Of a stretch of DNA of 61,019 nucleotides, positions 1-61,019 are shown piece by piece. The DNA lies in the IMG/VR virus record IMGVR_UViG_3300020171_000029, positions 1 through 61,019 of that record, one strand, 5' to 3'. This DNA comes from a virus. Both the position numbers and the translations under genes were made by a program. The number at the start of each line of letters is the position of its first letter. Position 1 is the first letter of the stretch. The notes beneath the pieces were generated by a model, which did no database searches, was not told the origin of the DNA, and worked only from the letters and a program-made list of their open reading frames with translations.

Positions 1-394
1 CATCAAACCCGCCATAATTTGTTCCGTCTCCAAATCTACTTGTTCCTATAACTTGAAGTCGTGCTTCAGGACTTGTTGTCCCAATCCCCACATTTCCGTT
101 AGTTGAATTGACGAAAAAGACAGAGTTGTTTATTTTAAAGTCGTTTGCTCCTAAGTCGACGTTTGACGTTGCTCCGACGTAGGGGATGTAAAGTCCAGAA
201 TTATTCCAAGTTCCTATTAGATTTCCAAAGAAATTATCTGCTGTAACATTATCTCCTGAAAAATTTGATGTAACTATATAATCTAATTTTCCTGTCCAAG
301 GATTATAAACTGTACTTAATTGGAATGCTAATACAGTTCCAACTAACAAAAGAAAAAACATACCTATAAATATTTGTTTAACTATATGCTTCAT
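1..394 (-). CDS. Secreted fibre/spike-like protein, cut by the window edge
   Basis: The gene starts at an ATG at 394 behind AGGAGTG and runs off the left edge; 131 codons are visible without a stop. A basic N-terminus (MKHIVKQ) is followed by a hydrophobic segment at about residues 8-23, which looks like a signal peptide or membrane anchor. Near residues 95-120 it carries 'NVGIGTTSPEARLQV' and then 'FGDGTNY', a pattern common in tail-spike and adhesin-type proteins with S74-like ends and in secreted proteins of small archaea. It overlaps the preceding gene by 17 nt. If the window is circular, the frame closes two codons beyond the edge. The role as fibre or adhesin is inferred. Confidence 0.7.
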   Translation of the reverse strand, partial: MKHIVKQIFIGMFFLLLVGTVLAFQLSTVYNPWTGKLDYIVTSNFSGDNVTADNFFGNLIGTWNNSGLYIPYVGATSNVDLGANDFKINNSVFFVNSTNGNVGIGTTSPEARLQVIGTSRFGDGTNYGGFD

Positions 395-1652
395 ATATTC
401 CACTCCTATTATCCCAAACTTTATCAAAATTTACATTCCCTGAACCAAATAATACTGAAACAGGTAATTGTAAATTTGAACTTGTTCCTGAATATCCCAT
501 CTTCCTTAATTGCCATCCAATAGAACTTGTCACTGTTCCTGGTAATGCCAATCCTAAATAAATTGGTTGTAATGAATCTTGATAATCCATTCTTTGAATT
601 AAATTTGTTGTAAAATCACTTATAAGTCCTGAAACATAAATCTCTGTCTTTGGCATATTAACAATTGAACCACCTAATCTTGTTGATGAAGAAATTATTA
701 CACTTCCAATCCCTTTCATAGCCATAGAACCAGTCATATTGCCGTTTATAAATATTAATCCACTAACTCCGATTAATGGAGCTGATTTAATTACAACAGA
801 ACCAATAACATTAGTTCCACTAATACCAACAGGGTTTTGTATCCAAATGTTACTACCAGTTGTTACACTATCTGTAACTGCTACCAAATCCCTAATATCT
901 AAATTAGTTGAGGCAACAGTAGTTGTAGGCATAGACCATATACTACCTGTATATCCAGTCCAACTTCCTATTGTAGCAGGATTATTTATATCAACTGCAG
1001 GCATATTAACTACACTACCAGCAATCCTATTATAAACAGAAGTGCTTCCTAATAAAGTTACAATACTATCTGATGTTACTGTTAAATCTCTAATATCTAA
1101 ATTTGTAGCAGTAATTGGAGGAAGATAAACGATAGAACCAGCTACCTGATTAGTAACCTTTAAATCATCTAATTTTGCTCCACTAATACCTAATACTGGA
1201 GCTGATTTTATAACAACACTTCCAATATCATTTGTTCCACTAATTCCAATAGGATTCTGAACCCAAACATTACTTCCTGTTGATACAGAAATAGATGGCA
1301 TAGAATAAATACTTCCTGCAGTTTGAACAACATTATAAATAGAAATAGAGCCTCCTTTGATATATGATTCTGAACCAGCTGAAACTGAAACAGTAGGCAT
1401 ACTCGAAATAGAACCAGCAACTATTAAATATGAACCAGCTTCTATTCTTGTTGATTGAACATTTACACCATCATATGCTCCAATCAAAGAGGCAGAACCC
1501 AAACCAGCAGCACCAATTTTAGTAGTAGCCGGGTCTGCAGCAGCTGTTATTGCAGGCATAGAAGTAATACTTCCTGCAACCCACAATCTATGACTATCAT
1601 CTACAATAGCATTATTTCCACTTCCAATTCCATCCATTAACATTTCTGCCAT
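378..1652 (-). CDS. Repeat-rich virion surface protein
   Basis: A 424-residue protein built of degenerate short repeats of the form GSI-x-x-MP-x and 'NLDIRDL', typical of structural proteins of tailed viruses of unknown exact role. Two longer segments are near duplicates: around residues 130-160 'QNPIGISGTN' continuing to 'SVVIKSAP', and around residues 270-300 the same with small changes. No signal peptide. AGGAG lies 8 nt before the ATG. It follows the portal module and overlaps the secreted fibre-like gene, so a surface decoration or fibre role is likely, but this is inference. Confidence 0.75.
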   Translation of the reverse strand: MAEMLMDGIGSGNNAIVDDSHRLWVAGSITSMPAITAAADPATTKIGAAGLGSASLIGAYDGVNVQSTRIEAGSYLIVAGSISSMPTVSVSAGSESYIKGGSISIYNVVQTAGSIYSMPSISVSTGSNVWVQNPIGISGTNDIGSVVIKSAPVLGISGAKLDDLKVTNQVAGSIVYLPPITATNLDIRDLTVTSDSIVTLLGSTSVYNRIAGSVVNMPAVDINNPATIGSWTGYTGSIWSMPTTTVASTNLDIRDLVAVTDSVTTGSNIWIQNPVGISGTNVIGSVVIKSAPLIGVSGLIFINGNMTGSMAMKGIGSVIISSSTRLGGSIVNMPKTEIYVSGLISDFTTNLIQRMDYQDSLQPIYLGLALPGTVTSSIGWQLRKMGYSGTSSNLQLPVSVLFGSGNVNFDKVWDNRSGIYEAYS

Positions 1653-1903
1653 TATTGTTTCTCCTCGTTTAAACTATTATTTAATATTTGAAGTTCACCT
1701 AAAATTAACCACAAAAGATAATTACCTACTTCTGGAGCACCACTATCAAAAACAGGTTTTACTAAATCTCTATCTCTTAATTGGTCACCCAACAATTTCA
1801 TATCATTAAAGAATTGCTGAATATTCAAATCTGTTCTTGGATTTTCTTCAACTTCTTCCATTTCTTCAACTTCTTTTATTTGCTCTTTAATTTCTTTTGT
1901 CAT
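1652..1903 (-). CDS. Small acidic virion-module protein
   Basis: An 83-residue protein, strongly acidic at the N-terminus (EQIKEVEEMEEVEENPRTD), with a more hydrophobic C-terminal half ('YLLWLILGELQIL'). No family recognised. It overlaps its upstream neighbour by 17 nt and abuts the repeat-rich surface protein, so it is translated with the head genes. It might be a small chaperone or connector, but nothing in the sequence decides this. Confidence 0.65.
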   Translation of the reverse strand: MTKEIKEQIKEVEEMEEVEENPRTDLNIQQFFNDMKLLGDQLRDRDLVKPVFDSGAPEVGNYLLWLILGELQILNNSLNEEKQ

Positions 1904-2225
1904 TTTTTAAATCAATATAAGTTAATTTATTTCTTTGTCTATGAGTACTTATCCTAACTCCTCTCCTTGTTAATGCTTCTTTTTGTTCTCCTTCAATTCC
2001 AGCTCTTGTTCCCCATAATTCATTTTCCATTCCTTGTCTCATAACCTCTTGTGGTGACTTAGTTCCTTGCCCACTTTCATCTTCCCAATCCCCAACAACA
2101 ACCACATCCTCTTGTTTTAATGCTTCAGTTACTTCAATTTGTTCTCCACAGTTATGAACAAAATCTGTGCAATCAAATCCAACTGTATATCTCTGATTAC
2201 AATTTGGACATAAATGAATACTCAT
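1887..2225 (-). CDS. Zinc-ribbon N-terminal protein of the head module
   Basis: A 112-residue protein. The N-terminus has a CPNC pair (LCPNCNQRY) and later cysteines at C-T-D and H-N-C-G, enough for a zinc ribbon in the first 28 residues. The remainder is charged and contains 'GDWEDESGQGTKSPQEVMRQG', without recognised fold (string shortened to its key part). It sits between the portal/MuF gene and the small acidic protein with start/stop overlaps on both sides. Function unknown. Confidence 0.65.
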   Translation of the reverse strand: MSIHLCPNCNQRYTVGFDCTDFVHNCGEQIEVTEALKQEDVVVVGDWEDESGQGTKSPQEVMRQGMENELWGTRAGIEGEQKEALTRRGVRISTHRQRNKLTYIDLKNDKRN

Positions 2226-2374
2226 TTTTCGATTTCCTCTAACATTTTATTTTTATTTTCCATTTCTTTCAAATATAATTTATAATAACATTCTCCACAA
2301 ATCCATTTACCACCATAAGCGACAAATGCTTCATTCTTACAATTCTTTACTGCACATTTCGGTCTATTATTCAT
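2222..2374 (-). CDS. Small four-cysteine zinc protein
   Basis: A 50-residue protein starting at the ATG that overlaps the stop of the portal gene (ATGA). An upstream in-frame ATG at 2410 would lie inside the portal gene and has no good ribosome site. Two pairs of cysteines (CAVKNC and CGEC) form a treble-clef or ribbon-like zinc site; the rest is a lysine/glutamate helix. Function unknown. Confidence 0.65.
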   Translation of the reverse strand: MNNRPKCAVKNCKNEAFVAYGGKWICGECYYKLYLKEMENKNKMLEEIEK

Positions 2375-4860
2375 TTTAGTTCCACCACTGGAGAATAGCA
2401 ACATCTGCACATAGGATGAATGGGCAATCCTGGTTCCTGTCCAATTTCATAAATAGTTCCATTCAAAGATTCACATTCTTGACACGTCCTATTCCCAAAA
2501 CTCGCTATATGTTTAATTCTTTTTATATCATTCTCTTTATAATAATCAACTGCTCCTTGATTTGCCATTCTTGTAACTTCACTTCTCACAATTCCAATTC
2601 CTCTCTTATCTGCACTCTTTGACAATATTGGTAATCCAGATATACCTAACTTTATATCACCTTCAGCAGTCATTCGATATAAATCCTTCAAACCAACTTT
2701 CTTATCAACTTGCATTGCCATCTCTTTCATCCCTAATCCCTTCTTAAATCCATTGTCTAATATTTTTCTTGTAATTTCAATTTGCTCTAAAGTAAGATAT
2801 CCAGCTTCCAACTCAATTTCATTAACTGCCTTTATATAATCAAAATCATAAACTGCAAGTGCTGCAATAATATGTCCTAAATATTTCTTATAATTAAAGC
2901 CAAGCCATTCACTTACATCATTTATATCATCAAATCCTTCTGTGCAATGAGCACATTCTTTCTTATGCTCATAATTCTCCTGTTCTTCTGTTCTCTTAAT
3001 CTTAACAACTAATTTCTCTTTACCAAATCCTTTAATTTGTGCTAATCTTTTTTCTGCTTGTGCTTTTGTAGGATAACATCCAAATTTCTTTCCTGTTTGA
3101 TGACTAAACACACAATACTCATTTCCAACTTTCTTTATATACTCCTCAACATGTTTTTCTTCAATATCAGTATCAACACTCTCAGTTTTTCTTGTAATTT
3201 TAAACGGTTGAAGTAATCCTTGTCGTTTATAAGCCATTTTCTTTAATTTATGAACTTTACTTTTAACAACTGGTACTTCTTCCTTTTTTATAGGTATCTC
3301 TTGATTTATTTTCTCTTCTTTATTTTTTGCCATTTGGTCTATAATTGATTTTAAGAAAATCATATCTTCTTCTCTCTTTGCTTTTAGTTCTTCTTTAGTC
3401 ATTTCTTGTTGCTTAATTAAATATTCATTTCTCATTTCCTCTTGCTTCTTTATTACCTCTATAAATCCAGCTAACATCTCTTCAGGTTTAGGTTGTTTAG
3501 GTTGCTCAGCTTTTGGTTGTGGCTTTTGAGGAAATCCTTTATTCTGTCCAGGAACAATAGGTTGTGGTTGTGTTTCCAATCTCTTTCTTTCCTCCTCTTC
3601 CTTTTGTTCTTGCTCCAATCTCAACTTTTCCCATTCATCTTTATCCAACTTCAATAAATTAATCATTTCTTCCTCAAGCATTATATTCATAGCACCAGTA
3701 ATTGTAGCTGATTTCATCATATCAGAAATCAACTTCATCCTTGCTTCAACTTGCAACATACTTGGTGTTCCCCATTCAAATTCAACATGAACATCTAATC
3801 CATTTGCTTGTAAAACTCTCTTAAATATCTTCTCCTCAATAATTTTTTCTAATTCAGCCTGTATAGATTGTATCCTTCTCTGAAATACATCCACTTGTGC
3901 TCTTGCTATTCCTTCATTAATATTAGCCATTCCCATAACAACAGCAGGAATCTGGAATGCATAAAATAACATTTCTAAATCATGTTTTAATATTGAATCA
4001 AACTTTCCTCCAATATTTCCAAAGTCAACAACTTTTAACTCAACTAAATCATCTGTAGCCCAATTTGTCTTCTTACTCATAAGCTCCATCTTTTTTCCAT
4101 AAGCATCAATATCCTCTTTTTTTGGTATAATCTTTATATCACCATCAACCTTTCCTAACTTTGCCTGCAATGGACTATTTGCTTTTCTTTCCATAAGCCA
4201 ATGTTGGTCTCTTTGCATTCTTAAAAAATTATCAACTAATGGCATAGCAGAATATCCAATTCCAATTCCATAAGCACAATCACCAACAATATTAAATGGA
4301 ACATGAGCAATTTGGTCTACAGAAAAATTTATAGTCTTCTGCTTATCAAATTTAGCAAAAGCACCTTTATATTGATTATACTCTTCTACCTTTCCTTTTT
4401 TATCTCTCTTAACATACATATAATTTGCATTAAGGACTTTCAATCCTTTAACACCTTCTTTCTTGCTACCGCCAATCTCCAAGAAACCATTTCCCTTAAC
4501 TAATGCTTCCTTTGCCCATTGTCTTAAAATAGTATCAAAATTAACATCCTGCATAAATTCCTCTATAATTGTTTTTGCTCTTGCATCCTTACACTCAATA
4601 TAAAATCCAGGTCCAATAACAAAATCAACATACTTATCAACAACAGAGGTAAATAAACCAAACTTCTTATAAAGTCCTTCTAATTGTGTAAAATCAAAAG
4701 GATGTTCCTCACCAAGGTCAGTAGGAAACTTAATCTCTATCTGTTCAACCTCACCTTTAAATTGTTCTAATAAATTAATTTGTCCCACTTCATTAAGACT
4801 TGATAATTGTGGTTTATAATCAATTTCAACTATTGCCTTCTCTCTAAATGGGTTCCACAT
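2371..4860 (-). CDS. Portal protein fused to MuF-like head morphogenesis domain
   Basis: An 829-residue protein. Residues 1 to about 430 resemble phage portal proteins, the dodecameric ring through which DNA enters the capsid. A proline/glutamine/lysine-rich linker and coiled coil follow (about 430-540). Next comes a small module with 'YCVFSHQTGKKFGCYPTKAQ', then a C-terminal MuF-like domain (about 670-829) with 'GIVRSEVTRMANQGA' and the cysteine/histidine motif CQEC...HPMCRCC near the end. Portal-MuF fusions are known in some tailed viruses. A TATA-like repeat element lies just upstream, about 25 nt from the ATG, so this gene probably has its own nearly leaderless transcript. The MuF part could be a minor head protein injected or used in assembly. 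Confidence 0.85.
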   Translation of the reverse strand: MWNPFREKAIVEIDYKPQLSSLNEVGQINLLEQFKGEVEQIEIKFPTDLGEEHPFDFTQLEGLYKKFGLFTSVVDKYVDFVIGPGFYIECKDARAKTIIEEFMQDVNFDTILRQWAKEALVKGNGFLEIGGSKKEGVKGLKVLNANYMYVKRDKKGKVEEYNQYKGAFAKFDKQKTINFSVDQIAHVPFNIVGDCAYGIGIGYSAMPLVDNFLRMQRDQHWLMERKANSPLQAKLGKVDGDIKIIPKKEDIDAYGKKMELMSKKTNWATDDLVELKVVDFGNIGGKFDSILKHDLEMLFYAFQIPAVVMGMANINEGIARAQVDVFQRRIQSIQAELEKIIEEKIFKRVLQANGLDVHVEFEWGTPSMLQVEARMKLISDMMKSATITGAMNIMLEEEMINLLKLDKDEWEKLRLEQEQKEEEERKRLETQPQPIVPGQNKGFPQKPQPKAEQPKQPKPEEMLAGFIEVIKKQEEMRNEYLIKQQEMTKEELKAKREEDMIFLKSIIDQMAKNKEEKINQEIPIKKEEVPVVKSKVHKLKKMAYKRQGLLQPFKITRKTESVDTDIEEKHVEEYIKKVGNEYCVFSHQTGKKFGCYPTKAQAEKRLAQIKGFGKEKLVVKIKRTEEQENYEHKKECAHCTEGFDDINDVSEWLGFNYKKYLGHIIAALAVYDFDYIKAVNEIELEAGYLTLEQIEITRKILDNGFKKGLGMKEMAMQVDKKVGLKDLYRMTAEGDIKLGISGLPILSKSADKRGIGIVRSEVTRMANQGAVDYYKENDIKRIKHIASFGNRTCQECESLNGTIYEIGQEPGLPIHPMCRCCYSPVVELK

Positions 4861-4880
4861 ATAAATTATATGTTATTATC

Positions 4881-4911
4881 ATTTAAAAATATATTTTAAT
4901 AAATTATATAA
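4881..4911 (-). promoter_or_regulatory. Repeated late-type promoter element ahead of the portal gene
   Basis: On the minus strand the block reads TTATATAATTTA, a short spacer, then ATTTTTAAAT. The TTTTTAAAT part is TATA-like and ends about 20 nt before the portal ATG. Closely similar blocks occur at 7836-7866 and 56439-56469 and a weaker one at 50511-50544, each ahead of a minus-strand virion gene. Confidence 0.6.
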
Positions 4912-4915
4912 TTAA

Positions 4916-6235
4916 CTAATACAAAGAAGGTGACCAATCAACATTCTCTGTGGCTACCCAACAAGCAAGAGCAAGAGCATCTGGATAGTCATCAAATCTA
5001 TTTTCAGAATGATGTATCTTTATATCACCCGAACTCATCCTTTCATACCTCAAATCTCTCAATTGAAATATCAACTTCTTATGATTAGGAAACTTCAATT
5101 TGCCTTGGTTCATAAGTTTTTTGAGATTAGAATATATATCCATTTTAAACCGAGTGGTAAACCTAAATCCATTAACTATGGCACTATTTATTCCTACCTT
5201 CTCAAATTCTTCTTTTAGCCAATCTGCAGGTCCTTCGCCCATTCCAGTTTTATCCAATCCCATAGAAGAATACTGATATTTATTATTTAACATACTATTC
5301 ATACCAACAATCTCTCTTGGTTTATTTTTAAGATAATTATCAATACTAACAACTCTTATTCCACCACCATGCCCTAAAACAGAAATAAAAACACTCTCAT
5401 CTTCTCCTTCTCCTGCAATATCATTTCCAAGATAATAATTATACTTTGATTTAGGTTCTTCAGGAATATTATATTCTTCTATACAATTCTCAATTTCATC
5501 TTTATTAAAATACTTATCTCTATCTTCAACAAAATTTCCATAAATTTCACATTGAACATACTCACTATCTTCTCCATAATCTTTTATATCCTTTTCTATC
5601 TCTTTAATTCCTTCTGGCAAAATATATGGATTATCTTTATAATTATAATGGAAACAACCATAATCTTCATCGCCATCCATTCCCCTTCTCCATAATTCCC
5701 AAACTTCACCTCTTCCCCAAGGAGTTGTTGTTTCCCAAACAGGAGCACCAGTATCATATGTCAATGGCTTAATAGCATTCTTAGCACCCTCTTTTATAAA
5801 TGCACTTTCATCCTTAAACAATCGGTCATAATTTTCACCTCTTAAACTATTTGGATTATCCGCACTTCCAAAATCAATATAACTTCCATTCTTAAAAATA
5901 ATCTTAGGATATGGCGACATAATAGTTCTATCAATATCACCAAATACTTTTGCTCTATGCATAAGTTCTAAAATCTTATCATAAACAATAATTGTATGCT
6001 TATATTGAGGACCAATAACCATTTGCTTTTTAAATATTCTCAGAACAGCACCTCTTATAAGTTCCGCCGAAATCATCTGAGTCTTCCCACTTCTCCTTCC
6101 ACAAACAATAATCTTATTCTTATTTGGTGACAAAAGAACTTCTTTTTGTTTATCATGTGGTTCCTGATTTAAATAAGCAATTTGAAATCCAATTGGATTA
6201 TAGAAATCTTTAACACCAAGATTTATGTTCTCCAT
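4916..6235 (-). CDS. terL: Terminase large subunit (packaging ATPase-nuclease)
   Basis: The motor that packages DNA into the prohead. Walker A 'CGRRSGKTQ' lies at about residues 45-53, a Walker B-type 'YDRLFKDESAF' follows near residue 150, and the C-terminal RNase H-like nuclease begins with 'YYLGNDIAGEGEDES' and has further acidic residues near 'RFDDYPDALALA'. I chose the ATG at 6235 because GGAG lies 9 nt upstream; the frame is open to 6289, overlapping the HNH gene. About 439 residues is usual for the family. The portal gene follows directly. Confidence 0.93.
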   Translation of the reverse strand: MENINLGVKDFYNPIGFQIAYLNQEPHDKQKEVLLSPNKNKIIVCGRRSGKTQMISAELIRGAVLRIFKKQMVIGPQYKHTIIVYDKILELMHRAKVFGDIDRTIMSPYPKIIFKNGSYIDFGSADNPNSLRGENYDRLFKDESAFIKEGAKNAIKPLTYDTGAPVWETTTPWGRGEVWELWRRGMDGDEDYGCFHYNYKDNPYILPEGIKEIEKDIKDYGEDSEYVQCEIYGNFVEDRDKYFNKDEIENCIEEYNIPEEPKSKYNYYLGNDIAGEGEDESVFISVLGHGGGIRVVSIDNYLKNKPREIVGMNSMLNNKYQYSSMGLDKTGMGEGPADWLKEEFEKVGINSAIVNGFRFTTRFKMDIYSNLKKLMNQGKLKFPNHKKLIFQLRDLRYERMSSGDIKIHHSENRFDDYPDALALACWVATENVDWSPSLY

Positions 6236-6461
6236 ATCCATATTCTCCTTTGCCATGTATTTCATCATGACAATCTTTACATAAAGCAATTACATCAACA
6301 TCCAATTCTTCATTTCCAATATTATCATAATTCAAATGATGTAATTGTGTTGCCTTCTCCCCACACTTAGAACAAACCCATCCTATCAATTCCATAATAT
6401 ATTTTCTTCTCTCCTTCCACTCATCACTCTTCAAATATTCAATATATTCAATCTTGTGCAT
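6210..6461 (-). CDS. HNH endonuclease
   Basis: An 83-residue single-domain HNH nuclease: CSKC, then 'LHHLNYDN' and 'LCKDCHDEIHG', which together give the zinc-binding cysteines and the catalytic histidine. Such small HNH proteins next to the large terminase are known to take part in cos-type cleavage in some tailed phages, so a packaging role is plausible here. The start at 6461 is chosen because GGAG lies 6 nt upstream; the frame is open to 6479. Overlaps both terminase genes. Confidence 0.85.
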   Translation of the reverse strand: MHKIEYIEYLKSDEWKERRKYIMELIGWVCSKCGEKATQLHHLNYDNIGNEELDVDVIALCKDCHDEIHGKGEYGYGEHKSWC

Positions 6462-6861
6462 CTTCTTCTCCAATAACAATTTGCTTCTTTTTCCAATTCC
6501 TTAATCTCTCCATAATAACATCGGCAGTAACATCGAGATTTAAATTAACATTCTGTTGAACTGGCGGATATAAATATTTCATGTAATCAAGAATCTTATT
6601 CATAAGCGTAACAGCATCCCTAACACATTCATTCTTTAGCTTCTTATCATCAGTTTCAAGCTTATCATTATCTTTAAGAATCTTTTTTAAAAGAATAAGA
6701 CAATCTTCTAATTCTTCTATACATTTATCTTTTGTCCATCTTCTTTTATAAGGTACCTTTCTTTGTCTGCTTCTATATTCCTCATCTACTTCAATGGGAC
6801 GAGAACCAAATCCATATTTATATGCTTCTGGATTTCCACTTCTTCCTTTAACACCTGCCAT
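6448..6861 (-). CDS. terS: Probable terminase small subunit
   Basis: A 137-residue protein immediately upstream of HNH and the large terminase. It begins 'MAGVKGRSGNPEAYKYGFGS', the G-x-SGNP style start common in phage small terminases and related DNA-binding proteins, followed by a basic stretch (RRWTKDK) and helical segments. The small subunit recognises viral DNA and loads the large subunit. Identification rests on position and N-terminal style. Confidence 0.65.
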   Translation of the reverse strand: MAGVKGRSGNPEAYKYGFGSRPIEVDEEYRSRQRKVPYKRRWTKDKCIEELEDCLILLKKILKDNDKLETDDKKLKNECVRDAVTLMNKILDYMKYLYPPVQQNVNLNLDVTADVIMERLRNWKKKQIVIGEEDAQD

Positions 6862-6892
6862 TTTATATCGTGTTCTATAAAAAAATATAAAA

Positions 6893-7327
6893 CTACTTCT
6901 CCTTTTTCTTTATTTCTCTATGCTCTCCAATCTCTTTTCCTTCAAGTGGCACAAAAACTGAAATTCCATGTCCTCTATTCTTACATTGATAATTCAAAGT
7001 ATATCCAATCATACCTTGTGTCTTTTTTCCATCATCTGTAAGCTTATCACCATATGTGTCTTCTTCACTTATAAGTTCAAATCTATCAGCATCCCCATAC
7101 TTCTCTAAATCGCCAATATCAACACTTATCTCTTCAAACTTAATAAAGCCATGTCTTCTTTCAGATTCTTTTTCTGCTGTTTCCATCTTATCTCTAAAAT
7201 CCAACCTTGCACATTGTTCATCAAATGGTTTATGCATCTTAACAAACCTTTGTGCAACTTCAGCAGCCTTCCTACTAAAAATAGTTATCGGCATAACAGT
7301 TCCAACATCTACATAATCTTTTGTCAT
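6893..7327 (-). CDS. Conserved-looking protein of the packaging operon
   Basis: A 144-residue protein of mixed charge with no recognised domain. It has 'MPITIFSRKAAEVAQRFVKM' near the start and a lysine-rich C-terminus. It lies between a coiled-coil protein (stop/start shared at 7327) and the small terminase and is presumably co-transcribed with them. Function unknown. Confidence 0.65.
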   Translation of the reverse strand: MTKDYVDVGTVMPITIFSRKAAEVAQRFVKMHKPFDEQCARLDFRDKMETAEKESERRHGFIKFEEISVDIGDLEKYGDADRFELISEEDTYGDKLTDDGKKTQGMIGYTLNYQCKNRGHGISVFVPLEGKEIGEHREIKKKEK

Positions 7328-7629
7328 TATTTGTCCTCCTTTTCAACTTCTTTTACTTGTTCGACCTTTTCCTCAACTCCATCTCTTATCTGGCTCTGTA
7401 AAATATTTATTACATTCTTTACAGTTGCCAATTCAGATTCATATTCCTTTTTGTTCTGTTTAAAATCCCTGATATTCTTTTTATGGTTCATATCCAAACC
7501 AGTTTTCAACATCAAATCGTGATATTCAATCTGATACTCTAACCACTCTTTTTCTTGCTTCCTATTCTCTAATCCTTTCATAGCAAAAATCAATTCTTGT
7601 CCTTCCAATTTTCTTTTTTTAGTTTTCAT
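7327..7629 (-). CDS. Coiled-coil protein
   Basis: A 100-residue protein that is almost wholly charged helix: repeated E/K/Q-rich segments with hydrophobic residues at heptad spacing (for example 'LENRKQEKEWLEYQIEYHDL'). No catalytic motif. It overlaps the 54-residue gene upstream by 4 nt and its stop shares bases with the next start. A structural or adaptor role in packaging is possible but unproven. Confidence 0.6.
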   Translation of the reverse strand: MKTKKRKLEGQELIFAMKGLENRKQEKEWLEYQIEYHDLMLKTGLDMNHKKNIRDFKQNKKEYESELATVKNVINILQSQIRDGVEEKVEQVKEVEKEDK

Positions 7630-7790
7630 TTATTTACCTCCATAAATTGTTTGTATTCTTGGCAAAATTTTATGTACTCATCCAACTTGACTTGAACAAA
7701 TTTTGATAACTTAAAATGCTCCTCACCATTCAAAAACTCTTGTTGGTCTTTTCCTATTGTAATGCATTTTTGAATAAAATTTTCATCCAT
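7626..7790 (-). CDS. 54-residue protein, first gene of the packaging operon
   Basis: Small protein starting at 7790 and ending in an ATGA-type overlap with the coiled-coil gene. It carries 'CITIGKDQQEFL' and 'FKLSKFVQVKLDEY', a pattern like short ribbon-helix-helix-type regulators of archaea, though too short to be sure. A copy of the repeated promoter element lies about 45 nt upstream, so this is probably the first cistron of the terminase operon. Confidence 0.6.
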   Translation of the reverse strand: MDENFIQKCITIGKDQQEFLNGEEHFKLSKFVQVKLDEYIKFCQEYKQFMEVNK

Positions 7791-7835
7791 CTTCAGTTAT
7801 ATATAAAATATATATAGAAAATATAAAAATCATAT

Positions 7836-7866
7836 ATTTAAAAATCTATTTAAGTAAATTATATAA
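7836..7866 (-). promoter_or_regulatory. Repeated promoter element ahead of the terminase operon
   Basis: Minus-strand TTATATAATTTA, spacer, ATTTTTAAAT, nearly the same as the elements before the portal gene and at 56.4 kb. It also follows directly the 3' hairpin of the structured RNA region, so termination of that RNA and initiation of the operon share about 40 nt. Confidence 0.6.
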
Positions 7867-7874
7867 TATAAAAT

Positions 7875-7892
7875 CCCAGTAACTTTCCTGGG
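7875..7892 (-). terminator. Hairpin followed by AT-rich tail at end of structured RNA region
   Basis: Stem CCCAG/CTGGG with an 8-nt loop; on the minus strand it is followed by ATTTTATATT. Placed at the downstream end of the GC-rich RNA island, it fits a terminator or 3' boundary. Confidence 0.45.
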
Positions 7893-7956
7893 TGTCAGAG
7901 GTTCGATGCACCGGACGTTGACCGGTATCCGTAGCCTCAGGGTGTTAACAACCCAA
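7893..7956 (-). ncRNA. Structured GC-rich RNA segment downstream of tRNA-like element 1
   Basis: A GC-rich stretch in an AT-rich genome. Visible helices: ACCGG/CCGGT with a 7-nt loop (7910-7926), enclosed by GAGG/CCTC, and GGGT/ACCC around 7940-7953. No ORF of credible quality crosses it. I cannot name the RNA; it may be a processed leader, a decayed tRNA or an unrecognised viral ncRNA. Strand is assumed from the tRNA-like neighbours. Confidence 0.4.
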
Positions 7957-8040
7957 TGCCCCCAGCAGGAATCGAACCTGCAACCATTCCATTTAGAAAG
8001 TGCGACATTGGTTGTCTCTTTGTTTCTTTCTTTAAGGGGC
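7957..8040 (-). tRNA. tRNA-like element 1 (amino acid not assignable)
   Basis: On the minus strand the 5' end GCCCCTT pairs with TGGGGGC at the 3' end (six pairs, last one mismatched), and a perfect T arm GCAGG-TTCGATT-CCTGC lies directly before it; discriminator A, no encoded CCA. The 84-nt length suits a class II tRNA. However, no convincing D arm or five-pair anticodon stem is visible; a CAACCA/TGGTTG stem encloses 22 nt containing TTCTAAA. It may be a degenerate tRNA, a tRNA-like decoy, or a tRNA with an unusual fold. Confidence 0.45.
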
Positions 8041-8095
8041 ATCCCCGTCTTTTCAACGGGGTACTCAATAGGATTAAGTTATTACTTAACCCGTA
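8041..8095 (-). ncRNA. Spacer with two hairpins between the tRNA-like elements
   Basis: Two clear stems: CCCCGT/ACGGGG with loop CTTTTCA (8043-8061; in plus-strand reading this resembles an anticodon arm with UUU, but there is no matching tRNA body) and TTAAGT/ACTTAA extended by GG/CC (about 8071-8092). Probably part of the same minus-strand transcript. Confidence 0.35.
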
Positions 8096-8190
8096 TGCAG
8101 ACGGCAGGATTCGAACCTGCGAAGGGATTAATACCCACTTTGTCGCGATTACGCCTTCAGTTCCTTTGTCCGCTTGGATGTACGGTCTGC
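8096..8190 (-). tRNA. tRNA-like element 2, class II length (amino acid not assignable)
   Basis: Minus-strand 5' GCAGACC pairs with CGTCTGC (six pairs plus a mismatch at position 7), with a perfect T arm GCAGG-TTCGAAT-CCTGC, discriminator A and a long variable-arm-like stem GGG-TATTAAT-CCC. A D-loop-like 'CCAAGCGGACAAAGG' is present. The 95-nt length and D loop recall Ser/Leu/Tyr tRNAs, but the anticodon stem cannot be folded by eye. A TATA-like TTTATAAA lies 24-31 nt upstream. Confidence 0.5.
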
Positions 8191-8213
8191 TTAAAATAAA
8201 AAAATAAACAAAG

Positions 8214-8221
8214 TTTATAAA
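8214..8221 (-). promoter_or_regulatory. TATA-like box upstream of the tRNA-like cluster
   Basis: TTTATAAA centred about 27 nt before the 5' end of tRNA-like element 2, the spacing expected for an archaeal TATA box. It argues that the two tRNA-like elements and hairpins are transcribed from here on the minus strand. Confidence 0.5.
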
Positions 8222-8230
8222 TCTATTTTA

Positions 8231-8653
8231 TTAAATCTTATGTTGTTCATATCTCAAAACCTTTGATATATTAACCTTCTTTGAAGATTTTATCTCAACA
8301 AGTACAACACTATTTTTTACAACATTACTCCTCTCACTAAGTTCTTTTATAAACTTCTTTGCATCTAATTCTGATGTAAAAAACTTACAAGGGTCTTGAC
8401 TTGTTTCATCCCAAACTACAAGATGTGTTGGTTTCTTTGGAACATATTTTGAGCCACTGACCTTTTCATACCTACAAGCAAAAGGTTGAGCTTTATTTCC
8501 ATTTGGCAAAATTACTGTACAATTAAATTCTTCATTATTAGTACAAACATCATTATCTGCAGTAACAATTGTTCCCCTTGGATATTCCCTTAAAGAAGAT
8601 GTACTATTATCAATAATCCTCAACTTATCTCCTTTTTTCCATTCATATTTCAT
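8231..8653 (-). CDS. Uncharacterised 140-residue protein
   Basis: Starts at 8653 with 'MKYEWKKGDKLRIIDNS', suggestive of a small beta-barrel (SH3/KOW-like) at the N-terminus, and ends in a lysine/serine-rich segment. The middle 'FFTSELDAKKFIKEL' resembles the helix of small viral host-interaction proteins. No family identified. Last gene of the minus-strand small-protein operon before the RNA island. Confidence 0.6.
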   Translation of the reverse strand: MKYEWKKGDKLRIIDNSTSSLREYPRGTIVTADNDVCTNNEEFNCTVILPNGNKAQPFACRYEKVSGSKYVPKKPTHLVVWDETSQDPCKFFTSELDAKKFIKELSERSNVVKNSVVLVEIKSSKKVNISKVLRYEQHKI

Positions 8654-8780
8654 CTTTTTTCTTACCTCCTTTCACCTCTATATCAACTCCGACCATAAAT
8701 CCACACCTACACAACGTCATAATTGTATCTTCACCAACTTCCATATCTCTCTTACAATTATCACACTTAACAATAATCAT
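8643..8780 (-). CDS. 45-residue zinc-ribbon protein
   Basis: Starts at the ATG preceded by AAGGAG (6-nt spacing) rather than at the upstream in-frame ATG at 8834. CDNC and CRCG supply four potential zinc ligands (CxxC-x16-CxC). It overlaps the 140-residue gene. Likely a small zinc ribbon; partner unknown. Confidence 0.55.
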   Translation of the reverse strand: MIIVKCDNCKRDMEVGEDTIMTLCRCGFMVGVDIEVKGGKKKDEI

Positions 8781-8895
8781 CTTCTTCTCCTTCACAATAC
8801 TCTTTGCTCCACATAACCTCATTTCCACACTCACAAATATACTTCATAAGCTCACAATCTGAAACCATTAACTCGTTACAATTAGGACATTTCAT
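8767..8895 (-). CDS. 42-residue zinc-ribbon protein
   Basis: Starts at ATG 8895 inside the end of the nuclease gene and ends at TAA 8767. It has CPNC and CECG pairs separated by about 20 residues plus two further cysteines near the end. Same style as several tiny zinc proteins in this operon. Confidence 0.55.
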   Translation of the reverse strand: MKCPNCNELMVSDCELMKYICECGNEVMWSKEYCEGEEDDYC

Positions 8896-9301
8896 TTTTC
8901 TCCTCCACCTTCTTAATCAAATTCTCCAACAACCAAAGAAACTGGAAATCATCATCACAAAAAAGTATAGGAATCTTATGCTTCACAACAATGCTTGTCA
9001 TCTTTCCCAAAATGCAATTCTCGTGAATTTCAGATGTCCTATCCTTAATCCTTCCAACAACAATCAAAAAACATTCCTTGCCACAATTCTTCATCCTCTC
9101 AACTTGACTATCAATCCTCCCATTCAGAATACTCGAACAAAAATCATTTATTTCTTTTCTCTCAACAAGTATGTCCCTATAGACATAATCCCCAACTTTC
9201 AGTCTCTTCCTATCAAATTCAATTCCAACATCGTTTATATCTGCAATCAAATCCATTCTCGGTTCCCTATCATCAACTTCAACAATTATTTTCTCTTTCA
9301 T
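8882..9301 (-). CDS. ERCC4/XPF-type nuclease
   Basis: A 139-residue single-domain protein with the ERCC4 signature: 'VEVDDREPR' at residues 7-15, 'LKVGDYVYRDILVERKEIND' (containing the ERKxxxD core) at about residues 35-54, then 'GRIDSQVERM'. This is the nuclease fold of XPF/Mus81/Hef that cuts branched or flap DNA. No helicase or HhH domain is attached, so it probably works with another viral or host protein during replication or recombination. Length fits the bare nuclease domain. Confidence 0.85.
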   Translation of the reverse strand: MKEKIIVEVDDREPRMDLIADINDVGIEFDRKRLKVGDYVYRDILVERKEINDFCSSILNGRIDSQVERMKNCGKECFLIVVGRIKDRTSEIHENCILGKMTSIVVKHKIPILFCDDDFQFLWLLENLIKKVEEKNEMS

Positions 9302-9313
9302 TTTGATGTCATT

Positions 9314-9445
9314 TTATTCTTCAGCAAATGTATCTGATAATGCTTTTTGAAAAGCAAGTTTTAATATCCATACCAATCCCAATGAAAATACACATGCTAA
9401 AACATAAAATACCATTCCAACATCTGAAATTTCTTTAGCCTTCAT
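9314..9445 (-). CDS. Single-pass membrane miniprotein
   Basis: A 43-residue protein starting at ATG 9445 (overlapping the previous stop) with one hydrophobic helix, about residues 10-29 (MVFYVLACVFSLGLVWIL), and charged ends. It may be an accessory membrane protein. No family recognised. Confidence 0.5.
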   Translation of the reverse strand: MKAKEISDVGMVFYVLACVFSLGLVWILKLAFQKALSDTFAEE

Positions 9446-9639
9446 TTCTTCTTCCTCCTTTTTAATTTTTGAATCTTCTCTTCCTCACTCTTAACCCTAC
9501 ACATCTCCTCCAAAAACTCATCTCTATTCCAACCATCAACTCTTGTCTTCTCAATTAACATAACCCACTCTCTAATCAATTCCCTGTAATCTTCCGACTT
9601 ATAAATTGCCTTACAAATCGCATTATATCTCCGTTTCAT
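9442..9639 (-). CDS. Basic 65-residue helical protein
   Basis: Very charged, ending KLKRRKKK. No domain recognised; predicted mostly helical. Overlaps neighbours at both ends in the minus-strand operon, which supports it being a real cistron. The basic tail could bind nucleic acid, which is speculation. Confidence 0.6.
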   Translation of the reverse strand: MKRRYNAICKAIYKSEDYRELIREWVMLIEKTRVDGWNRDEFLEEMCRVKSEEEKIQKLKRRKKK

Positions 9640-9830
9640 TTTACTCCACCTCCTAAAATAAATTCACATTCTCTGCAAATCCACTCACCACAACTTCTAT
9701 CCAAATCATCAACATCAAACATCCCATTACAATTTATACACATCTCTTGCTCTTCAATCTTTTCATCTTCAAACTCTTCAATGTCTTTGTCATCCCGTTC
9801 TCTTTCATATAAATAATCTTCATCTATCAT
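9636..9830 (-). CDS. Acidic zinc-finger protein
   Basis: A 64-residue protein with a very acidic first half and a C-terminal zinc site: CINC ... CGEWICREC. The 'G-x-WICxxC' ending is like the small protein at 2222-2374. Function unknown. Confidence 0.6.
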   Translation of the reverse strand: MIDEDYLYERERDDKDIEEFEDEKIEEQEMCINCNGMFDVDDLDRSCGEWICRECEFILGGGVK

Positions 9831-9988
9831 TTCTTTTCTCCTTTTGCTAATTGATTTATCATCTTTTCTAATTCAGGAACTCTTCTAACACTAACAACAC
9901 AATTGCTTATACTTTTTACTATACAATTAGTTCTACTACATTTTTCACATTCTTGAACATCATAATTACAAATTACTTCATCTATCAT
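9827..9988 (-). CDS. 53-residue cysteine-rich protein
   Basis: Starts at ATG 9988 and overlaps the next gene by 4 nt. Cysteines at C-x6-C-x2-C and C-x7-C could bind a metal. C-terminal half is a charged helix ('VPELEKMINQLAKG'). No family recognised. Confidence 0.5.
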   Translation of the reverse strand: MIDEVICNYDVQECEKCSRTNCIVKSISNCVVSVRRVPELEKMINQLAKGEKK

Positions 9989-10167
9989 TTTATCCTCCAA
10001 GTAAGAGAGTAAGAGGTTCTAACCTCTCTTACTTGATTTTTGTTATTCAAATAACTATTAGGAGAACAATAAAGTTCTCCTTTGAATTTATAATACAAGC
10101 CACCAATCTTACTATTCCAATATGCAAATAGTCTATAATCTTCTTGTTCTGTTTCTGGTATTTTCAT
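9985..10167 (-). CDS. 60-residue protein with an internal DNA hairpin at its 3' end
   Basis: Begins 'MKIPETEQEDYRLF', aromatic-rich, no known domain. GGAG lies before the ATG. Its last 12 codons coincide with a strong inverted repeat (10006-10041), so the coding sequence there is constrained by a nucleic-acid structure or the gene end has been captured by it. Confidence 0.5.
   Translation of the reverse strand: MKIPETEQEDYRLFAYWNSKIGGLYYKFKGELYCSPNSYLNNKNQVREVRTSYSLTWRIK
10006..10041. repeat. Inverted repeat / compound hairpin
   Basis: Two stacked 7-bp stems: AAGTAAG/CTTACTT outside and AGAGGTT/AACCTCT inside with a 2-nt loop and a one-sided 6-nt bulge. Lies within the 3' end of the 60-residue gene. 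Could be an attenuator, an RNA processing site or a protein-binding operator. Confidence 0.6.
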
Positions 10168-10295
10168 TTTTCAATCTCCTCAGGATGTAATCTGAAATAT
10201 TCATCTTCAGTCATCCATCCTACTTTCTGGAATTTCTCCAATTCGCTTTCATCTATTCCTTCAATCACACATCCTACCGAATTATAAATTTTCAT
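10164..10295 (-). CDS. 43-residue acidic protein
   Basis: ATG at 10295, overlapping the stop of the upstream gene, and TGA overlapping the next ATG. Contains 'KVGWMTEDEYFRLHPEE'. Nothing recognised; the tight overlaps on both sides support it. Confidence 0.5.
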   Translation of the reverse strand: MKIYNSVGCVIEGIDESELEKFQKVGWMTEDEYFRLHPEEIEK

Positions 10296-10546
10296 TCTTC
10301 ATCCTCCAACATATGACCAATAGTCATTCCTGCTAAGAAAAAATTCTCCATAAGATATTTCCTATCTATATTCAACTCTTTCAATTTTTTCATAGCTTCT
10401 TTTATCTCTGGTCTTTCTTTTAATTTTTCAAAATCCATCAATCCATCTTCTTTAGCAACTTCTTCTTGTGGAATTCTTCCAAGGTCAGTAAGTATCTTAC
10501 CAACTTCTTGTTTTTTTAATAGTTTCTGTCTTTCCCATACTTTCAT
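10292..10546 (-). CDS. 84-residue helical protein
   Basis: Predicted helical; contains 'LKERPEIKEAMKKLKELNID', with an acidic end. No domain recognised. Part of the overlapping minus-strand cistron series. Confidence 0.6.
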   Translation of the reverse strand: MKVWERQKLLKKQEVGKILTDLGRIPQEEVAKEDGLMDFEKLKERPEIKEAMKKLKELNIDRKYLMENFFLAGMTIGHMLEDEE

Positions 10547-10628
10547 CTTCTCTCATCTCCTCATTTAATTTCTGCAAATCACCTATGGTGATGCAATTTT
10601 CTTTTATGTACTCAATAGTTACTTCCAT
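10497..10628 (-). CDS. Possible 43-residue protein
   Basis: ATG at 10628 with no stop until 10497; overlaps the next gene by 50 nt, which is more than usual here. Contains 'CITIGDLQKL', reminiscent of the first gene of the packaging operon. Less certain than its neighbours. Confidence 0.35.
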   Translation of the reverse strand: MEVTIEYIKENCITIGDLQKLNEEMREDESMGKTETIKKTRSW

Positions 10629-10629
10629 T

Positions 10630-11349
10630 TTATCTTCTCACCTTCTTTGCATAGTTACTTTGCGAAGTAACAAACTCTTTCGCTTTTTCCCAAAAGTTTT
10701 TTGCTTCTGCAATGGTCTTGAATTCTGCTCTGAATTCAAACTTACTTGCAATCTTATTTTCTGCATCAACACACATTTTTACTTCTGCACTTTCATTCCA
10801 ATCATCTTTTCCTTCCCATTTACAAGACATCTCTCTTCCTTTCCAAGGTTCGTCTTTTTCTCCATAGCTGTAATCTTTGTAAGTTACATCTACTTCAACT
10901 TCTTTCAAAAGTTTGTTTGCAGCAATTCTTCTCAATCCTTCTGCATTATTTGTTTTTGCTTTTTCTTCATTTTTTTCATTCATCCAAGTCTTCAATTCAT
11001 CTATTGTCATATATTCTATATTCATATTGTGATAGTTACTTCTATCACTATAGATGTTTATATTTGGTTCGGGTGCATCTTCATATCTATGAAGTCCTGC
11101 ATAAGCTTTTAATTCAAACTCAACAGCTGACATCTTTAAATCAATTCTGTTTGCTTCAAGATGTGCTCTTGCTTGTCTTAAAACTTCTTCTCTAATAGCT
11201 TTTTCACTACCTTCTTTTATTTTTTCAAAAGCTTTCCACTCTTTCTTTCTTCTGTCATAACCTTGTTCGTGGTCTGCATCTTTGTACTTTTTTGCTTGCT
11301 CAGTTATCAATTCATTGATAACTACAATTTCTTGTTTTTTTGTTTCCAT
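10630..11349 (-). CDS. Uncharacterised 239-residue charged protein
   Basis: Start taken at ATG 11349, right after the upstream stop (the frame is open to 11370). First 90 residues form charged helix ('AIREEVLRQARAHLEANRID'), followed by an acidic middle and a C-terminal part with 'GREMSCKWEGKDDWNESAEV' and 'FKTIAEAKNFWEKAKEFV'. No family recognised. Largest of the small-protein block. Confidence 0.65.
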   Translation of the reverse strand: METKKQEIVVINELITEQAKKYKDADHEQGYDRRKKEWKAFEKIKEGSEKAIREEVLRQARAHLEANRIDLKMSAVEFELKAYAGLHRYEDAPEPNINIYSDRSNYHNMNIEYMTIDELKTWMNEKNEEKAKTNNAEGLRRIAANKLLKEVEVDVTYKDYSYGEKDEPWKGREMSCKWEGKDDWNESAEVKMCVDAENKIASKFEFRAEFKTIAEAKNFWEKAKEFVTSQSNYAKKVRR

Positions 11350-11350
11350 T

Positions 11351-11536
11351 TTATAACAATGCCTCCACATTATTTATCTGCATTCCAAGTTGTGTCATAT
11401 TCATTTTAGCAACCTTTTCTAATTTTGCTCTTACTTCTTCTAAAGTAAGTCCTTTTTCTACAAAAGTTCTTACTAAAGAAATTGTTTCTTCTTCACAACT
11501 TTCCCTTTTATTTTCTATATCTGTTCTGTTTTCCAT
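11351..11536 (-). CDS. 61-residue acidic helical protein
   Basis: The frame is open to 11650 but GGGAG lies 9 nt before ATG 11536, and another small ORF fits the space upstream. Contains 'KGLTLEEVRAKLEKVAKM', a helix-loop-helix-like stretch. Function unknown. Confidence 0.5.
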   Translation of the reverse strand: MENRTDIENKRESCEEETISLVRTFVEKGLTLEEVRAKLEKVAKMNMTQLGMQINNVEALL

Positions 11537-11537
11537 T

Positions 11538-11621
11538 TTATTCATCTCCCTCAACCAAGAAAAAATCTCTTTCTCTTGCTTCATTTCCATATTCATATCC
11601 TTCCCACGTATATTGTTCCAT
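11538..11621 (-). CDS. Possible 27-residue protein
   Basis: ATG 11621 behind AGAGGA, stop at 11538, ending two bases before the next start. Acidic and aromatic (WEGYEYGNEARERD). Very short, so only tentatively proposed. Confidence 0.35.
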   Translation of the reverse strand: MEQYTWEGYEYGNEARERDFFLVEGDE

Positions 11622-11630
11622 TTTTTCCTC

Positions 11631-11846
11631 TTAGAGTGAACAATGTCCACTCAATTTTAATACCTCTTCTGGAGTAGCTCCAGATTTTTGAGCATTATCA
11701 TTTTGTTCTCGTAATTTTCTTTTATTACAAATATCATGCATACCAGAAGGATTTCTATCTAAATTACCCCAATTAGTTTTTCTTAACTTCTTTCCACAAT
11801 AACTACAAATATCCTTTGGATTTTGATTTTTCATTTCTATTTTCAT
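11631..11846 (-). CDS. Zinc-binding 71-residue protein
   Basis: CSYCGKK near residue 15 and 'MHDICNKRK' further on suggest an HNH-like or treble-clef zinc site without clear catalytic residues. Ends in SGHCSL. Function unknown. Confidence 0.55.
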   Translation of the reverse strand: MKIEMKNQNPKDICSYCGKKLRKTNWGNLDRNPSGMHDICNKRKLREQNDNAQKSGATPEEVLKLSGHCSL

Positions 11847-11847
11847 T

Positions 11848-12051
11848 TTAATAAATTCTACTCAATTTTTTTACATATTTCTCAGTAATAATTACTTGAC
11901 AATTTTCACAACACCAAACTTTATATTTTCTATTAAATTTTACTAATCCTCCACACAATCCATTTTTAGAATAAGGATTATTACAAATATAACAATCTCT
12001 ATTATTTTTCTCATTTCTTTCATATTCTTTTAAATCTTGTTTATGTGTCAT
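11848..12051 (-). CDS. Zinc-finger 67-residue protein
   Basis: CYIC ... CCENC pattern (about residues 20-23 and 48-52) fits a four-cysteine zinc finger. It starts in a 4-nt overlap with the upstream gene. Likely one of several paralogous-style zinc proteins in this block. Confidence 0.6.
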   Translation of the reverse strand: MTHKQDLKEYERNEKNNRDCYICNNPYSKNGLCGGLVKFNRKYKVWCCENCQVIITEKYVKKLSRIY

Positions 12052-12263
12052 TTTGTTTTCTTTTCCAATTTAATTGCCTCATTTAAAAGTTCTTGTGCCT
12101 TTAAATAAATTGCATGTGTATTTTCACAATATTTAAAAAAATCTTTATGTTTTTCACATACATTCAAACAAACTCTAACAAAAACATTTTTTCCACCAAT
12201 TTTCCTTGTAGAAATTATCTGTTTATTTTCTTTTATTCTACATACATCACATTCATTTTCCAT
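12048..12263 (-). CDS. Zinc-binding 71-residue protein
   Basis: Start at ATG 12263, behind GGAGGAG with 11-nt spacing; the longer frame to 12305 overlaps the upstream gene. CDVC at the N-terminus and C/C-x-KH further on ('VRVCLNVCEKH') give a probable zinc site. Rest is helical. Confidence 0.55.
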   Translation of the reverse strand: MENECDVCRIKENKQIISTRKIGGKNVFVRVCLNVCEKHKDFFKYCENTHAIYLKAQELLNEAIKLEKKTK

Positions 12264-12264
12264 T

Positions 12265-12546
12265 TTATTTAGTTCTCCTCCCAATTTCTTGAGCATTATC
12301 ATCATTCCAAATTAAATCCCTTACTTTTTTATAATTTTCCCAAATAAAAATTCTAATAGTATTATCATTCATATTAGCAAAATCAAATTCCACATCTCCA
12401 AATTTTTCTTTAGATTTTTCTACAATATCTTTTAAAAATTTAAATCTTTCTTCTTTACTTTTAAGATTTTCCCAATTCCAATCTCCTATTTTTATCCATT
12501 CTTTTCTTTCCATATCCCCCTCCTCCTTCCTATCTTGTTCTTTCAT
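12265..12546 (-). CDS. First gene of the minus-strand small-protein operon
   Basis: A 93-residue charged protein containing 'FAVDIVEKSKEK'-like helix and 'RIFIWENYKKVRDLIW'; no domain recognised. A TATA-like TTTATATAC lies about 25 nt before ATG 12546, so the first start is favoured as a leaderless one, although GGAGG before an internal ATG at 12513 is a good alternative. Confidence 0.55.
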   Translation of the reverse strand: MKEQDRKEEGDMERKEWIKIGDWNWENLKSKEERFKFLKDIVEKSKEKFGDVEFDFANMNDNTIRIFIWENYKKVRDLIWNDDNAQEIGRRTK

Positions 12547-12580
12547 ATTATTATTAAATTAAATGAGTATATAAATGTTT
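12547..12580 (-). promoter_or_regulatory. Leaderless promoter of the small-protein operon
   Basis: Minus-strand TTTATATACTCAT followed by an AT-rich run into ATG 12546. It closely matches the plus-strand promoter ahead of the AbrB gene at 16182, which reads TTTATATACTCAT at the same distance from its ATG. Confidence 0.6.
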
Positions 12581-12823
12581 ATATAATATATTAATATATA
12601 CTAAACTATATATATCTTTATAAAGGTATTTTTTAGCTATTTTTTGATTATTTTTCATTGTTTTTTGATTTATCCTATATTATATATATTTTTCTATATA
12701 CTTTTAATGAAATTTATTGATTAATATAAGATATATAGATAAAAAAAATAATAATATATTATATTTATAAATTTACTATATAATAAAATATTATAATATA
12801 TATCCTATATTCTTCCTCCCACT
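12581..12823. other. AT-rich intergenic region
   Basis: No gene seen. Almost entirely A and T, with repeated tracts such as TTTTTTGATT (twice within 35 nt near 12630-12680) and runs of alternating TA. It separates the helicase gene from the small-protein operon. It may hold an origin or DNA-unwinding element, but no iterons or dyad of convincing size are visible. Confidence 0.4.
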
Positions 12824-14152
12824 TTACAATCCAAATATTGGTAAAGGACTCTTTATCTTCACATTCCTAACACCAAATATATTATTTTTATTAGAATTAA
12901 ACTTTCCATAATTACAATAATTCCTGATATCTAATGAAAACTTTCTTGGTGTCTCAATTATACTAATATTATTCAATTTACAAAATTCTTCATAATTATA
13001 AAATAAATCAGAATTTGATGTCCAATAACCATTTTCATTAATTAAACACTCTATACAAAACTTTGCTACTGAACTTGCTTCACCTAACATAATCCTTCTA
13101 TTCTCTTCCCAATCTCTTCTATATGAAAAATAACCTTTTTCTAACAATCTATCCAAACCTTCTAATGCCCAATTAAGCAATCCAGACATTTCATTGTTAG
13201 TTATCAAACTATGAATAATATTAACATTTGTATTTTTATTATCTTTATCAAAAATATTATCAAAATCAAAAATCATCCATCTATTCCAATATGCTTGGTC
13301 GTCTACATCTGATTTTATTGCTGGAACTTTATTACAAGAAAAACTTAACTTAGCATAATTTTCAAAATCAAACCCATCACCAAATTTAGCTTCAGCCCTT
13401 ATAGAACTTCTACCTGTAACTTGTTTAAATGTTCCACTATCTGTAATATCCTTTTCAGATAAATCATCACAAATATTTGCATTCTTATTATAAAGTGGAA
13501 CAAGTTGCCATTTTCCTTGAGCTAATAATTGCAAACTTATACTACTACAATTTTCACTACCAACAAAATTTTTAAGTAAATTCATAAATGTTGTTTTTCC
13601 AGTATCTGGAACTCCACGAAATATAGATGCTTTCTTTATAAAATACTCTCTATAAAGTTGATATCCAAACCACTCTTGAACACACTCAATGTCTTCTGGA
13701 ATTAGTATATCATTTAAAAATGTAAAAACATTTTTACAATAAGCTTCAGGAATATATTCAATTAATAGTTTATTCATAAACATATACTTATCAGAATGTT
13801 CAAGTAATTTTTTTGTTTTTAAATCCAACACTCCATTTTTCAAACATATTAAATTCTTATCTCTACATCCCAATTTATTCCTATCAATTTTTGTTAATCT
13901 TTCAATCTTATTCTTAATTTCAGTAATAATATATGTTTTTGCTGCTTCTTCTAAAATATCTTCCGCTTCTTTTTCTATAATATCTTTTCCTTTTTCAATA
14001 AAAACACCATCTATATAAACATAAATTTCATTCATCTTTTTTCCTGAAATAGTTTTAAAAATATATTTCTTCATTAAATATTTTGCAATAAAATCATAAA
14101 TTTCAGAAGCAGGTCTTTTCATCAAAAACATTTGCTGAATTTTATCTTTCAT
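12824..14152 (-). CDS. SF3 (D5-like) replicative helicase
   Basis: A 442-residue ATPase. Residues 100-111 hold 'LICLKNGVLDL', characteristic of the D5_N region; Walker A 'RGVPDTGKTTFMN' at about 179-191; 'NANICDDLSEKD' as Walker B; 'LSFSCNKVPAI' as the sensor (motif C) segment. Such helicases unwind viral DNA as hexamers. In poxvirus and P4-type proteins a primase domain precedes; here the N-terminus is short and the primase is a separate gene at 31337. Start overlaps the Sm-like gene. Confidence 0.85.
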   Translation of the reverse strand: MKDKIQQMFLMKRPASEIYDFIAKYLMKKYIFKTISGKKMNEIYVYIDGVFIEKGKDIIEKEAEDILEEAAKTYIITEIKNKIERLTKIDRNKLGCRDKNLICLKNGVLDLKTKKLLEHSDKYMFMNKLLIEYIPEAYCKNVFTFLNDILIPEDIECVQEWFGYQLYREYFIKKASIFRGVPDTGKTTFMNLLKNFVGSENCSSISLQLLAQGKWQLVPLYNKNANICDDLSEKDITDSGTFKQVTGRSSIRAEAKFGDGFDFENYAKLSFSCNKVPAIKSDVDDQAYWNRWMIFDFDNIFDKDNKNTNVNIIHSLITNNEMSGLLNWALEGLDRLLEKGYFSYRRDWEENRRIMLGEASSVAKFCIECLINENGYWTSNSDLFYNYEEFCKLNNISIIETPRKFSLDIRNYCNYGKFNSNKNNIFGVRNVKIKSPLPIFGL

Positions 14153-14364
14153 CTTTCAATCATAGGTTCAATATTTACAATTTGTGAATATAAAACAGGA
14201 ATATATCCTAATTTGTCATCAATAAAACTAATTGTATCTTCATCATCACGATTTAAAATAAAGCCATTGTAAAATCTTCTATTATTTAGAGAAATATGAA
14301 TTTTTCTTTTTTTATTATCTTTCAATAAATTGTCTATAATTAAGGTTACTTCATTTCTTAACAT
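14149..14364 (-). CDS. Sm-like small beta-barrel protein
   Basis: A 71-residue protein from ATG 14364 (GGAG, 6-nt spacing). The pattern 'KIHISLNNRRFYNGFILNRD', a conserved acidic stretch and 'IVNIEP' resembles the Sm1/Sm2 arrangement of LSm/Hfq-like rings, which bind RNA. Assignment is by pattern only. It directly precedes the helicase gene. Confidence 0.5.
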   Translation of the reverse strand: MLRNEVTLIIDNLLKDNKKRKIHISLNNRRFYNGFILNRDDEDTISFIDDKLGYIPVLYSQIVNIEPMIER

Positions 14365-14384
14365 AATCATCTCCTTTAGAATTT

Positions 14385-14906
14385 TTAAATTAAAATTTCT
14401 TCAAAAGTTTTAATTCTTATTTTTTCTAAATCATTAATTGATATTAACCACCCAATTGTTATTTTTTCTTTTGTTGGAACTGTTGTTTCTCTCCATGGTG
14501 CTGGTCTTCCAGTTTTTGAACTATTTCTTATTTCTTTATTAACATATTCTCTGATATCTTTTAATTTATAAATATATATTTTTTTAGTTATTTGATTTCT
14601 TACAATAAAAATATCTACCTTTGATTCTGTCCCCCATCCCAATTTCCATTTTCCATCATAGTATAATCTTTCTCTTTCAAAAAATAAATTCTCTATCATT
14701 TTTTCATCACTTTTAGTTTCGATTTTAATTATTTTATCATCTTTTTTCATAAGAAAATCAACATCTAATATCCACCATATTTTTATTTTTCTAACATCTT
14801 CAAGTATCCAACCATCTTTTTCATAATTTTTTAATAATTTTTTAATAAATTCTTCATTTGTTTCTCCTTTTTTCATTAGCACCCCGTTATAATTTCCAAA
14901 AATCAT
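14385..14906 (-). CDS. PD-(D/E)XK-like protein
   Basis: A 173-residue protein. 'WWILDVDFLMKKDDKIIKIE' followed by T-K gives D-x(13-16)-E-x-K, the metal-binding core of the restriction-endonuclease-like fold; an upstream glutamate and downstream helix agree. It could be a nuclease acting on replication intermediates or foreign DNA. It overlaps the ParB/methyltransferase gene. A later ATG at 14876 is an alternative start. Confidence 0.45.
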   Translation of the reverse strand: MIFGNYNGVLMKKGETNEEFIKKLLKNYEKDGWILEDVRKIKIWWILDVDFLMKKDDKIIKIETKSDEKMIENLFFERERLYYDGKWKLGWGTESKVDIFIVRNQITKKIYIYKLKDIREYVNKEIRNSSKTGRPAPWRETTVPTKEKITIGWLISINDLEKIRIKTFEEILI

Positions 14907-16024
14907 ATTTCATTTCCCCAACTATCCCAATCTTTTCTTGTATTCCTTGCAAATAATTCTACATAATTACAATCGGGATACATTTTTTCAATTATTTTAT
15001 AAACACACTCTGGTTTTTTGCTATGTTTAAAATTTTCTCCTATGATTATACTTTCTGGTTTATATTCTGGTAATATAGAACCTTTTGTGCAAATTGTTAA
15101 TAATTCATGTTTCCCCATAATATAAAATCCAAGTGCTCCATATGTTGCTTTTTCTTTTGTCCAAACAAAATTAGTTTTATATTTAAATCCTAATCCATTA
15201 ATTAATTCAAATGATTCTTCAAGTAAAGGATTTGTCACCCACATAAATAATACACAATTTTTTTCTGCTAAATCTTTTATTCCTCTTCCATTTTCATCTT
15301 TAAATTCTAACATTTCTTTTATAGACATAGTATCATATTTTGTTTGTGCAGCTCCAGCAGTCCCTTCATTTTTATATTTCCAAGGTGGGTCTATATAAAT
15401 AACAGAATATTTTCGTTTTGGTAACGGATTAGATTTTTCTTCTTTTGCTGTTTCTTTTCTTTCTTTAATTTTAGATTCAACATTAATTTTATTATATGCT
15501 TGGTTTATAGAAATCTCACCGCTTCTTGCTTTTTCTTTAATTTCTTCATTTTCAGAATCAATAATTTTTTTAACTTTTGTTGCTTGTGGTTGGCTTAATT
15601 TTACTCTTTTAGCAACTTCTTTATGTGTATGATGCGGTTTAATAAATATTTTATTAATCCGCTTTTGTTCTGGAGAACCTCCAGAAAGTTGTTTATTTTT
15701 TTCTGCTTCTTTTTTATCATATTCTGCAAGTTTCCAAGAAAGTTCTAATTTTTGGAAATCTGTTAAATTTCTTCTTGCTAATTGATTTTTACCAATCCAA
15801 TTAATTACTTCATTCTCATTCTCAAACTTTTTAGAAATTGTTTTATAAGAAATCTTATGTTTTTGACAAATCTTAAATCTATTATGCCCATCAATTATAA
15901 AATCATTCCAAAGAACAAGAGCATCACGACAACCTTCATTTATAATAGAATCTTCTAATCCTTTAAATTCTTCATCAGTAAGTGGTGGTATTAAATTAGA
16001 AAAATTTTTATTTATTTGTATCAT
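14903..16024 (-). CDS. ParB-like domain fused to MT-A70 adenine methyltransferase
   Basis: About 373 residues from ATG 16024 (GGAG, 6-nt spacing; frame open to 16087). Residues 10-100 form a ParB/Srx-like N-domain with 'DFIIDGHNRFKIC' and a helix-turn-helix region ('HKEVAKRVKLSQPQATKVKK'); the C-terminal half is an MT-A70 methyltransferase with 'VIYIDPPWKYKN'. MT-A70 enzymes make N6-methyladenine in DNA or RNA. The ParB-like part probably gives target binding. First gene of its operon, divergent from the AbrB gene. Confidence 0.85.
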   Translation of the reverse strand: MIQINKNFSNLIPPLTDEEFKGLEDSIINEGCRDALVLWNDFIIDGHNRFKICQKHKISYKTISKKFENENEVINWIGKNQLARRNLTDFQKLELSWKLAEYDKKEAEKNKQLSGGSPEQKRINKIFIKPHHTHKEVAKRVKLSQPQATKVKKIIDSENEEIKEKARSGEISINQAYNKINVESKIKERKETAKEEKSNPLPKRKYSVIYIDPPWKYKNEGTAGAAQTKYDTMSIKEMLEFKDENGRGIKDLAEKNCVLFMWVTNPLLEESFELINGLGFKYKTNFVWTKEKATYGALGFYIMGKHELLTICTKGSILPEYKPESIIIGENFKHSKKPECVYKIIEKMYPDCNYVELFARNTRKDWDSWGNEI

Positions 16025-16060
16025 AATCATCTCCTTTGATAAATTATTATAAATTATTTT

Positions 16061-16070
16061 ATTTATAAAT
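16061..16070 (-). promoter_or_regulatory. TATA-like box for the ParB/MT-A70 operon
   Basis: ATTTATAAAT, palindromic, about 37-46 nt upstream of ATG 16024, leaving room for the short leader that contains GGAG. Forms one side of the divergent control region 16025-16181. Confidence 0.45.
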
Positions 16071-16096
16071 AAATATATACTCAACAAATATATATA
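16071..16096. repeat. AT-rich operator-like element 1
   Basis: AAATATATACTCAACAAATA and the following TATATA form two AT arms around ACTCAAC. Related in style to the longer elements at 23201-23227 and 32247-32273, which also lie ahead of AbrB-like genes. Confidence 0.4.
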
Positions 16097-16149
16097 CCTT
16101 CAATATATATATTAAAGTTTTAATTTTATTATATACTATATAATATAAA

Positions 16150-16181
16150 TATTTATATACTCATATAAATTAAATATTATT
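16150..16181 (+). promoter_or_regulatory. Leaderless promoter of plus-strand operon 1
   Basis: ATTTATATACTCAT ends about 20 nt before ATG 16182 with no Shine-Dalgarno sequence between, as expected for an archaeal leaderless transcript. Confidence 0.6.
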
Positions 16182-16394
16182 ATGGAAACAAAAATTAAAG
16201 TAGTAAAGGTTGGTGGTAGTAATTTTATTATTATTCCTTCTGAGTTTATCAAGGTTTTTAAGCTTCATAAATATATCTACAACATTGATGTTGCAAAAGA
16301 TGGCAAATCATTTAAATATATTAGAGTTGGCATTGATGAAGAAATGGAACAACCTGATGAAGAAGAAAAAATAGAAGATAAAACAAAATTATAA
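16182..16394 (+). CDS. SpoVT/AbrB-type regulator, operon 1
   Basis: A 70-residue protein whose first 45 residues fit a swapped-hairpin AbrB domain: 'KVVKVGGSNFIIIPSEFIKV' with the characteristic I-P strand turn, then 'YNIDVAKDGKSFKYIRVG'. The C-terminus is an acidic tail (EEMEQPDEEEKIED). Such proteins bind AT-rich DNA as dimers. It is the first gene after a leaderless promoter facing the opposite operon, so a switch or autoregulator role is likely. One of three AbrB-like leader genes. Confidence 0.75.
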   Translation: METKIKVVKVGGSNFIIIPSEFIKVFKLHKYIYNIDVAKDGKSFKYIRVGIDEEMEQPDEEEKIEDKTKL

Positions 16395-16452
16395 AAAAAT
16401 TAATAAATAACTTTCAACCAAATATAATTGAAAGGAGGTTAAAAAAACAAAT

Positions 16453-17526
16453 ATGGACATAAATGAATACTTAAAAAAATGGAGTGAAAAACTTTCATTA
16501 TCTGTAGAAGAAATACAAAATGAATTCAATAAATTTGCTGATGAAGAAAAGAACATTCATCCTGACCTAAGTGAAGAAGAAAGAAACAAAAGAGCTCTTC
16601 AAAGATTAGCACTTATCTATAAAAAACAATTAAGAAGTCCAGCTATAGGATTTGAAGGAATAATTATTGGAATTGGTGACTGTATTGATATCGTGGCAAA
16701 GCAAAAAAGAGAAGCTATCGAACTTTATAAAACAGACCCACAAACTGCAATCAATGATGGAATTACAAATGAAGAAGGAGTTCCTCTTGATACAAGAAGA
16801 GAATGGGCAAATGGAAAAGCAAATAATTCATATGGAAAACCATTACCAGATAATAATTTCTTGAGAAATGTTTTTGGAATTGCAGTCAAGTCAAAAATAT
16901 CTGATGCAACTAATATACCAAAATTATTTACAATGACAATCAACGGGCAAAAAGCAACAGATGAAAACATTCCAACATTTAAACCGCTAAGATTTATGGC
17001 AATCGACAAGTCTCAGCAACCAAATACATATAAGCTTAATGCATCACAATTTACAAATTTCACTGTAGATGATAAAATGATATTACCAAATTTCAAGACA
17101 CTTATAAGTAGTTGCTGTGAAGTTGTAAAACTATCTGAGTTAGAATCTTATCATACTTTGAATAAAGAAGACTTTAATAGAATTGTAATTATTGAAGGTG
17201 ATGTATCAATGGTAAATCTTGAACCAACAATGACAGGAAGCAGAGTTATGTATGTTGAAGATGGTGAAGCACTTGAAGATTTAGATGCAAAAGGATTAAC
17301 TTGTTGGTTACCAGAAAGAATAAATGTTGACTTCGCAGAAGGTAGTAAAGTTTTAATTGCTGGTAGAACTGCTCAAGGCAAAAAGAAAGACGAATTAGGA
17401 AACATAACTGATGAACTTGGTGACATTACAATGAATGTATATGGGTTATATGCGTTACCGGAATACAAAATCAATTTGCCGAAATCAATTCAATCGATTA
17501 CAGAAGAAAGTTTAGATATCGAATAA
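16453..17526 (+). CDS. Probable OB-fold single-stranded DNA-binding protein
   Basis: A 357-residue protein behind AAAGGAGG. It begins with a helical segment 'LSLSVEEIQNEFNKFADEEK', then a beta-rich region 'GFEGIIIGIGDCIDIVAKQK', and later 'RIVIIEGDVSMVNLEPT' and 'EGSKVLIAGRTAQGKKKDE', compatible with two OB folds. The size, position at the head of the replication genes and N-terminal helix recall RPA-like proteins of archaeal viruses. No catalytic motif. Identification is by pattern. Confidence 0.55.
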   Translation: MDINEYLKKWSEKLSLSVEEIQNEFNKFADEEKNIHPDLSEEERNKRALQRLALIYKKQLRSPAIGFEGIIIGIGDCIDIVAKQKREAIELYKTDPQTAINDGITNEEGVPLDTRREWANGKANNSYGKPLPDNNFLRNVFGIAVKSKISDATNIPKLFTMTINGQKATDENIPTFKPLRFMAIDKSQQPNTYKLNASQFTNFTVDDKMILPNFKTLISSCCEVVKLSELESYHTLNKEDFNRIVIIEGDVSMVNLEPTMTGSRVMYVEDGEALEDLDAKGLTCWLPERINVDFAEGSKVLIAGRTAQGKKKDELGNITDELGDITMNVYGLYALPEYKINLPKSIQSITEESLDIE

Positions 17527-17536
17527 TTATTATTTT

Positions 17537-17555
17537 ACCCTGATGTTTGCAGGGT
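17537..17555 (+). terminator. Hairpin after the ssDNA-binding gene
   Basis: ACCCTG/CAGGGT stem of 6 bp with a 7-nt loop, 11 nt after the stop codon. It could lower read-through from the highly expressed ssDNA-binding gene into the downstream genes, or stabilise the 3' end. Confidence 0.45.
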
Positions 17556-17574
17556 TCATAATCACAAAATCAAA

Positions 17575-17802
17575 ATGACAAAAAAAATGTTAGAATATAA
17601 ATTAATAGAGAAAGACATAGAAAAATTGAAAAAGAAAAGAATCAATATAATAGAAGGAAAAATACAACCTCAAGGAAAAGATTATATTTTATGGGATGAT
17701 TTAAATCAATTATTAACAATGAACAAATTAACAACAAACAAAAAAGAATCTATTTTGAAAAGTCTTTGGTATGAATTTCGTTATAGTAATGACATATATT
17801 AA
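17575..17802 (+). CDS. 75-residue uncharacterised protein
   Basis: Lysine-rich N-terminal helix ('KDIEKLKKKRINIIEGK') followed by a more globular end. No family recognised. It directly follows the hairpin behind the ssDNA-binding gene. Confidence 0.55.
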   Translation: MTKKMLEYKLIEKDIEKLKKKRINIIEGKIQPQGKDYILWDDLNQLLTMNKLTTNKKESILKSLWYEFRYSNDIY

Positions 17803-17806
17803 AAAA

Positions 17807-18106
17807 ATGACAAAGAAAAAAATAAAAAAAGAAATAGAAGTTTGGATAACCCATGATGAAGGAACATGGGATGATGAACAAGGTAAATATATTCCAACTG
17901 GAAAAATGGCAAGATTTGAAGACCTTATAAATTTTTTTAATGAAACTAAAAAAGTATCTTATGGTTGGGAAACAATAGAAGATAGCATAAAAAAAGGAAG
18001 TAAAGTTTATCTTGATATTAATTGTAGAATTGGAAACGAAGTAATCAGCAAGCGACTACCATTGATATTAGATATGTTTAGAAAAAAGAAAAGAGGTTTT
18101 TGGTAA
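17807..18106 (+). CDS. 99-residue uncharacterised protein
   Basis: Start at the ATG 17807; earlier in-frame ATGs overlap the previous gene. Contains 'WITHDEGTWDDEQGKYIPTG' and 'LDINCRIGNEVISKRLPLIL'. No known domain. Ends one base before the next start. Confidence 0.55.
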   Translation: MTKKKIKKEIEVWITHDEGTWDDEQGKYIPTGKMARFEDLINFFNETKKVSYGWETIEDSIKKGSKVYLDINCRIGNEVISKRLPLILDMFRKKKRGFW

Positions 18107-18107
18107 A

Positions 18108-18362
18108 ATGACAAAACTTAAAACTTTGAAGGATTTAAAAACAGATAGTGCAGATTTGTTTTGTGAAGCAGTAAGTTATGAAGAACTAAAAGCAGTAGCA
18201 ATTAAGTGGGTTAAGAAAGATATTAAAGATTGGAATAAAGGAGGATTATTTCAATCAGAAATTATAAAGAGATGGAAAGAAAGATTAAACATCACAGAAA
18301 AAGATTTAATGACCAATGATGAAATAAATGCTCAAGAAAATGGAGAAATAGGTAATAATTAA
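18108..18362 (+). CDS. 'KTLKDL' family small protein, copy 1
   Basis: An 84-residue protein beginning 'MTKLKTLKDLKTD', followed by 'ELKAVAIKWVKKDIKDW' and ending in a 'RLNITEKDL' motif before an acidic tail. The same order of three motifs recurs in the proteins at 20553, 45917 and, in weaker form, 20003. Function unknown; it lies just upstream of the Sak4-like ATPase. Confidence 0.65.
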   Translation: MTKLKTLKDLKTDSADLFCEAVSYEELKAVAIKWVKKDIKDWNKGGLFQSEIIKRWKERLNITEKDLMTNDEINAQENGEIGNN

Positions 18363-18363
18363 A

Positions 18364-19146
18364 ATGGCATGGGATAATTTAGCAGAAAAAACAGAAGTGA
18401 AAGAGCAAGAAAAACCAAAAACAAGTATCTTATTTAAAAATCTTTCAGAAGCCAAACAAGATAGAGGAATAAAAATACTTTCATATGGCAACTTCTCAAC
18501 AGGTAAAACGCATTTCGCATTATCATCAGATAAACCAGTTTATATAATTGATACAGAAAATGGTGCATCGCCTTTAGCAAATAAATTTCCAGATGCAAAA
18601 GTTATAAACATTTGTAATACTGATTTTGAATCTGTTGAAGAAAAAGATGAAGTAAAAAACTTTGAGAATTTTCAAGATACAATTAATTATCTTATGAGCA
18701 TTCCTGACAATGAAATTGGAACAATCATAATAGATAGTATATCAGATATTTGGACTTGGTGTCAAGGATATTGTAAAATTAAAATATTTAAATTAAATAT
18801 AGAAGACAGATTAAAACAAAGATTTGATTGGGGAATTATAAACAATATGTTCAAAAAACCAATAATGAAATTGATTAATAAAAATTGTAACGTAATTTTT
18901 ACAGCAAGAGAAAGTGATATTTATGATAACGCTTCTGGACCAAGTGGAAGAGTAAAAGCAGATTGTCAAAAAAGAGTTCCATTTTATGTTGATGTAGTGT
19001 TGAGACATGAATTAAAATTTATAAATAAGCAATTTCAATTTCAAGTAAAAATAGAAAAATGTCGTGAAAATGGAAAAATAATTGGAAAAACAATAGTAGA
19101 TTTAAATTTAGAAAAATTAAAAAACTTAATAAAAGAAAATGAATAA
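18364..19146 (+). CDS. Sak4-like RecA-fold ATPase
   Basis: A 260-residue P-loop ATPase: Walker A 'SYGNFSTGKTHFAL' near residues 39-52, 'PVYIIDTENG' after it, and Walker B-like 'GTIIIDSISDIW'. This matches the Sak4/AAA_24-type single-strand annealing and recombination ATPases of tailed phages, which act with a single-stranded DNA-binding protein. The ssDNA-binding candidate lies 800 nt upstream. Its 3' end overlaps the homing endonuclease-like gene. Confidence 0.8.
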   Translation: MAWDNLAEKTEVKEQEKPKTSILFKNLSEAKQDRGIKILSYGNFSTGKTHFALSSDKPVYIIDTENGASPLANKFPDAKVINICNTDFESVEEKDEVKNFENFQDTINYLMSIPDNEIGTIIIDSISDIWTWCQGYCKIKIFKLNIEDRLKQRFDWGIINNMFKKPIMKLINKNCNVIFTARESDIYDNASGPSGRVKADCQKRVPFYVDVVLRHELKFINKQFQFQVKIEKCRENGKIIGKTIVDLNLEKLKNLIKENE

Positions 19147-19774
19147 AGGATATAATCATAAAGAAAATTGTATTTGTAAATTATGTATTGGAAAAACTTC
19201 ATTTAAAAAAGGATTTGATAAAAGAAGAACCAACGGATTTCAAAAAGGTAATAAATTATTTGTAGGTAAAAATAATCATATGTTTGGTAAAAAAAGAAGT
19301 TGTTCCTGGACATCAGAAAGAAATAAAAAACAAGTAGGAGAATTAAATCCATTTTATGGAAAACATCATACAGAAGAATCGAAATTTAAACAGATTATTT
19401 CAAAAATTAGAAATAATAAATATAAGTTTAATCCAACTGAAAAATATTATTTAGATTTAAAAATGAAGTTTAAAAGCAATTGGGAAGCTAATATGGCAAG
19501 AATTTTTAATTTCTTAGAACTAACTTGGTATTACGAACCACAAATATTTAAATTAAAAAGTTCTTTTTATTGTCCTGATTTTTATATAAAAGATTGGAAT
19601 TGTTTTATTGAAGTTAAAGGATATATGTATCCTAAAAGCTTACAAAAAATAAATGAATTTAAAGAAAAATATCCAATAGAAATTATATCATCTAAAGAAT
19701 ATAAAAGTTGGTGTAATGATTTTCCATTACAAATTAAAGAATTGTCAAAAGGAGAAAAAAATGATAAAATTTGA
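19139..19774 (+). CDS. NUMOD3-containing VSR-like homing endonuclease
   Basis: A 211-residue protein. The N-terminal half has NUMOD3-like repeats: 'NHMFGKK' and 'GELNPFYGKHHTEESK', found in DNA-binding parts of homing endonucleases. The C-terminal half has 'FKSNWEANMARIFNF', 'WYYEP', 'YCPDFYIKDWNCFIEVKGY', giving the D-x(n)-E-x-K core of VSR/EDxHD-type nucleases. It is a free-standing selfish gene inserted between the ATPase and small genes. Confidence 0.8.
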   Translation: MNKGYNHKENCICKLCIGKTSFKKGFDKRRTNGFQKGNKLFVGKNNHMFGKKRSCSWTSERNKKQVGELNPFYGKHHTEESKFKQIISKIRNNKYKFNPTEKYYLDLKMKFKSNWEANMARIFNFLELTWYYEPQIFKLKSSFYCPDFYIKDWNCFIEVKGYMYPKSLQKINEFKEKYPIEIISSKEYKSWCNDFPLQIKELSKGEKNDKI

Positions 19775-20003
19775 TTTAAACGATATTATTCCAGAAGAAG
19801 AATTTAATTTAAGTGATAAAAGACAATTTCATGGAAATGGAATTACTAAGTATTATCCAGAAGAAGATGTTAAAGAGAAAATACAAAATGCTCAAAAGAG
19901 AATTAAAAGTATTGGTTACATAAGAGAAGAAGATTATATTAAAGAAATTAATAAAATATTCCTTGAGGAATTTGGAAAAGAGCTATTGGAGGAAAAGGGA
20001 TAA
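19761..20003 (+). CDS. 'YPEEDV' family small protein, copy 1
   Basis: An 80-residue protein from ATG 19761 behind AAAAGGAG; its frame starts inside the homing endonuclease. It shares 'YYPEEDVKEKIQNAQKRI' and a C-terminal 'INKIF' with the protein at 20968. Its 3' end carries the repeated 'EEKG-stop/ATG' junction. Function unknown. Confidence 0.6.
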   Translation: MIKFDLNDIIPEEEFNLSDKRQFHGNGITKYYPEEDVKEKIQNAQKRIKSIGYIREEDYIKEINKIFLEEFGKELLEEKG

Positions 20004-20314
20004 TGGAAGAAGAATTAAAAACAATAAAAGATATAGTAAGCTGGACTTGTGAATGTAATTGTGTAACTTTTGATAATGAGATATGTCGCTCTTGCGGGAA
20101 ATCACCAAAATATGGAGAGATTAATTATGATGATATAAAAGCAGAAGCAATCAAAATTCTAAAATCTGATACAAAAGATTTATGTGATTATCTTGGAGTT
20201 AAAGAATTGTCTAACGAACAAGTAATGGTAATTGATTTACTTATAAAAAAATCTTGCAATATTACAGAAAAAGATTTGGATACCCTAAAGGGCATAAAGG
20301 ATGTGCGAAGATGA
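20003..20314 (+). CDS. Zinc-finger protein with 'KTIKDI' start
   Basis: A 103-residue protein. It begins 'MEEELKTIKDIVSW', a weaker version of the KTLKDL start, then has CECNC ... CRSCGK, probably a zinc ribbon, and ends with 'CNITEKDLDTLKG' and the repeated KDVRR end. A possible fusion of the KTLKDL family with a zinc ribbon. Confidence 0.6.
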   Translation: MEEELKTIKDIVSWTCECNCVTFDNEICRSCGKSPKYGEINYDDIKAEAIKILKSDTKDLCDYLGVKELSNEQVMVIDLLIKKSCNITEKDLDTLKGIKDVRR

Positions 20315-20553
20315 ATAAAGAATTTAATTTAAAGGAAAAAAGAGAAAGATTTTTTAAAGATTGTATTCCAAACTTTGTTATTCATGGAAATGCACCTGTT
20401 TTAATAATAATTAAAGAACAAATTGAAAAACAAGATAAAGAATTTATTAAGAGATTGAAAAAGAAGTTATTTGGTGGTTCAAAAAAATTAAGTGATAATG
20501 AAATGATAGACATAATTGATAAACTCTCAGGAGATTTGGAGGAAAAGGGATAA
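20311..20553 (+). CDS. 80-residue protein in the cassette array
   Basis: Start at ATG 20311 directly after a type B junction. 'EFNLKEKRERFF' near the start resembles the 'EFNLS' beginnings at 19761 and 20759. Lysine-rich helical middle; ends with the type A junction (DLEEKG). Function unknown. Confidence 0.6.
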   Translation: MNKEFNLKEKRERFFKDCIPNFVIHGNAPVLIIIKEQIEKQDKEFIKRLKKKLFGGSKKLSDNEMIDIIDKLSGDLEEKG

Positions 20554-20759
20554 TGGAACTTAAAACTTTGAAAGATTTGAAACAATATAACTTTAATGTA
20601 GAAGATAATATAGTTTTTGCTGAACAGTTAGAACAATTAGCAATTAAGTGGGTTAAGGAAGATATAAATGAAGAAAAGGAATTAACAACTTATGAATTAA
20701 CAGAAAAGTGGATTAAAAGATTGAATATAAATAGAGAAGATTTGGAGGAAAAGGGATAA
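20553..20759 (+). CDS. 'KTLKDL' family small protein, copy 2
   Basis: A 68-residue protein: 'MELKTLKDLKQYN', 'LEQLAIKWVKEDI' and 'KWIKRLNINREDLEEKG', matching the order of motifs in the copy at 18108. Flanked by type A junctions on both sides. Confidence 0.65.
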   Translation: MELKTLKDLKQYNFNVEDNIVFAEQLEQLAIKWVKEDINEEKELTTYELTEKWIKRLNINREDLEEKG

Positions 20760-20971
20760 TGGAAGAATTTAATTTAAGTAAGAAAATAGCAAAAACTAAT
20801 TTTACAACTGTTACAAATTTTATAAGAGTAAAAGATGTCAAAGAATTTATCCGATTAGAAGGTTACTTACTTCAAAGTTATATTACAAGAGAAATTACTT
20901 GGTATGAAATGTGTGATAAAAGAAGAAAACTTATTGGAGAAGAATTAACAAAGGATGTGCGAAGGAAATGA
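20759..20971 (+). CDS. 70-residue protein in the cassette array
   Basis: Starts in a type A junction and ends in a type B junction. 'MEEFNLSKKIAKTNF' then a helical region ending 'GEELTKDVRRK'. No domain recognised. Confidence 0.55.
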   Translation: MEEFNLSKKIAKTNFTTVTNFIRVKDVKEFIRLEGYLLQSYITREITWYEMCDKRRKLIGEELTKDVRRK

Positions 20972-21177
20972 GGAAAGAAAAACCATTAAGACCATTAAGT
21001 GAGAAGAAATTAGAGACTTGTAAATTAGCAAGAGGTTTTCCAAATACTTATCCAGAAAAAGATGTAGCAGAAGCAGTAAGGAGATTGAAAGAAGGAATAC
21101 ACGTTTTTAATGAGTCGGTATTAGGAGATAAAGGGAGAAATAATTTAATTAATGAAATATTTGGAGATTTAGAATGA
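20968..21177 (+). CDS. 'YPEKDV' family small protein, copy 2
   Basis: A 69-residue protein sharing 'NTYPEKDVAEAVRRLKEG' and 'INEIFGD' with the protein at 19761. Basic start, acidic end. Overlaps both neighbours by 4 nt. Confidence 0.6.
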   Translation: MRKEKPLRPLSEKKLETCKLARGFPNTYPEKDVAEAVRRLKEGIHVFNESVLGDKGRNNLINEIFGDLE

Positions 21178-21323
21178 ATAAAGAGAATTTCCGAAAAGCA
21201 ATAATAGAATATTCCAGAAAAAGCCAAATAGGAATACATCAGTTAAAACACTATTTAACAGATGGAAGATTAATTGGTATTTTGGAAATTTATGATAAAT
21301 TAACAAAGGATGTGCGAAGATGA
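21174..21323 (+). CDS. 49-residue protein in the cassette array
   Basis: ATG at 21174 overlaps the previous stop (ATGA); ends with the type B junction. 'RKAIIEYSRKSQIGIHQLKH' is basic and helical. Function unknown. Confidence 0.5.
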   Translation: MNKENFRKAIIEYSRKSQIGIHQLKHYLTDGRLIGILEIYDKLTKDVRR

Positions 21324-21451
21324 AATGTATTAAATGTAAAAGGAATTTTAAAATGCTTACAAAAGAAGATTTATGTGCTTATTGTTATAAAGATAAGACA
21401 GGAGAATGGGCTAAGGAATTTTCAGAGTTTAAAAAAGGAGAACAGAAATGA
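21320..21451 (+). CDS. 43-residue zinc-ribbon protein
   Basis: CIKC and CAYC pairs form a likely zinc ribbon; acidic/basic helix at the end. ATG overlaps the type B junction and the stop overlaps the next ATG. Confidence 0.5.
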   Translation: MKCIKCKRNFKMLTKEDLCAYCYKDKTGEWAKEFSEFKKGEQK

Positions 21452-21684
21452 AAAACATAGAAAATAAATGTGAATGTAAAAATTGTGATTGCAACCCAAT
21501 TCTTAAAAAAATTAAACAAGAAGGATTTAAGTATATTTCAATTAGACATTACAATTGGGATGGTGATGTTTATGAACTTAAAAAAGATGGAAAGTTAAAA
21601 AGTAGAGTAATTTATAATAAAGAAACTGATAAAATTATTCAGCAAACAATTTACGGAGATGGAGAATTGATTTTGGATGAATAA
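21448..21684 (+). CDS. Cysteine-rich 78-residue protein
   Basis: Starts 'KCECKNCDCNP', a cluster of four to five cysteines that could bind zinc or iron, followed by beta-rich sequence 'GDVYELKKDGKLKSRVIYNK'. Last gene of this transcription block before a promoter at 21691. Confidence 0.55.
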   Translation: MKNIENKCECKNCDCNPILKKIKQEGFKYISIRHYNWDGDVYELKKDGKLKSRVIYNKETDKIIQQTIYGDGELILDE

Positions 21685-21690
21685 AAAGAT

Positions 21691-21717
21691 TTAAATATTT
21701 TGAAATTTTTATAATTA
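21691..21717 (+). promoter_or_regulatory. TATA-like box with leaderless spacing
   Basis: TTTAAATATT begins 27 nt before ATG 21718 and no Shine-Dalgarno sequence lies between, so the small gene at 21718 is probably leaderless. Confidence 0.5.
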
Positions 21718-21879
21718 ATGGTAAAAACTATAGAAAGATGCTTTTATCAGATATTTAAAACTCAAACAGATTGTAAAGGAAATTGTTATACTTGCAAGAC
21801 AGATGAATTAAATAAAGAATGTGAAAGATATGTTCCAATAAAAATAAGCACCTATGAAATACAAAACTCTTACACTTAA
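21718..21879 (+). CDS. 53-residue four-cysteine protein
   Basis: Cysteines at C8, C19, C23, C26 and C35, including CKGNCYTC, suggest a metal site. First gene after the TATA-like box; overlaps the metallopeptidase-like gene by 26 nt. Confidence 0.5.
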   Translation: MVKTIERCFYQIFKTQTDCKGNCYTCKTDELNKECERYVPIKISTYEIQNSYT

Positions 21880-22177
21880 AGATGTGATAGACACACTTGT
21901 TTATTATGATTTAGAACATTGCAGATTTCCTCATAATTATCTTGCAGAAGATTATCAAATTCCAAAAATTAGAGGATTAACTTTAGATGACAAAAAACTT
22001 ATTCTTATAGATAAAGAACAATCTATCGAAGTGGTTAAAGAAATTCTGATACATGAACTTTTACATATAAAACATTATGCTCTTTCAGACTTACCAAGAA
22101 ATATGAATCAAATTGAGAAAATAATACAAAAAGAAACAGAATTAACTTATAAAAAGATTTACGGATTTAAACCATGA
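21854..22177 (+). CDS. HExxH metallopeptidase-like protein, copy 1
   Basis: A 107-residue protein with 'EILIHELLHIKHY', a perfect HExxH zinc motif at about residues 74-78. The gluzincin/metzincin third ligand is not obvious. Small phage HExxH proteins are often linked to SprT or M78-like families. Neighbour at 22791 has a similar motif, so the two may be related or act together. Confidence 0.6.
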   Translation: MKYKTLTLKDVIDTLVYYDLEHCRFPHNYLAEDYQIPKIRGLTLDDKKLILIDKEQSIEVVKEILIHELLHIKHYALSDLPRNMNQIEKIIQKETELTYKKIYGFKP

Positions 22178-22794
22178 ATAAATTTACAAGACATATGGAA
22201 AAATTTTCAAAACCATTAAAATTGAGAATAGGAATAGATATTTGTGGAGTAATCGCAGATATAGGTCCAAGTCTTGAAAAAATACTTTCAAAGAGACAAG
22301 GTAGACAAGTTAAGAAAGAAGAAATAATTACTTATAATCTAAAACATATGGGTGTAGAATCTCACGAATATAAAGATATATTCAATAAAGATTTTTATAC
22401 AAATCTTAAACCAATTAAAGATGCGATTGATATAATAAATTGTTTATATGATAAAAATTATATCTCTCTAATAACATCAAGAAATCAATATTCAGAAGTT
22501 ATGAAAGATACATTTGACTGGTTAATTGATAATGGAATACTTTTTGACAATCTTATTCAATCAGATAACAAAGTAGAACCTATGAAGAGTGAAGAATTAG
22601 ATTTCCTAATTGACGACCACTTTGGTACTTGTTACAATCTTGCTAAAAATAAGATTAATAGTTATTTATTTGAACAACCTTGGAATAAGTATTCAACATT
22701 TTCTGATGATTTAGAGTTTAAACATATTAAACGAGCTAAGAATTGGAAAGATGTTGCTCATCAAATTAATCAATGTCAGAAGGTGTACAAGTGA
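22174..22794 (+). CDS. HAD-fold 5'(3')-deoxyribonucleotidase-like protein with altered active site
   Basis: A 206-residue HAD protein. The first motif reads 'RIGIDICGVIAD': the nucleophile Asp is kept but the acid/base Asp of DxDGV is Cys. Motif II-like 'LITSRNQYSE', and 'EELDFLIDDHFGTC' as the DD motif IV, are present. The family dephosphorylates deoxynucleotides; loss of the second Asp suggests altered or weak activity. Placed between two HExxH proteins. Confidence 0.7.
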   Translation: MNKFTRHMEKFSKPLKLRIGIDICGVIADIGPSLEKILSKRQGRQVKKEEIITYNLKHMGVESHEYKDIFNKDFYTNLKPIKDAIDIINCLYDKNYISLITSRNQYSEVMKDTFDWLIDNGILFDNLIQSDNKVEPMKSEELDFLIDDHFGTCYNLAKNKINSYLFEQPWNKYSTFSDDLEFKHIKRAKNWKDVAHQINQCQKVYK

Positions 22795-23183
22795 AAAAAA
22801 TATTATTTGAAAGAGTTGCTAAAGACCTTATTGGTATTATAGACGAAACACCCCTTGCTCTTAGACCTTCTATTATTATTCCAAAAAATAAAATAGAGGC
22901 TTATTTTGTTATGGGATTTACAATGAACACTCCTTGGGGAGGAAAAGGTATTGCTTTGGCTTACGAATGTGATAATATGACTAAAACTCTTGTTCACGAA
23001 GCATTACATATTCAATATCCAATACTTGAAGAAACTGATATAGAAGGACTTACAGAAGAATTTTTTAATATAATGGATGTAAGAAAAGCTTCTCAAAGGA
23101 GAATTGTTGATAAGTTAAATGAATATGAGAAAAACAGAAAGATGAAGAAGTATGAAATGGATTGGGAAAAGGTATATATTTAA
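22791..23183 (+). CDS. HExxH metallopeptidase-like protein, copy 2
   Basis: About 130 residues from GTG 22791 (AAGGTG upstream, overlaps the previous stop as GTGA); an ATG at 22773 is possible but lacks a ribosome site. 'TKTLVHEALHIQYP' gives HExxH, followed after 15 residues by 'IEGLTEEFFNIM', a plausible third-ligand glutamate region. Confidence 0.55.
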   Translation: MKKILFERVAKDLIGIIDETPLALRPSIIIPKNKIEAYFVMGFTMNTPWGGKGIALAYECDNMTKTLVHEALHIQYPILEETDIEGLTEEFFNIMDVRKASQRRIVDKLNEYEKNRKMKKYEMDWEKVYI

Positions 23184-23200
23184 ATATATAATAATAAACA

Positions 23201-23227
23201 AATATATATTACTCAATTATATATATT
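23201..23227. repeat. AT-rich operator-like element 2
   Basis: Arms AATATATAT and ATATATATT flank TACTCAATT. A 21-base core is 19/21 identical to the element at 32247-32273; both lie shortly upstream of AbrB-like genes. Confidence 0.5.
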
Positions 23228-23241
23228 AAAAAATAAAAACA

Positions 23242-23271
23242 TTTAAATACTATTAATATTATTATATTAAT
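23242..23271 (+). promoter_or_regulatory. Leaderless promoter of plus-strand operon 2
   Basis: TTTAAATACT starts 30 nt before ATG 23272; no ribosome site between. Precedes the AbrB-like gene, the helper gene and PCNA. Confidence 0.55.
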
Positions 23272-23406
23272 ATGAAATTAACAAAAAAAATAATTCAAAT
23301 TGCACAAAGTTTAGGTATTATTATCGACAAACCAATTAGTAAAAAATTAAAATTAAAAAGAGGAGATTTAGTTGAATTGGATATAAAAAAGATTAAAAAT
23401 GAATAA
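23272..23406 (+). CDS. 44-residue AbrB-like protein, operon 2
   Basis: Almost bare swapped-hairpin domain: 'QIAQSLGIIIDKPISKKLKL' and 'KRGDLVELDIKKI' follow the AbrB strand-loop-strand pattern with G-D-x-V-E at the expected place. First gene after the second leaderless promoter. Likely a DNA-binding regulator. Confidence 0.55.
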   Translation: MKLTKKIIQIAQSLGIIIDKPISKKLKLKRGDLVELDIKKIKNE

Positions 23407-23426
23407 AACTATGAAAGGAGGTAAAG

Positions 23427-23564
23427 ATGATATTAAACGAACTTTATATTTTAAACAAATTTAAAGATATTATAAAAAACAAAAATATTTCGGAATTCAC
23501 AATTTCGGACATTATAAATCTTATAGAAATTTGTTTAGAGGATTATGAATCAAGCAAAAAATGA
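23427..23564 (+). CDS. 45-residue protein preceding PCNA
   Basis: ATG 23427 behind AAAGGAGG and stop overlapping the PCNA start (ATGA). Hydrophobic-acidic helical sequence 'FTISDIINLIEICLEDYESS'. Could be a clamp-associated protein by position only. Confidence 0.5.
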   Translation: MILNELYILNKFKDIIKNKNISEFTISDIINLIEICLEDYESSKK

Positions 23565-24244
23565 AAATCGAAAAAAAATTTCTGGAAATCCCATTTGATT
23601 GTATAAAAGATTTAATTATAGAACCTTGTCTTAAATTCAATTCTGAAGGAATGTTCATAACAGCATTTGCAGAATCTAATGCAGCATTGTGTTTGTTTAA
23701 ACTGCCAAAGGAAAAATTCGTTCAATATGAATTTTTAGAAGAACAAAAATTCAAAATTAGTTCAGAACTTCTTGCAAAGATTATGAAGCGAATCAAAACG
23801 CAATTTGTAAATCTGGATTTTAAAGATGAAAAGTTTATAATATCTGATGAGAATAAAAAGGAATATTCAATCGCAGTTATGCATGATGATGAGGTTGAAA
23901 GGAATGTCCCACAGCTTGAGTTAAAATCCAATTTTAAAATGATAAGCTCTGAATTACAAAATTTGTTTTTAGATGCAGGTATAATAGGCGATGATATAAA
24001 ACTTGAAACAAAAGGAAAAATAATTATTTCTTCTGGAGAATTAAACAAGTTTAATCAGGAAGTTGAATGTGAAGTTGTTGGAGAGGCACAATCCATTTAT
24101 AGTTTAGAATATCTTAATAAGTTTATGAATGCTTCAAAATATTTTAAAGATGTTTTGTTTGAGTTTGATTCTAATAGTCCTTGCAGATTAACTTTTAAAG
24201 ATGAATTGGAAATTCAATTTGTTTTGGCGCCAAGAGCTGAGTAA
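23561..24244 (+). CDS. pcn: PCNA-type sliding clamp
   Basis: A 227-residue DNA sliding clamp. The C-terminal half is typical: 'SIYSLEYLNKFMNASKYFKD', then 'VLFEFDSNSPCRLTF' and the ending 'FVLAPRAE', as in archaeal PCNA. The N-terminal half has 'LLAKIMKRIKTQFVNLDFKD' in place of the usual loop. Slightly shorter than the usual 245-250 residues. It should tether the viral split PolB and perhaps other PIP-box proteins. A viral clamp without a visible clamp loader implies use of the host loader. Confidence 0.88.
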   Translation: MKIEKKFLEIPFDCIKDLIIEPCLKFNSEGMFITAFAESNAALCLFKLPKEKFVQYEFLEEQKFKISSELLAKIMKRIKTQFVNLDFKDEKFIISDENKKEYSIAVMHDDEVERNVPQLELKSNFKMISSELQNLFLDAGIIGDDIKLETKGKIIISSGELNKFNQEVECEVVGEAQSIYSLEYLNKFMNASKYFKDVLFEFDSNSPCRLTFKDELEIQFVLAPRAE

Positions 24245-24257
24245 GGATTTTTATAAA

Positions 24258-24923
24258 ATGGAGAGTGAATTATTACCTACAAATGAAGAACCAATTAAGA
24301 TTATTAATGCTGATTGTCTTGAGGTTTTGAAGAAACTTCCTGATAATTGTATTGATTTGGTTTTAACAGACCCACCTTATGGAATAAATCAAGATAAAGG
24401 GATTCAATTATATACAAAAGCATCTTCCAAACATACAGTAAAAAAATATAAAGATAATTGGGATTCAAAAACACCTTCTAAAGAGATTTTTGATGAAATA
24501 TTAAGAGTGGGGAAAAAAGTTATTATTTTTGGAGGTAATTATTTTATAGATAAATTGCCATTTAAAACATCTTGGATTATATGGGATAAAATAGGTAATA
24601 TAAAATTTAATGATACTTTCACAGATGTTGAAATGGCATGGACTAATTTTGATAGAAATATATCTAAAAAATATATTTGTATTCAACATGGTTTTGTTTC
24701 TGAAGAAAGAAAAAGAGAACATCCAACCCAAAAACCAGTTAAATTATTTAGAAATATTATAAAAGATTATTCAAAAGAAGGAGAGCTTATCATGGATTGC
24801 TTTCTCGGCTCAGGAACAACAACAATTGCATGTAAACAATTAAACAGAAAATGTCTTGGAATAGAAATATCAAAAAAATATTGTGATATTGCAAAAAAGA
24901 GATTACAACAGGGAGTCTTATAA
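24258..24923 (+). CDS. Beta-class DNA methyltransferase (DPPY)
   Basis: Start at ATG 24258 since the earlier in-frame ATG lies in PCNA. DPPY ('LVLTDPPYGIN') comes near residue 40 and the SAM motif 'MDCFLGSGTTTIACKQLNRK' near residue 180, so the order is the beta class of N6-adenine or N4-cytosine methyltransferases. 'HPTQKPVKLF' precedes motif I as usual. No partner endonuclease is adjacent. Confidence 0.85.
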   Translation: MESELLPTNEEPIKIINADCLEVLKKLPDNCIDLVLTDPPYGINQDKGIQLYTKASSKHTVKKYKDNWDSKTPSKEIFDEILRVGKKVIIFGGNYFIDKLPFKTSWIIWDKIGNIKFNDTFTDVEMAWTNFDRNISKKYICIQHGFVSEERKREHPTQKPVKLFRNIIKDYSKEGELIMDCFLGSGTTTIACKQLNRKCLGIEISKKYCDIAKKRLQQGVL

Positions 24924-25075
24924 TGGTATGCCCGAGCAGAAAAAATTTAATGATATGCAAAATAATTAAAGATAAAAAAACGAAGAAAAAAGAAGTTAAA
25001 CCAAAAGAAAAGATAATAGAAGAAGAACATCAAAAAAGATTAAAAAAATTAAAAGAAATGGGATTTAAAATATGA
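24923..25075 (+). CDS. 50-residue lysine-rich protein
   Basis: ATG 24923 overlaps the previous stop (TAATG) and TGA overlaps the next ATG. Very lysine-rich (DKKTKKKEVKPKEK), ending 'LKKLKEMGFKI'; the last segment could be a short interaction motif. Function unknown. Confidence 0.5.
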   Translation: MVCPSRKNLMICKIIKDKKTKKKEVKPKEKIIEEEHQKRLKKLKEMGFKI

Positions 25076-25578
25076 AAAAATTAGCAATACAAATGGGAGG
25101 AAGAAGTGATGAATTTCATACTCCAAAATATGCAATAAAACCATTACTACCTTTTTTAAAAAAGAATTGGATTATATGGGAATGTGCTTGGGGAAAAGGA
25201 AGTTTAGCAGAACATTTAGAAAAAGAAGGATTTAAAGTAATTGGAGATAGTGATGTAGATTTTATTAAAGTTTCTTATATGGATCATTCAGATTGTTTAG
25301 TTACAAATCCACCTTACTCAAAAAAAGATGAATTTTTGAAAAAAGCATTTGAATTAGGAAAGCCATTTGCATTTCTTATGCCATTAACAGCATTGGAAGG
25401 AATAAAAAGAGGAGAATTATTTAGAAGATATGGAATACAACTTATAATTCCAAATAGAAGAATAAATTTTATAACTCCTTCTGGAAAAGGAAGTGGAGCT
25501 TGGTTTCAAACTGCTTGGTTTTGTTGGGGATTAAATTTGCCAAAGGATTTAAATTTTGTAGAATTAGAAAAAGAATGA
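25072..25578 (+). CDS. NPPY methyltransferase-like protein
   Basis: A 168-residue Rossmann-like protein with 'WECAWGKGSLAEHLEKEGFK' as a SAM-binding motif and 'CLVTNPPYSKKDEF' as motif IV. Alpha/gamma-like order. Related small NPPY proteins in phages are annotated as adenine methyltransferases; target may be DNA or tRNA. 'PFAFLMPLTALEG' follows. Short for a DNA enzyme with its own recognition domain. Confidence 0.7.
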   Translation: MKKLAIQMGGRSDEFHTPKYAIKPLLPFLKKNWIIWECAWGKGSLAEHLEKEGFKVIGDSDVDFIKVSYMDHSDCLVTNPPYSKKDEFLKKAFELGKPFAFLMPLTALEGIKRGELFRRYGIQLIIPNRRINFITPSGKGSGAWFQTAWFCWGLNLPKDLNFVELEKE

Positions 25579-25919
25579 AAAAATTAGCAATATTCGACAT
25601 AGAAACAGATTCACTAATCATAGAAGAAGCACAAATAAAATTCATAGGGATTCTTGATTTACAAACTAATGAATATAATATAATCCAATATAAAGAACCA
25701 AAAGAAATTAAAACAATATTGAACAATTATGATTTCATAATCACATTCAACGGTGAGCAATTTGATATACCAATATTAAAAAGGCACAGAATAATTATCC
25801 CAGATTATAAACATATTGACTTATATAAAGTTTTTAAGAAGAAGGCGCCATTGCTTTGTTCTGGCGGGTTTAAGAGTTATAGTTTGAATAATATCACAAA
25901 GGAGATTGAGAAGTTATGA
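25575..25919 (+). CDS. polB: DNA polymerase B, N-terminal part of the 3'-5' exonuclease
   Basis: A 114-residue protein from ATG 25575 (overlap with the previous stop). Exo I 'FDIETD' at residues 7-12 and Exo II 'FNGEQFDIP' around 58-66 are intact. It ends after 'GGFKSYSLNNITKEIEKL', the point just before Exo III of PolB. Exo III is found at the start of the separate gene at 26898, so the proofreading domain is divided between two proteins that must associate if active. Confidence 0.85.
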   Translation: MKKLAIFDIETDSLIIEEAQIKFIGILDLQTNEYNIIQYKEPKEIKTILNNYDFIITFNGEQFDIPILKRHRIIIPDYKHIDLYKVFKKKAPLLCSGGFKSYSLNNITKEIEKL

Positions 25920-26170
25920 TAAAAGAATTTAAAATAAAAAAAGAAAATCAGTTTAAAGATTTTAATGGTTTAACAACCATTTCTATTCAAGCATATAAAG
26001 AAAATAATCTATTTGGTATTGAATTTATAAAATTTTTTGAATTAAGAGATTATAATGGACATACATCACACCATTTTATAAAAACTATTAAATCAGAAAA
26101 TATCAACATAGATTTAGAATTTAAAAATATTTCTCAAGAATTAATAAATTTAAAAAGGGATATTAAATGA
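25916..26170 (+). CDS. 84-residue protein inserted within the PolB locus
   Basis: Overlaps the exonuclease gene by 4 nt (ATGA) and the methyltransferase by 4 nt. Beta-rich start ('IKKENQFKDFNGLTTISIQA'), acidic end. No domain recognised. It lies between the two PolB genes; it could be a subunit bridging them or a passenger with the methyltransferase. Confidence 0.55.
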   Translation: MIKEFKIKKENQFKDFNGLTTISIQAYKENNLFGIEFIKFFELRDYNGHTSHHFIKTIKSENINIDLEFKNISQELINLKRDIK

Positions 26171-26901
26171 TGGAAATAAATAAAGTTATTTATGGTGATT
26201 ATTTGGAAGAAATGAAAAAGTTACCAAATGAAAGTATAAATTTAATTCTTACAGACCCTCCTTATGGGATAAATTTTCAATCTGGACACAGAAAACAAGT
26301 TAGTAATGTTAAATTTAATAAATTTAAATTAGATGATAATTTATTATGGTATGAATTATTTTATGATGAATGTATGAGAATTTTAAAAAATGATTCTTTT
26401 ATGTATATTTGTTTTAGATTTGATAGTTTATTTGAAATAGCAAAATTATTTGGAGATAAAGTAAAGCCATTTAAAGTTTTAATTTGGGATAAAATGGATT
26501 ATGGAATGGGAGATTTGAATTTTTTTTCTGTATCTTATGAAATTATTTTATGTTATAAAAAAAGAAATCCAAAGTTAATAAATTATGATAAACGTCCAAA
26601 TGGTATTTTTAGAATACCAAAAGTTCAAAATTTTAGATGTAAAGAAAATAAACCAACAGGAGATAAAAATCAAGATTTTATGTTACATCCAACACAAAAA
26701 CCATTAGAACTTATGAAAAGAATAATAAGTGTGTCATCAAAAGAAAATGATTTGATTTTAGACCCGTTTGCAGGAGGAGGTTCTACATTAATAGCATCAA
26801 AAATGTTAAAACGAAATTATATTGGAATAGAAATAGATGAAAAATATTGTGATGTAATTCAAAAACGATTAAATAAAGAAAATAAACAAATGATATTATG
26901 A
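26167..26901 (+). CDS. Beta-class DNA methyltransferase in the PolB locus
   Basis: A 244-residue enzyme with 'LILTDPPYGINF' near residue 35 and 'LILDPFAGGGSTLIASKML' near 200, beta-class order; 'HPTQKPLELMKRI' precedes. Likely N6-adenine or N4-cytosine. It sits between the two halves of DNA polymerase B and overlaps both neighbours by 4 nt. Confidence 0.88.
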   Translation: MMEINKVIYGDYLEEMKKLPNESINLILTDPPYGINFQSGHRKQVSNVKFNKFKLDDNLLWYELFYDECMRILKNDSFMYICFRFDSLFEIAKLFGDKVKPFKVLIWDKMDYGMGDLNFFSVSYEIILCYKKRNPKLINYDKRPNGIFRIPKVQNFRCKENKPTGDKNQDFMLHPTQKPLELMKRIISVSSKENDLILDPFAGGGSTLIASKMLKRNYIGIEIDEKYCDVIQKRLNKENKQMIL

Positions 26902-28313
26902 AAAAAGAAAAAATTAATTATAAAATATTTCAAAAAGATGAATGGACACAAGAAGAACTACAAGAAATAAAAAAATATCTTAAACAAGATTTAAACCTCA
27001 CAAAAGACCTATGGCAGTTCCTAATAAAAAAATTCGACTCACTTAAAGAATTCATACCACAAAAAGATGCAGAAAACTTTAAACACATAACAATGTCAAG
27101 CGGAGCATATGGATACAAGGTTATCTGCCATCTGTTGGGATTAAAAGAAGAATATAATAATATTAATGGAAATCCCCATTATGAAGGAGCCTATGTGATG
27201 CAGCCAAAAGAGGAAACGTTAAAAGGGAACATTCTATGCTTTGATTTTGCATCGCTTTATCCGATGATGTATGTCCATGCAAATTTGTTTTCTCATGATT
27301 GTAAGTGCTGCAAGCAAGAAGAAAAATGGCATGGTAATGAAAGTTTTAAAGTAGAAGGTTATTATTGTTCAAAACAACAAGGAAAGATAGAAGAATTGGT
27401 CAAAGAATTTTATATGAAAAGAAAATTATACAAGTTAGAAAAAGATAACAGACAATTTGCTATAAAAATAGTTCTTAATTCTCTTTATGGGATTTCCGCA
27501 AAACCATCATTTAAAAATCTTTATAATAAAAATATTGCAAGTGATTGCACGGCATTGGCAAGGCAATGCATTCATTATGCCATAAAGAAATTTGAAGATA
27601 ATATGTATGATATTGTTTATTCCGACACAGATTCTGTTTTTATAAATCTAAAAAATTATCAGAAAAAAGAACTTTGCATGCAATTGGCAGAAGAAATATC
27701 AATAGAAATAAGCAGACAATTTCCTTTTCCATTTGATGAGTTTAGTTTAAGTATTGATGATGAGATAAAGTATCTGCAATTTTTTATTGGTAGAGATGAG
27801 CAGTTGAATAAAAAGCATTATCTTTATATAAACAAAGATGATAAATTAAGGATAAAAGGATTGGATATTATAAAAAAAGATTGCAGTGAATTAAGTCAAA
27901 AAATATTTAATGATTTTTTAAAAGAAGATATTATAAAAAATTTAAATTGTAAATTTGATAGGGATTTTATGGATAATAAAATTAATGAAATTATAAAACA
28001 AGATAAAACGATTATTGCAAAGCGATTTAATATAAAATCATTAAAAAATTATAAGTCAAAAACTTCTATTTATTATCTTATTGGAGAGAAATATGGAAGT
28101 GGTGAGATTTTATTGATAAAAAATTATAAATTTGGTGCTGGAAAAAGGATTAAATATTGTTCTATAGATGAAGCAAAAAATTTAGATGTTGGTGATTTGA
28201 ATTTAGAAGATATTTATAAAGAATTGGGAGTTTTTATAAAAGATTATAAAGTTGAAAAGGTTAAGAAAGAAAAGAAGATTAAAAAAATTAAATCAAAGCA
28301 AATGGAATTATGA
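26898..28313 (+). CDS. polB: DNA polymerase B, Exo III and polymerase part
   Basis: A 471-residue protein. Exo III 'YLKQD' at residues 27-31, 'YEGAYV' (YxGG/A region) at 95-100, motif A 'DFASLYP' at 116-122, motif B 'KIVLNSLYG' at 190-198, motif C 'YSDTDS' at 241-246. A cysteine cluster (residues 135-157) interrupts the segment between motifs A and B. With the 114-residue protein at 25575 it makes one PolB enzyme of a short viral type. All catalytic aspartates are present. C-terminus is lysine-rich and may hold a clamp-binding motif. Confidence 0.92.
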   Translation: MKKEKINYKIFQKDEWTQEELQEIKKYLKQDLNLTKDLWQFLIKKFDSLKEFIPQKDAENFKHITMSSGAYGYKVICHLLGLKEEYNNINGNPHYEGAYVMQPKEETLKGNILCFDFASLYPMMYVHANLFSHDCKCCKQEEKWHGNESFKVEGYYCSKQQGKIEELVKEFYMKRKLYKLEKDNRQFAIKIVLNSLYGISAKPSFKNLYNKNIASDCTALARQCIHYAIKKFEDNMYDIVYSDTDSVFINLKNYQKKELCMQLAEEISIEISRQFPFPFDEFSLSIDDEIKYLQFFIGRDEQLNKKHYLYINKDDKLRIKGLDIIKKDCSELSQKIFNDFLKEDIIKNLNCKFDRDFMDNKINEIIKQDKTIIAKRFNIKSLKNYKSKTSIYYLIGEKYGSGEILLIKNYKFGAGKRIKYCSIDEAKNLDVGDLNLEDIYKELGVFIKDYKVEKVKKEKKIKKIKSKQMEL

Positions 28314-28897
28314 ACTGTATAGAAGAAATTTGGCAATTACATAGAAATAGTAAATCTTATACTGGTGCATATCCAGAAGGATATATAAGAAATGTTGATA
28401 AACTTATAACATTAACAGGAAAAAAAGTTTTACATTTATTTGGCGGTATTACAAAAGAAGATAAAAATAATCATACAAATGATACAAAACAAGAAAAAGC
28501 AACATTTCATTTTGATGCAAGAAAAAAATTTCCGATTAATGATGAAGAATATGATGTTGTTATGTGCGACCCTCCTTATGATTTAGAAGAAAATTTTATA
28601 CATTTATCAGATAAGAAAAAGAGATTGCATTATGGAAAAAATCTTTATGATACTCCATTTGTTCCACCATATAGTTTTATAGATGAAGCAGTTAGAGTTT
28701 GTAAACATAAAGGATTTATATGTGTTTTGCATTTTTTAGTTTATAAAATTCCAAAAGGAACTAAAAGATATGCATTAATTCCAATTATTTCTGGTCCTAA
28801 TTTAAGAATAAGATGTTTAAGTATATTTCAAAAAATAAATAATAATGAAGAAATACAAATTTTAAACAAAAAATTAATACAACAAAAATTAATATGA
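28310..28897 (+). CDS. DPPY methyltransferase-like protein
   Basis: A 195-residue SAM-fold protein with 'VLHLFGGITKED' as a possible motif I, 'DEEYDVVMCDPPYDLEENF' as motif IV, then 'FIDEAVRVCKHKGFICVLHF'. Likely a DNA or RNA adenine/cytosine-N methyltransferase. Overlaps PolB and the following cytosine methyltransferase by 4 nt. Confidence 0.65.
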   Translation: MNCIEEIWQLHRNSKSYTGAYPEGYIRNVDKLITLTGKKVLHLFGGITKEDKNNHTNDTKQEKATFHFDARKKFPINDEEYDVVMCDPPYDLEENFIHLSDKKKRLHYGKNLYDTPFVPPYSFIDEAVRVCKHKGFICVLHFLVYKIPKGTKRYALIPIISGPNLRIRCLSIFQKINNNEEIQILNKKLIQQKLI

Positions 28898-29481
28898 AAA
28901 TACTAAATTTATATGCAGGAATTGGAGGAAATAGAAAACTTTGGGGAGATGAACATGAAGTTACTGCAATTGAAATTAATCCAGAGATTGCTGGGATATA
29001 TAAATACAATTTTCCAAATGATAAAGTAATAGTTACAGATGCTCACCAATATTTATTGCAGCATTATCAAGAATTTGATTTTATCTGGAGCAGTCCACCT
29101 TGTCCAACACATAGTAGATTATGTTTTAGCCAACCAATTAAGAATTATCCAGACATGACTTTTTATCAACAAGTTATTTTATTAAAAAGCTGGTTTAAAG
29201 GAAAATGGGTTGTTGAAAATGTAATACCTTATTATGAAGCATTAATTAAACCAACTTTTGAATTAGGAAGGCATCCTTTTTGGAGTAACTTTAATGTTAA
29301 TAAAATAGAATTTAAGAATATTGATGTAAGTCGTTCAACAGCAGAAGAACTTTCAGAATATTTAGATATGCCTATACCAAGAATAAAAGCAAGATTATTA
29401 TTAAGAAATTGTATAGAACCTAAAATGGGTTTACATATTTTTAATTGTGCTTTTAAAAAAAGACAAGGAGTTTTAATATGA
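28894..29481 (+). CDS. Short m5C DNA methyltransferase-like protein
   Basis: A 195-residue Dcm-type protein: 'LNLYAGIGGNRKLWG' (motif I), 'WSSPPCPTHSRLCF' with the Pro-Cys nucleophile (motif IV), 'GKWVVENVIPYYEAL' (ENV, motif VI). It lacks most of the target recognition domain and later motifs of a full enzyme (usually over 300 residues), so it either uses another specificity factor or belongs to the small phage family. Confidence 0.75.
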   Translation: MKILNLYAGIGGNRKLWGDEHEVTAIEINPEIAGIYKYNFPNDKVIVTDAHQYLLQHYQEFDFIWSSPPCPTHSRLCFSQPIKNYPDMTFYQQVILLKSWFKGKWVVENVIPYYEALIKPTFELGRHPFWSNFNVNKIEFKNIDVSRSTAEELSEYLDMPIPRIKARLLLRNCIEPKMGLHIFNCAFKKRQGVLI

Positions 29482-30134
29482 AACGAATACTATCAAAATC
29501 ACAAGCAAATTTATTTTTGCAATGTCCTTACAAATGGAAAAAAATATATTTAGATAAGATTTCATCTATACCATCACCTGCACAAGCGAGAGGAATTTCA
29601 ATACACAAAAAGATTGAAAAATTCTATAAAAATCTACAACCTGATATTGATTTAAAACATTTTATAAAATTTGAATTAAGAAGAATAAAAGATATGATTA
29701 AAGAAGGAAAATTTGATAAAAAATATTTTTTTCCAATATTTCAGGAATTAAAATTATATAATGAAGAACTTGGACTTAAAGGAATTGTTGATGCTGTGTT
29801 TATAAATTCAAAAGATGATGAACTTGTTGTAATAGATTGGAAGACAGGAAAATATTATCCAGATAAGTTTGACGATTATAGATTTGAACTTGCTGTTTAT
29901 GCCGAACTTTTAAAACATTCTGGAAAGGTAGATGAAAGTCCTGCTTATTGGGGAATATATTTTTCTGACCAAGATAAACTATTCTTTGAGAAGATTGATG
30001 ATGCTCATATTAAAAAAATGTATGATACAATGCATCAAGTAAGAAAAGGAATTGAAAGTGGTGAATATAAACCAAAAAGAAATGAGTGGTGTTACTGGTG
30101 CCAATTTAAACGAGAGTGTTGTTTTATAAAATAA
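29478..30134 (+). CDS. Cas4/RecB-like nuclease with Fe-S cysteines
   Basis: A 218-residue protein. 'LSKSQANLFLQCPYKW' at the start, 'KGIVDAVF', 'LVVIDWKTGKYYP' (D-x-K core) and 'FELAVYAELLKHS' match the PD-(D/E)XK RecB/Cas4 family; four cysteines, one near residue 16 and three in 'WCYWCQFKRECC', match the Cas4 iron-sulfur cluster. It is probably a 5'-3' exonuclease for recombination, next to RNA ligase and primase genes. No CRISPR system is present. Confidence 0.85.
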   Translation: MKRILSKSQANLFLQCPYKWKKIYLDKISSIPSPAQARGISIHKKIEKFYKNLQPDIDLKHFIKFELRRIKDMIKEGKFDKKYFFPIFQELKLYNEELGLKGIVDAVFINSKDDELVVIDWKTGKYYPDKFDDYRFELAVYAELLKHSGKVDESPAYWGIYFSDQDKLFFEKIDDAHIKKMYDTMHQVRKGIESGEYKPKRNEWCYWCQFKRECCFIK

Positions 30135-30135
30135 A

Positions 30136-31065
30136 ATGGAATTTAAAAAATACGATAAAATTTATGCAATTGGACATACTGAAAATTCTGATATATTTAA
30201 GGATAAAGATGATGAGATAATTATCCAGGAAAAGATTGATGGAGCTAATTTTAGATTTTATATAACAGAAGATGGTAAAATTATTTTTGGTAGTAGAAGT
30301 CAACAACTTACTTCTAATGAAGGAGAAGATACAAATATACAAAAAAATTTTCAAAGATGTATATTATATATAAGAGATAAATGGGAAAGTGTAAGAGATA
30401 TTGCTCCCAATTTATCACATTTAATTTTTTATGGGGAATGTATGGTAAAACATACTATAGCTTATGATTGGGAAATTATACCTCCTTATCTTGGATTTGA
30501 TATTTATGATATAAAAATTGGAAAATATTTAGATTATAAAGATGTAGAAACAATATTTTGTAAGAATTTAAAAGTTAACATAGTGCCACTTGTAAAAATA
30601 TGTAAAGCAAAAGATATAAAATCTATTACAGATGAGAGTGTTCCTAAAAGTATATATGCTTCAATTAGCTCTCAAGACCAACAAGCTGAAGGAATAGTTT
30701 ATAAAAATTATGATAAACAGTTAATAGCTAAATATGTAAGAGAAAAATTTAAAGAGAAAAATAGAGAAGTATTTGGCGGAAGTAAAAAGTTTGCTAAGAC
30801 AGATGATGAATACTTTGTAGCAGTATATTGTACTAATGCAAGAATTGATAAATGTATTTTCAAACTAATTGACGATGAAAATCCCCTTGATATGACCATT
30901 ATGGGAAAATTACTTAATATGGTTTACAAAGATATATGGGAAGAAAATTGGAATGAAATTGCAATAAGTAAAAAGAAGATTGATTTGTTAAATATGAAAA
31001 AATTAATTAGCAAGAGATGTTTAGAAGTATTAAAACAATCAATGGTAAATAATTCATTAAAATGA
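30136..31065 (+). CDS. RNA ligase (Rnl2-like)
   Basis: A 309-residue nucleotidyltransferase. 'EKIDGANFRFYITEDGKIIF' holds the KxDG lysine to which AMP is attached; 'FGSRSQQL' follows (motif Ia/III region), 'IFYGECM' (motif III), 'EGIVYKNYD' (motif IV) and 'IAKYVREKF' (motif V). This matches RNA ligases of the Rnl2 type, which reseal nicked RNA, often tRNA cut in host defence. Its partner kinase is not visible here. Confidence 0.82.
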   Translation: MEFKKYDKIYAIGHTENSDIFKDKDDEIIIQEKIDGANFRFYITEDGKIIFGSRSQQLTSNEGEDTNIQKNFQRCILYIRDKWESVRDIAPNLSHLIFYGECMVKHTIAYDWEIIPPYLGFDIYDIKIGKYLDYKDVETIFCKNLKVNIVPLVKICKAKDIKSITDESVPKSIYASISSQDQQAEGIVYKNYDKQLIAKYVREKFKEKNREVFGGSKKFAKTDDEYFVAVYCTNARIDKCIFKLIDDENPLDMTIMGKLLNMVYKDIWEENWNEIAISKKKIDLLNMKKLISKRCLEVLKQSMVNNSLK

Positions 31066-31340
31066 GATATTTGAATATTGAACAATTAGAGTTAAAAGCG
31101 AAAAGTAAAAATAAAAGTAAACAAAACAGGACATTAACTACAATCATTAGAGCAAGAAGGATTTTAAAAATATTACAAAGAGATAATTTTATGTGTGTCA
31201 AATGCAAAGCAAAAGAAAAATTAACAATCGACCATATTGATGGAAGAAAATTTGCAAAACACGATAATGCAAAAAAATATAAATTAGATAAGTGTCAGAC
31301 ATTATGTATAGAATGTCATGATAAAAAGAATCAAAAATGA
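31062..31340 (+). CDS. HNH endonuclease
   Basis: A 92-residue protein with 'CVKCKAKEKLTIDHIDGRKF' and 'LCIECHDKKNQ': complete HNH motif with four cysteines. Basic N-terminus. Overlaps the RNA ligase and primase genes by 4 nt. May be a free-standing homing-type nuclease. Confidence 0.85.
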   Translation: MRYLNIEQLELKAKSKNKSKQNRTLTTIIRARRILKILQRDNFMCVKCKAKEKLTIDHIDGRKFAKHDNAKKYKLDKCQTLCIECHDKKNQK

Positions 31341-32236
31341 TATATGAAGTAGGACTACCAAGAAAAACAATCAATTCAAAGAAAGAAGAAGCAGATTTTA
31401 TAAACAAGTATAATGGTATGAAGGCAATTTATAGAACAGTTTATAATTTTGAATTAATGAATGATTATAAACCAGACTATAATTCAGCAATAGTAAACAA
31501 ATTATTCTTCGATTTTGATGATAATGATTGTTGGAATGAAGCAAATAGACTTCATCAATTTTTGATAAAAGAAAATATAAAACATTACATCATAATGAGT
31601 GGAAAAGGATATCATATTTTTATATTGACAAAAGATTATAAACCACAGAATTTGAAAAGTTGTATTTATAATTCACAACATTATTTTATAGACAAATTAA
31701 ACCTAAAATGCGACTCACAAGTTGTTGGTGATAATGCAAGACTTCATAGAATACCAAATACTTATAATGTGAAGGCAAAGAGATTTTGTATTCCAATAAC
31801 AAAAGAACAATTTAAATCAGGTGACATAATTATAAAACAAGCAGCACAATATCAGAATTTTATAAAAAACATTTCTATAGGAACAGAGCTATTCGATGTT
31901 TCAAGATATGATTATAAATCAGATAAATTTAGTGATAAAATTATTGTTGACAATTCTAATTTTGAAAATAATTTGAATGCAGATTATGCAACTAAATCTC
32001 CTAACTTTATAAAACAATTATTATTGAAAAGGGATGCAGGATGGAATGATAGATATTTATTAATTTTATTTTTTCGTGATTCTGGATATACAAGAGAAGA
32101 AGTGTTCCAAATTCTAAAAGACAATCTTACAGAAAGGAAATTTAAGCATTGTGTTTATGAAGAGAGACAATTACAATATTTGTTTGAGAGATACGACTTA
32201 TGTTTTCCAGAGAAGTATTGTAAGATATATAAATAA
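31337..32236 (+). CDS. Archaeo-eukaryotic-type primase
   Basis: A 299-residue primase/prim-pol. 'KLFFDFDDND' near residue 55 carries the catalytic D-x-D, 'YIIMSGKGYHIFIL' the SGxH motif, and 'ARLHRIPNTYN' the third basic/His region. These match the small primase family used by archaea and many of their viruses. The C-terminal part ('YTREEVFQILKDNLTERK') is a PriCT-like helical region. It supplies the primase missing from the SF3 helicase. Confidence 0.8.
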   Translation: MIYEVGLPRKTINSKKEEADFINKYNGMKAIYRTVYNFELMNDYKPDYNSAIVNKLFFDFDDNDCWNEANRLHQFLIKENIKHYIIMSGKGYHIFILTKDYKPQNLKSCIYNSQHYFIDKLNLKCDSQVVGDNARLHRIPNTYNVKAKRFCIPITKEQFKSGDIIIKQAAQYQNFIKNISIGTELFDVSRYDYKSDKFSDKIIVDNSNFENNLNADYATKSPNFIKQLLLKRDAGWNDRYLLILFFRDSGYTREEVFQILKDNLTERKFKHCVYEERQLQYLFERYDLCFPEKYCKIYK

Positions 32237-32246
32237 ATTATATTTT

Positions 32247-32273
32247 TATATATATTACTTGATTATATATTAA
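32247..32273. repeat. AT-rich operator-like element 3
   Basis: Arms TATATATAT and ATATATTAA flank TACTTGATT. Nearly the same as the element at 23201-23227. It lies about 55 nt before the third AbrB-like gene. Confidence 0.5.
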
Positions 32274-32329
32274 TTTAAAAATAAAAGAAATTTAAATTAT
32301 ATAATTTTAAATTAAAGGAGAGTGACAAA

Positions 32330-32578
32330 ATCGCATACAGAGGACCTGCATTACAATACCAAATAAGAAAAACTACTACCAATAACAAAACTGGTGATAA
32401 CTATTCTATAACAATTCCGCGTATTATTGCACATAAATTTGAAGAATGTCTTTTTAGATTATGTGTTTCTGGCAATTCAATAATTTTTGAAAGTGGATGT
32501 AAAATGACTGTTAATGATATAGAGATTGATAAATCAAAAAGAATTTTTGTTGGTGGAGGAACAATAGTTTTTAAATAA
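32330..32578 (+). CDS. AbrB-like protein, operon 3, with probable ATC start
   Basis: An 82-residue frame opening behind AAAGGAG with no ATG, GTG or TTG at the right distance; the codon at 32330 is ATC, 9 nt after the GGAG. 'YSITIPRIIAHKFEECLFRL' and 'CVSGNSIIFESG' resemble an AbrB hairpin ('TIP' turn and downstream strand). It leads the third plus-strand operon, as AbrB-like genes lead the first two. The start codon is the weak point. Confidence 0.5.
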   Translation: MAYRGPALQYQIRKTTTNNKTGDNYSITIPRIIAHKFEECLFRLCVSGNSIIFESGCKMTVNDIEIDKSKRIFVGGGTIVFK

Positions 32579-32579
32579 A

Positions 32580-32876
32580 ATGTCATACGAAGGATATAGT
32601 CAGTTTTTAGATGAAGTTGGACATTATTGGACAACAGATTGTTATATAGAAGCAGATGAAATAAAAAATAACAATTGTCCAATTTGTGGAAAACCAGCGG
32701 TCTGGAGAAATATGGTTAATACAACAAATGGAAGTTTTGATGATTATGGAGATGGAACAAGAATTGATGGATATAAAGAACTCAAAGTTAAGAAAAAAAT
32801 ATCAGGGGTATGTAGTTGTTGTGGTGAAGAGCATGTTTGTGAGATAACTTATTATATTCCAAAGAAGAAAAAATGA
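32580..32876 (+). CDS. 98-residue zinc-ribbon protein
   Basis: Cysteine pairs CPIC and CSCCGEEHVC; aromatic N-terminus 'YEGYSQFLDEVGHYW'. Probably a two-CxxC zinc ribbon. Precedes the membrane protein and first glycosyltransferase. Function unknown. Confidence 0.6.
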   Translation: MSYEGYSQFLDEVGHYWTTDCYIEADEIKNNNCPICGKPAVWRNMVNTTNGSFDDYGDGTRIDGYKELKVKKKISGVCSCCGEEHVCEITYYIPKKKK

Positions 32877-33049
32877 AAGATAGTTATGATTTATTATTTA
32901 TGATATTAGATGATTTTGGAATTTATATTCCAGTAATTATATTTGTTGGTATATTATATATTACAAGGTTTGAGCCTTGGAAATTATTATGTGGGTTTAT
33001 AGGTTTTATGGTTATTTCAAATTTTATAAAATGGATGTGGAAAAAATGA
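32873..33049 (+). CDS. Two-pass membrane miniprotein
   Basis: A 58-residue protein with hydrophobic stretches at about residues 14-30 ('IYIPVIIFVGILYI') and 36-50 ('LLCGFIGFMVIS'). Ends in an ATGA overlap with the first glycosyltransferase, so it may help anchor the sugar enzymes at the membrane. Confidence 0.55.
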   Translation: MKDSYDLLFMILDDFGIYIPVIIFVGILYITRFEPWKLLCGFIGFMVISNFIKWMWKK

Positions 33050-34215
33050 GAATTCTTTGGCTTTCAGATTCACCAATGACTGTTACCGGTTATGCAACCA
33101 TAAGTTGGAATATCTGTAATAAATTAGCCGAAGCAGGACATGAAGTTTATTTTATTGGACATAATTATATCGGACAAACAATACCAAAAGGACTTGTTCT
33201 TCAAGATGGAACAAAATTTAATTTTACAATTCTTGGAGGAAGTCCACAAGCATATGCACAAAATTTATTGATGCCTTATATCAAAAAATATAATATTGAT
33301 GTTTTTGGAATTCTTCTTGACACCTTTATGACTTATCCTTGGTTACTTAATTTTGATTTTAGTCCAGCAAAATCAATCTTTTATTATCCTTCTGATGGTG
33401 GAGGAGGAATGCCATTGGGATGTGAAAATATTTTGAAAAAAGTTAATTGTCCAGTTGCTATGGCAAGATTTGGAATGAGACAAGTAAAAGAACTTTATGG
33501 AATGGATACAAAATATATTCCTCATGCTATTGATACAAAAATATATTATCCATTATCAAAAGAAGAAAAAGAACAATGTAAAATAAAGTTTGGATTGCAA
33601 GGAAAGTATGTTGTTGGTGTTGTTGCCAGAAATCAAGGTAGAAAAATGCTTGATAGAACAATCAAATCTTTTTCTTTATTTTGTAAAGATAAACCAGATG
33701 CAGTATTGTTTATGCATACCGACCCATATGATGTTGCTGCACCTTTTGATATGATGAATTTGATTAATAGATATAAATTAAATAATAGGGTTATTTTTTC
33801 TGGGATGTCATTTTTTAACGGATTTGATTATAAAAAAATGAATGAAGTTTATAATGCAATGGATTGTTTTTTACTTACAACTTCTGGAGAAGGATTTGGA
33901 GTACCAATTTTAGAAGCACATGCTTGTGGAATACCAACAATTGCTACCGATTATACAACTACTCAAGAATTACTTATTGAAGATGGACAATGTGGATTGC
34001 CAGTAAAACTTGCTTCAGAACTTACCGGTTCATGGAATGTAGAGCGAGCAATAATGGATGATAACCATTGTGTTGAGTGTTTAAACAATTTATATTTTAA
34101 TAAAGAACTAAGAGAGCAATTTGGAAATACTGGAATTGAAAAAGTAAATAAATTATATAGCTGGGAAAATGTTGGAAAGCAGTGGTGTAGTTTAATAGAG
34201 GAATTACTAAAATGA
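33046..34215 (+). CDS. Family 4-like (GT-B) glycosyltransferase
   Basis: About 389 residues from ATG 33046. N-domain 'ILWLSDSPMTVTGYATISWN' and C-domain 'EGFGVPILEAHACGIPTIAT', the E-x7-E motif of GT4 enzymes, which transfer a sugar from a nucleotide donor. It opens the glycan cluster and probably acts on a viral or host surface acceptor. Confidence 0.85.
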   Translation: MRILWLSDSPMTVTGYATISWNICNKLAEAGHEVYFIGHNYIGQTIPKGLVLQDGTKFNFTILGGSPQAYAQNLLMPYIKKYNIDVFGILLDTFMTYPWLLNFDFSPAKSIFYYPSDGGGGMPLGCENILKKVNCPVAMARFGMRQVKELYGMDTKYIPHAIDTKIYYPLSKEEKEQCKIKFGLQGKYVVGVVARNQGRKMLDRTIKSFSLFCKDKPDAVLFMHTDPYDVAAPFDMMNLINRYKLNNRVIFSGMSFFNGFDYKKMNEVYNAMDCFLLTTSGEGFGVPILEAHACGIPTIATDYTTTQELLIEDGQCGLPVKLASELTGSWNVERAIMDDNHCVECLNNLYFNKELREQFGNTGIEKVNKLYSWENVGKQWCSLIEELLK

Positions 34216-34529
34216 AAATAATGATAAATTGGTTGATTTGTGATACACACAAAGATATTTGTGATTGTGAAATCAAAAAATATAAATATAAAAATTGGGA
34301 AGGAAAAGTATATATGATTTCAGGAAGTAATTTAATTTATAATTTATTAGGGAAAGATTTTTTTAAAATGCCTCCATATAATAATTGGATAAACAATAAT
34401 GGTTTTTTAATTATTAAAGCATCTAAATTTGAAAAGAAATTTCCTAATGCTAAAAAAATGAAATTTGAAATTTATGATAAATCAGAATACAATTTAGATA
34501 AATTAAAAAAGGAAAATATATTACAATGA
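34212..34529 (+). CDS. 105-residue uncharacterised protein
   Basis: Contains 'CDTHKDICDCEI', a possible metal site, and aromatic/lysine-rich sequence 'MISGSNLIYNLLGKDFFKMP'. Overlaps both neighbours by 4 nt in the sugar operon. No domain recognised. Confidence 0.55.
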   Translation: MKIMINWLICDTHKDICDCEIKKYKYKNWEGKVYMISGSNLIYNLLGKDFFKMPPYNNWINNNGFLIIKASKFEKKFPNAKKMKFEIYDKSEYNLDKLKKENILQ

Positions 34530-35392
34530 ATTACATAATAACAGGAAATTCAGGATTAATCGGAACATATCTAAAAAAAAGTTTAGATAAAAAACATAAT
34601 TGTATTCTTCAGATAGACCAACGAGAAGGATTTAATGTATTAAGTTTAGATGGAGTTAAGTTAAATCCAAAAACACAAAAGACAGATATTTTATATCATC
34701 TTGCAGCTCATTGTAAAATTCAAGAAGGGATTGATTATCCACAATTACCTCACATAAATAATGCAGATGGAATTCATAAAGTTATGGAATTTTGTAGAAA
34801 AAATAATATACCAAAGATTGTAGCATTTTCAAGTAGCAGAGTGTTAAGTGTAAATGAAAATCCTTATACTGCAAGTAAAAAATATTTAGAAAATCTTGTA
34901 AAGGGATATACAGAATGTTACGGAATTGAACATATCATAATAAGACCAAGCACTGTTTATGGTCCTATTCATGATGTTACAAGTAGATTATTAACAACTT
35001 GGTGCATAAAAGCATTAAAAGAAGAAAAATTACCATTATATGGTGATGCGAATAAGACATTAGATTTCACACATGTTAGTGATTTTGTTGATGGAATAAA
35101 CTTGCTTGTAGATAATTGGGGTAAAACAAAAAATAAAGCTTATAATGTTTCAGGAAATGAAGAAGTAAAATTGGTTGATGTTGCTAATATGATTTTTAAA
35201 GAAGTTGGTTATAATTGGACTGTTCCACAGATAATAAACTTTCTACCGCCAGAAACAGCTCAACCGCAAAGAGTCAATGTTGATACTTCTGAAATTAGAA
35301 AGTTAGGATATAAACCAAAAGTTAAATTAGAAGATGGCATTAAAGAAATGATTAATTTTTATAAGAAGGAGGGAATAAAATGGTTAAGTTAA
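34526..35392 (+). CDS. NAD(P)-dependent nucleotide-sugar epimerase/dehydratase
   Basis: A 288-residue extended SDR: 'YIITGNSGLIGTYLKK' (GxxGxxG), 'FSSSRVL', 'NPYTASKKYLE' with the Y-x3-K pair, and 'STVYGPIHD'. These enzymes epimerise, dehydrate or reduce nucleotide sugars. Next to glycosyltransferases and a dehydratase, it should make an unusual activated sugar. Confidence 0.85.
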   Translation: MNYIITGNSGLIGTYLKKSLDKKHNCILQIDQREGFNVLSLDGVKLNPKTQKTDILYHLAAHCKIQEGIDYPQLPHINNADGIHKVMEFCRKNNIPKIVAFSSSRVLSVNENPYTASKKYLENLVKGYTECYGIEHIIIRPSTVYGPIHDVTSRLLTTWCIKALKEEKLPLYGDANKTLDFTHVSDFVDGINLLVDNWGKTKNKAYNVSGNEEVKLVDVANMIFKEVGYNWTVPQIINFLPPETAQPQRVNVDTSEIRKLGYKPKVKLEDGIKEMINFYKKEGIKWLS

Positions 35393-36624
35393 TAGTTGTA
35401 ATAATGGGACCAGGAAAGAAACATTTTGCTGAGATGTGTTTGGATAGTGTTAAAGATGCTGACAAGATTTTGTATTGGACAAGTGCTAATTTTTTACCAT
35501 TTCCAGTTACAAAAGATGTAGAAGAACATTATAATTTTTGGGACGAAACAGACCCAGCAACAAATGGAAAATGTAGACAAAGATATTTGGAACATCTTAA
35601 AGAAAACTATCCAGATGATTGGTGTCTTGTTCTTGATGAAGACGAACTAATTGAAGACTTAGAAAAAATTAGAGAGTTTATAAACAATCCACAAACACAA
35701 AAACTTGGAGGTGCTTGGCAAGTAAAGATGAGACACTTTATAGGAGATTTAGGACATGAAGATGCAACTGTTCAAGAGCATTATGTTCCAAATAGATTAT
35801 TTAAGATAAGTGATGCTGAGTATTACCCAGAACATTCTCATCCTATTTTAGTTACAAAAGGTGGACAATCACAAAGATATCGAGCAACAACAATTTTCCA
35901 CTTAGGACATTTGCCAGTAAGCTATATGGATTATATATTAAAAAGATATAAACAACATGCTAAAGATAGCATAATTCATAATCAAGAATTTTTAAAGCAA
36001 TGGAAAATAAGTCACTTGTTAGGAGTGTATCCCACAAGACAAATTAATCCTCTTGAATTACCAAAACAAATTTGCGATAGATATGAAATTGATAAAGATG
36101 AATTTTATTTTGCAGATAGAAAAAATTTAGAAGCAAAACACTTTATGATGATAAGGAATTGGTTTGATAAGTTTAATCCAAAATCAATTTTAGATATAGG
36201 ATGTGGATTTGGATTATTTGGATATGCAGCAAAAACAATTAATCCAGAAATAGAATATACAGGAGTAGATATAAGCAAGTATGTTGGAAAATATTGGAAT
36301 GATAATATTGGAGAACTTATAGTTAATGATATAACAAATGTTTTTATAAATAAGCATTATGATTTAATTTTATTTATAGACATATTAGAACATTTATTAT
36401 ATGAAGATTTAGAAATTGTTTTAAAAAATGAATGTAATAGAGATGGCGCTTTTATATTTTCAATACCATTTGAAGGTGACCCAAATCTTGAAGCAGATGC
36501 TACACATATTATCAAAGAAGATAAAGATTGGTGGGTAGAAAAATTAAGTAAATATTTTAATATAAGAGATGCTCCAAAAGAATGGTTATTCTCACAACAA
36601 TTATTAATAGGAGAGAAAAAATGA
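35380..36624 (+). CDS. Glycosyltransferase-like domain fused to SAM methyltransferase
   Basis: A 414-residue two-domain protein. Residues 1-200 resemble a GT-A family 2-like domain with 'WCLVLDEDELIEDLEKI' (DxD-type) near residue 88. Residues 255-414 are a class I methyltransferase with 'SILDIGCGFGLFGYAAK' and 'LILFIDILEHLLYEDLE'. It may transfer and O-methylate a sugar in one protein. GGAGG precedes the start. Confidence 0.75.
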   Translation: MVKLIVVIMGPGKKHFAEMCLDSVKDADKILYWTSANFLPFPVTKDVEEHYNFWDETDPATNGKCRQRYLEHLKENYPDDWCLVLDEDELIEDLEKIREFINNPQTQKLGGAWQVKMRHFIGDLGHEDATVQEHYVPNRLFKISDAEYYPEHSHPILVTKGGQSQRYRATTIFHLGHLPVSYMDYILKRYKQHAKDSIIHNQEFLKQWKISHLLGVYPTRQINPLELPKQICDRYEIDKDEFYFADRKNLEAKHFMMIRNWFDKFNPKSILDIGCGFGLFGYAAKTINPEIEYTGVDISKYVGKYWNDNIGELIVNDITNVFINKHYDLILFIDILEHLLYEDLEIVLKNECNRDGAFIFSIPFEGDPNLEADATHIIKEDKDWWVEKLSKYFNIRDAPKEWLFSQQLLIGEKK

Positions 36625-36776
36625 CAGAAAAAGAAAGAGAAATCGAAAGTATAATAAATAAAACAGAAAAAGTAATTGGTGTTAATGGAGCAACTTTTGA
36701 TTACAAAAATTTAATTGTTCAAGCTAAAACAATGGACGAATGTAAAAAAGTGTTTGACGAGGAATGGGAAAAATGA
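36621..36776 (+). CDS. 51-residue acidic protein
   Basis: ATG 36621 behind GGAG; overlaps the fused transferase stop. 'NKTEKVIGVNGATFDYKNL' then acidic helix. Function unknown. Confidence 0.55.
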   Translation: MTEKEREIESIINKTEKVIGVNGATFDYKNLIVQAKTMDECKKVFDEEWEK

Positions 36777-37189
36777 GAAAATATAATTTGACTCTTAGTG
36801 AACTGGTTGATAGATTATACATAGTAACACTCAAGTCAATTAAAATACCACAACATAAAAAAGAATATGAAGATGAGGCAAAACTAATTATGGATGATAT
36901 TCATACAATTATGAAGACAAAAAAGATTTCTGAATGGGGACAATTTATAAGAGCATTAGGAATAATTATGTTATCGAATGAAGTGATTTGGCAAAATGAA
37001 TCTGAAGCAAGAAAAGGCAAATCAAATCAAGACCACTTATTAAAATTCACTCATAGTGTTAATGGAGTAAGAAGTAATGCTAAAAATGTCATAAGCCAAT
37101 TGACTGGTGAGAGAAAAGATTTAAAGTTAGATTGTTTGGCTGCTGAACTTTGTAAATCACAAGGATATGATTTTGGAGGAATATTATGA
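36773..37189 (+). CDS. 138-residue uncharacterised helical protein
   Basis: Begins 'YNLTLSELVDRLYIVTLKSI', a pattern seen in viral and bacterial proteins encoded near sugar genes, though I cannot name the family. Rest is helical with 'GIIMLSNEVIWQNESEARKG'. Overlaps its neighbours by 4 nt. Confidence 0.55.
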   Translation: MRKYNLTLSELVDRLYIVTLKSIKIPQHKKEYEDEAKLIMDDIHTIMKTKKISEWGQFIRALGIIMLSNEVIWQNESEARKGKSNQDHLLKFTHSVNGVRSNAKNVISQLTGERKDLKLDCLAAELCKSQGYDFGGIL

Positions 37190-37365
37190 AATACGAAAAT
37201 ATGATACACGGAGAAACTATTAGAACAATAATGAATAGAAATAAATGCGACCCAATTAAATTCAATATGATGTTCTGTGATGAATACATGATGCAGAATT
37301 GTAAGATGACTTGTGAGTATGCAATCAAAATGAGTAAATTAGAAGAAGGAGTGAAATATGAATAA
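37186..37365 (+). CDS. 59-residue four-cysteine protein
   Basis: ATG 37186, overlaps by 4 nt upstream and 8 nt downstream. Methionine-rich; cysteines in 'RNKCDP', 'FCDEY', 'NCKMTCEY'. May bind metal. Directly precedes the thiamine-enzyme alpha gene. Confidence 0.5.
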   Translation: MKYENMIHGETIRTIMNRNKCDPIKFNMMFCDEYMMQNCKMTCEYAIKMSKLEEGVKYE

Positions 37366-38041
37366 AAAAGAATTGGTAGATTTTGAAAAGAATATTATTA
37401 AAGAATTTAAAAAAGGAGAAACATATGGACCGGTTCATCTTTCAGGAGGAAATGAAGATGCTCTTATAAAAATATTTAAAAAAGTTAAACCACAAGACTG
37501 GATATTCTCAACTCATCGCTCGCACTATCATGCTCTATTAAAATCACAAGATAAAAAATGGCTTACCGATGAGATTATAAAGAATGCAAACTCAAGTCAT
37601 ATTAATTCAAGAACACATAAAATATTTACATCAGCAATTGTTGGTGGAATAATTCCGATTGCTCTTGGTGTTGCTATGGGAATAAAAAGAAAGTGGGAAA
37701 TACCTTGTTTAGACAAGGATGGAAAAGTAGATGTTGAACCAAACCATAAAGCTCATGTTTGGTGCTTTGTAGGAGACATGGCATCAGAGATGGGATGTTT
37801 TCATGAAGCAATAAAATATGCTAATGGAAATAAATTACCTATAACTTTTATAATAGAAGATAATGCTATTGGATGTAACTCTCCAACTAAAAAAGTTTGG
37901 GGAGGAAGAACATGGGGATGGCCATCTAATGTTATACATTATACATATGTTAGATATTATCCTCATTACGGAATTGGTGAATGGGTTATATTTAAGAAAA
38001 AGAAATTTAAATCACAAGGAGATTATAATGCTTATAAATAA
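37358..38041 (+). CDS. Thiamine-diphosphate enzyme, E1-alpha/transketolase N-like subunit
   Basis: A 227-residue protein. 'WIFSTHRSHYHALL' (substrate histidine region), 'GGIIPIALGVAMG', and the ThDP motif region 'VGDMASEMGCFHEAIKYANG' with 'FIIEDNAIG' match the alpha subunits of 2-oxoacid dehydrogenase or transketolase-type enzymes (G-D-x-A ... N). Shorter than full E1-alpha. Its beta partner is at 38201. In a sugar cluster the pair may transfer a two-carbon unit to a sugar. Confidence 0.8.
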   Translation: MNKKELVDFEKNIIKEFKKGETYGPVHLSGGNEDALIKIFKKVKPQDWIFSTHRSHYHALLKSQDKKWLTDEIIKNANSSHINSRTHKIFTSAIVGGIIPIALGVAMGIKRKWEIPCLDKDGKVDVEPNHKAHVWCFVGDMASEMGCFHEAIKYANGNKLPITFIIEDNAIGCNSPTKKVWGGRTWGWPSNVIHYTYVRYYPHYGIGEWVIFKKKKFKSQGDYNAYK

Positions 38042-38204
38042 ATTTATTAATTTAGGGAATGGTTATTTAGATATAACAAAAATTATTGGTATTTGGAAAC
38101 AAGAATCAATGGATTATCCATATATTGTTTTATATGGTAATGGAAGAATTGGAATAACTCAAAGAGATTTTATTAAATTAAAAAAAGAATTAAAATTAAA
38201 ATGA
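38028..38204 (+). CDS. 58-residue protein between the thiamine-enzyme subunits
   Basis: ATG 38028 behind AAGGAG; overlaps the alpha gene and, by ATGA, the beta gene. 'YIVLYGNGRIGITQRDFIKL' is beta-rich. Nothing recognised; the overlaps suggest it is translated with the two subunits. Confidence 0.55.
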   Translation: MLINKFINLGNGYLDITKIIGIWKQESMDYPYIVLYGNGRIGITQRDFIKLKKELKLK

Positions 38205-38749
38205 ACAATAAAAAATATCAAGAAAACTTATGTAAAGCAATGACAATGCTCGGAAAAGAAGAGAAATCAATATTCATAGGACAAACAATTGTTTATGGCG
38301 GTAGTCCAATGTATGGAAGTTGTGAAGGAGTTCTAAAAGAAAAGAAAATTGAAATGCCAGTCTTCGAGGATACTCAAATGGGAATATCAATAGGATTAGC
38401 ATTGGAAGGATTTATTCCAATAAGTATTTTTCCAAGAATAGATTTTTTGATATGTGCGACAAATCAACTTATAAATCATTTAGATAAAGTTGAAGAGATG
38501 TCAAAAGGAGAATGGAAACCCGGAGTTATTATTAGAACACAAATTGGAAATATAAAACCTCTATATCCTGGAGCACAACATTGTCAAGACCATTATGTTG
38601 GATTAAAAGCAATGTGTAAACATATCGAGGTTTTTAAAATAGAAAATGAAGATGAGGTAATACCTTCATATAGAATTGCATTAAGAAGAGCTAAACAAGG
38701 AAAATCTACTTTGTTAATAGAAATTCCTACCGGAGTATTTGGAAAATGA
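38201..38749 (+). CDS. Thiamine-diphosphate enzyme, E1-beta/pyrimidine-binding subunit
   Basis: A 182-residue protein resembling the pyrimidine-binding domain: 'MPVFEDTQMGISIGLALEGF' with the catalytic glutamate region (E-x-x-M-G/E-x-A-x-G), 'PISIFPRIDFLICATNQLIN', and 'GAQHCQDHYVGLKAM'. The C-terminal third domain of full E1-beta is missing. Works with the alpha subunit at 37358. Confidence 0.8.
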   Translation: MNNKKYQENLCKAMTMLGKEEKSIFIGQTIVYGGSPMYGSCEGVLKEKKIEMPVFEDTQMGISIGLALEGFIPISIFPRIDFLICATNQLINHLDKVEEMSKGEWKPGVIIRTQIGNIKPLYPGAQHCQDHYVGLKAMCKHIEVFKIENEDEVIPSYRIALRRAKQGKSTLLIEIPTGVFGK

Positions 38750-38907
38750 AAATAGATTTTCATATATTTGAATTAGAACCAAGAGTATTTTATATCAAAT
38801 ACTTTTTATTTTTCAAAACTAAAAAAGAAAAAGAAATGAAGAATATATTAAAACAAGAAATAGATATTTGTATGAATAAACAATATGGGACACAAACGGT
38901 ATATTAA
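38746..38907 (+). CDS. 53-residue basic protein
   Basis: ATG 38746 overlaps the beta-subunit stop; contains 'YIKYFLFFKTKKEKEMKN'. Might be membrane-proximal. Ends two bases before the cupin start. Function unknown. Confidence 0.45.
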   Translation: MKIDFHIFELEPRVFYIKYFLFFKTKKEKEMKNILKQEIDICMNKQYGTQTVY

Positions 38908-38908
38908 A

Positions 38909-39316
38909 ATGAAAGGAGTAAAAATATATCCAATAAAACTTGCGCATAGTGATGAGAGAAGAGACATACTTGAAATGTTTAATGGAGATTTTGATTGTAA
39001 ACAAGTTAAGATTCTGAAAGTAAGAAAAGGACAGATACTTGGAAATCATTATCACACTTACCGAGAGATTAGATATTTATTAAAAGGAAAAATAAAATAT
39101 TATTTAAAAGTTGCTGATATTGCTTTTGATAGAGAAGAAACTTATGAAACAGAAGAATTCATTATGAATGAAGGAGAAGTAATGATAACCGAACCTTACA
39201 TTGCTCATACAGGAGAATTTTTAGAAGATAGTATTATAGTTGAAGGAACTGAAGAACCATATATAAATGCAAAACATAATGATGTAGTATATAAATTAAA
39301 GGAGGGAACAAAATAA
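38909..39316 (+). CDS. Sugar-processing cupin (WxcM/FdtA-like)
   Basis: A 135-residue single cupin domain. 'HSDERRDILEMFNGDF', 'GQILGNHYHTYREIRYLLKG' (cupin motif 1 with His-x-His) and 'MITEPYIAHTGEF' are typical of WxcM/FdtA-type 3,4-ketoisomerases or related sugar cupins. An in-frame ATG at 38885 is less likely. Supports making of a deoxyhexose derivative. Confidence 0.75.
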   Translation: MKGVKIYPIKLAHSDERRDILEMFNGDFDCKQVKILKVRKGQILGNHYHTYREIRYLLKGKIKYYLKVADIAFDREETYETEEFIMNEGEVMITEPYIAHTGEFLEDSIIVEGTEEPYINAKHNDVVYKLKEGTK

Positions 39317-39480
39317 TGGTAGCAATATCGACAATTTTACTTTGTGCAAACTTATTGGCATTGATTATAAACAAGACACCTTTGTTTAGTTTTTGGTGGA
39401 ATGTATTTGCTTATGGAATTGAAATAGCTTTATATCTTATAATCTTTGTTATAATAGCAATAGCAGCAGCATTAAAATGA
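39316..39480 (+). CDS. Membrane miniprotein
   Basis: A 54-residue protein, nearly all hydrophobic, with two likely helices (about 3-18 and 31-52, 'IALYLIIFVIIAIAAALK'). ATG overlaps the cupin stop; its own stop overlaps the dehydratase start. Confidence 0.55.
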   Translation: MVAISTILLCANLLALIINKTPLFSFWWNVFAYGIEIALYLIIFVIIAIAAALK

Positions 39481-40562
39481 AAATACTAATAACTGGAATA
39501 AATGGAATGGTAGCAAGCCACTTGGCAGACTTGCTTTTAGAAAAAGGACATGAAGTAGTAGGAACTATGAGATGGCAAGAAGATATGTCTAACATACAAC
39601 ATATAAAAGATAAAATAAAATTAGTTCATATGAATATGAATGACTTATCAAATTGCATTAAAGTTATAGAGCAAGAAAAACCAGATGCTATTTCTCATTT
39701 AGCAGCAGAAAGTTTTGTGGGAGATAGTTTCGACCATCCTGAAGAGAGTATAAGAACAAATGGATTAGGAACTTATAAATTATTAGAAGCAGTTAGGATT
39801 TGTAAAGAAAATTTCGAATATGGTTATCAAGTAGATGAATATGGAGACAATCCATCTTATAAATATATAAAAATAAGTACTGGAGATAATTATGACCCAA
39901 TAATCCACATCTGCTCGTCATCAGAAGTTTATGGACTTGTAGAAGAAAAAGATGTTCCAATAAAAGAAAATCAAGTTTTTAATCCAGCAAATCCTTATGC
40001 TTGTGGGAAAGTTCTTGCAGATGTGTTGGCAAGAATGTATTATACAAATTATGGATTAAAAACAATTACAACAAGGATGTTTACGCACACTTCCCAGAGA
40101 AGAAAAATGTTAAGTGCTGAAGTTAATTTTGCAAAACAGATTGTTGAAATGGAAAAAGATTTTGCAACAAATCCAAGTGTAGAAATGAATATTGCTTTGG
40201 GGCAGAGATATATTCTTAAACACGGAAACCTAAATTCCATTAGAACTTGGGCACATGTTGAGGATGCTTGTGAAGCATATTATTTAATTCTAACTCAACC
40301 AAAAAGATTTGGTGAAGCATATAACATAGGAGGAATAGATAGTAAAGAAATTGGAGAAATGCTTGACTTTATGATTTCACTTTCACCATTAAAAGATAGA
40401 ATTATAAAACAACTTGATAAAAGTTTGTTAAGAAAACATGATGTAACATTGCAATTACCTTGTGTTGATAAATTCAAAAAAGATTATCCTGAATGGAAGC
40501 CGAAATGGAAATTTGAAGAAATCATAAAAGATGTTCTGGAGGGACAAAGAAAAAATGCCTGA
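39477..40562 (+). CDS. GDP-mannose 4,6-dehydratase-like enzyme
   Basis: A 361-residue extended SDR: 'ILITGINGMVASHLADLLLE' (NAD-binding), 'SHLAAESFVGDSFDHPEES', catalytic 'CSSSEVYG' and 'NPYACGKVLAD' (Y-x3-K), and 'QRRKMLSAEVNFAKQIVEM'. Layout and size fit GDP-mannose or similar NDP-hexose dehydratases that make 4-keto-6-deoxy sugars. A short insertion near residue 125 is unusual. Confidence 0.82.
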   Translation: MKILITGINGMVASHLADLLLEKGHEVVGTMRWQEDMSNIQHIKDKIKLVHMNMNDLSNCIKVIEQEKPDAISHLAAESFVGDSFDHPEESIRTNGLGTYKLLEAVRICKENFEYGYQVDEYGDNPSYKYIKISTGDNYDPIIHICSSSEVYGLVEEKDVPIKENQVFNPANPYACGKVLADVLARMYYTNYGLKTITTRMFTHTSQRRKMLSAEVNFAKQIVEMEKDFATNPSVEMNIALGQRYILKHGNLNSIRTWAHVEDACEAYYLILTQPKRFGEAYNIGGIDSKEIGEMLDFMISLSPLKDRIIKQLDKSLLRKHDVTLQLPCVDKFKKDYPEWKPKWKFEEIIKDVLEGQRKNA

Positions 40563-40680
40563 AGAAGTTAAAAGATGTTGTATGTGTAATGATGTTGCAA
40601 TATATATAAATAATGATACAAAAGAATATCTTTGTCAACGATGTGCAGAAATAAATGAAGTAGCAAGGAGAAGTAAATAA
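40555..40680 (+). CDS. 41-residue zinc-ribbon protein
   Basis: 'CCMCND' and 'CQRCAE' form a CxxC-CxxC ribbon. Overlaps the dehydratase end and shares its last base with the next ATG. One of a series of tiny zinc proteins between the sugar genes. Confidence 0.55.
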   Translation: MPEEVKRCCMCNDVAIYINNDTKEYLCQRCAEINEVARRSK

Positions 40681-41918
40681 TGGTATCAGTTAATTTTGTA
40701 ATACCAAGTTGGTCTTATTGGAAGGAACCACTTAGAGCACAGCCATTAACACAAATGTATTTAGCAACAATACTCGAAGAGCAAGGAGTTGATATAAGCT
40801 TTACTGACTTTAGAGATGGACCTAAAAAAGTTAATAAAGCAGACTTATATTTTTATACAATAGCAAGTCCGGATTTAAAAGAGGTTCAAAATATATCAAA
40901 AAAAATAAAAGAAAGTTATCCAGAATCAAAACATATCGCTGGAGGACCACATCCATCTATATTGCCAAATGAAACAAAAGGATTCGATTCTATTTGCATT
41001 GGAAGAGGAGAAGAAGTTGTAAAACAAATTGTAAAAGATTTTCCAAATCTAAAATCTAAATATCAAATAGAACCAAAAGGAGATTATCCTTTTCCAAGAA
41101 GACATTTTTTAAGTAAAGATAAAATAATAAATGATAACTTATTTAAAACCGATAAAATAAGGTCGACAACAGCACAATTCAGTTTTGGTTGTCCATTTGG
41201 TTGTTCATTCTGTGCAAATTATACAAGAGATAAGATACGAAGAAATGCTATTAATAAAATATCAGATGAAATAGATTATTTAAAATCTGAATATGGAATA
41301 GAAGGATTAGCATTACAAGATGAAATATGTTTGCCAAAGAATGCTGATGAATATTTAGATATGCTTATATCGAAAAACATTAAATGGAGAGGACAAGTAA
41401 GGGCAACTGTTACAGAAGATACATTAAGAAAAGCAAAGGAAAGTGGACTTGTTGAATTATCATTTGGTTTAGAATCTTGTGACCAAGATGTTTTAGATTT
41501 TGCAAACAAACATATTAAAATAGAAGATGTAGAACGAACAATTGAATATTGTAAAAAATATAATATAAAGACAAGAATATATTTGCTTAATGGCTTACCT
41601 GGAGAAAAAGAGGACATAGTTGATAAAACAAAAAAATTTATAATTAAAAATAATCCGGATTTAGTTTTATTATCTTCACTTCAACCATATCCTGGAAGCC
41701 CTATATCAACAAATCCAGAAAAATATGGAATTAAGTTTATAAGCAAGGAATATGACAAATTTAATCATTTACTTTGTAGGTTTGAAGATTCAAAAGATAA
41801 TGCTGAAGATGCTGTTCCATATGAGTTTATGAAAGGAAGAGGAATGAGTAGAAAACAGATTATAAATAATATGTTGACATTACAATCTTTTTTAAGAGGG
41901 AGGGATATGAACAAATGA
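40680..41918 (+). CDS. B12-binding-type radical SAM enzyme 1
   Basis: A 412-residue protein with an N-terminal cobalamin-binding-like Rossmann domain ('LRAQPLTQMYLATILEEQGV', 'HIAGGPHPSILP') and a radical SAM core with 'GCPFGCSFCANY' (CxxxCxxC) at about residues 172-183. Such enzymes methylate unactivated carbons or rearrange substrates. In this cluster it may C-methylate a sugar. Confidence 0.85.
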   Translation: MVSVNFVIPSWSYWKEPLRAQPLTQMYLATILEEQGVDISFTDFRDGPKKVNKADLYFYTIASPDLKEVQNISKKIKESYPESKHIAGGPHPSILPNETKGFDSICIGRGEEVVKQIVKDFPNLKSKYQIEPKGDYPFPRRHFLSKDKIINDNLFKTDKIRSTTAQFSFGCPFGCSFCANYTRDKIRRNAINKISDEIDYLKSEYGIEGLALQDEICLPKNADEYLDMLISKNIKWRGQVRATVTEDTLRKAKESGLVELSFGLESCDQDVLDFANKHIKIEDVERTIEYCKKYNIKTRIYLLNGLPGEKEDIVDKTKKFIIKNNPDLVLLSSLQPYPGSPISTNPEKYGIKFISKEYDKFNHLLCRFEDSKDNAEDAVPYEFMKGRGMSRKQIINNMLTLQSFLRGRDMNK

Positions 41919-42601
41919 TAATTGGAATTCCAATATTTAAACAATTAGAAAGTTTAAAATATGCATTTTATACTTTTTTAAATTCAACAATGATTAGAGA
42001 TAAAATAATTTTATTGGTATCAGATTCAGATGATGGAACTCCAGAATTCTGTGATGAGTTAGCAAAGTTTTATAGCTTTGTTGAAGTAATACATACTCCA
42101 AAAGAAGGACCATTAAAAGCATATAATCGTTTATTTCAAATTGCAAAAGAGAGGAAAGAAGATTTATTTCTCTTCCAGACAGATGTAATTTTTCCAAGAA
42201 AATATGATGTTGATTGGCTTAAAGAGATGAATAGAATTGCAGATGAAAGAGAAGATTGTGGTTTAGTTACTTGTTGGGGAGGAGGAGGACATTCTGGACC
42301 TGAATTTATAAATGGTTTTTTCTGGGTTGGTGCTTGGTGTACTTATATTCCATATAGAACAATTGAAAAGATTGGAGGATATGATGAGAATATTCCTTTA
42401 GGTTGGGGAGTTGATATAGATTATACTTATGCAGTTAAACAAGCAGGACTTCAAGTTTATACAATAGATTACTGGGTTCAGCATAGACCTGATTATGTGC
42501 ATAGTCATGAACATGAAAAAGTAGATGATATTGACCAATTAAAAAAAGATGCTTTTGTTTATATGAAGAAAAAATGGAAAGTAGGAGAGTTTGCAGAATG
42601 A
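41915..42601 (+). CDS. Family 2 glycosyltransferase
   Basis: A 228-residue GT-A enzyme: 'IGIPIFKQLESLKYAFYTFL', 'LVSDSDDGTPEFCDEL' and a later 'GWGVDIDYTYAVKQAG'. The DxD and an acidic base region near 'FQTDVIFP' are present. Soluble; transfers a sugar residue. Confidence 0.8.
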   Translation: MIIGIPIFKQLESLKYAFYTFLNSTMIRDKIILLVSDSDDGTPEFCDELAKFYSFVEVIHTPKEGPLKAYNRLFQIAKERKEDLFLFQTDVIFPRKYDVDWLKEMNRIADEREDCGLVTCWGGGGHSGPEFINGFFWVGAWCTYIPYRTIEKIGGYDENIPLGWGVDIDYTYAVKQAGLQVYTIDYWVQHRPDYVHSHEHEKVDDIDQLKKDAFVYMKKKWKVGEFAE

Positions 42602-42741
42602 GTAATCAAATAGAAGATGGATGGTATCCAGAATGTGATGATTGTGGGTGTGGTAATTTAGGAAAATCTATTACTTTTTGTGAAGAATGTTGGAATAAAC
42701 TAAAAGAAAAATATAAGATAAAGGAGGATTTTAATATATGA
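42598..42741 (+). CDS. 47-residue zinc-ribbon protein
   Basis: 'CDDCGCGN' and 'FCEECWNK' give a zinc ribbon. ATG overlaps the glycosyltransferase stop; the stop overlaps the next ATG. Confidence 0.55.
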   Translation: MSNQIEDGWYPECDDCGCGNLGKSITFCEECWNKLKEKYKIKEDFNI

Positions 42742-43427
42742 GTTGGACAGACAAAAAAGTAATTGAAGTAATCAAACATCTTCGTGACAAATATGAAATA
42801 AGAACTTTCATAGAAACCGGAACATTTCATGGTATAAACGCTCGTCTTCATAGCAAAAACTTTAATCTTGTTATGACTTGTGAAAAACAACAAGCATTTT
42901 ACAAGAGTGCAAAAGAAAAATTAAAAATACATAAAAATGTTTTGGTTATAAATGATAATAGTCCTGATTTTTTAAGTCGATTATCTTTAGACAAATATAT
43001 ATTTTTCTTGGATGCACATTTCTACGACCCAAGAATTCCAAAAGAAGATAGATTTATAATTCTAAAAGAACTTGAAAGTATGAAAAAATTTAAAGATTCA
43101 ATTATTATAGTTCATGATTTTCATAATGGACTTGGTGGAATAACATATGATGGAATAAACCTTGATATAAATTTATTAAGAAGTAGATTAAAAAACATAA
43201 ATGGAAACTTCTTTTTCTATACTAATACACTTGAAGGATGTGATATTGTTAAGCCAAATGCAAGAGATATGAAAGAAGCAGGATTAGAAGTTGATTATGA
43301 AACATTGGACAATTTGAATTATGCTTGGCTTTGTCCTCGCTTATCTTATCGTGGAATACTTTATTGTTTGCCAACTGAATTAAATAAAGATGAATTAAAA
43401 AAATTAGGATTAAGAAAATGGAATTAA
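42738..43427 (+). CDS. SAM-dependent methyltransferase-like protein
   Basis: A 229-residue protein: 'IRTFIETGTFHGINARLHSK' as motif I, 'YIFFLDAHFYDP' after a beta strand, and 'IIVHDFHNGLGG'. It resembles the class I methyltransferases used on sugars (FkbM/Methyltransf_24 type). Acceptor not known. Confidence 0.7.
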   Translation: MSWTDKKVIEVIKHLRDKYEIRTFIETGTFHGINARLHSKNFNLVMTCEKQQAFYKSAKEKLKIHKNVLVINDNSPDFLSRLSLDKYIFFLDAHFYDPRIPKEDRFIILKELESMKKFKDSIIIVHDFHNGLGGITYDGINLDINLLRSRLKNINGNFFFYTNTLEGCDIVKPNARDMKEAGLEVDYETLDNLNYAWLCPRLSYRGILYCLPTELNKDELKKLGLRKWN

Positions 43428-43428
43428 A

Positions 43429-43617
43429 ATGAGTTGGCAATTAACAAAAAAACAACATTTAAAGATTAGAAGTATATCTCCAGGTAAATGTAAGTATTGC
43501 AATAAACAAGTATCTAAAAGTAATAGTAGTTTGGTATGTACAAATTGTAAGAACAAAGAAAGAGAAGGATTTTTTATAATTAAAAAGATGAGGGAGGAAA
43601 ATGGAATTAAACCTTAA
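43429..43617 (+). CDS. 62-residue zinc-ribbon protein
   Basis: 'CKYCNK' and 'CTNCKNK' separated by 13 residues; basic N-terminus. Its 3' end overlaps the SDR gene by 17 nt. Confidence 0.55.
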   Translation: MSWQLTKKQHLKIRSISPGKCKYCNKQVSKSNSSLVCTNCKNKEREGFFIIKKMREENGIKP

Positions 43618-44191
43618 AGGAAAAAAAGCATTAATTACTGGAGGTAGCAAAGGAATTGGACTTGCTATCAAGAAAGCATTAGAAGAAGAAGGAGTAGAAT
43701 GTATCAGTTGGAGTAGAAGTGAAGGAGTTGATTTAGAAAATGATATTCCAGAAATTCCAGATATAGATTTCCTTATAAATAATGTAGGAGGAAGAGGAAC
43801 TTGGAATGAATTTAATAAAATTATAAATATAAACTTAAATCCTTTTTTGAATTTAACACATCAATTTATGGCATTGGGAAAGATAGATGGAAGAATTATT
43901 ACAATTGCAAGTATATATGGAAAAGAAAAAGGTGATAATCAAACATTTACTGCTTGTAAAGCATTTCAAATAGCAATGATGAAATCATTGGCAGGAAGAT
44001 GTGGAAAAGTAACATTTAACACAATTTGTCCTGGACATATCGATGTTGGTAAACCATTTCCATACAAACCAGAAAAAATTGGCAAACCAGAAGATGTTGC
44101 AAACATAGTTACATTCTTATGCTCAGATTTAGCATCCCATATAAATGGAGCTTGTATAACAGTTGATGGAGGAGAGAGCCATGCCTTTTAA
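43601..44191 (+). CDS. Short-chain dehydrogenase with altered catalytic tyrosine
   Basis: A 196-residue classical SDR: 'ALITGGSKGIGLAIKKAL' (TGxxxGxG), 'INNVGG' (NNAG region), and 'CITVDGGESHAF' end. At the Y-x3-K position the sequence is 'FTACK', so the tyrosine is Phe. The lysine is kept. The enzyme may be inactive as a reductase or use another acid. Confidence 0.8.
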   Translation: MELNLKGKKALITGGSKGIGLAIKKALEEEGVECISWSRSEGVDLENDIPEIPDIDFLINNVGGRGTWNEFNKIININLNPFLNLTHQFMALGKIDGRIITIASIYGKEKGDNQTFTACKAFQIAMMKSLAGRCGKVTFNTICPGHIDVGKPFPYKPEKIGKPEDVANIVTFLCSDLASHINGACITVDGGESHAF

Positions 44192-44327
44192 TTGTGATGT
44201 TTGTGGAGAAGAAGTAAGTTATTCAGAGCCAGTTTTTAAATTAAGAAATAATGCTGAAATTGTCATATGTAAAAAATGCATTAAAAAAGAATTAAGGAGA
44301 AAAAAGAATGACAAAAATAAAATCTAA
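44181..44327 (+). CDS. 48-residue zinc-ribbon protein
   Basis: 'CDVCGEE' and 'CKKCIKKE' pairs; basic tail. Overlaps the SDR end and the HNH start. Confidence 0.55.
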   Translation: MPFNCDVCGEEVSYSEPVFKLRNNAEIVICKKCIKKELRRKKNDKNKI

Positions 44328-44643
44328 AAAAACAGAATTAAGAGAACTTGATGAAATGTGGAAAAAGAAAGTTAAAGATAGAGATGAATGGAAGTGTCAA
44401 GTATGTTTCAAAACAGTTACCGGACATAACTGTCAAGCACACCATATATTACCAAAAGGATTAAAAGGAATGAGATGGGATGTTGATAATGGAATTACCT
44501 TATGCTTACAACATCACAAATTTGGAAATTGGGGAGCACATATGAATGCAATATGGTTTACATTTTGGTTAAAGACAAATAAACCACAACAATTCAAATA
44601 TATTACAAATAAATTAATAAGTTTAGGAAAACAAATAAAATGA
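44308..44643 (+). CDS. HNH endonuclease
   Basis: A 111-residue HNH protein: 'WKCQVCFKTVTGHNCQAHHI' and 'GITLCLQHHKFGNWGAHMNA'. Full set of histidines and cysteines. Likely a free-standing homing endonuclease inserted in the sugar cluster. Confidence 0.85.
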   Translation: MTKIKSKKTELRELDEMWKKKVKDRDEWKCQVCFKTVTGHNCQAHHILPKGLKGMRWDVDNGITLCLQHHKFGNWGAHMNAIWFTFWLKTNKPQQFKYITNKLISLGKQIK

Positions 44644-45920
44644 AAATAGCATTGATAAATCCTCCAAGTCCATTTCTTATAAATGAGAGAGTATTTCCAA
44701 ATATCGGTTTAGTTAGAGTAGCAACAATGTTAGATAAAAAATATGATGTTGAATTAATTGATTTTGCTGGAGAAAAAGATTATATAAACAAAATAAGACA
44801 AAGAGCATTTGATTTTAATTATTATGGTTTCAGTTCTACAACACCACAATTTCCAATGGTTTATAATATGATGAAAGCTCTTAAAGATGAAAATCGATTT
44901 GTTAATACAATCATCGGAGGTCCACATGCCAATGCAGTTGGTTCATTAAGAAGAAAAGGAATTGATGATATAAACATAAAAAGTTTAGAAGAATTTGGAA
45001 CAATATTTGAAGGAGAGGGAGAGAACATAAAAAATATACTTGATAAAGGATGGCAGAATGGTGGTGTTATAAAAAATTTAGATGAACTACCAATTCCGAA
45101 TAGAAAGTTTATAGACACTCTATCTTATAAATATACTTTAAATGGATTACCAACAACAAATATTCAAACTCAAAGGGGATGTCCATTTGTTTGTAAATTT
45201 TGTTGTGGAAGAGATATTGAAATGTATAATAAGGTTAGAGTGCATTCACCAGAACGAGTATTAGAAGAAATGGATAGTTTAAATGAACAATTTGGATATA
45301 AATCTTTTATGTGGTATGATGATGAAATAAATGTTAATCCAAAAAGATTAGAACAATTATGTATTGAATTAACCAAAAGAGATTATCAACATAGAGGATT
45401 TGTAAGAAGTGACTTAATTGTTAAACATCCTGAATCTGTTCAATGGATGAGAGAAGCAGGATTTGTCAAATTGTGTACAGGAGTTGAATCTGGTTCAGAT
45501 AAAGTTCTAAAGACAATAAAAAAATTAACAACATATGATATAAACTTAAAAGCAAGACAAATAATCGGTGATAATGGAATACATTACGAATCGTTTATAA
45601 TACTCGGACATCCAGGAGAAACAAAAGAAGATGTAGAGATGTCTGTAAAATGGATTAAAGAAGCAAAGCCAGATGACTTTGATATAAACATTCTTACTCC
45701 ATATCCTGGAAGCAAGATTTATAATGATGCAAAACCATCAACAAAATATAAAGGATATAAATGGGAATATGAAGGACTATACTTTAATAAACCTGATTAC
45801 TCTAAAGATATTATCTTCTATAAAGGAATTGGTGGCAAAAGTGCTGTTAATTCGAGGACAGATGATATGACTGAAGCATACTTACACAATAGAAGAGAGG
45901 AGATTGAAAAGTTAAAATGA
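44640..45920 (+). CDS. B12-binding-type radical SAM enzyme 2
   Basis: A 426-residue protein: 'ALINPPSPFLINERVFPNIG' start, 'TIIGGPHANAVGS' (cobalamin-binding region), 'QRGCPFVCKFCCG' (CxxxCxxC) near residue 181-188, and 'GFVKLCTGVESGSDKVLKTI'. Same family as the enzyme at 40680 but diverged. Probably methylates or rearranges a sugar or lipid-linked substrate. Confidence 0.87.
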   Translation: MKIALINPPSPFLINERVFPNIGLVRVATMLDKKYDVELIDFAGEKDYINKIRQRAFDFNYYGFSSTTPQFPMVYNMMKALKDENRFVNTIIGGPHANAVGSLRRKGIDDINIKSLEEFGTIFEGEGENIKNILDKGWQNGGVIKNLDELPIPNRKFIDTLSYKYTLNGLPTTNIQTQRGCPFVCKFCCGRDIEMYNKVRVHSPERVLEEMDSLNEQFGYKSFMWYDDEINVNPKRLEQLCIELTKRDYQHRGFVRSDLIVKHPESVQWMREAGFVKLCTGVESGSDKVLKTIKKLTTYDINLKARQIIGDNGIHYESFIILGHPGETKEDVEMSVKWIKEAKPDDFDINILTPYPGSKIYNDAKPSTKYKGYKWEYEGLYFNKPDYSKDIIFYKGIGGKSAVNSRTDDMTEAYLHNRREEIEKLK

Positions 45921-46141
45921 AATCAAAAACTTTAAAAGATATTAAACCATATATGCAAGGAACAATGTTAGCAGAGTTTGACCTTGCTAAAGAAAAATTA
46001 AAACAAATAGCAATTAGTAAAGTTAAGTGGTTAATTAAAAATGAAAAAAATCATGTAAGTGCAAGAGAAGATATTTATGCACAAGGTCAAGTAGACGTAT
46101 TAGCTGAATTATTCAATATTACTATGGAGGATTTAAAATGA
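45917..46141 (+). CDS. 'KTLKDI' family small protein, copy 3
   Basis: A 74-residue protein: 'MKSKTLKDIKPYM', 'KLKQIAISKVKWLIKNEKNH' and 'LFNITMEDLK' repeat the motif order of copies at 18108 and 20553, 25 kb away. Overlaps radical SAM enzyme and glycosyltransferase genes by 4 nt. Confidence 0.65.
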   Translation: MKSKTLKDIKPYMQGTMLAEFDLAKEKLKQIAISKVKWLIKNEKNHVSAREDIYAQGQVDVLAELFNITMEDLK

Positions 46142-46974
46142 AAGTAGATATAATGATATGTTCAAAAGACAGACCCACTGAATTAGCATTATTACTTCAA
46201 AGTCTCCGAACACAAACACATCAAGAATTTGATGTTTTTATTTATGACGATAGAAGCGGTGTACCATACCAGAATTATCATTTTATTCAAATGATAATAA
46301 GCAGGATGAAATTAGAAAATCATAATGTTTTAATTTGGAGAAATGACATTCCGTTAGGTGTTACGAGATTAAGAAGAAATATGGTAGAAAAGATTTTAGA
46401 AGTCAGCGATGCAGATGCGATACTAAGACTCGATGATGATAACCTTTTAGAACCAGACTATATTGAAAGACTTGTTAAATGTCTTAATGATGGTTGGGAT
46501 ATTGCATCTGGATTAGTTCCACATTGTGGAGTTCCATTTATAAAAAGAGATACAAAATTTGTTAAGCCATTTATAAGTGATGTGAAATTAAATGATAAAG
46601 GAGAAATAATCTATTTTGGTGATGAATGTGGAATGGAATATATTACAAAAGAAGTTATACCAAGTCCAAATTTTAGAAGTATGGCTCTTATTAAAAGAGA
46701 AGTTCACGAAAAAGTGAAGTATGAAGACAATCTTGGATTTTGTTCATTTAGAGAAGAACAATGGTTTAGTTTTAGAGCATTATTGGAAGGATATAAGATA
46801 TGTGTCGATACAGGAGCAATCGCTTATCATCTTCAAACTCCAAGTGGAGGAGAAAGAACAAATGAATATATGGTAGGATTACAAAGGAATAATGAATTGC
46901 TAAATAAATTTACTCAAAAAATTTATAAAGAAAAAGGTGATTTTTTAGAAGAATATAGGAGTAAGTTTAAATGA
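46138..46974 (+). CDS. Family 2 glycosyltransferase
   Basis: A 278-residue GT-A enzyme: 'MICSKDRPTELALLLQSLRT', 'FIYDDRSG', and 'AILRLDDDNLLEPDYIERLV' with the DxD metal site; 'SFREEQWFSFRALLEGYKI' in the C-terminal part. Likely transfers a sugar onto the growing glycan. Confidence 0.85.
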   Translation: MKVDIMICSKDRPTELALLLQSLRTQTHQEFDVFIYDDRSGVPYQNYHFIQMIISRMKLENHNVLIWRNDIPLGVTRLRRNMVEKILEVSDADAILRLDDDNLLEPDYIERLVKCLNDGWDIASGLVPHCGVPFIKRDTKFVKPFISDVKLNDKGEIIYFGDECGMEYITKEVIPSPNFRSMALIKREVHEKVKYEDNLGFCSFREEQWFSFRALLEGYKICVDTGAIAYHLQTPSGGERTNEYMVGLQRNNELLNKFTQKIYKEKGDFLEEYRSKFK

Positions 46975-47177
46975 AATTCAAAATAATTAATTGTCCAAAA
47001 AGAGTAGAAAAATTCATAAGAAATTTTTTAAATGAAACAGATATAGAAGATTTTATTGAAGAATTATCTTTACAATCTTTTAGAGATTATGTAATATATG
47101 GATATAATCCATGGGATTATTTAGAAGAAACAAAATTAAATCTAAAACATCAAAAATTTAAACCTATTTTAAAATGA
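46971..47177 (+). CDS. 68-residue uncharacterised protein
   Basis: Overlaps both neighbouring glycosyltransferase genes by 4 nt. 'FIEELSLQSFRDYVIYGYNP' in the middle. No family recognised. Confidence 0.5.
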   Translation: MKFKIINCPKRVEKFIRNFLNETDIEDFIEELSLQSFRDYVIYGYNPWDYLEETKLNLKHQKFKPILK

Positions 47178-48310
47178 AAAAAATTAATATTGTTGGAAGC
47201 ATATTTGGTTCAGATGGCTACTCATCACACACTCGCCAATTAGCAAATGCTTTATATAAAGTAGCAGATTGTAGAATAACAACACAAGCACCACCAGATT
47301 GGGTTAAACATGTCAATGATGCTGAATTAGATATGCTTACCAAACCAGAAAGAAAAGATGATTATAATCTAATTATTGCGATGCCACATATGTGGAAATT
47401 GTTTACTGGATTAGGAAAAAATATTGGATATGTTATTTGGGAGGGAGACAAAGTACCTCGTTCATGGTGTGAAGAATTTTATAATAATAAAATAGATTAT
47501 ATTTTTGTTCCAAGTGAACATACTAAACAAGCAATATTAAATACAATAATTCCACTTAACGAACACTTAAAAAAATTAATTATAGATAAAATAAAAGTAA
47601 TTCCACATGGTGTAGATAGAAATATATTTCATAGTCTCCAAGATGCTGTTCCGACATTGAAAGATGATATCCACCTGAAATCGGAGCGTAATAGGTTAGG
47701 AGACACTTTCAAATTCATATGCAATAAAGGATGGCGCGGAACATCTTGGGATAGAGGAGGAGTTCAATATCTCATAAAAGCATTTGCAGAAGAATTCAAA
47801 AAAGATGACAAAGTTAAGCTTATAATCAAACTCAATCCAGCATACATAAATCCTGAGATTATAAACCAAGCATTACAACAACTCAATCTTCCAGAGGACA
47901 GAGCACCAATTCATATTAATTGTGATATCCTTCCGTTTGAAAAGTTAAATGATTTATATAACCAAGCAGACTGTTTTGTTTGTCCAACAAGATGTGAGTC
48001 ATTTAACTTACCAGGACTTGAAGCAATGAGTTGTGGTTTGCCAACTATCCAGACTTCTTTTGGAGGACAAACTGATTATATGACTGCTGATAATAGCATG
48101 TTTATAGATTATGAATTACAAGATTCAGAAGAAATACCAATGTATGAAGGAGTGAAATGGGCTATTCCAAAAATGGATTTCTTAAAAAAATCATTAAGAT
48201 GGGCATTTGAAAATCAAGATAAAATAAAAGAAATGGGAAAACAAGCAGAACAAGATAGTAAAAATTTTACTTGGGATAATTCAGCAAAGAAAATCATTGA
48301 GTTATTATAA
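47174..48310 (+). CDS. Family 4-like (GT-B) glycosyltransferase
   Basis: A 378-residue enzyme: 'SIFGSDGYSSHTRQLANALY' at the N-terminus, 'VIPHGVDRNIF', and 'RCESFNLPGLEAMSCGLPTI' with the E-x7-E motif. Together with the GT-B enzyme at 33046 it brackets the sugar cluster. Confidence 0.87.
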   Translation: MKKINIVGSIFGSDGYSSHTRQLANALYKVADCRITTQAPPDWVKHVNDAELDMLTKPERKDDYNLIIAMPHMWKLFTGLGKNIGYVIWEGDKVPRSWCEEFYNNKIDYIFVPSEHTKQAILNTIIPLNEHLKKLIIDKIKVIPHGVDRNIFHSLQDAVPTLKDDIHLKSERNRLGDTFKFICNKGWRGTSWDRGGVQYLIKAFAEEFKKDDKVKLIIKLNPAYINPEIINQALQQLNLPEDRAPIHINCDILPFEKLNDLYNQADCFVCPTRCESFNLPGLEAMSCGLPTIQTSFGGQTDYMTADNSMFIDYELQDSEEIPMYEGVKWAIPKMDFLKKSLRWAFENQDKIKEMGKQAEQDSKNFTWDNSAKKIIELL

Positions 48311-48327
48311 ACTATATATCAAAATAT

Positions 48328-48477
48328 ATGATGACAGAAAAAAAATTAACACCATTAAAGGCAGTAAAGCAGTATTGTAAAGAGAGTTGTTGTGCTGGAG
48401 ATGTAAAATCTTGGAAAGATTGTTTATCCCCAGAATGTCCTCTTTTTATATATAGGTTTGGGAAAAAGAAAATTTAA
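48328..48477 (+). CDS. 49-residue cysteine-rich phage-type protein
   Basis: 'CKESCCAGDVKSWKDC', 'SPECPLFIYRFGKK' match a widespread tiny phage protein with C-x2-CC-x(8-10)-C-x4-CPL-x-x-YR-x-G. Metal-binding and possibly DNA-associated; function of the family is not established. Last plus-strand gene before the terminator. Confidence 0.65.
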   Translation: MMTEKKLTPLKAVKQYCKESCCAGDVKSWKDCLSPECPLFIYRFGKKKI

Positions 48478-48495
48478 TGTATAATTGATTAGAAT

Positions 48496-48563
48496 TATAA
48501 GAATAGGTGTAAAAACAGCGTGTTTTTATATATGAAATTTTCAAAAAACACCTATTCTATATA
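48496..48563. terminator. Bidirectional terminator between convergent operons
   Basis: AGAATAGGTGT (48500-48510) pairs with ACACCTATTCT (48548-48558), and an inner hairpin AAAAACA/TGTTTTT (48511-48527) puts T tracts on both strands. It lies between the last plus-strand stop (48477) and the last minus-strand stop (48569). Confidence 0.8.
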
Positions 48564-48568
48564 AGGTT

Positions 48569-48775
48569 TTATTTATTTAAAACAGGTAAGTCTCTTATTC
48601 CACAGACTCCAAGAATAACTACAACTCCAGTCCAAATTTGTGTGACTGATAATGTGCCATCAGTAAGCCATGTTACTAATGCAGGCAATATCATTCCAAC
48701 ACCACCTAAAATACCTGCCCATTTTGTTTTACTCATATACCAAGATTTTTCTTTTGCTACCATATTCATGTCCAT
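48569..48775 (-). CDS. Holin-like membrane protein
   Basis: About 68 residues from ATG 48775 behind AGGAGG. 'MSKTKWAGILGGVGMILPAL' and 'IWTGVVVILGVCGIRDL' form two hydrophobic helices with a short loop, as in small phage holins or similar membrane proteins. Archaeal virus lysis genes are poorly known, so this is tentative. Confidence 0.5.
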   Translation of the reverse strand: MDMNMVAKEKSWYMSKTKWAGILGGVGMILPALVTWLTDGTLSVTQIWTGVVVILGVCGIRDLPVLNK

Positions 48776-48884
48776 ATTTGTTTTACCTCCTTTCAATATA
48801 TAATTAATATATATTTTACATATACTCTCCCACTATAAAAAAATTAAAATAAAAAAAATAATAAATTGTTTTGTTGAATTAGAT

Positions 48885-49364
48885 TTATGTATATTTTACA
48901 GTACTATCTTCATCTTCTTGATAAGTTACTGTAACATTATAAGTCATTCTATGTGATGTTTCACCTTCAACTTTAAATTTTAATTTCACTTTAAAATCAA
49001 CCACTGTGCAATCATCAACATAAGTAACATTATAATCATCATAAACTTTTGATACACTAATCTCATTAAAATCATATTCTTCATATTCAAGGATAGTTAT
49101 ATCATTTCCTGCTTCATCTTCTTCATCTTCAACTGCTTTCAGGAATGTTGCAAGTGCCTTATCAAGAACACTTGGAGCTGGTACTTCTACGATGACTTCT
49201 TTAGTAACTTCCACTTCAACTGGAACCTTTACTTCTTTCTCTACTGTAACTGTTTTCTCTACAATTTCAGTAGTCGCAAAGCCAAATGCTCCTATTAGTC
49301 CACCTAATAAGATGCAAATAACTCCGACAGTCAGAAGTGCTGGCCAGTTCATTTCTTTTGCCAT
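48885..49364 (-). CDS. Membrane-anchored protein with Val/Glu repeat stalk
   Basis: A 159-residue protein with a membrane helix at about 10-30 ('LLTVGVICILLGGLIGAFGF'), a V-E-K/V-P-V-E-V repeated strand (about 33-65), and an acidic C-terminal domain rich in Thr/Tyr ('YDDYNVTYVDDCTVVDF'). Probably exposed outside the membrane. AAGGAGG precedes the start. Could be an entry, spanin-like or exclusion protein. Confidence 0.6.
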   Translation of the reverse strand: MAKEMNWPALLTVGVICILLGGLIGAFGFATTEIVEKTVTVEKEVKVPVEVEVTKEVIVEVPAPSVLDKALATFLKAVEDEEDEAGNDITILEYEEYDFNEISVSKVYDDYNVTYVDDCTVVDFKVKLKFKVEGETSHRMTYNVTVTYQEDEDSTVKYT

Positions 49365-49482
49365 GTTATTTTCGCCTCCTTTTCAATTGTATAAAGTATC
49401 ATTTTGAGGTATAATTATTAATTATTTATTGTTTTTAAATGTATTTATTAAATGTTCATTTATATGGTTAGAATATATATTA
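49365..49482 (-). promoter_or_regulatory. Probable promoter region for the membrane protein
   Basis: AT-rich, with minus-strand TTTAAAAAC about 60 nt before ATG 49364 and a leader containing AAAAGGAGG. No gene seen here. Confidence 0.35.
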
Positions 49483-49905
49483 TCAAAATATAACTTTACT
49501 TAGTTTATATTTTATTGTATTAATAGGTCTGAAAAAAGTATCGGTTTGTGGTTCTATAATCCATAATATTTTTTTATCATCAACAAAAACATTAAAAGCA
49601 TGAGTAGTTGAAAGTCCTAATCCAAATGCTCCTCCTTCAAATTTTTCTTTTAATCTACCCAACAAGATTAATGCAAAATCATCACAATCGTGGTATTCAG
49701 ATTTATATTTTTTAAAACTTAAATTATCATATTTAATAAAATCATATACTTCATCAAAGGAATAGAGTTTATATTGTTTATCCATTATTAATGACCAACA
49801 ATTAAATATTTTTTTCAATTCATTATCTGGTATTAAGAGTCTTACTATTGTTAATTCTGGTTGTTTTTTTTCAAAAAATTGTTTAATAAAATCTATAAAT
49901 TTCAT
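49483..49905 (-). CDS. Transglutaminase/papain-like structural-module protein
   Basis: A 140-residue protein with 'SEYHDCDDFALILLGRLKEK', 'STTHAFNVFVDDKK' and 'WIIEPQTD': a Cys ... His ... Asp/Glu order like transglutaminase-like and papain-fold proteins found among tail genes. It may cleave or crosslink a surface component. Identification is by motif pattern. Confidence 0.5.
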   Translation of the reverse strand: MKFIDFIKQFFEKKQPELTIVRLLIPDNELKKIFNCWSLIMDKQYKLYSFDEVYDFIKYDNLSFKKYKSEYHDCDDFALILLGRLKEKFEGGAFGLGLSTTHAFNVFVDDKKILWIIEPQTDTFFRPINTIKYKLSKVIF

Positions 49906-49906
49906 T

Positions 49907-50485
49907 TTAAATCCAATTTGTTGTATAAGTTATCCTCGCACCATAAATTGATTTAGATGCATCTAAATCATTACTGAAAATCCAATAAGAATAAACTGAA
50001 TTATCAACTGTTCCATTTGTTATTGTTGTATCTTCTACATTAAATTCTCCTGTTGCCATATCTGATGTTGTTCCATCACTTAAAGTTGTTCTCCTTAATA
50101 TCCACGATGTACTTGCACCTCCTGCACTTGCATATACTATCGCTCCTGTTATAATTGCTCCATTTGGTATTCCATTTACTGATGTCATTCCTTTTGAATT
50201 ACCTACACTTGTCGCAAAAGAACCATCTGCTTCTGAATAAAAAACTAAATTTGATGCCGGTGTTGTATAATCTATTGCTTCTTTAAAGGCTAATCCTATA
50301 CAATTCCAATAAGAAGTTTTATTATTAGTAAAAGAACCAGTAATTAAAATATTATTATCAGATTGAGTAATACTATTCAATCTATCCACAAGAGGATTAA
50401 TTCCAGAAGTTCCCAAAGCACTCCCAACTATCGCTCCTGCTGTAAACTGTACTCCAGATGCATATTGACTATAAAGTTCTGCCAT
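49907..50485 (-). CDS. Tail or fibre protein
   Basis: A 192-residue beta-rich protein high in Gly, Ser and Thr ('ASGVQFTAGAIVGSALGTSG'), with no membrane helix, in the tail-tip end of the late operon. A variant of the repeated promoter element lies 26-59 nt upstream. Possibly a receptor-binding or tip protein. Confidence 0.6.
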   Translation of the reverse strand: MAELYSQYASGVQFTAGAIVGSALGTSGINPLVDRLNSITQSDNNILITGSFTNNKTSYWNCIGLAFKEAIDYTTPASNLVFYSEADGSFATSVGNSKGMTSVNGIPNGAIITGAIVYASAGGASTSWILRRTTLSDGTTSDMATGEFNVEDTTITNGTVDNSVYSYWIFSNDLDASKSIYGARITYTTNWI

Positions 50486-50510
50486 TTTTATTTATATATT
50501 AATATTTTGT

Positions 50511-50544
50511 GATTTTTAAATTTATTTATTTTTAAATTATATAA
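50511..50544 (-). promoter_or_regulatory. Variant of the repeated late promoter element
   Basis: Minus-strand TTATATAATTTA followed by AAAAATAAATAAATTTAAAA; the TATA-like TTTAAAAA part lies about 27-34 nt before ATG 50485. Confidence 0.45.
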
Positions 50545-50898
50545 TTATATTACAAATTTAATTACTTGTTGCACTTGAAGTTCTTGCTCACCATCAAATA
50601 CCAAACTTCCTATTAACACTTCACGATTTAACATTGCACTACCTAAAGTGAAAGTTCCAAATTCTTTTAAGATACATCCACTAATATCATTGGGTGCCCA
50701 ATTCGCTATCATAGTAACTTGTTCTGCTGTTCCTAAATCATTTGTATCAACTTGATTTCTATCAAATTCACTTACTAAAACAGTATTACCAGATATATAT
50801 GCAGTTGAACCGATACCAACTCCAATATAATGATTTGTAGTATAACTTCCTATTAATGCTGCTGCACAAATTGATAATCCATGTGTTGTTATTCCCAT
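50545..50898 (-). CDS. Tail-associated protein, 117 residues
   Basis: Beta-rich sequence with 'HYIGVGIGSTAYISGNTVLV' and 'ILKEFGTFTLGSAMLNREV', similar in style to small tail-fibre or tip proteins. Lies after the gpD-like gene with AAAGGAGG before it. Confidence 0.6.
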   Translation of the reverse strand: MGITTHGLSICAAALIGSYTTNHYIGVGIGSTAYISGNTVLVSEFDRNQVDTNDLGTAEQVTMIANWAPNDISGCILKEFGTFTLGSAMLNREVLIGSLVFDGEQELQVQQVIKFVI

Positions 50899-50910
50899 CT
50901 TTACCTCCTT

Positions 50911-52419
50911 TTATCCACTTTTAACTATACTGCCAAGTCTCATATCTCCTAATAAAGCAGTAGGCGAATTTAATTGATTATGTCCAGGAACATGAAAATA
51001 AAATGAAGAACCAATACTTCTACATATAGCTTTATATGAATCTTGTACAGTTACACTTCCAGTAGCTAATTCAATATTTGTTATAGATGTATCAACTTCT
51101 GCTCCCTCAAGATTTCTTAATCTTAATTCAACTTCTTTAATATAGCTTGTAAAATCTTTTATTCTTTTATTTACACTCAATGTCAATACATTATTAGAAA
51201 AATTATTTTGTTTTGTAAATGAATATGAAGCATTTAACATCATATAAGTTTGATTACTTATATCATGAAAAGGAATATTAACAATACAGGTTTCTCCAGG
51301 AGTAACATTAACAACTCCATTAACATCAATATCTCCTTGTATTAATGGGTCTTTATATTTTGCTAATAAAGTATTTGCTCGTAAATTTGCTTCATCTAAT
51401 GATTTTATATTTCTATCAATAACTCTCTTATCTTTTCTTCCATAAGTTGATTGACTTGTTAAATCACCACGAATACTTATAAGTGGAGAACTTCTATCAT
51501 ATTCAACAATTATTACACTACCTGTCCATCCTAAATTATTTCCTCCTGTTGTTCCGGAAACAATAACTACTTGACTTGATTGAAAATTTACAAGCCATTT
51601 TACATCTGTATCTGATGGATTACTTACATATAAGATTCCTCCTGGTTGTAGAGTTGTATTAGTAGCTCCACTCCCTATCATTCTAATATTATAAGGTTTA
51701 TCATCTAATGTATAAACACTTCCTGGAGATATTGAACTAAATTCCTCTCTTGCTCCTGTTAAAACTCTATCACCATAAACATAGATATTATTAAAAATCT
51801 CATTATCTGTATTTGTAAAATCAGCATAAGTTGTATTTGTATTATCAAAAGTTAATCCACTACTTACATTATCTCTTTGCTCAAAATGTAAATCTTTATT
51901 AACATCAATATAAAAGAAAAATCCAGATATTTCTGCAAGTTCTCGTAAGGCATCAAATAAACTAATATTATTAAAAGTTATTCTATCAATAGTTATACCG
52001 GTTGCATCAATATTATTCCATGTAATTCCTCTATTTACTGCATTTTGAATTAGCAATCCTTCTGCAATTTTACTTGCCTCTTCATTTTTAAAAATTCTTG
52101 GACTTATAATAATGTCTTGTAGAATTGCACCATAATCTCTACCTCGTATTGTTAATCTTTCATCTTTTTCACTTCCTCTAAATTTTATATTTTCTACAAT
52201 TCCTGTAAATATTTTAGTTGTAGATGGATTGACATCCTTATCAGAATAAATAACAACTTCATCATTCAAACTAAAATCACTTTTATGTCTTCCTGCATAG
52301 TTTATAAAGTCAATTGTAAAATTACTTGTGCTATCAAAATTGTCCATAGTTTTTTCTACTTTCATAGTTTCTGGAGAATATTCAACTCCTCCAATTTCAA
52401 GTTTTGTATATATCGTCAT
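50911..52419 (-). CDS. gpD-like tail/baseplate protein
   Basis: A 502-residue protein. 'YTKLEIGGVEYSPETMKVEK' and 'TFNNISLFDALRELAEISGF' with 'FFYIDVNKDLHFEQRDN' are typical of the late-control gpD/baseplate hub family at the tail tip. Follows the tape measure gene. Expected to form the hub through which DNA leaves. Confidence 0.7.
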   Translation of the reverse strand: MTIYTKLEIGGVEYSPETMKVEKTMDNFDSTSNFTIDFINYAGRHKSDFSLNDEVVIYSDKDVNPSTTKIFTGIVENIKFRGSEKDERLTIRGRDYGAILQDIIISPRIFKNEEASKIAEGLLIQNAVNRGITWNNIDATGITIDRITFNNISLFDALRELAEISGFFFYIDVNKDLHFEQRDNVSSGLTFDNTNTTYADFTNTDNEIFNNIYVYGDRVLTGAREEFSSISPGSVYTLDDKPYNIRMIGSGATNTTLQPGGILYVSNPSDTDVKWLVNFQSSQVVIVSGTTGGNNLGWTGSVIIVEYDRSSPLISIRGDLTSQSTYGRKDKRVIDRNIKSLDEANLRANTLLAKYKDPLIQGDIDVNGVVNVTPGETCIVNIPFHDISNQTYMMLNASYSFTKQNNFSNNVLTLSVNKRIKDFTSYIKEVELRLRNLEGAEVDTSITNIELATGSVTVQDSYKAICRSIGSSFYFHVPGHNQLNSPTALLGDMRLGSIVKSG

Positions 52420-54443
52420 TATAATCTTATTGTATTATTTAATTCTGATTGTAATTCATGTGCAATATCCTTTGCATTAAATCCATTGAGATTATTTATA
52501 TATATATTCAATCCTCCCATTTTATTCGGTGTTTTTGTAGCAATAAGAGTATCTTGTGGATGAGTTTTAATTATATCTCCATTTGGTCTTATTATAGCAT
52601 CACCTACTCCTATCAAGTCTCCAATATTCTTTAATCCAAAAAGAGATTGTATTCCTCCTCCACCTAACTTTTTTTGTAATTGATAAATCCTTGTGAATAA
52701 TGCTTCTATTCTTTCACCATCGCTTATTGTTCTTTCTGCATATATTTTGGATTCTGTTGTTAAAGCATCTATTGCCAAAGTATTTCTTTCTATGGCTAAT
52801 CTATTTGTATCATATTTATCAATAACTCCTTGTATATCTTTTTTGACACTATCCATAGTTATAGTAGATTGTTCTTCTGATATTTTCCATTGTTGAACAA
52901 TTAAATTTTGTTTTGTTCTCCACATATCATATCTATCTAATTCTTTATCAATAGCATCAATTAATTTATTTATATGTTCTATATCAGATTCATCATCAGC
53001 TAATTTTTTTCTTTTTCTTTCTAACTTTTCTAAGTCATTCATTTCATCTAAATATGTTTTCTTCTTTAATTCATTATTTATCTTGAATTGCTCTATGGTT
53101 TCTATTAATCCCTTTTGTTCAGCAATAAACATATCATTTTTTGCTTGTTCTATATTCTTTATATCTGAAAATTCTACATCTCTTTGTAATCTTAATATAT
53201 CTAATTCATTTTGTAATTGTTTTAGTCTATCTGTTTCTTCAATCTCTCCAGCTTCAAGCATTCTTAATTTTTCTACATTAATATCATGTTCTTTTTCTGC
53301 TATTATTATATTTTTTTCAGATTCTCCCGCAAGTACAGCTTGAATATTAGATAAACTTGATAATAACTCTTGAGTTGTTTTTTTAGACTGTTCTATTTTT
53401 TTATTTATATCTACAATCTTTTCAGAAACCTTTCCATATTTTTCAATTAATTTTTCTTGCAATACTAATTTTTCTTGTTCTAATGATATTTCTTTAGGAA
53501 AAATAGTTGATACTTTTTCCTTTAAATCATTCATATATGCTTCATTTTCTTGACTTAATATTTTTGTATTATCAGTTATTTTTCTTATTTGATTTGCAAT
53601 ATCATTTAATTTAGTTAAAATTTCTGGAGATTTTATATCATCTGCAAATATATCATAAAGAACTATTGCTTTACCTAAACTTTCTATCCAATCATAACTT
53701 TCAATTATTGCTTTTCCCATGGCTGATTTAACATTTTCCCATGTCGCAATTAATCTTTGTAATTTTTCTGTATGAGTTTCTGTTGCATATCTCATAGCTT
53801 CTGTTAATGCTGTTCCTTGTTCAATAACTGCATTTGTAAAAGCTTGTTTTCTTTCAACTTCTGTTAATTGATTAGCAGTTTTTCCTAATTCAAAAGCATA
53901 TCTTTTATATGCATCTTCAGCATTAACAATTATACCAAGATTATCAAGAATTAATTTAGATTGTCTTCCAATACCTATTGTTATATCATTGAATGCTTCT
54001 GTAACTGTTCTACCCATAATTTTACCAAGAGCAGCAGACATTTCCATTAATTGTGGTAATTGATTTTGTTCTATTCCTAACATTAATGCTCTATTGGCAG
54101 CTTGCATTAAATCAAAATCAGAAACCATACCTTTAGACGCTTTTTTCAAATCATTTAATAATATATCTGCAGTATCACCAACAACTATATTAAATGATTG
54201 TGCTGCTCTTTCTGTTTGTAAATATGCTTTAACTGATTGAACACCAAATCCAAAAGCAGCTCCAGTAAGTGCAGCATATCCAATTCCAGTATCTTTAAGA
54301 ATTCCTGTTAATTTTTGAAATCCTGTCTGTTGTTTCTGTAAATCTTTATTTAATTTATTAAAATCTTTAGAATATTGGTCAACTGCTTTTATAATTATAC
54401 TAATTGTTGCCCCACCTACTGCTCCTCCTAATATTCCTACCAT
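52419..54443 (-). CDS. Tail tape measure protein
   Basis: A 674-residue protein: glycine-rich N-terminus ('GILGGAVGGATISIIIKAVD'), hydrophobic segment around residues 50-70, then long coiled-coil helices (about 260-520) and a C-terminal part with 'IGVGDAIIRPNGDIIKTHPQ' often found at tape-measure ends. Length predicts a modest tail of roughly 100 nm by the usual 1.5 Angstrom per residue rule. Position after the tail chaperones agrees. Confidence 0.85.
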   Translation of the reverse strand: MVGILGGAVGGATISIIIKAVDQYSKDFNKLNKDLQKQQTGFQKLTGILKDTGIGYAALTGAAFGFGVQSVKAYLQTERAAQSFNIVVGDTADILLNDLKKASKGMVSDFDLMQAANRALMLGIEQNQLPQLMEMSAALGKIMGRTVTEAFNDITIGIGRQSKLILDNLGIIVNAEDAYKRYAFELGKTANQLTEVERKQAFTNAVIEQGTALTEAMRYATETHTEKLQRLIATWENVKSAMGKAIIESYDWIESLGKAIVLYDIFADDIKSPEILTKLNDIANQIRKITDNTKILSQENEAYMNDLKEKVSTIFPKEISLEQEKLVLQEKLIEKYGKVSEKIVDINKKIEQSKKTTQELLSSLSNIQAVLAGESEKNIIIAEKEHDINVEKLRMLEAGEIEETDRLKQLQNELDILRLQRDVEFSDIKNIEQAKNDMFIAEQKGLIETIEQFKINNELKKKTYLDEMNDLEKLERKRKKLADDESDIEHINKLIDAIDKELDRYDMWRTKQNLIVQQWKISEEQSTITMDSVKKDIQGVIDKYDTNRLAIERNTLAIDALTTESKIYAERTISDGERIEALFTRIYQLQKKLGGGGIQSLFGLKNIGDLIGVGDAIIRPNGDIIKTHPQDTLIATKTPNKMGGLNIYINNLNGFNAKDIAHELQSELNNTIRL

Positions 54444-54622
54444 TTTGTTTTATTTTTAGATAATTTTTTCATCTTCCTTCTTTTTTTATTTATAAAACGG
54501 AATACAGTATCTCTCTCAAAAAGGGTAAGATTATAAACATCAAATAATGACCAATGAAAATATTCGCATATTTCTAAGTCATTATTTATTCTTTTATTTC
54601 TGTTTCCGTATTCTGAAAATCT
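54437..54622 (-). CDS. Putative -1 frameshift extension of the tail assembly chaperone
   Basis: An open frame without its own usable start, -1 relative to the chaperone gene, overlapping its last 12 codons and ending (TAG 54437) just inside the tape measure start. Sequence after the chaperone stop includes 'NDLEICEYFHWSLFDVYNLT' and 'FERDTVFRFINKKRRK'. This G/GT arrangement is known in many long-tailed phages. Possible slip site is ATAAAAG near 54591-54597. Confidence 0.5.
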   Translation of the reverse strand, partial: RFSEYGNRNKRINNDLEICEYFHWSLFDVYNLTLFERDTVFRFINKKRRKMKKLSKNKTKW

Positions 54623-54840
54623 TCATTCAATTCAATATAAACTTTCCAAATTTTTTGACCATCTCTCTTTGAAAGATTACTAATCTCTTCTTCTGTTAAA
54701 TCTGTTGCTATACTCAACATTGCTGGAGCATAACCAATTGTTTGAATTTTCTCAGTTATTTCTGGCTTAAAAGTATCTATGAATTTTACTTCTAATACTT
54801 TCACTTTTCTTCCTTTTATTTCTACAAATTTCTCTTCCAT
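54586..54840 (-). CDS. Tail assembly chaperone (G-like)
   Basis: An 84-residue acidic protein between tail tube and tape measure genes, where the G chaperone lies in siphoviruses. 'VKVLEVKFIDTFKPEITEKI' and 'LTEEEISNLSKRDGQKIW'. It likely coats the tape measure during tail assembly, together with the frameshifted product. Confidence 0.65.
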   Translation of the reverse strand: MEEKFVEIKGRKVKVLEVKFIDTFKPEITEKIQTIGYAPAMLSIATDLTEEEISNLSKRDGQKIWKVYIELNEDFQNTETEIKE

Positions 54841-54876
54841 CTATTATTTTATCCTCCTTTCACTTTTATGCTTATA

Positions 54877-54902
54877 ATTCTCAAGAAAATTTAATTGAGA
54901 AT
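54877..54902 (-). terminator. Hairpin downstream of the tail tube gene
   Basis: ATTCTCAA/TTGAGAAT, an 8-bp stem with a 10-nt AT-rich loop, 16 nt after the tail tube stop. Could act as partial terminator to keep downstream chaperone genes low. Confidence 0.5.
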
Positions 54903-54917
54903 AACTTAAATAAATTT

Positions 54918-55895
54918 TTACCAAGCATTGTATTTAACAATACTATCAAATGCACTTCCTGTAACATGGCTTGGAACAAATGTAAAACTTTGTTCTTGAA
55001 CTCCTTCCATTGGACTTGGTATTGTCATATCTGACATCTTACATCCACTTAACACCAAATATAAACTTCCTGCAACTCCCAAAGCACTTAATTCTGCATT
55101 GAATTCACTTCCCGCAATATAATAACTCTCATAAAATGTTCTTGCATTCCCATCATCCATATTCAATGATGATGTAACTTCATATGCCCTATTCAAAGGT
55201 AACAATCCTGTTGCAACTCTTGAGCCATTTAATACTGCATCTCTTTCAATACTATTATTGATACTAAATGTAACTTCCTTTGCATTTCCAACTAATGTTC
55301 CGTCTGGAATTTCTAATTTAATATTATTAAAAAGATATGGTTTAGTAGTTGTTGCTGCTAATGCTACAATCGCTCCCGAACTCATTGTTGAATCCTGAGC
55401 TATGTAACCAATTTCACAATTAACTATTTCTCCAACTCCTGCTATCAATTGAAAACTATCTATCATAGCACCAATAGTTGTCCTTATAAAATTACTTCCT
55501 GCATATCCAACATTCTTTGAATCTTCAATAGCAAAATGATACAATGGGTTACTTGAAACTTGAACTCTATCATCAGAATTTGTTTCTGAAAATACATGTA
55601 AAATTCCTGTTGCTGTTCCACTAATATCTGTAACACTTCCAATTGCAAATCCTAACATTTTCCAATCTTGTGGAAGATAACTTATTGTTCCATTCCATTC
55701 TTTCATACCATCTGCAAAATCATCAACATTTCTATCTGTTGAACCTTGATATCTCACTTGAATAACATTCATATTTGGTTCTAATGAATGGTCCTGAACA
55801 AGTCCTAACCATTGACGAGCTCCACTTATATTTGCATATGTACCACTTTCATACTGAAAACATGTTCTGTTTTGGTCTCCTATATATCTTGTCAT
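54918..55895 (-). CDS. Major tail tube protein
   Basis: A 325-residue beta-rich protein: 'QVRYQGSTDRNVDDFADGMK' and 'WNGTISYLPQDWKMLGFAIG' are typical of tail tube proteins in tailed archaeal viruses; the C-terminus has 'GCKMSDMTIPSPMEGVQEQS'. AAAGGAGG precedes it. The position before the chaperones and the relatively large size fit. Confidence 0.8.
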   Translation of the reverse strand: MTRYIGDQNRTCFQYESGTYANISGARQWLGLVQDHSLEPNMNVIQVRYQGSTDRNVDDFADGMKEWNGTISYLPQDWKMLGFAIGSVTDISGTATGILHVFSETNSDDRVQVSSNPLYHFAIEDSKNVGYAGSNFIRTTIGAMIDSFQLIAGVGEIVNCEIGYIAQDSTMSSGAIVALAATTTKPYLFNNIKLEIPDGTLVGNAKEVTFSINNSIERDAVLNGSRVATGLLPLNRAYEVTSSLNMDDGNARTFYESYYIAGSEFNAELSALGVAGSLYLVLSGCKMSDMTIPSPMEGVQEQSFTFVPSHVTGSAFDSIVKYNAW

Positions 55896-55908
55896 TTTTC
55901 ACCTCCTT

Positions 55909-56373
55909 TCAATTTATTATTACCATGAAGCGATATTCACTTACTTTACTTTTTATTCCACTCTCACCTAATTCATCTACATTAACCATAGATTGAAGTG
56001 AAAAATCATGAAGATTACTATCCGATAATCCTGTTGTTGCGTCCAATTGATTTGTTCTTAAATAATCATAAACTTGCTGTGACAATTCATCTCTCTGTAC
56101 AACATTTCTTGCCCATATTCTAATTTCAACATCAATGCTAAGAACTGTTCCTTCGCTTGCCATTCCAAGTTTTCCTCTTTGAATTGTTCCTCTATCAGTA
56201 ATTGTAATTATAGGATAAGTAACAGCTCTTTTAGGATAACTTGTTAAACAAAACTTCTCTGTAGATGGTCTTGAAGAAACCAAAGGGTCTGTAATATTGC
56301 TACGAATTTTATCCCGAATTAAGTTAATTGTATCACTAAGAAATGTTGCACTTAAAACTTCTGTTATTGTCAT
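55909..56373 (-). CDS. Tail terminator/completion protein
   Basis: A 154-residue protein: 'RAVTYPIITITDRGTIQRGK', 'VEIRIWARNVVQRDELSQQV' and a C-terminal strand 'EYRFMVIIN', a pattern of gpU/gp17-like tail terminators. Two direct repeats (TCTCGCTTGA) lie in its leader. Confidence 0.65.
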   Translation of the reverse strand: MTITEVLSATFLSDTINLIRDKIRSNITDPLVSSRPSTEKFCLTSYPKRAVTYPIITITDRGTIQRGKLGMASEGTVLSIDVEIRIWARNVVQRDELSQQVYDYLRTNQLDATTGLSDSNLHDFSLQSMVNVDELGESGIKSKVSEYRFMVIIN

Positions 56374-56380
56374 ATTTTAT

Positions 56381-56413
56381 TCTCGCTTGAATTTGATTAT
56401 AAATCTCGCTTGA
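56381..56413. repeat. Direct repeat in the tail operon leader
   Basis: TCTCGCTTGA occurs at 56381-56390 and again at 56404-56413 (23-nt period, about two helical turns), between the TATA-like element and the ATG at 56373. An operator for a late regulator is possible. Confidence 0.55.
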
Positions 56414-56438
56414 TTTACCTAATTATAAATTTAATTTA

Positions 56439-56469
56439 ATTTAAAAATATATTTTTATAAATTATATAA
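56439..56469 (-). promoter_or_regulatory. Repeated late promoter element ahead of the tail genes
   Basis: Minus-strand TTATATAATTTATAAAAATA then TATTTTTAAAT, almost identical to the block before the portal gene. TATA-like part lies about 66-75 nt before ATG 56373, so this transcript has a leader. Confidence 0.6.
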
Positions 56470-56473
56470 TAAA

Positions 56474-56920
56474 CTATCTAATAGAAATTACCTTACCAGT
56501 AATTTCAGCATTTATAATATCTCTAATTTTCTTTTCAGTCCTAATTCTTGTATTTCCAAAATGTCTCCTCGGTCCTCCTACAATCTTTGAACTATGCTCT
56601 AAAATTATTGCAACATCTTCTGTTGTCTGTCCAGAAGGATAAGATTTTCTTTGTGGTTTTATAATACCACTTGCTTCACCTAATTTTACAAATTCAATAC
56701 TATTAGCAAATGTTCCAGTGTCAACGGATTTATGCTCTGCTCTATTCCCAATCACACTTTCCTTAACTTCTTCTTGAACATATGTTCCTGCTCTAACAAC
56801 TCCCATATCTGCACCTGCTTTAATTTGTTGACCTTTTGCTTGAAGCATTCTTATAACTTCACCAATTCCAAGAATTTCAACCTGAACAACATTTCCTTTT
56901 GTCCCCCTTACTTGAACCAT
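56474..56920 (-). CDS. HK97 gp10-like tail completion protein
   Basis: A 148-residue protein: 'VQVEILGIGEVIRMLQAKGQ', 'VDTGTFANSIEFVKLG' and 'VAIILEHSSKIVGGPRRHFG' follow the gp10-like head-tail joining family ('DTG-x-L-x-x-S'). Shares its ends with the connector gene upstream. Confidence 0.75.
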   Translation of the reverse strand: MVQVRGTKGNVVQVEILGIGEVIRMLQAKGQQIKAGADMGVVRAGTYVQEEVKESVIGNRAEHKSVDTGTFANSIEFVKLGEASGIIKPQRKSYPSGQTTEDVAIILEHSSKIVGGPRRHFGNTRIRTEKKIRDIINAEITGKVISIR

Positions 56921-57354
56921 TATACTTCTCCCATTAAACTGCCATTTGTCAATCTTCTTATAAACAATTTTTTTAAAATTGGTGTATCATTAACATCCCA
57001 TTTTGTAACACCTTCACTCAATAAACTATATTCACATCCCGACATATTAGTATAACTTCCCAATCCAATTTTAATTGTTCCAGATGTATTAATTGCTCCA
57101 CGAATATATAATTTAGTATCATTCATAAGAATCTTTCCTTGCTCTAACAATACTGCATCACTACTTCCTCTCGTATTGCTTATAGGCAACACAACACCAG
57201 AAATCCAATAATCTGCTCCACTTTGTGTTAATTGAACATCATCGTCATAATAACTTCCTGCACCAAAACCAACATTATAATATTTTATTCTAAGTTGTTG
57301 TCCGAATTTTAGTGCTTCAAGAACACCATTCTGAAAATCAGAAATAATTGTCAT
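56920..57354 (-). CDS. Head-tail connector-like protein
   Basis: A 144-residue beta-rich protein: 'QLRIKYYNVGFGAGSYYDDD' and 'GSDAVLLEQGKILMNDTKLY' resemble head-closure or stopper proteins. The position between capsid and gp10-like genes agrees. Confidence 0.55.
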   Translation of the reverse strand: MTIISDFQNGVLEALKFGQQLRIKYYNVGFGAGSYYDDDVQLTQSGADYWISGVVLPISNTRGSSDAVLLEQGKILMNDTKLYIRGAINTSGTIKIGLGSYTNMSGCEYSLLSEGVTKWDVNDTPILKKLFIRRLTNGSLMGEV

Positions 57355-57605
57355 TAGAATATCCTCGCAATTACCATATTAATGATAGCCATAATAACTA
57401 CTGCACCACCTGCCCACTTTGCCATTTTTAGTTTTATTACTCCGATTTCTGAAGTATTATTTTCACTTGCTTTTTGTCTTGTATCAAGTTCTTTTTGATG
57501 TCTTATAACCGACCCATTTAAAGTTTTGAGATGTTCTTCTATCTTTGCGATATTAGTTTTTATTTCAATAATATATTTTAACACTTCATCTTGATTTTTT
57601 ACCAT
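57354..57605 (-). CDS. XhlA-like coiled-coil membrane protein
   Basis: Starting at ATG 57605 gives 83 residues: a coiled coil ('IKTNIAKIEEHLKTLNGSV') then a membrane helix at the end ('AGGAVVIMAIINMVIARIF'). This is the layout of haemolysin XhlA-type phage proteins, usually near lysis genes; here it lies among connector genes. Confidence 0.6.
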   Translation of the reverse strand: MVKNQDEVLKYIIEIKTNIAKIEEHLKTLNGSVIRHQKELDTRQKASENNTSEIGVIKLKMAKWAGGAVVIMAIINMVIARIF

Positions 57606-57606
57606 T

Positions 57607-57978
57607 TTAAGTCCACGTTTGATAATAAGAGATTTTTTCACCAAGTCCTTCTATTTGTTTAATTCCCAATTGTATCCAACTCGAAGCCGATTGTTCATTC
57701 ATTCCTTTTGCTATGGACAATTCACCAATATTTACAGATTTTGTTCCAACTCCTTGAGCACTCATTAAATTCAAAACATTTCCTATTGTAAGACTTATAA
57801 TTCCAGGTTGATATGATTTTCCTATTGCAGTTGTTCCGATTGTATCTCCAGTCATTGTCTCAGCAAAATAAATTTGTTGGTCTACAATTGTTGTTATTAA
57901 TCCTGTTATACCTGCTGGTACATTTTCTACTATTCCTAATACTACACTTCCTATTTCTATATTTGTAAGTGTTGCCAT
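57607..57978 (-). CDS. Virion-module protein, 123 residues
   Basis: Gly/Ile/Thr-rich, hydrophobic, with 'IGSVVLGIVENVPAGITGLI' and 'SLTIGNVLNLMSAQGVGTKS'. No homologous family recognised; in the head-tail region, probably structural. Confidence 0.55.
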   Translation of the reverse strand: MATLTNIEIGSVVLGIVENVPAGITGLITTIVDQQIYFAETMTGDTIGTTAIGKSYQPGIISLTIGNVLNLMSAQGVGTKSVNIGELSIAKGMNEQSASSWIQLGIKQIEGLGEKISYYQTWT

Positions 57979-58000
57979 TTTGATTAAAAAAACAAAATAA

Positions 58001-58189
58001 CTAAAATACTGAACCTATTCTTCCTGTACTATCACATTTGATTGGAATTACCGCTAATCCTGATAATCCACATAATAAACATAATTGAACTGCACCTTGA
58101 TTTATAAATTGTGTTCCACTAAAAAATACACGTCCTGCTAAACCAGTATCTGTCCCTGAAGCATTTACTTTCATTATTGTTGCTACCAT
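58001..58189 (-). CDS. Small virion-module protein, 62 residues
   Basis: Small-residue-rich: 'MVATIMKVNASGTDTGLAGR' and 'VQLCLLCGLSGLAVIPIKC'. Structural by context. Short and hydrophobic; function unknown. Confidence 0.5.
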   Translation of the reverse strand: MVATIMKVNASGTDTGLAGRVFFSGTQFINQGAVQLCLLCGLSGLAVIPIKCDSTGRIGSVF

Positions 58190-58204
58190 TTTAAATTAAA
58201 AAAT

Positions 58205-58471
58205 TTAAACAGTTTGCAATGCATGCCATCCTAATCCACCTGCACCATTAACAATATCTCCAATACAGAAACTTCCAGTGCTTGCTACATAACAAATATC
58301 ACTACCTGTTATACTCATTAATACTCCAGATGGGTCATAATTTACAAATATTAAATTTGGTGTTATACTTCCTGCCAAATGTCCATCTTTTATTCCGTGT
58401 GCCATTCCAGGTTTTAACCCTTGAGAAGTCATTAAACTTCCTGTTCCTATATATTGTTCTGTTGTTGTCAT
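58205..58471 (-). CDS. Small virion-module protein, 88 residues
   Basis: Contains 'MAHGIKDGHLAGSITPNLIF' and 'CIGDIVNGAGGLGWHALQTV', beta-rich, like small capsid-associated proteins. AAGGAGG lies before the start. Confidence 0.55.
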   Translation of the reverse strand: MTTTEQYIGTGSLMTSQGLKPGMAHGIKDGHLAGSITPNLIFVNYDPSGVLMSITGSDICYVASTGSFCIGDIVNGAGGLGWHALQTV

Positions 58472-58509
58472 TTTGTTTTCTCCTCCTTTTTAAGTTATAT
58501 AAATATAAA

Positions 58510-59043
58510 TTAAATACCTACTGCCATCCAACCAACTACTGTTGCTGAACCACCTACTATAAAACAACTTCCTGTTGCTTTTGTTCCACTTACACAATAA
58601 CTTGATTGGCTTCCTGTACTACTCCATTGAGGTGCTCCATATTCTTGTGCTGTAGCAAAAACCATATAGTTTGCTGATGCAAATGGGGATTTAAATACTA
58701 TTAATCCTGAAATATCATCTCCCATCAACACACTTCCTATCTTTATTTTCTGTCCATAAATTGCTGTAGCATTATCTATTGAAACACTATGAAGAGTTCC
58801 TTCTCCTCCAACTCTTATATTGGTTCCACTAATGTTATTTCCAATTATTGTCGGACCACTTACCCATTGATTTGTATCTACTAAATCACAATGAACTTGG
58901 TCTCCTGATATAGCCCCACCTAAAAAAGTTGTACATTGCATCCATCTCCCATATAATTGGTCTCCACTAATCACCTCAGTATAACTTGCTTGATTGACTT
59001 CTTCAAAACCCATTCCATCAATTGTGCTTACATTACTTGCCAT
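58510..59043 (-). CDS. Beta-rich virion protein, 177 residues
   Basis: Gly/Ser/Thr-rich with repeated 'ISG-(D/T)-x' units ('EVISGDQLYGRWM', 'GGAISGDQVHC', 'NNISGTNIRVGG'), suggesting a beta-solenoid or layered fold. First gene downstream of the major capsid terminator. Possibly a surface or decoration protein. Confidence 0.6.
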   Translation of the reverse strand: MASNVSTIDGMGFEEVNQASYTEVISGDQLYGRWMQCTTFLGGAISGDQVHCDLVDTNQWVSGPTIIGNNISGTNIRVGGEGTLHSVSIDNATAIYGQKIKIGSVLMGDDISGLIVFKSPFASANYMVFATAQEYGAPQWSSTGSQSSYCVSGTKATGSCFIVGGSATVVGWMAVGI

Positions 59044-59119
59044 TTCTTTGTTTTTTTCTCCATTTAATTGTGTTCATTTAAAGTTGAACTTCTTATTTGA
59101 ATTATAAGTCAAACTGCTT

Positions 59120-59164
59120 TTTTAAGTAAAAATAAAAAAATAAAAAAATAAATTTGTACTGTAC
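59120..59164 (-). terminator. Poly-T terminator after the major capsid gene
   Basis: Reading the minus strand after the capsid stop, TTTATTTTTTTATTTTTTTATTTTTAC appears within 45 nt (three T runs). Archaeal RNA polymerase terminates at such T tracts without a hairpin. Expected to limit read-through past the capsid gene. Confidence 0.65.
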
Positions 59165-60028
59165 TTAATCAGTATGTATTTTAGCGATTGCGTTAGTCCT
59201 CATTTCTCTAATCTTGATTCTTTGAGTAATTGATGCTGCTGACATATCGTAAACAGGCATCTCAAAGTTCTCAATAGTTATAGGTCTCTTCTCAGCGATT
59301 ACATAAGCATGCATTCTATCTGTAACAAAAGCATATTTACTATAAGTTGTAGTTGGTGCTGCATTGGTTGAAAATTTAATTACATTCAATCCGTAGATTA
59401 TTCCTAAAAATCCTCTCTCAAGCATATCCCTATTTCCAACTTTATTAGCTTCAACAAAAGTATCAATATTTCTCAAATCATTCAGAACTTCCATTCCAAC
59501 AAACAAAGTTGTTGCTGTATAATCTGCATCATCAAGATATTGCATAGCCCTTGTAATATTAGCGATAGTAATTGCTGCTCCACCTGTTACTAAATTCGCA
59601 TAACTCATCAAAGCATCCTGTAAGATTAATCTTGTCTCGTTCTCTGCAAATCTCTTACCAGCAATCTTAACATTATGCTGTAATAAATTCCACTTAGCAT
59701 CTTCTAACAACTCACGAGTAATCCTTAATGCTACTCCCCATTTAACTGGTTTAACATTGATAGATGTATATGCTGTCTGGTCAATTATTATCTCTGCTCC
59801 TTCTGCTATCTTCCTAACACTCATTTGATTAGGTGTAACTAAATCAATATCAATGCTACTTCCTGGAATATCTCCTGGTCCAAAATAGATTGCGCATTCA
59901 CTTCTTGGAATTAAATTCTTGTCAACTTCTTCAATTAAAGTATCATGAATCTTTCTTGGTATCAAAAGTTGTCCTTCTACTCCAAGTCCTGTGTTCAATA
60001 ATTCTTGTACTGCTTTATATTCTGTCAT
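59165..60028 (-). CDS. Major capsid protein (HK97 fold)
   Basis: A 287-residue protein: 'GQLLIPRKIHDTLIEEVDKN' and 'IPGSSIDIDLVTPNQMSVRK' at the N-arm/E-loop, 'AEGAEIIIDQTAYTSINVKP', 'KWGVALRITRELLEDAKWNL' (spine helix), and 'MERGFLGIIYGLNVIKFSTN'-type A-domain sequence near 225-245. The layout follows HK97-type capsid proteins. Length is modest. Neighbours (scaffold candidate, decoration) agree. Confidence 0.88.
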   Translation of the reverse strand: MTEYKAVQELLNTGLGVEGQLLIPRKIHDTLIEEVDKNLIPRSECAIYFGPGDIPGSSIDIDLVTPNQMSVRKIAEGAEIIIDQTAYTSINVKPVKWGVALRITRELLEDAKWNLLQHNVKIAGKRFAENETRLILQDALMSYANLVTGGAAITIANITRAMQYLDDADYTATTLFVGMEVLNDLRNIDTFVEANKVGNRDMLERGFLGIIYGLNVIKFSTNAAPTTTYSKYAFVTDRMHAYVIAEKRPITIENFEMPVYDMSAASITQRIKIREMRTNAIAKIHTD

Positions 60029-60029
60029 T

Positions 60030-60515
60030 TTAAATATTTAAAGATACAATTGAATAGCTTCCATGTCCGCCTGCTGTTAACATTGTTCCAACTGCAAAAT
60101 CAATAATTCCTGCTGCATCTTTTACTGGCGATGCCAATCCTGATGCGATAGGGAAAATTGTTCCAGCACTACCTGCTGCAAATTTCTGTCCTGCAAAACC
60201 TGAGCCAACTGCAATTCCACTAAGTCCCGGCATGATATATAATCCTCTCATAGCCACTGGTCCATATGTATTTGAACCGATATTTTGCAATGCTAATCCG
60301 ATAACCATTGAACCAATTTGTGTTGCCACAGTAGTTCCTCTGATATCGCTTGCTGCATAAGTATCTGCTCCCGAACCTACAAGTCCTACTTCTCCTGAGC
60401 CATTTACCCAATAACCACCTGAAATATTTTCATATGCTAATACAGTTATAACTCTTGGTGCTCCACCATCTGCTAATTGAACTGCTCCATATGGGTTTCT
60501 TGGTTCTATTGCCAT
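60030..60515 (-). CDS. Capsid decoration-like protein
   Basis: A 161-residue Gly/Ala/Ile-rich protein: 'VITVLAYENISGGYWVNGSG' and 'PVKDAAGIIDFAVGTMLTAG' match the small decoration/DUF2190-like proteins placed directly before the capsid gene. AAAGGAGG before the ATG. A hairpin (60550-60565) lies in its leader. Confidence 0.65.
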   Translation of the reverse strand: MAIEPRNPYGAVQLADGGAPRVITVLAYENISGGYWVNGSGEVGLVGSGADTYAASDIRGTTVATQIGSMVIGLALQNIGSNTYGPVAMRGLYIMPGLSGIAVGSGFAGQKFAAGSAGTIFPIASGLASPVKDAAGIIDFAVGTMLTAGGHGSYSIVSLNI

Positions 60516-60549
60516 TTCTTTTTCTTCCTCCTTTTAATTCTATTTGAAT

Positions 60550-60565
60550 ATGAGCTAATGCTCAT
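60550..60565 (-). promoter_or_regulatory. Hairpin in the leader of the decoration gene
   Basis: ATGAGC/GCTCAT with 4-nt loop between the scaffold stop (60599) and the decoration start (60515), flanked by direct repeats TCATATTCA. May be a processing or regulatory stem to uncouple the stoichiometry of these genes. Confidence 0.4.
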
Positions 60566-60598
60566 GAATATGAATAAGATAAAAATTTAAAATAAAAT

Positions 60599-60973
60599 CT
60601 ATCTTACTAATCTTTTAAGATTGGTATCTGCATTCTCTCTTGAATAATCTCTATACATTGAAAAGTTTCCTTTTCCCATAGCTTCGATAATTCTGTTATC
60701 TATATTACTCAATTTTTCTTCTGTCTCTGTTGATATCTCTCCTTTAGTCATATCTTCCTTTACACTTTCTACCTGTTCTATAACTTTTTTCTTCTCTGTT
60801 AAAAGTTCTTTCAATTCTGCAAGTTGCTTTTTCATATCAGCAATCTCAGTTGTATCAACTTTTACATTAATATTCTGAGCTTTTTCGGTAGCAACTTCTT
60901 CTTTTTCTACTTCAGGAGTTTCGGGAGTTTCAGGAGTTTCGACATCTTCAACTTTTGTATCTTCCTCTGCCAT
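60599..60973 (-). CDS. Probable scaffolding protein
   Basis: A 124-residue protein from ATG 60973 behind GGAG; a GTG at the window edge would lengthen it by 14 residues. Acidic, low complexity 'ETPETPETPEVEKEE' at the N-terminus, then coiled coil ('MKKQLAELKELLTEKKKVIE') and a basic C-terminus ('ADTNLKRLVR'), as in scaffold proteins with a capsid-binding basic tail. It directly precedes the decoration and capsid genes. No prohead protease gene is visible. Confidence 0.6.
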   Translation of the reverse strand: MAEEDTKVEDVETPETPETPEVEKEEVATEKAQNINVKVDTTEIADMKKQLAELKELLTEKKKVIEQVESVKEDMTKGEISTETEEKLSNIDNRIIEAMGKGNFSMYRDYSRENADTNLKRLVR

Positions 60974-61019
60974 TTGGTTTATCTCCATATTTAATTTAGC
61001 TTTTTCTTTCAGCACTATA

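What the first reader, a model, noticed from the sequence alone, without database searches (positions are those of the whole stretch)
25575..28313. DNA polymerase B split inside its exonuclease domain by a methyltransferase cassette
Exo I and Exo II motifs are encoded by a 114-residue gene (25575-25919); Exo III (YLKQD) and the polymerase motifs by a 471-residue gene (26898-28313). The two halves are continuous in alignment (first ends ...NNITKEIEKL, second starts just before Exo III). An 84-residue gene and a beta-class DNA methyltransferase, both with 4-nt overlaps, sit between. A break within one catalytic site means trans-complementation of the proofreading centre, or loss of proofreading. 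The 84-residue protein may bridge the halves.
Basis: partly seen in the sequence, partly recalled or inferred. Interest (0 to 1): 0.85.

Follow-up and report, generated by a model that had tools for sequence, protein, structure and literature searches.

The report
DNA polymerase split inside proofreading site
In one virus, probably of tiny archaea, the gene for the DNA-copying enzyme has been cut in two within its error-correcting centre by two inserted genes, one of them a DNA methyltransferase, although about 27 related loci keep it in one piece; the halves still carry every catalytic residue and probably reassemble as two proteins.

Summary
Window 25575-25919 (114 aa) encodes Exo I and Exo II, and 26898-28313 (471 aa) encodes Exo III plus the polymerase. 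They are the two halves of a minimal family-B polymerase with no N-terminal domain. Between them, with 4-nt overlaps, lie an 84-aa ORFan and a beta-class N4/N6 DNA methyltransferase. I found 27 related loci (about 24 distinct) encoding the whole enzyme in one open frame. Two further relatives carry inteins at motif A. The window's break is exact. It falls in a predicted loop between two helices, and the spacing from the last exo helix to the Exo III tyrosine is 11+26=37 residues, as in the closest single-chain relatives. Of 155 uncut PolB frames on fetched loci, only the window and a split-intein case lack the N-terminal part. No intron or intein signature was found. All five exo-half residues invariant in 22 relatives are kept, plus Tyr27/Asp31 of Exo III, so a proofreading site assembled from two chains is likeliest (inferred, not shown). 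Split viral polymerases are known from T4-like phages. New here are the break between Exo II and Exo III and a methyltransferase as interrupter. Nothing supports a bridging role for the 84-aa protein. The case rests on one metagenomic contig.

The parts
25575..25919 (+). Exonuclease half of PolB (114 aa): Exo I Asp8/Glu10, Exo II Asn59/Asp64, conserved Asp82; ends right after helix SLNNITKEIE, before Exo III
   Evidence: Pfam RNase_H_2 2.9e-13, matched by 17 of the 23 members of the exo alignment A8, this protein included; tblastn to the N-terminal part of single-chain relatives down to 1e-13; AlphaFold2 pLDDT 92.5, DnaQ/DEDD fold
25916..26170 (+). 84-aa ORFan inserted between the halves
   Evidence: No Pfam, NCBIfam or significant PHROG match; no relative in viral contigs, phages or the PolB relatives; twofold codons as poor in C as the methyltransferase
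26167..26901 (+). Beta-class N4/N6 DNA methyltransferase, DPPY and FAGGG motifs intact
   Evidence: PF01555 1.5e-39, phrog_67 2.7e-58; 36% identical to the window's own methyltransferase at 24201-24923
26898..28313 (+). Polymerase half of PolB (471 aa): Exo III Tyr27/Asp31, palm, fingers, thumb
   Evidence: DNA_pol_B 1.4e-28; 34-46% identical to single-chain relatives from about its residue 1 onward
25916..26898 (+). Interruption: the junction corresponds to the point between residues 117 and 118 of relative L111, inside a predicted 12-residue loop
23561..24244 (+). PCNA-like sliding clamp, syntenic neighbour of PolB
   Evidence: NCBIfam sliding clamp 6e-25; the same order PCNA-PolB in L101 and L120

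Best explanation
In the lineage of this tailed archaeal virus, two genes (an 84-aa ORFan and a DNA methyltransferase) entered the PolB gene at a tolerant surface loop of the exonuclease domain, between Exo II and Exo III, without net loss or gain of coding residues. Shown by sequence: the halves are colinear with single-chain relatives, their neighbours are conserved, and start and stop codons overlap so that all four genes can be translated in series from one message. Inferred: the 114-aa and 471-aa proteins associate non-covalently through the natural interface of the RNase H-like exo fold (the sheet and helices of the exo half against the Exo III helix of the pol half). This would rebuild a working polymerase whose proofreading centre takes three acidic residues from one chain and the fourth (Exo III Asp31) from the other. 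The methyltransferase is probably an unrelated passenger in a region rich in such genes.
For: 27 related loci (about 24 distinct) are single-chain. The exo half matches directly upstream of the pol half in the same frame of relatives. The spacing from the exo helix to the Exo III Tyr is 37 residues (11+26), equal to the closest single-chain relatives L109 and L110 and within the family range 37-41. The break is in a predicted loop, with helices intact on both sides. The exo half folds at pLDDT 92.5 with relatives' alignment and matches T7 pol, Tgo PolB and DnaQ exonucleases. All 5 residues invariant in 22 relatives are kept; Tyr27 and Asp31 are invariant in the family. If the exo half had drifted without selection since the split, keeping these 7 sites would bound that drift to roughly 0.43 substitutions per site at 95%; this is my estimate, not a fitted model. 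The ratio of exo to pol branch length (1.84) lies within the single-chain range 0.37-1.86. Use of C-ending twofold codons agrees between the exo half (9/30) and the first 157 codons of pol (14/49) and differs from the insert (5/99; p=6e-4 and 1e-4). Precedent: Aeromonas phage 25 gp43A and gp43B co-purify with polymerase activity, and split NrdA of phage Aeh1 is fully active (PMC2988022).
Against: No biochemical data and only one contig. The window's exo branch is the longest of 23, and some second-shell positions conserved in 20-21 of 22 relatives have changed (Leu to Ala, His to Tyr, Arg to Lys). The exo gene tree alone groups the window with L111/L112 at low support (66), not with L109/L110 as the pol tree does; the shared history is not rejected (pAU 0.098). 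A complex could not be modelled with these tools.
Confidence: 0.66

Rival explanations
1. The exo half is a recent, decaying remnant: the 471-aa protein works alone as a polymerase without proofreading.
For: The exo branch of the window is the longest in the family and several near-invariant second-shell residues have changed. The pol half carries palm, fingers and thumb complete.
Against: All universally invariant exo residues, an intact 114-codon frame with its own start in a coupled operon, and the family-typical spacing are kept. The exo/pol rate ratio is within the single-chain range.
Confidence: 0.2
2. The exo half has left the polymerase and serves with another partner that supplies the missing fourth acidic residue.
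For: DEDD exonucleases occur as separate subunits in phages, e.g. Acidovorax phage ACP17.
Against: It lacks Exo III and so cannot complete the DEDD site alone. Neither the 84-aa protein nor the methyltransferase shows an Exo III motif in a DnaQ context. The pol half still keeps Tyr27/Asp31, which have no known use except with Exo I and Exo II.
Confidence: 0.06
3. The coding sequence is rejoined after transcription or translation by an intron or a split intein, so the mature enzyme is one chain.
For: The ends align almost seamlessly with relatives, and family members L123 and L176 carry a contiguous and a split intein at motif A.
Against: No intein motifs at either end. Rfam finds no intron in 25400-27200 at E up to 10 and nothing in the whole window. 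The 5' 300 nt of the insert folds no better than shuffles (z 0.24). The insert is filled by two ORFs, leaving no room for a group I core, and the exo frame has its own stop.
Confidence: 0.04
4. The arrangement is an assembly chimera or sequencing artefact.
For: Single metagenomic contig; the insert differs in composition from the exo half; no reads available.
Against: Both junctions are exact 4-nt start/stop overlaps of intact genes, as at nearly every joint of this operon. No coding residue is lost or duplicated. The insert's codon usage matches the flanking genes of the same virus.
Confidence: 0.04

Closest known systems
Split gene 43 (PolB) of T4-like Aeromonas phages 25 and 44RR2.8t
   Same: A tailed-virus family-B replicase gene broken into two adjacent genes by inserted DNA; the products co-purify and polymerise (PMC2988022)
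   Different: Phage 25 gp43A (498 aa) carries the whole exo domain and motif A, and the break is in the fingers; the interrupter is a seg-like homing endonuclease. Here the break is between Exo II and Exo III and the interrupter is an ORFan plus a methyltransferase
Split NrdA of phage Aeh1 (mobE insertion)
   Same: Insertion in a functionally critical region; two polypeptides rebuild one active enzyme (PMC2988022)
   Different: Another enzyme; the interrupter is a homing endonuclease
Split archaeal PolB3 of Methanobacteriales and Nanoarchaeum equitans
   Same: Archaeal family-B polymerase from two genes
   Different: Attributed to intein history or trans-splicing by a split intein (PMC4104785); no intein at the window's break
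Fractured genes with split inteins (e.g. PolB of phage MIJ3; relative L176 here)
   Same: A viral PolB gene interrupted by another gene
   Different: Protein splicing restores one chain (PMC6892783); no splicing element in the window
Phage 'DNA polymerase exonuclease subunit' families (phrog_403, phrog_192; phage ACP17)
   Same: A separately encoded DnaQ-like proofreading protein
   Different: The ACP17 subunit carries Exo I, II and III complete; the window's exo half lacks Exo III
OM43-phage DNA polymerases split by a small ORF (MEP401/MEP402)
   Same: Replicase in two genes with an unknown small ORF between (PMC10580990)
   Different: Bacterial phages; break position not examined here

Membership tests
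Family-B DNA polymerase | Motifs A, B and C of the polymerase domain | tested here: met
   DFASLYP, NSLYG and YSDTDS present in 26898-28313; PF00136 1.4e-28
Family-B DNA polymerase | 3'-5' exonuclease domain with Exo I, II and III in one chain | tested here: not met
   Exo I and II in 25575-25919, Exo III in 26898-28313
Family-B DNA polymerase | N-terminal domain before the exonuclease | tested here: not met
   Absent in the window and in single-chain relatives, which start close to Exo I; a family trait, not caused by the split
Minimal PolB family of these viruses (L012, L092-L122, L173-L175) | Homology over the whole chain and conserved neighbours (PCNA, PDDEXK, glycosyltransferases) | tested here: met
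Split PolB restored by intein | Intein N and C splicing motifs at the break | tested here: not met
   Exo half ends NNITKEIEKL, pol half starts MKKEKINYKIF; no Cys/HN motifs
Intron-interrupted polymerase gene | Group I or II intron at the break | tested here: not met
   No Rfam match; z 0.24
Homing-endonuclease-split gene | Endonuclease gene inside the insert | tested here: not met
   Insert holds a methyltransferase and an ORFan only; a NUMOD3 endonuclease lies 5.8 kb upstream
Two-subunit replicase with trans-assembled exonuclease site | Physical association and 3'-5' exonuclease activity of the complex | not testable with these tools
   No complex prediction or bench work available

The most novel reading that the evidence does not exclude
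A replicative polymerase whose proofreading active site is shared between two separately translated proteins, so that the amount of the 114-aa subunit (or a partner such as the 84-aa protein) could tune replication fidelity during infection.
Probability: 0.12. Interest if true: 0.8.

Novelty: new variant of a known kind. Interest (0 to 1): 0.52.

Why it matters
Known natural breaks in family-B polymerases that I could check spare the exonuclease domain or are healed by protein splicing. A break between Exo II and Exo III would put one metal-binding carboxylate of the proofreading site on a different chain from the other three. If the halves assemble, this is a natural test of how far a proofreading domain can be divided. 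It would give a simple two-plasmid system to switch proofreading on and off in a 585-residue archaeal-virus polymerase, and it shows gene fission by an ordinary methyltransferase insertion rather than by an intron, intein or homing endonuclease.

Tried and rejected
Unrelated-exonuclease idea: rejected, the exo half matches the N-terminus of the same PolB family. Pol half with a hidden complete exo domain: rejected, only 4 codons of upstream open frame. Intron: rejected. Intein: rejected by inspection of both ends. Compact insert-flanking repeats: only AT-rich chance-like matches, including a 14-nt imperfect inverted pair near both ends, not followed up. Relatives of the 84-aa protein: none. 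The single-sequence scan with the exo half in viral contigs found none because patterns from one sequence are too strict; the alignment-based pol scan found the family instead. Different origin of the exo half by recombination: the exo tree hints at it, but the AU test does not support it. The genome search offers no relatives for a virus record. Structure prediction of a two-chain complex was not possible.

Full report
The window is a 61,019-base virus record. It is a tailed archaeal virus: terminase, HK97-type capsid protein, portal and tail proteins together with a PCNA-like clamp, a PriS-like protein, PolB and a Sak4-like protein. A relative with the same gene order (PCNA, PolB, PDDEXK-like nuclease, two glycosyltransferases) lies on a 61-kb contig of a Candidatus Pacearchaeota genome (L101), so a DPANN host is likely but not shown.

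The 114-aa protein has Exo I and Exo II and stops before Exo III; the 471-aa protein starts 26 residues before Exo III Tyr27/Asp31 and contains the polymerase motifs.

Relatives settle what it is. Alignment-based scans found 27 related loci (about 24 distinct after near-identical pairs: L012, L092-L095, L097-L101, L109-L122, L173-L175) with exo and pol in one open frame of 582-662 codons. They start close to Exo I, so the family lacks the usual N-terminal domain. The exo half of the window matches the segment immediately upstream of the pol match, E down to 1e-13. L096 is cut by its contig end. L123 has a contiguous intein at motif A and a uracil-DNA-glycosylase domain in front. L176 is broken at motif A by a split intein. 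Among 155 uncut PolB frames on all fetched loci, only the window and L176 lack the N-terminal part; L094 and L095 appear in that list only because their first ATG is late, but their frames run through Exo I.

The break is precise. In single-chain relatives 37-41 residues separate the serine of the last exo helix from the Exo III tyrosine, and 37 do so in the closest ones (L109, L110); the window has 11 + 26 = 37. The break maps between residues 117 and 118 of L111, inside loop 114-125 of its AlphaFold2 model (pLDDT 90.4; best solved matches 9N, KOD and Tgo polymerases). The exo half alone, predicted with relatives' alignment, gives a confident DnaQ/DEDD-like fold ending with its last helix (pLDDT 92.5).

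The halves share a history. C-ending twofold codons are similar in the exo half (9/30) and the first third of pol (14/49), and rarer in the insert (5/99) and in flanking genes (22/272). The pol tree places the window with L109/L110; the exo tree is weakly different, but the same placement is not rejected (pAU 0.098).

Function is inferred. Every exo-half residue invariant in 22 relatives is kept (Asp8, Glu10, Asn59, Asp64, Asp82), and so are Tyr27 and Asp31 on the other chain. The exo half evolves fast, but the ratio to its pol half (1.84) is inside the range of single-chain relatives (0.37-1.86). Neither half can complete the proofreading site alone. The simplest reading is non-covalent reassembly, as reported for split gene 43 and split NrdA of T4-like phages (PMC2988022). 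A recent split with a decaying exo half remains possible, because no close relative is available for a dN/dS test.

How the insert arrived is unknown. It has no intron, intein or endonuclease. The region is rich in methyltransferases (24201-24923, 25072-25578, 26167-26901, 28310-28897, 28894-29481), and 26167-26901 is 36% identical to 24201-24923, so local gain or duplication of methyltransferase genes is plausible. A free-standing NUMOD3 endonuclease-like gene, similar to the endonuclease part of the L176 split intein, lies at 19139-19774; any role in the insertion is speculation. The 84-aa protein has no detectable relatives, so the proposed bridging role rests on position alone.

Compared with what is known, split viral and archaeal family-B polymerases exist. 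In Aeromonas phage 25 the first fragment holds the whole exo domain and motif A; archaeal cases are tied to inteins (PMC4104785); phage exonuclease subunits such as that of ACP17 carry Exo I-III complete. A break within the exonuclease site is the new feature among the cases I could check. The open-access literature searched here is incomplete, and the original paper on gene 43 insertions was not available.

Noticed in passing
L176:3800-6945: Related PolB broken at motif A by a split intein whose N-terminal gene ends in an endonuclease-like domain; the two genes overlap by 13 nt.
   Followed up: partly
L123:5131-7977: Related PolB with a uracil-DNA-glycosylase domain fused in front of the exo domain and a contiguous intein at motif A.
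   Followed up: partly
window 19139-19774: Free-standing NUMOD3 endonuclease-like gene, 46% identical over 71 aa to the endonuclease part of the L176 split intein.
   Followed up: partly
window 24201-29481: Five DNA methyltransferase-like genes of different classes packed around the two PolB halves.
   Followed up: partly
window 26898-28313: Strong gradient in C-ending codons along the pol half: high in the first 80 codons, near zero at the 3' end.
   Followed up: partly
C-termini of relatives (L092, L093, L095, L096, L097) versus window 28280-28313: Relatives often end in a motif like (Q)xxLxxW, possibly a PCNA-binding box; the window ends KSKQMEL without the aromatic residue.
   Followed up: no
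window 37358-38749: Dehydrogenase E1/thiamine-diphosphate enzyme-like gene (37358-38041) followed by a possible beta subunit, within a large block of glycosyltransferase and sugar-metabolism genes.
   Followed up: no
window 31337-32236 and 12824-14152: PriS-like primase and D5-type helicase encoded as separate genes far apart, whereas related PHROG models are longer and appear to join them.
   Followed up: no
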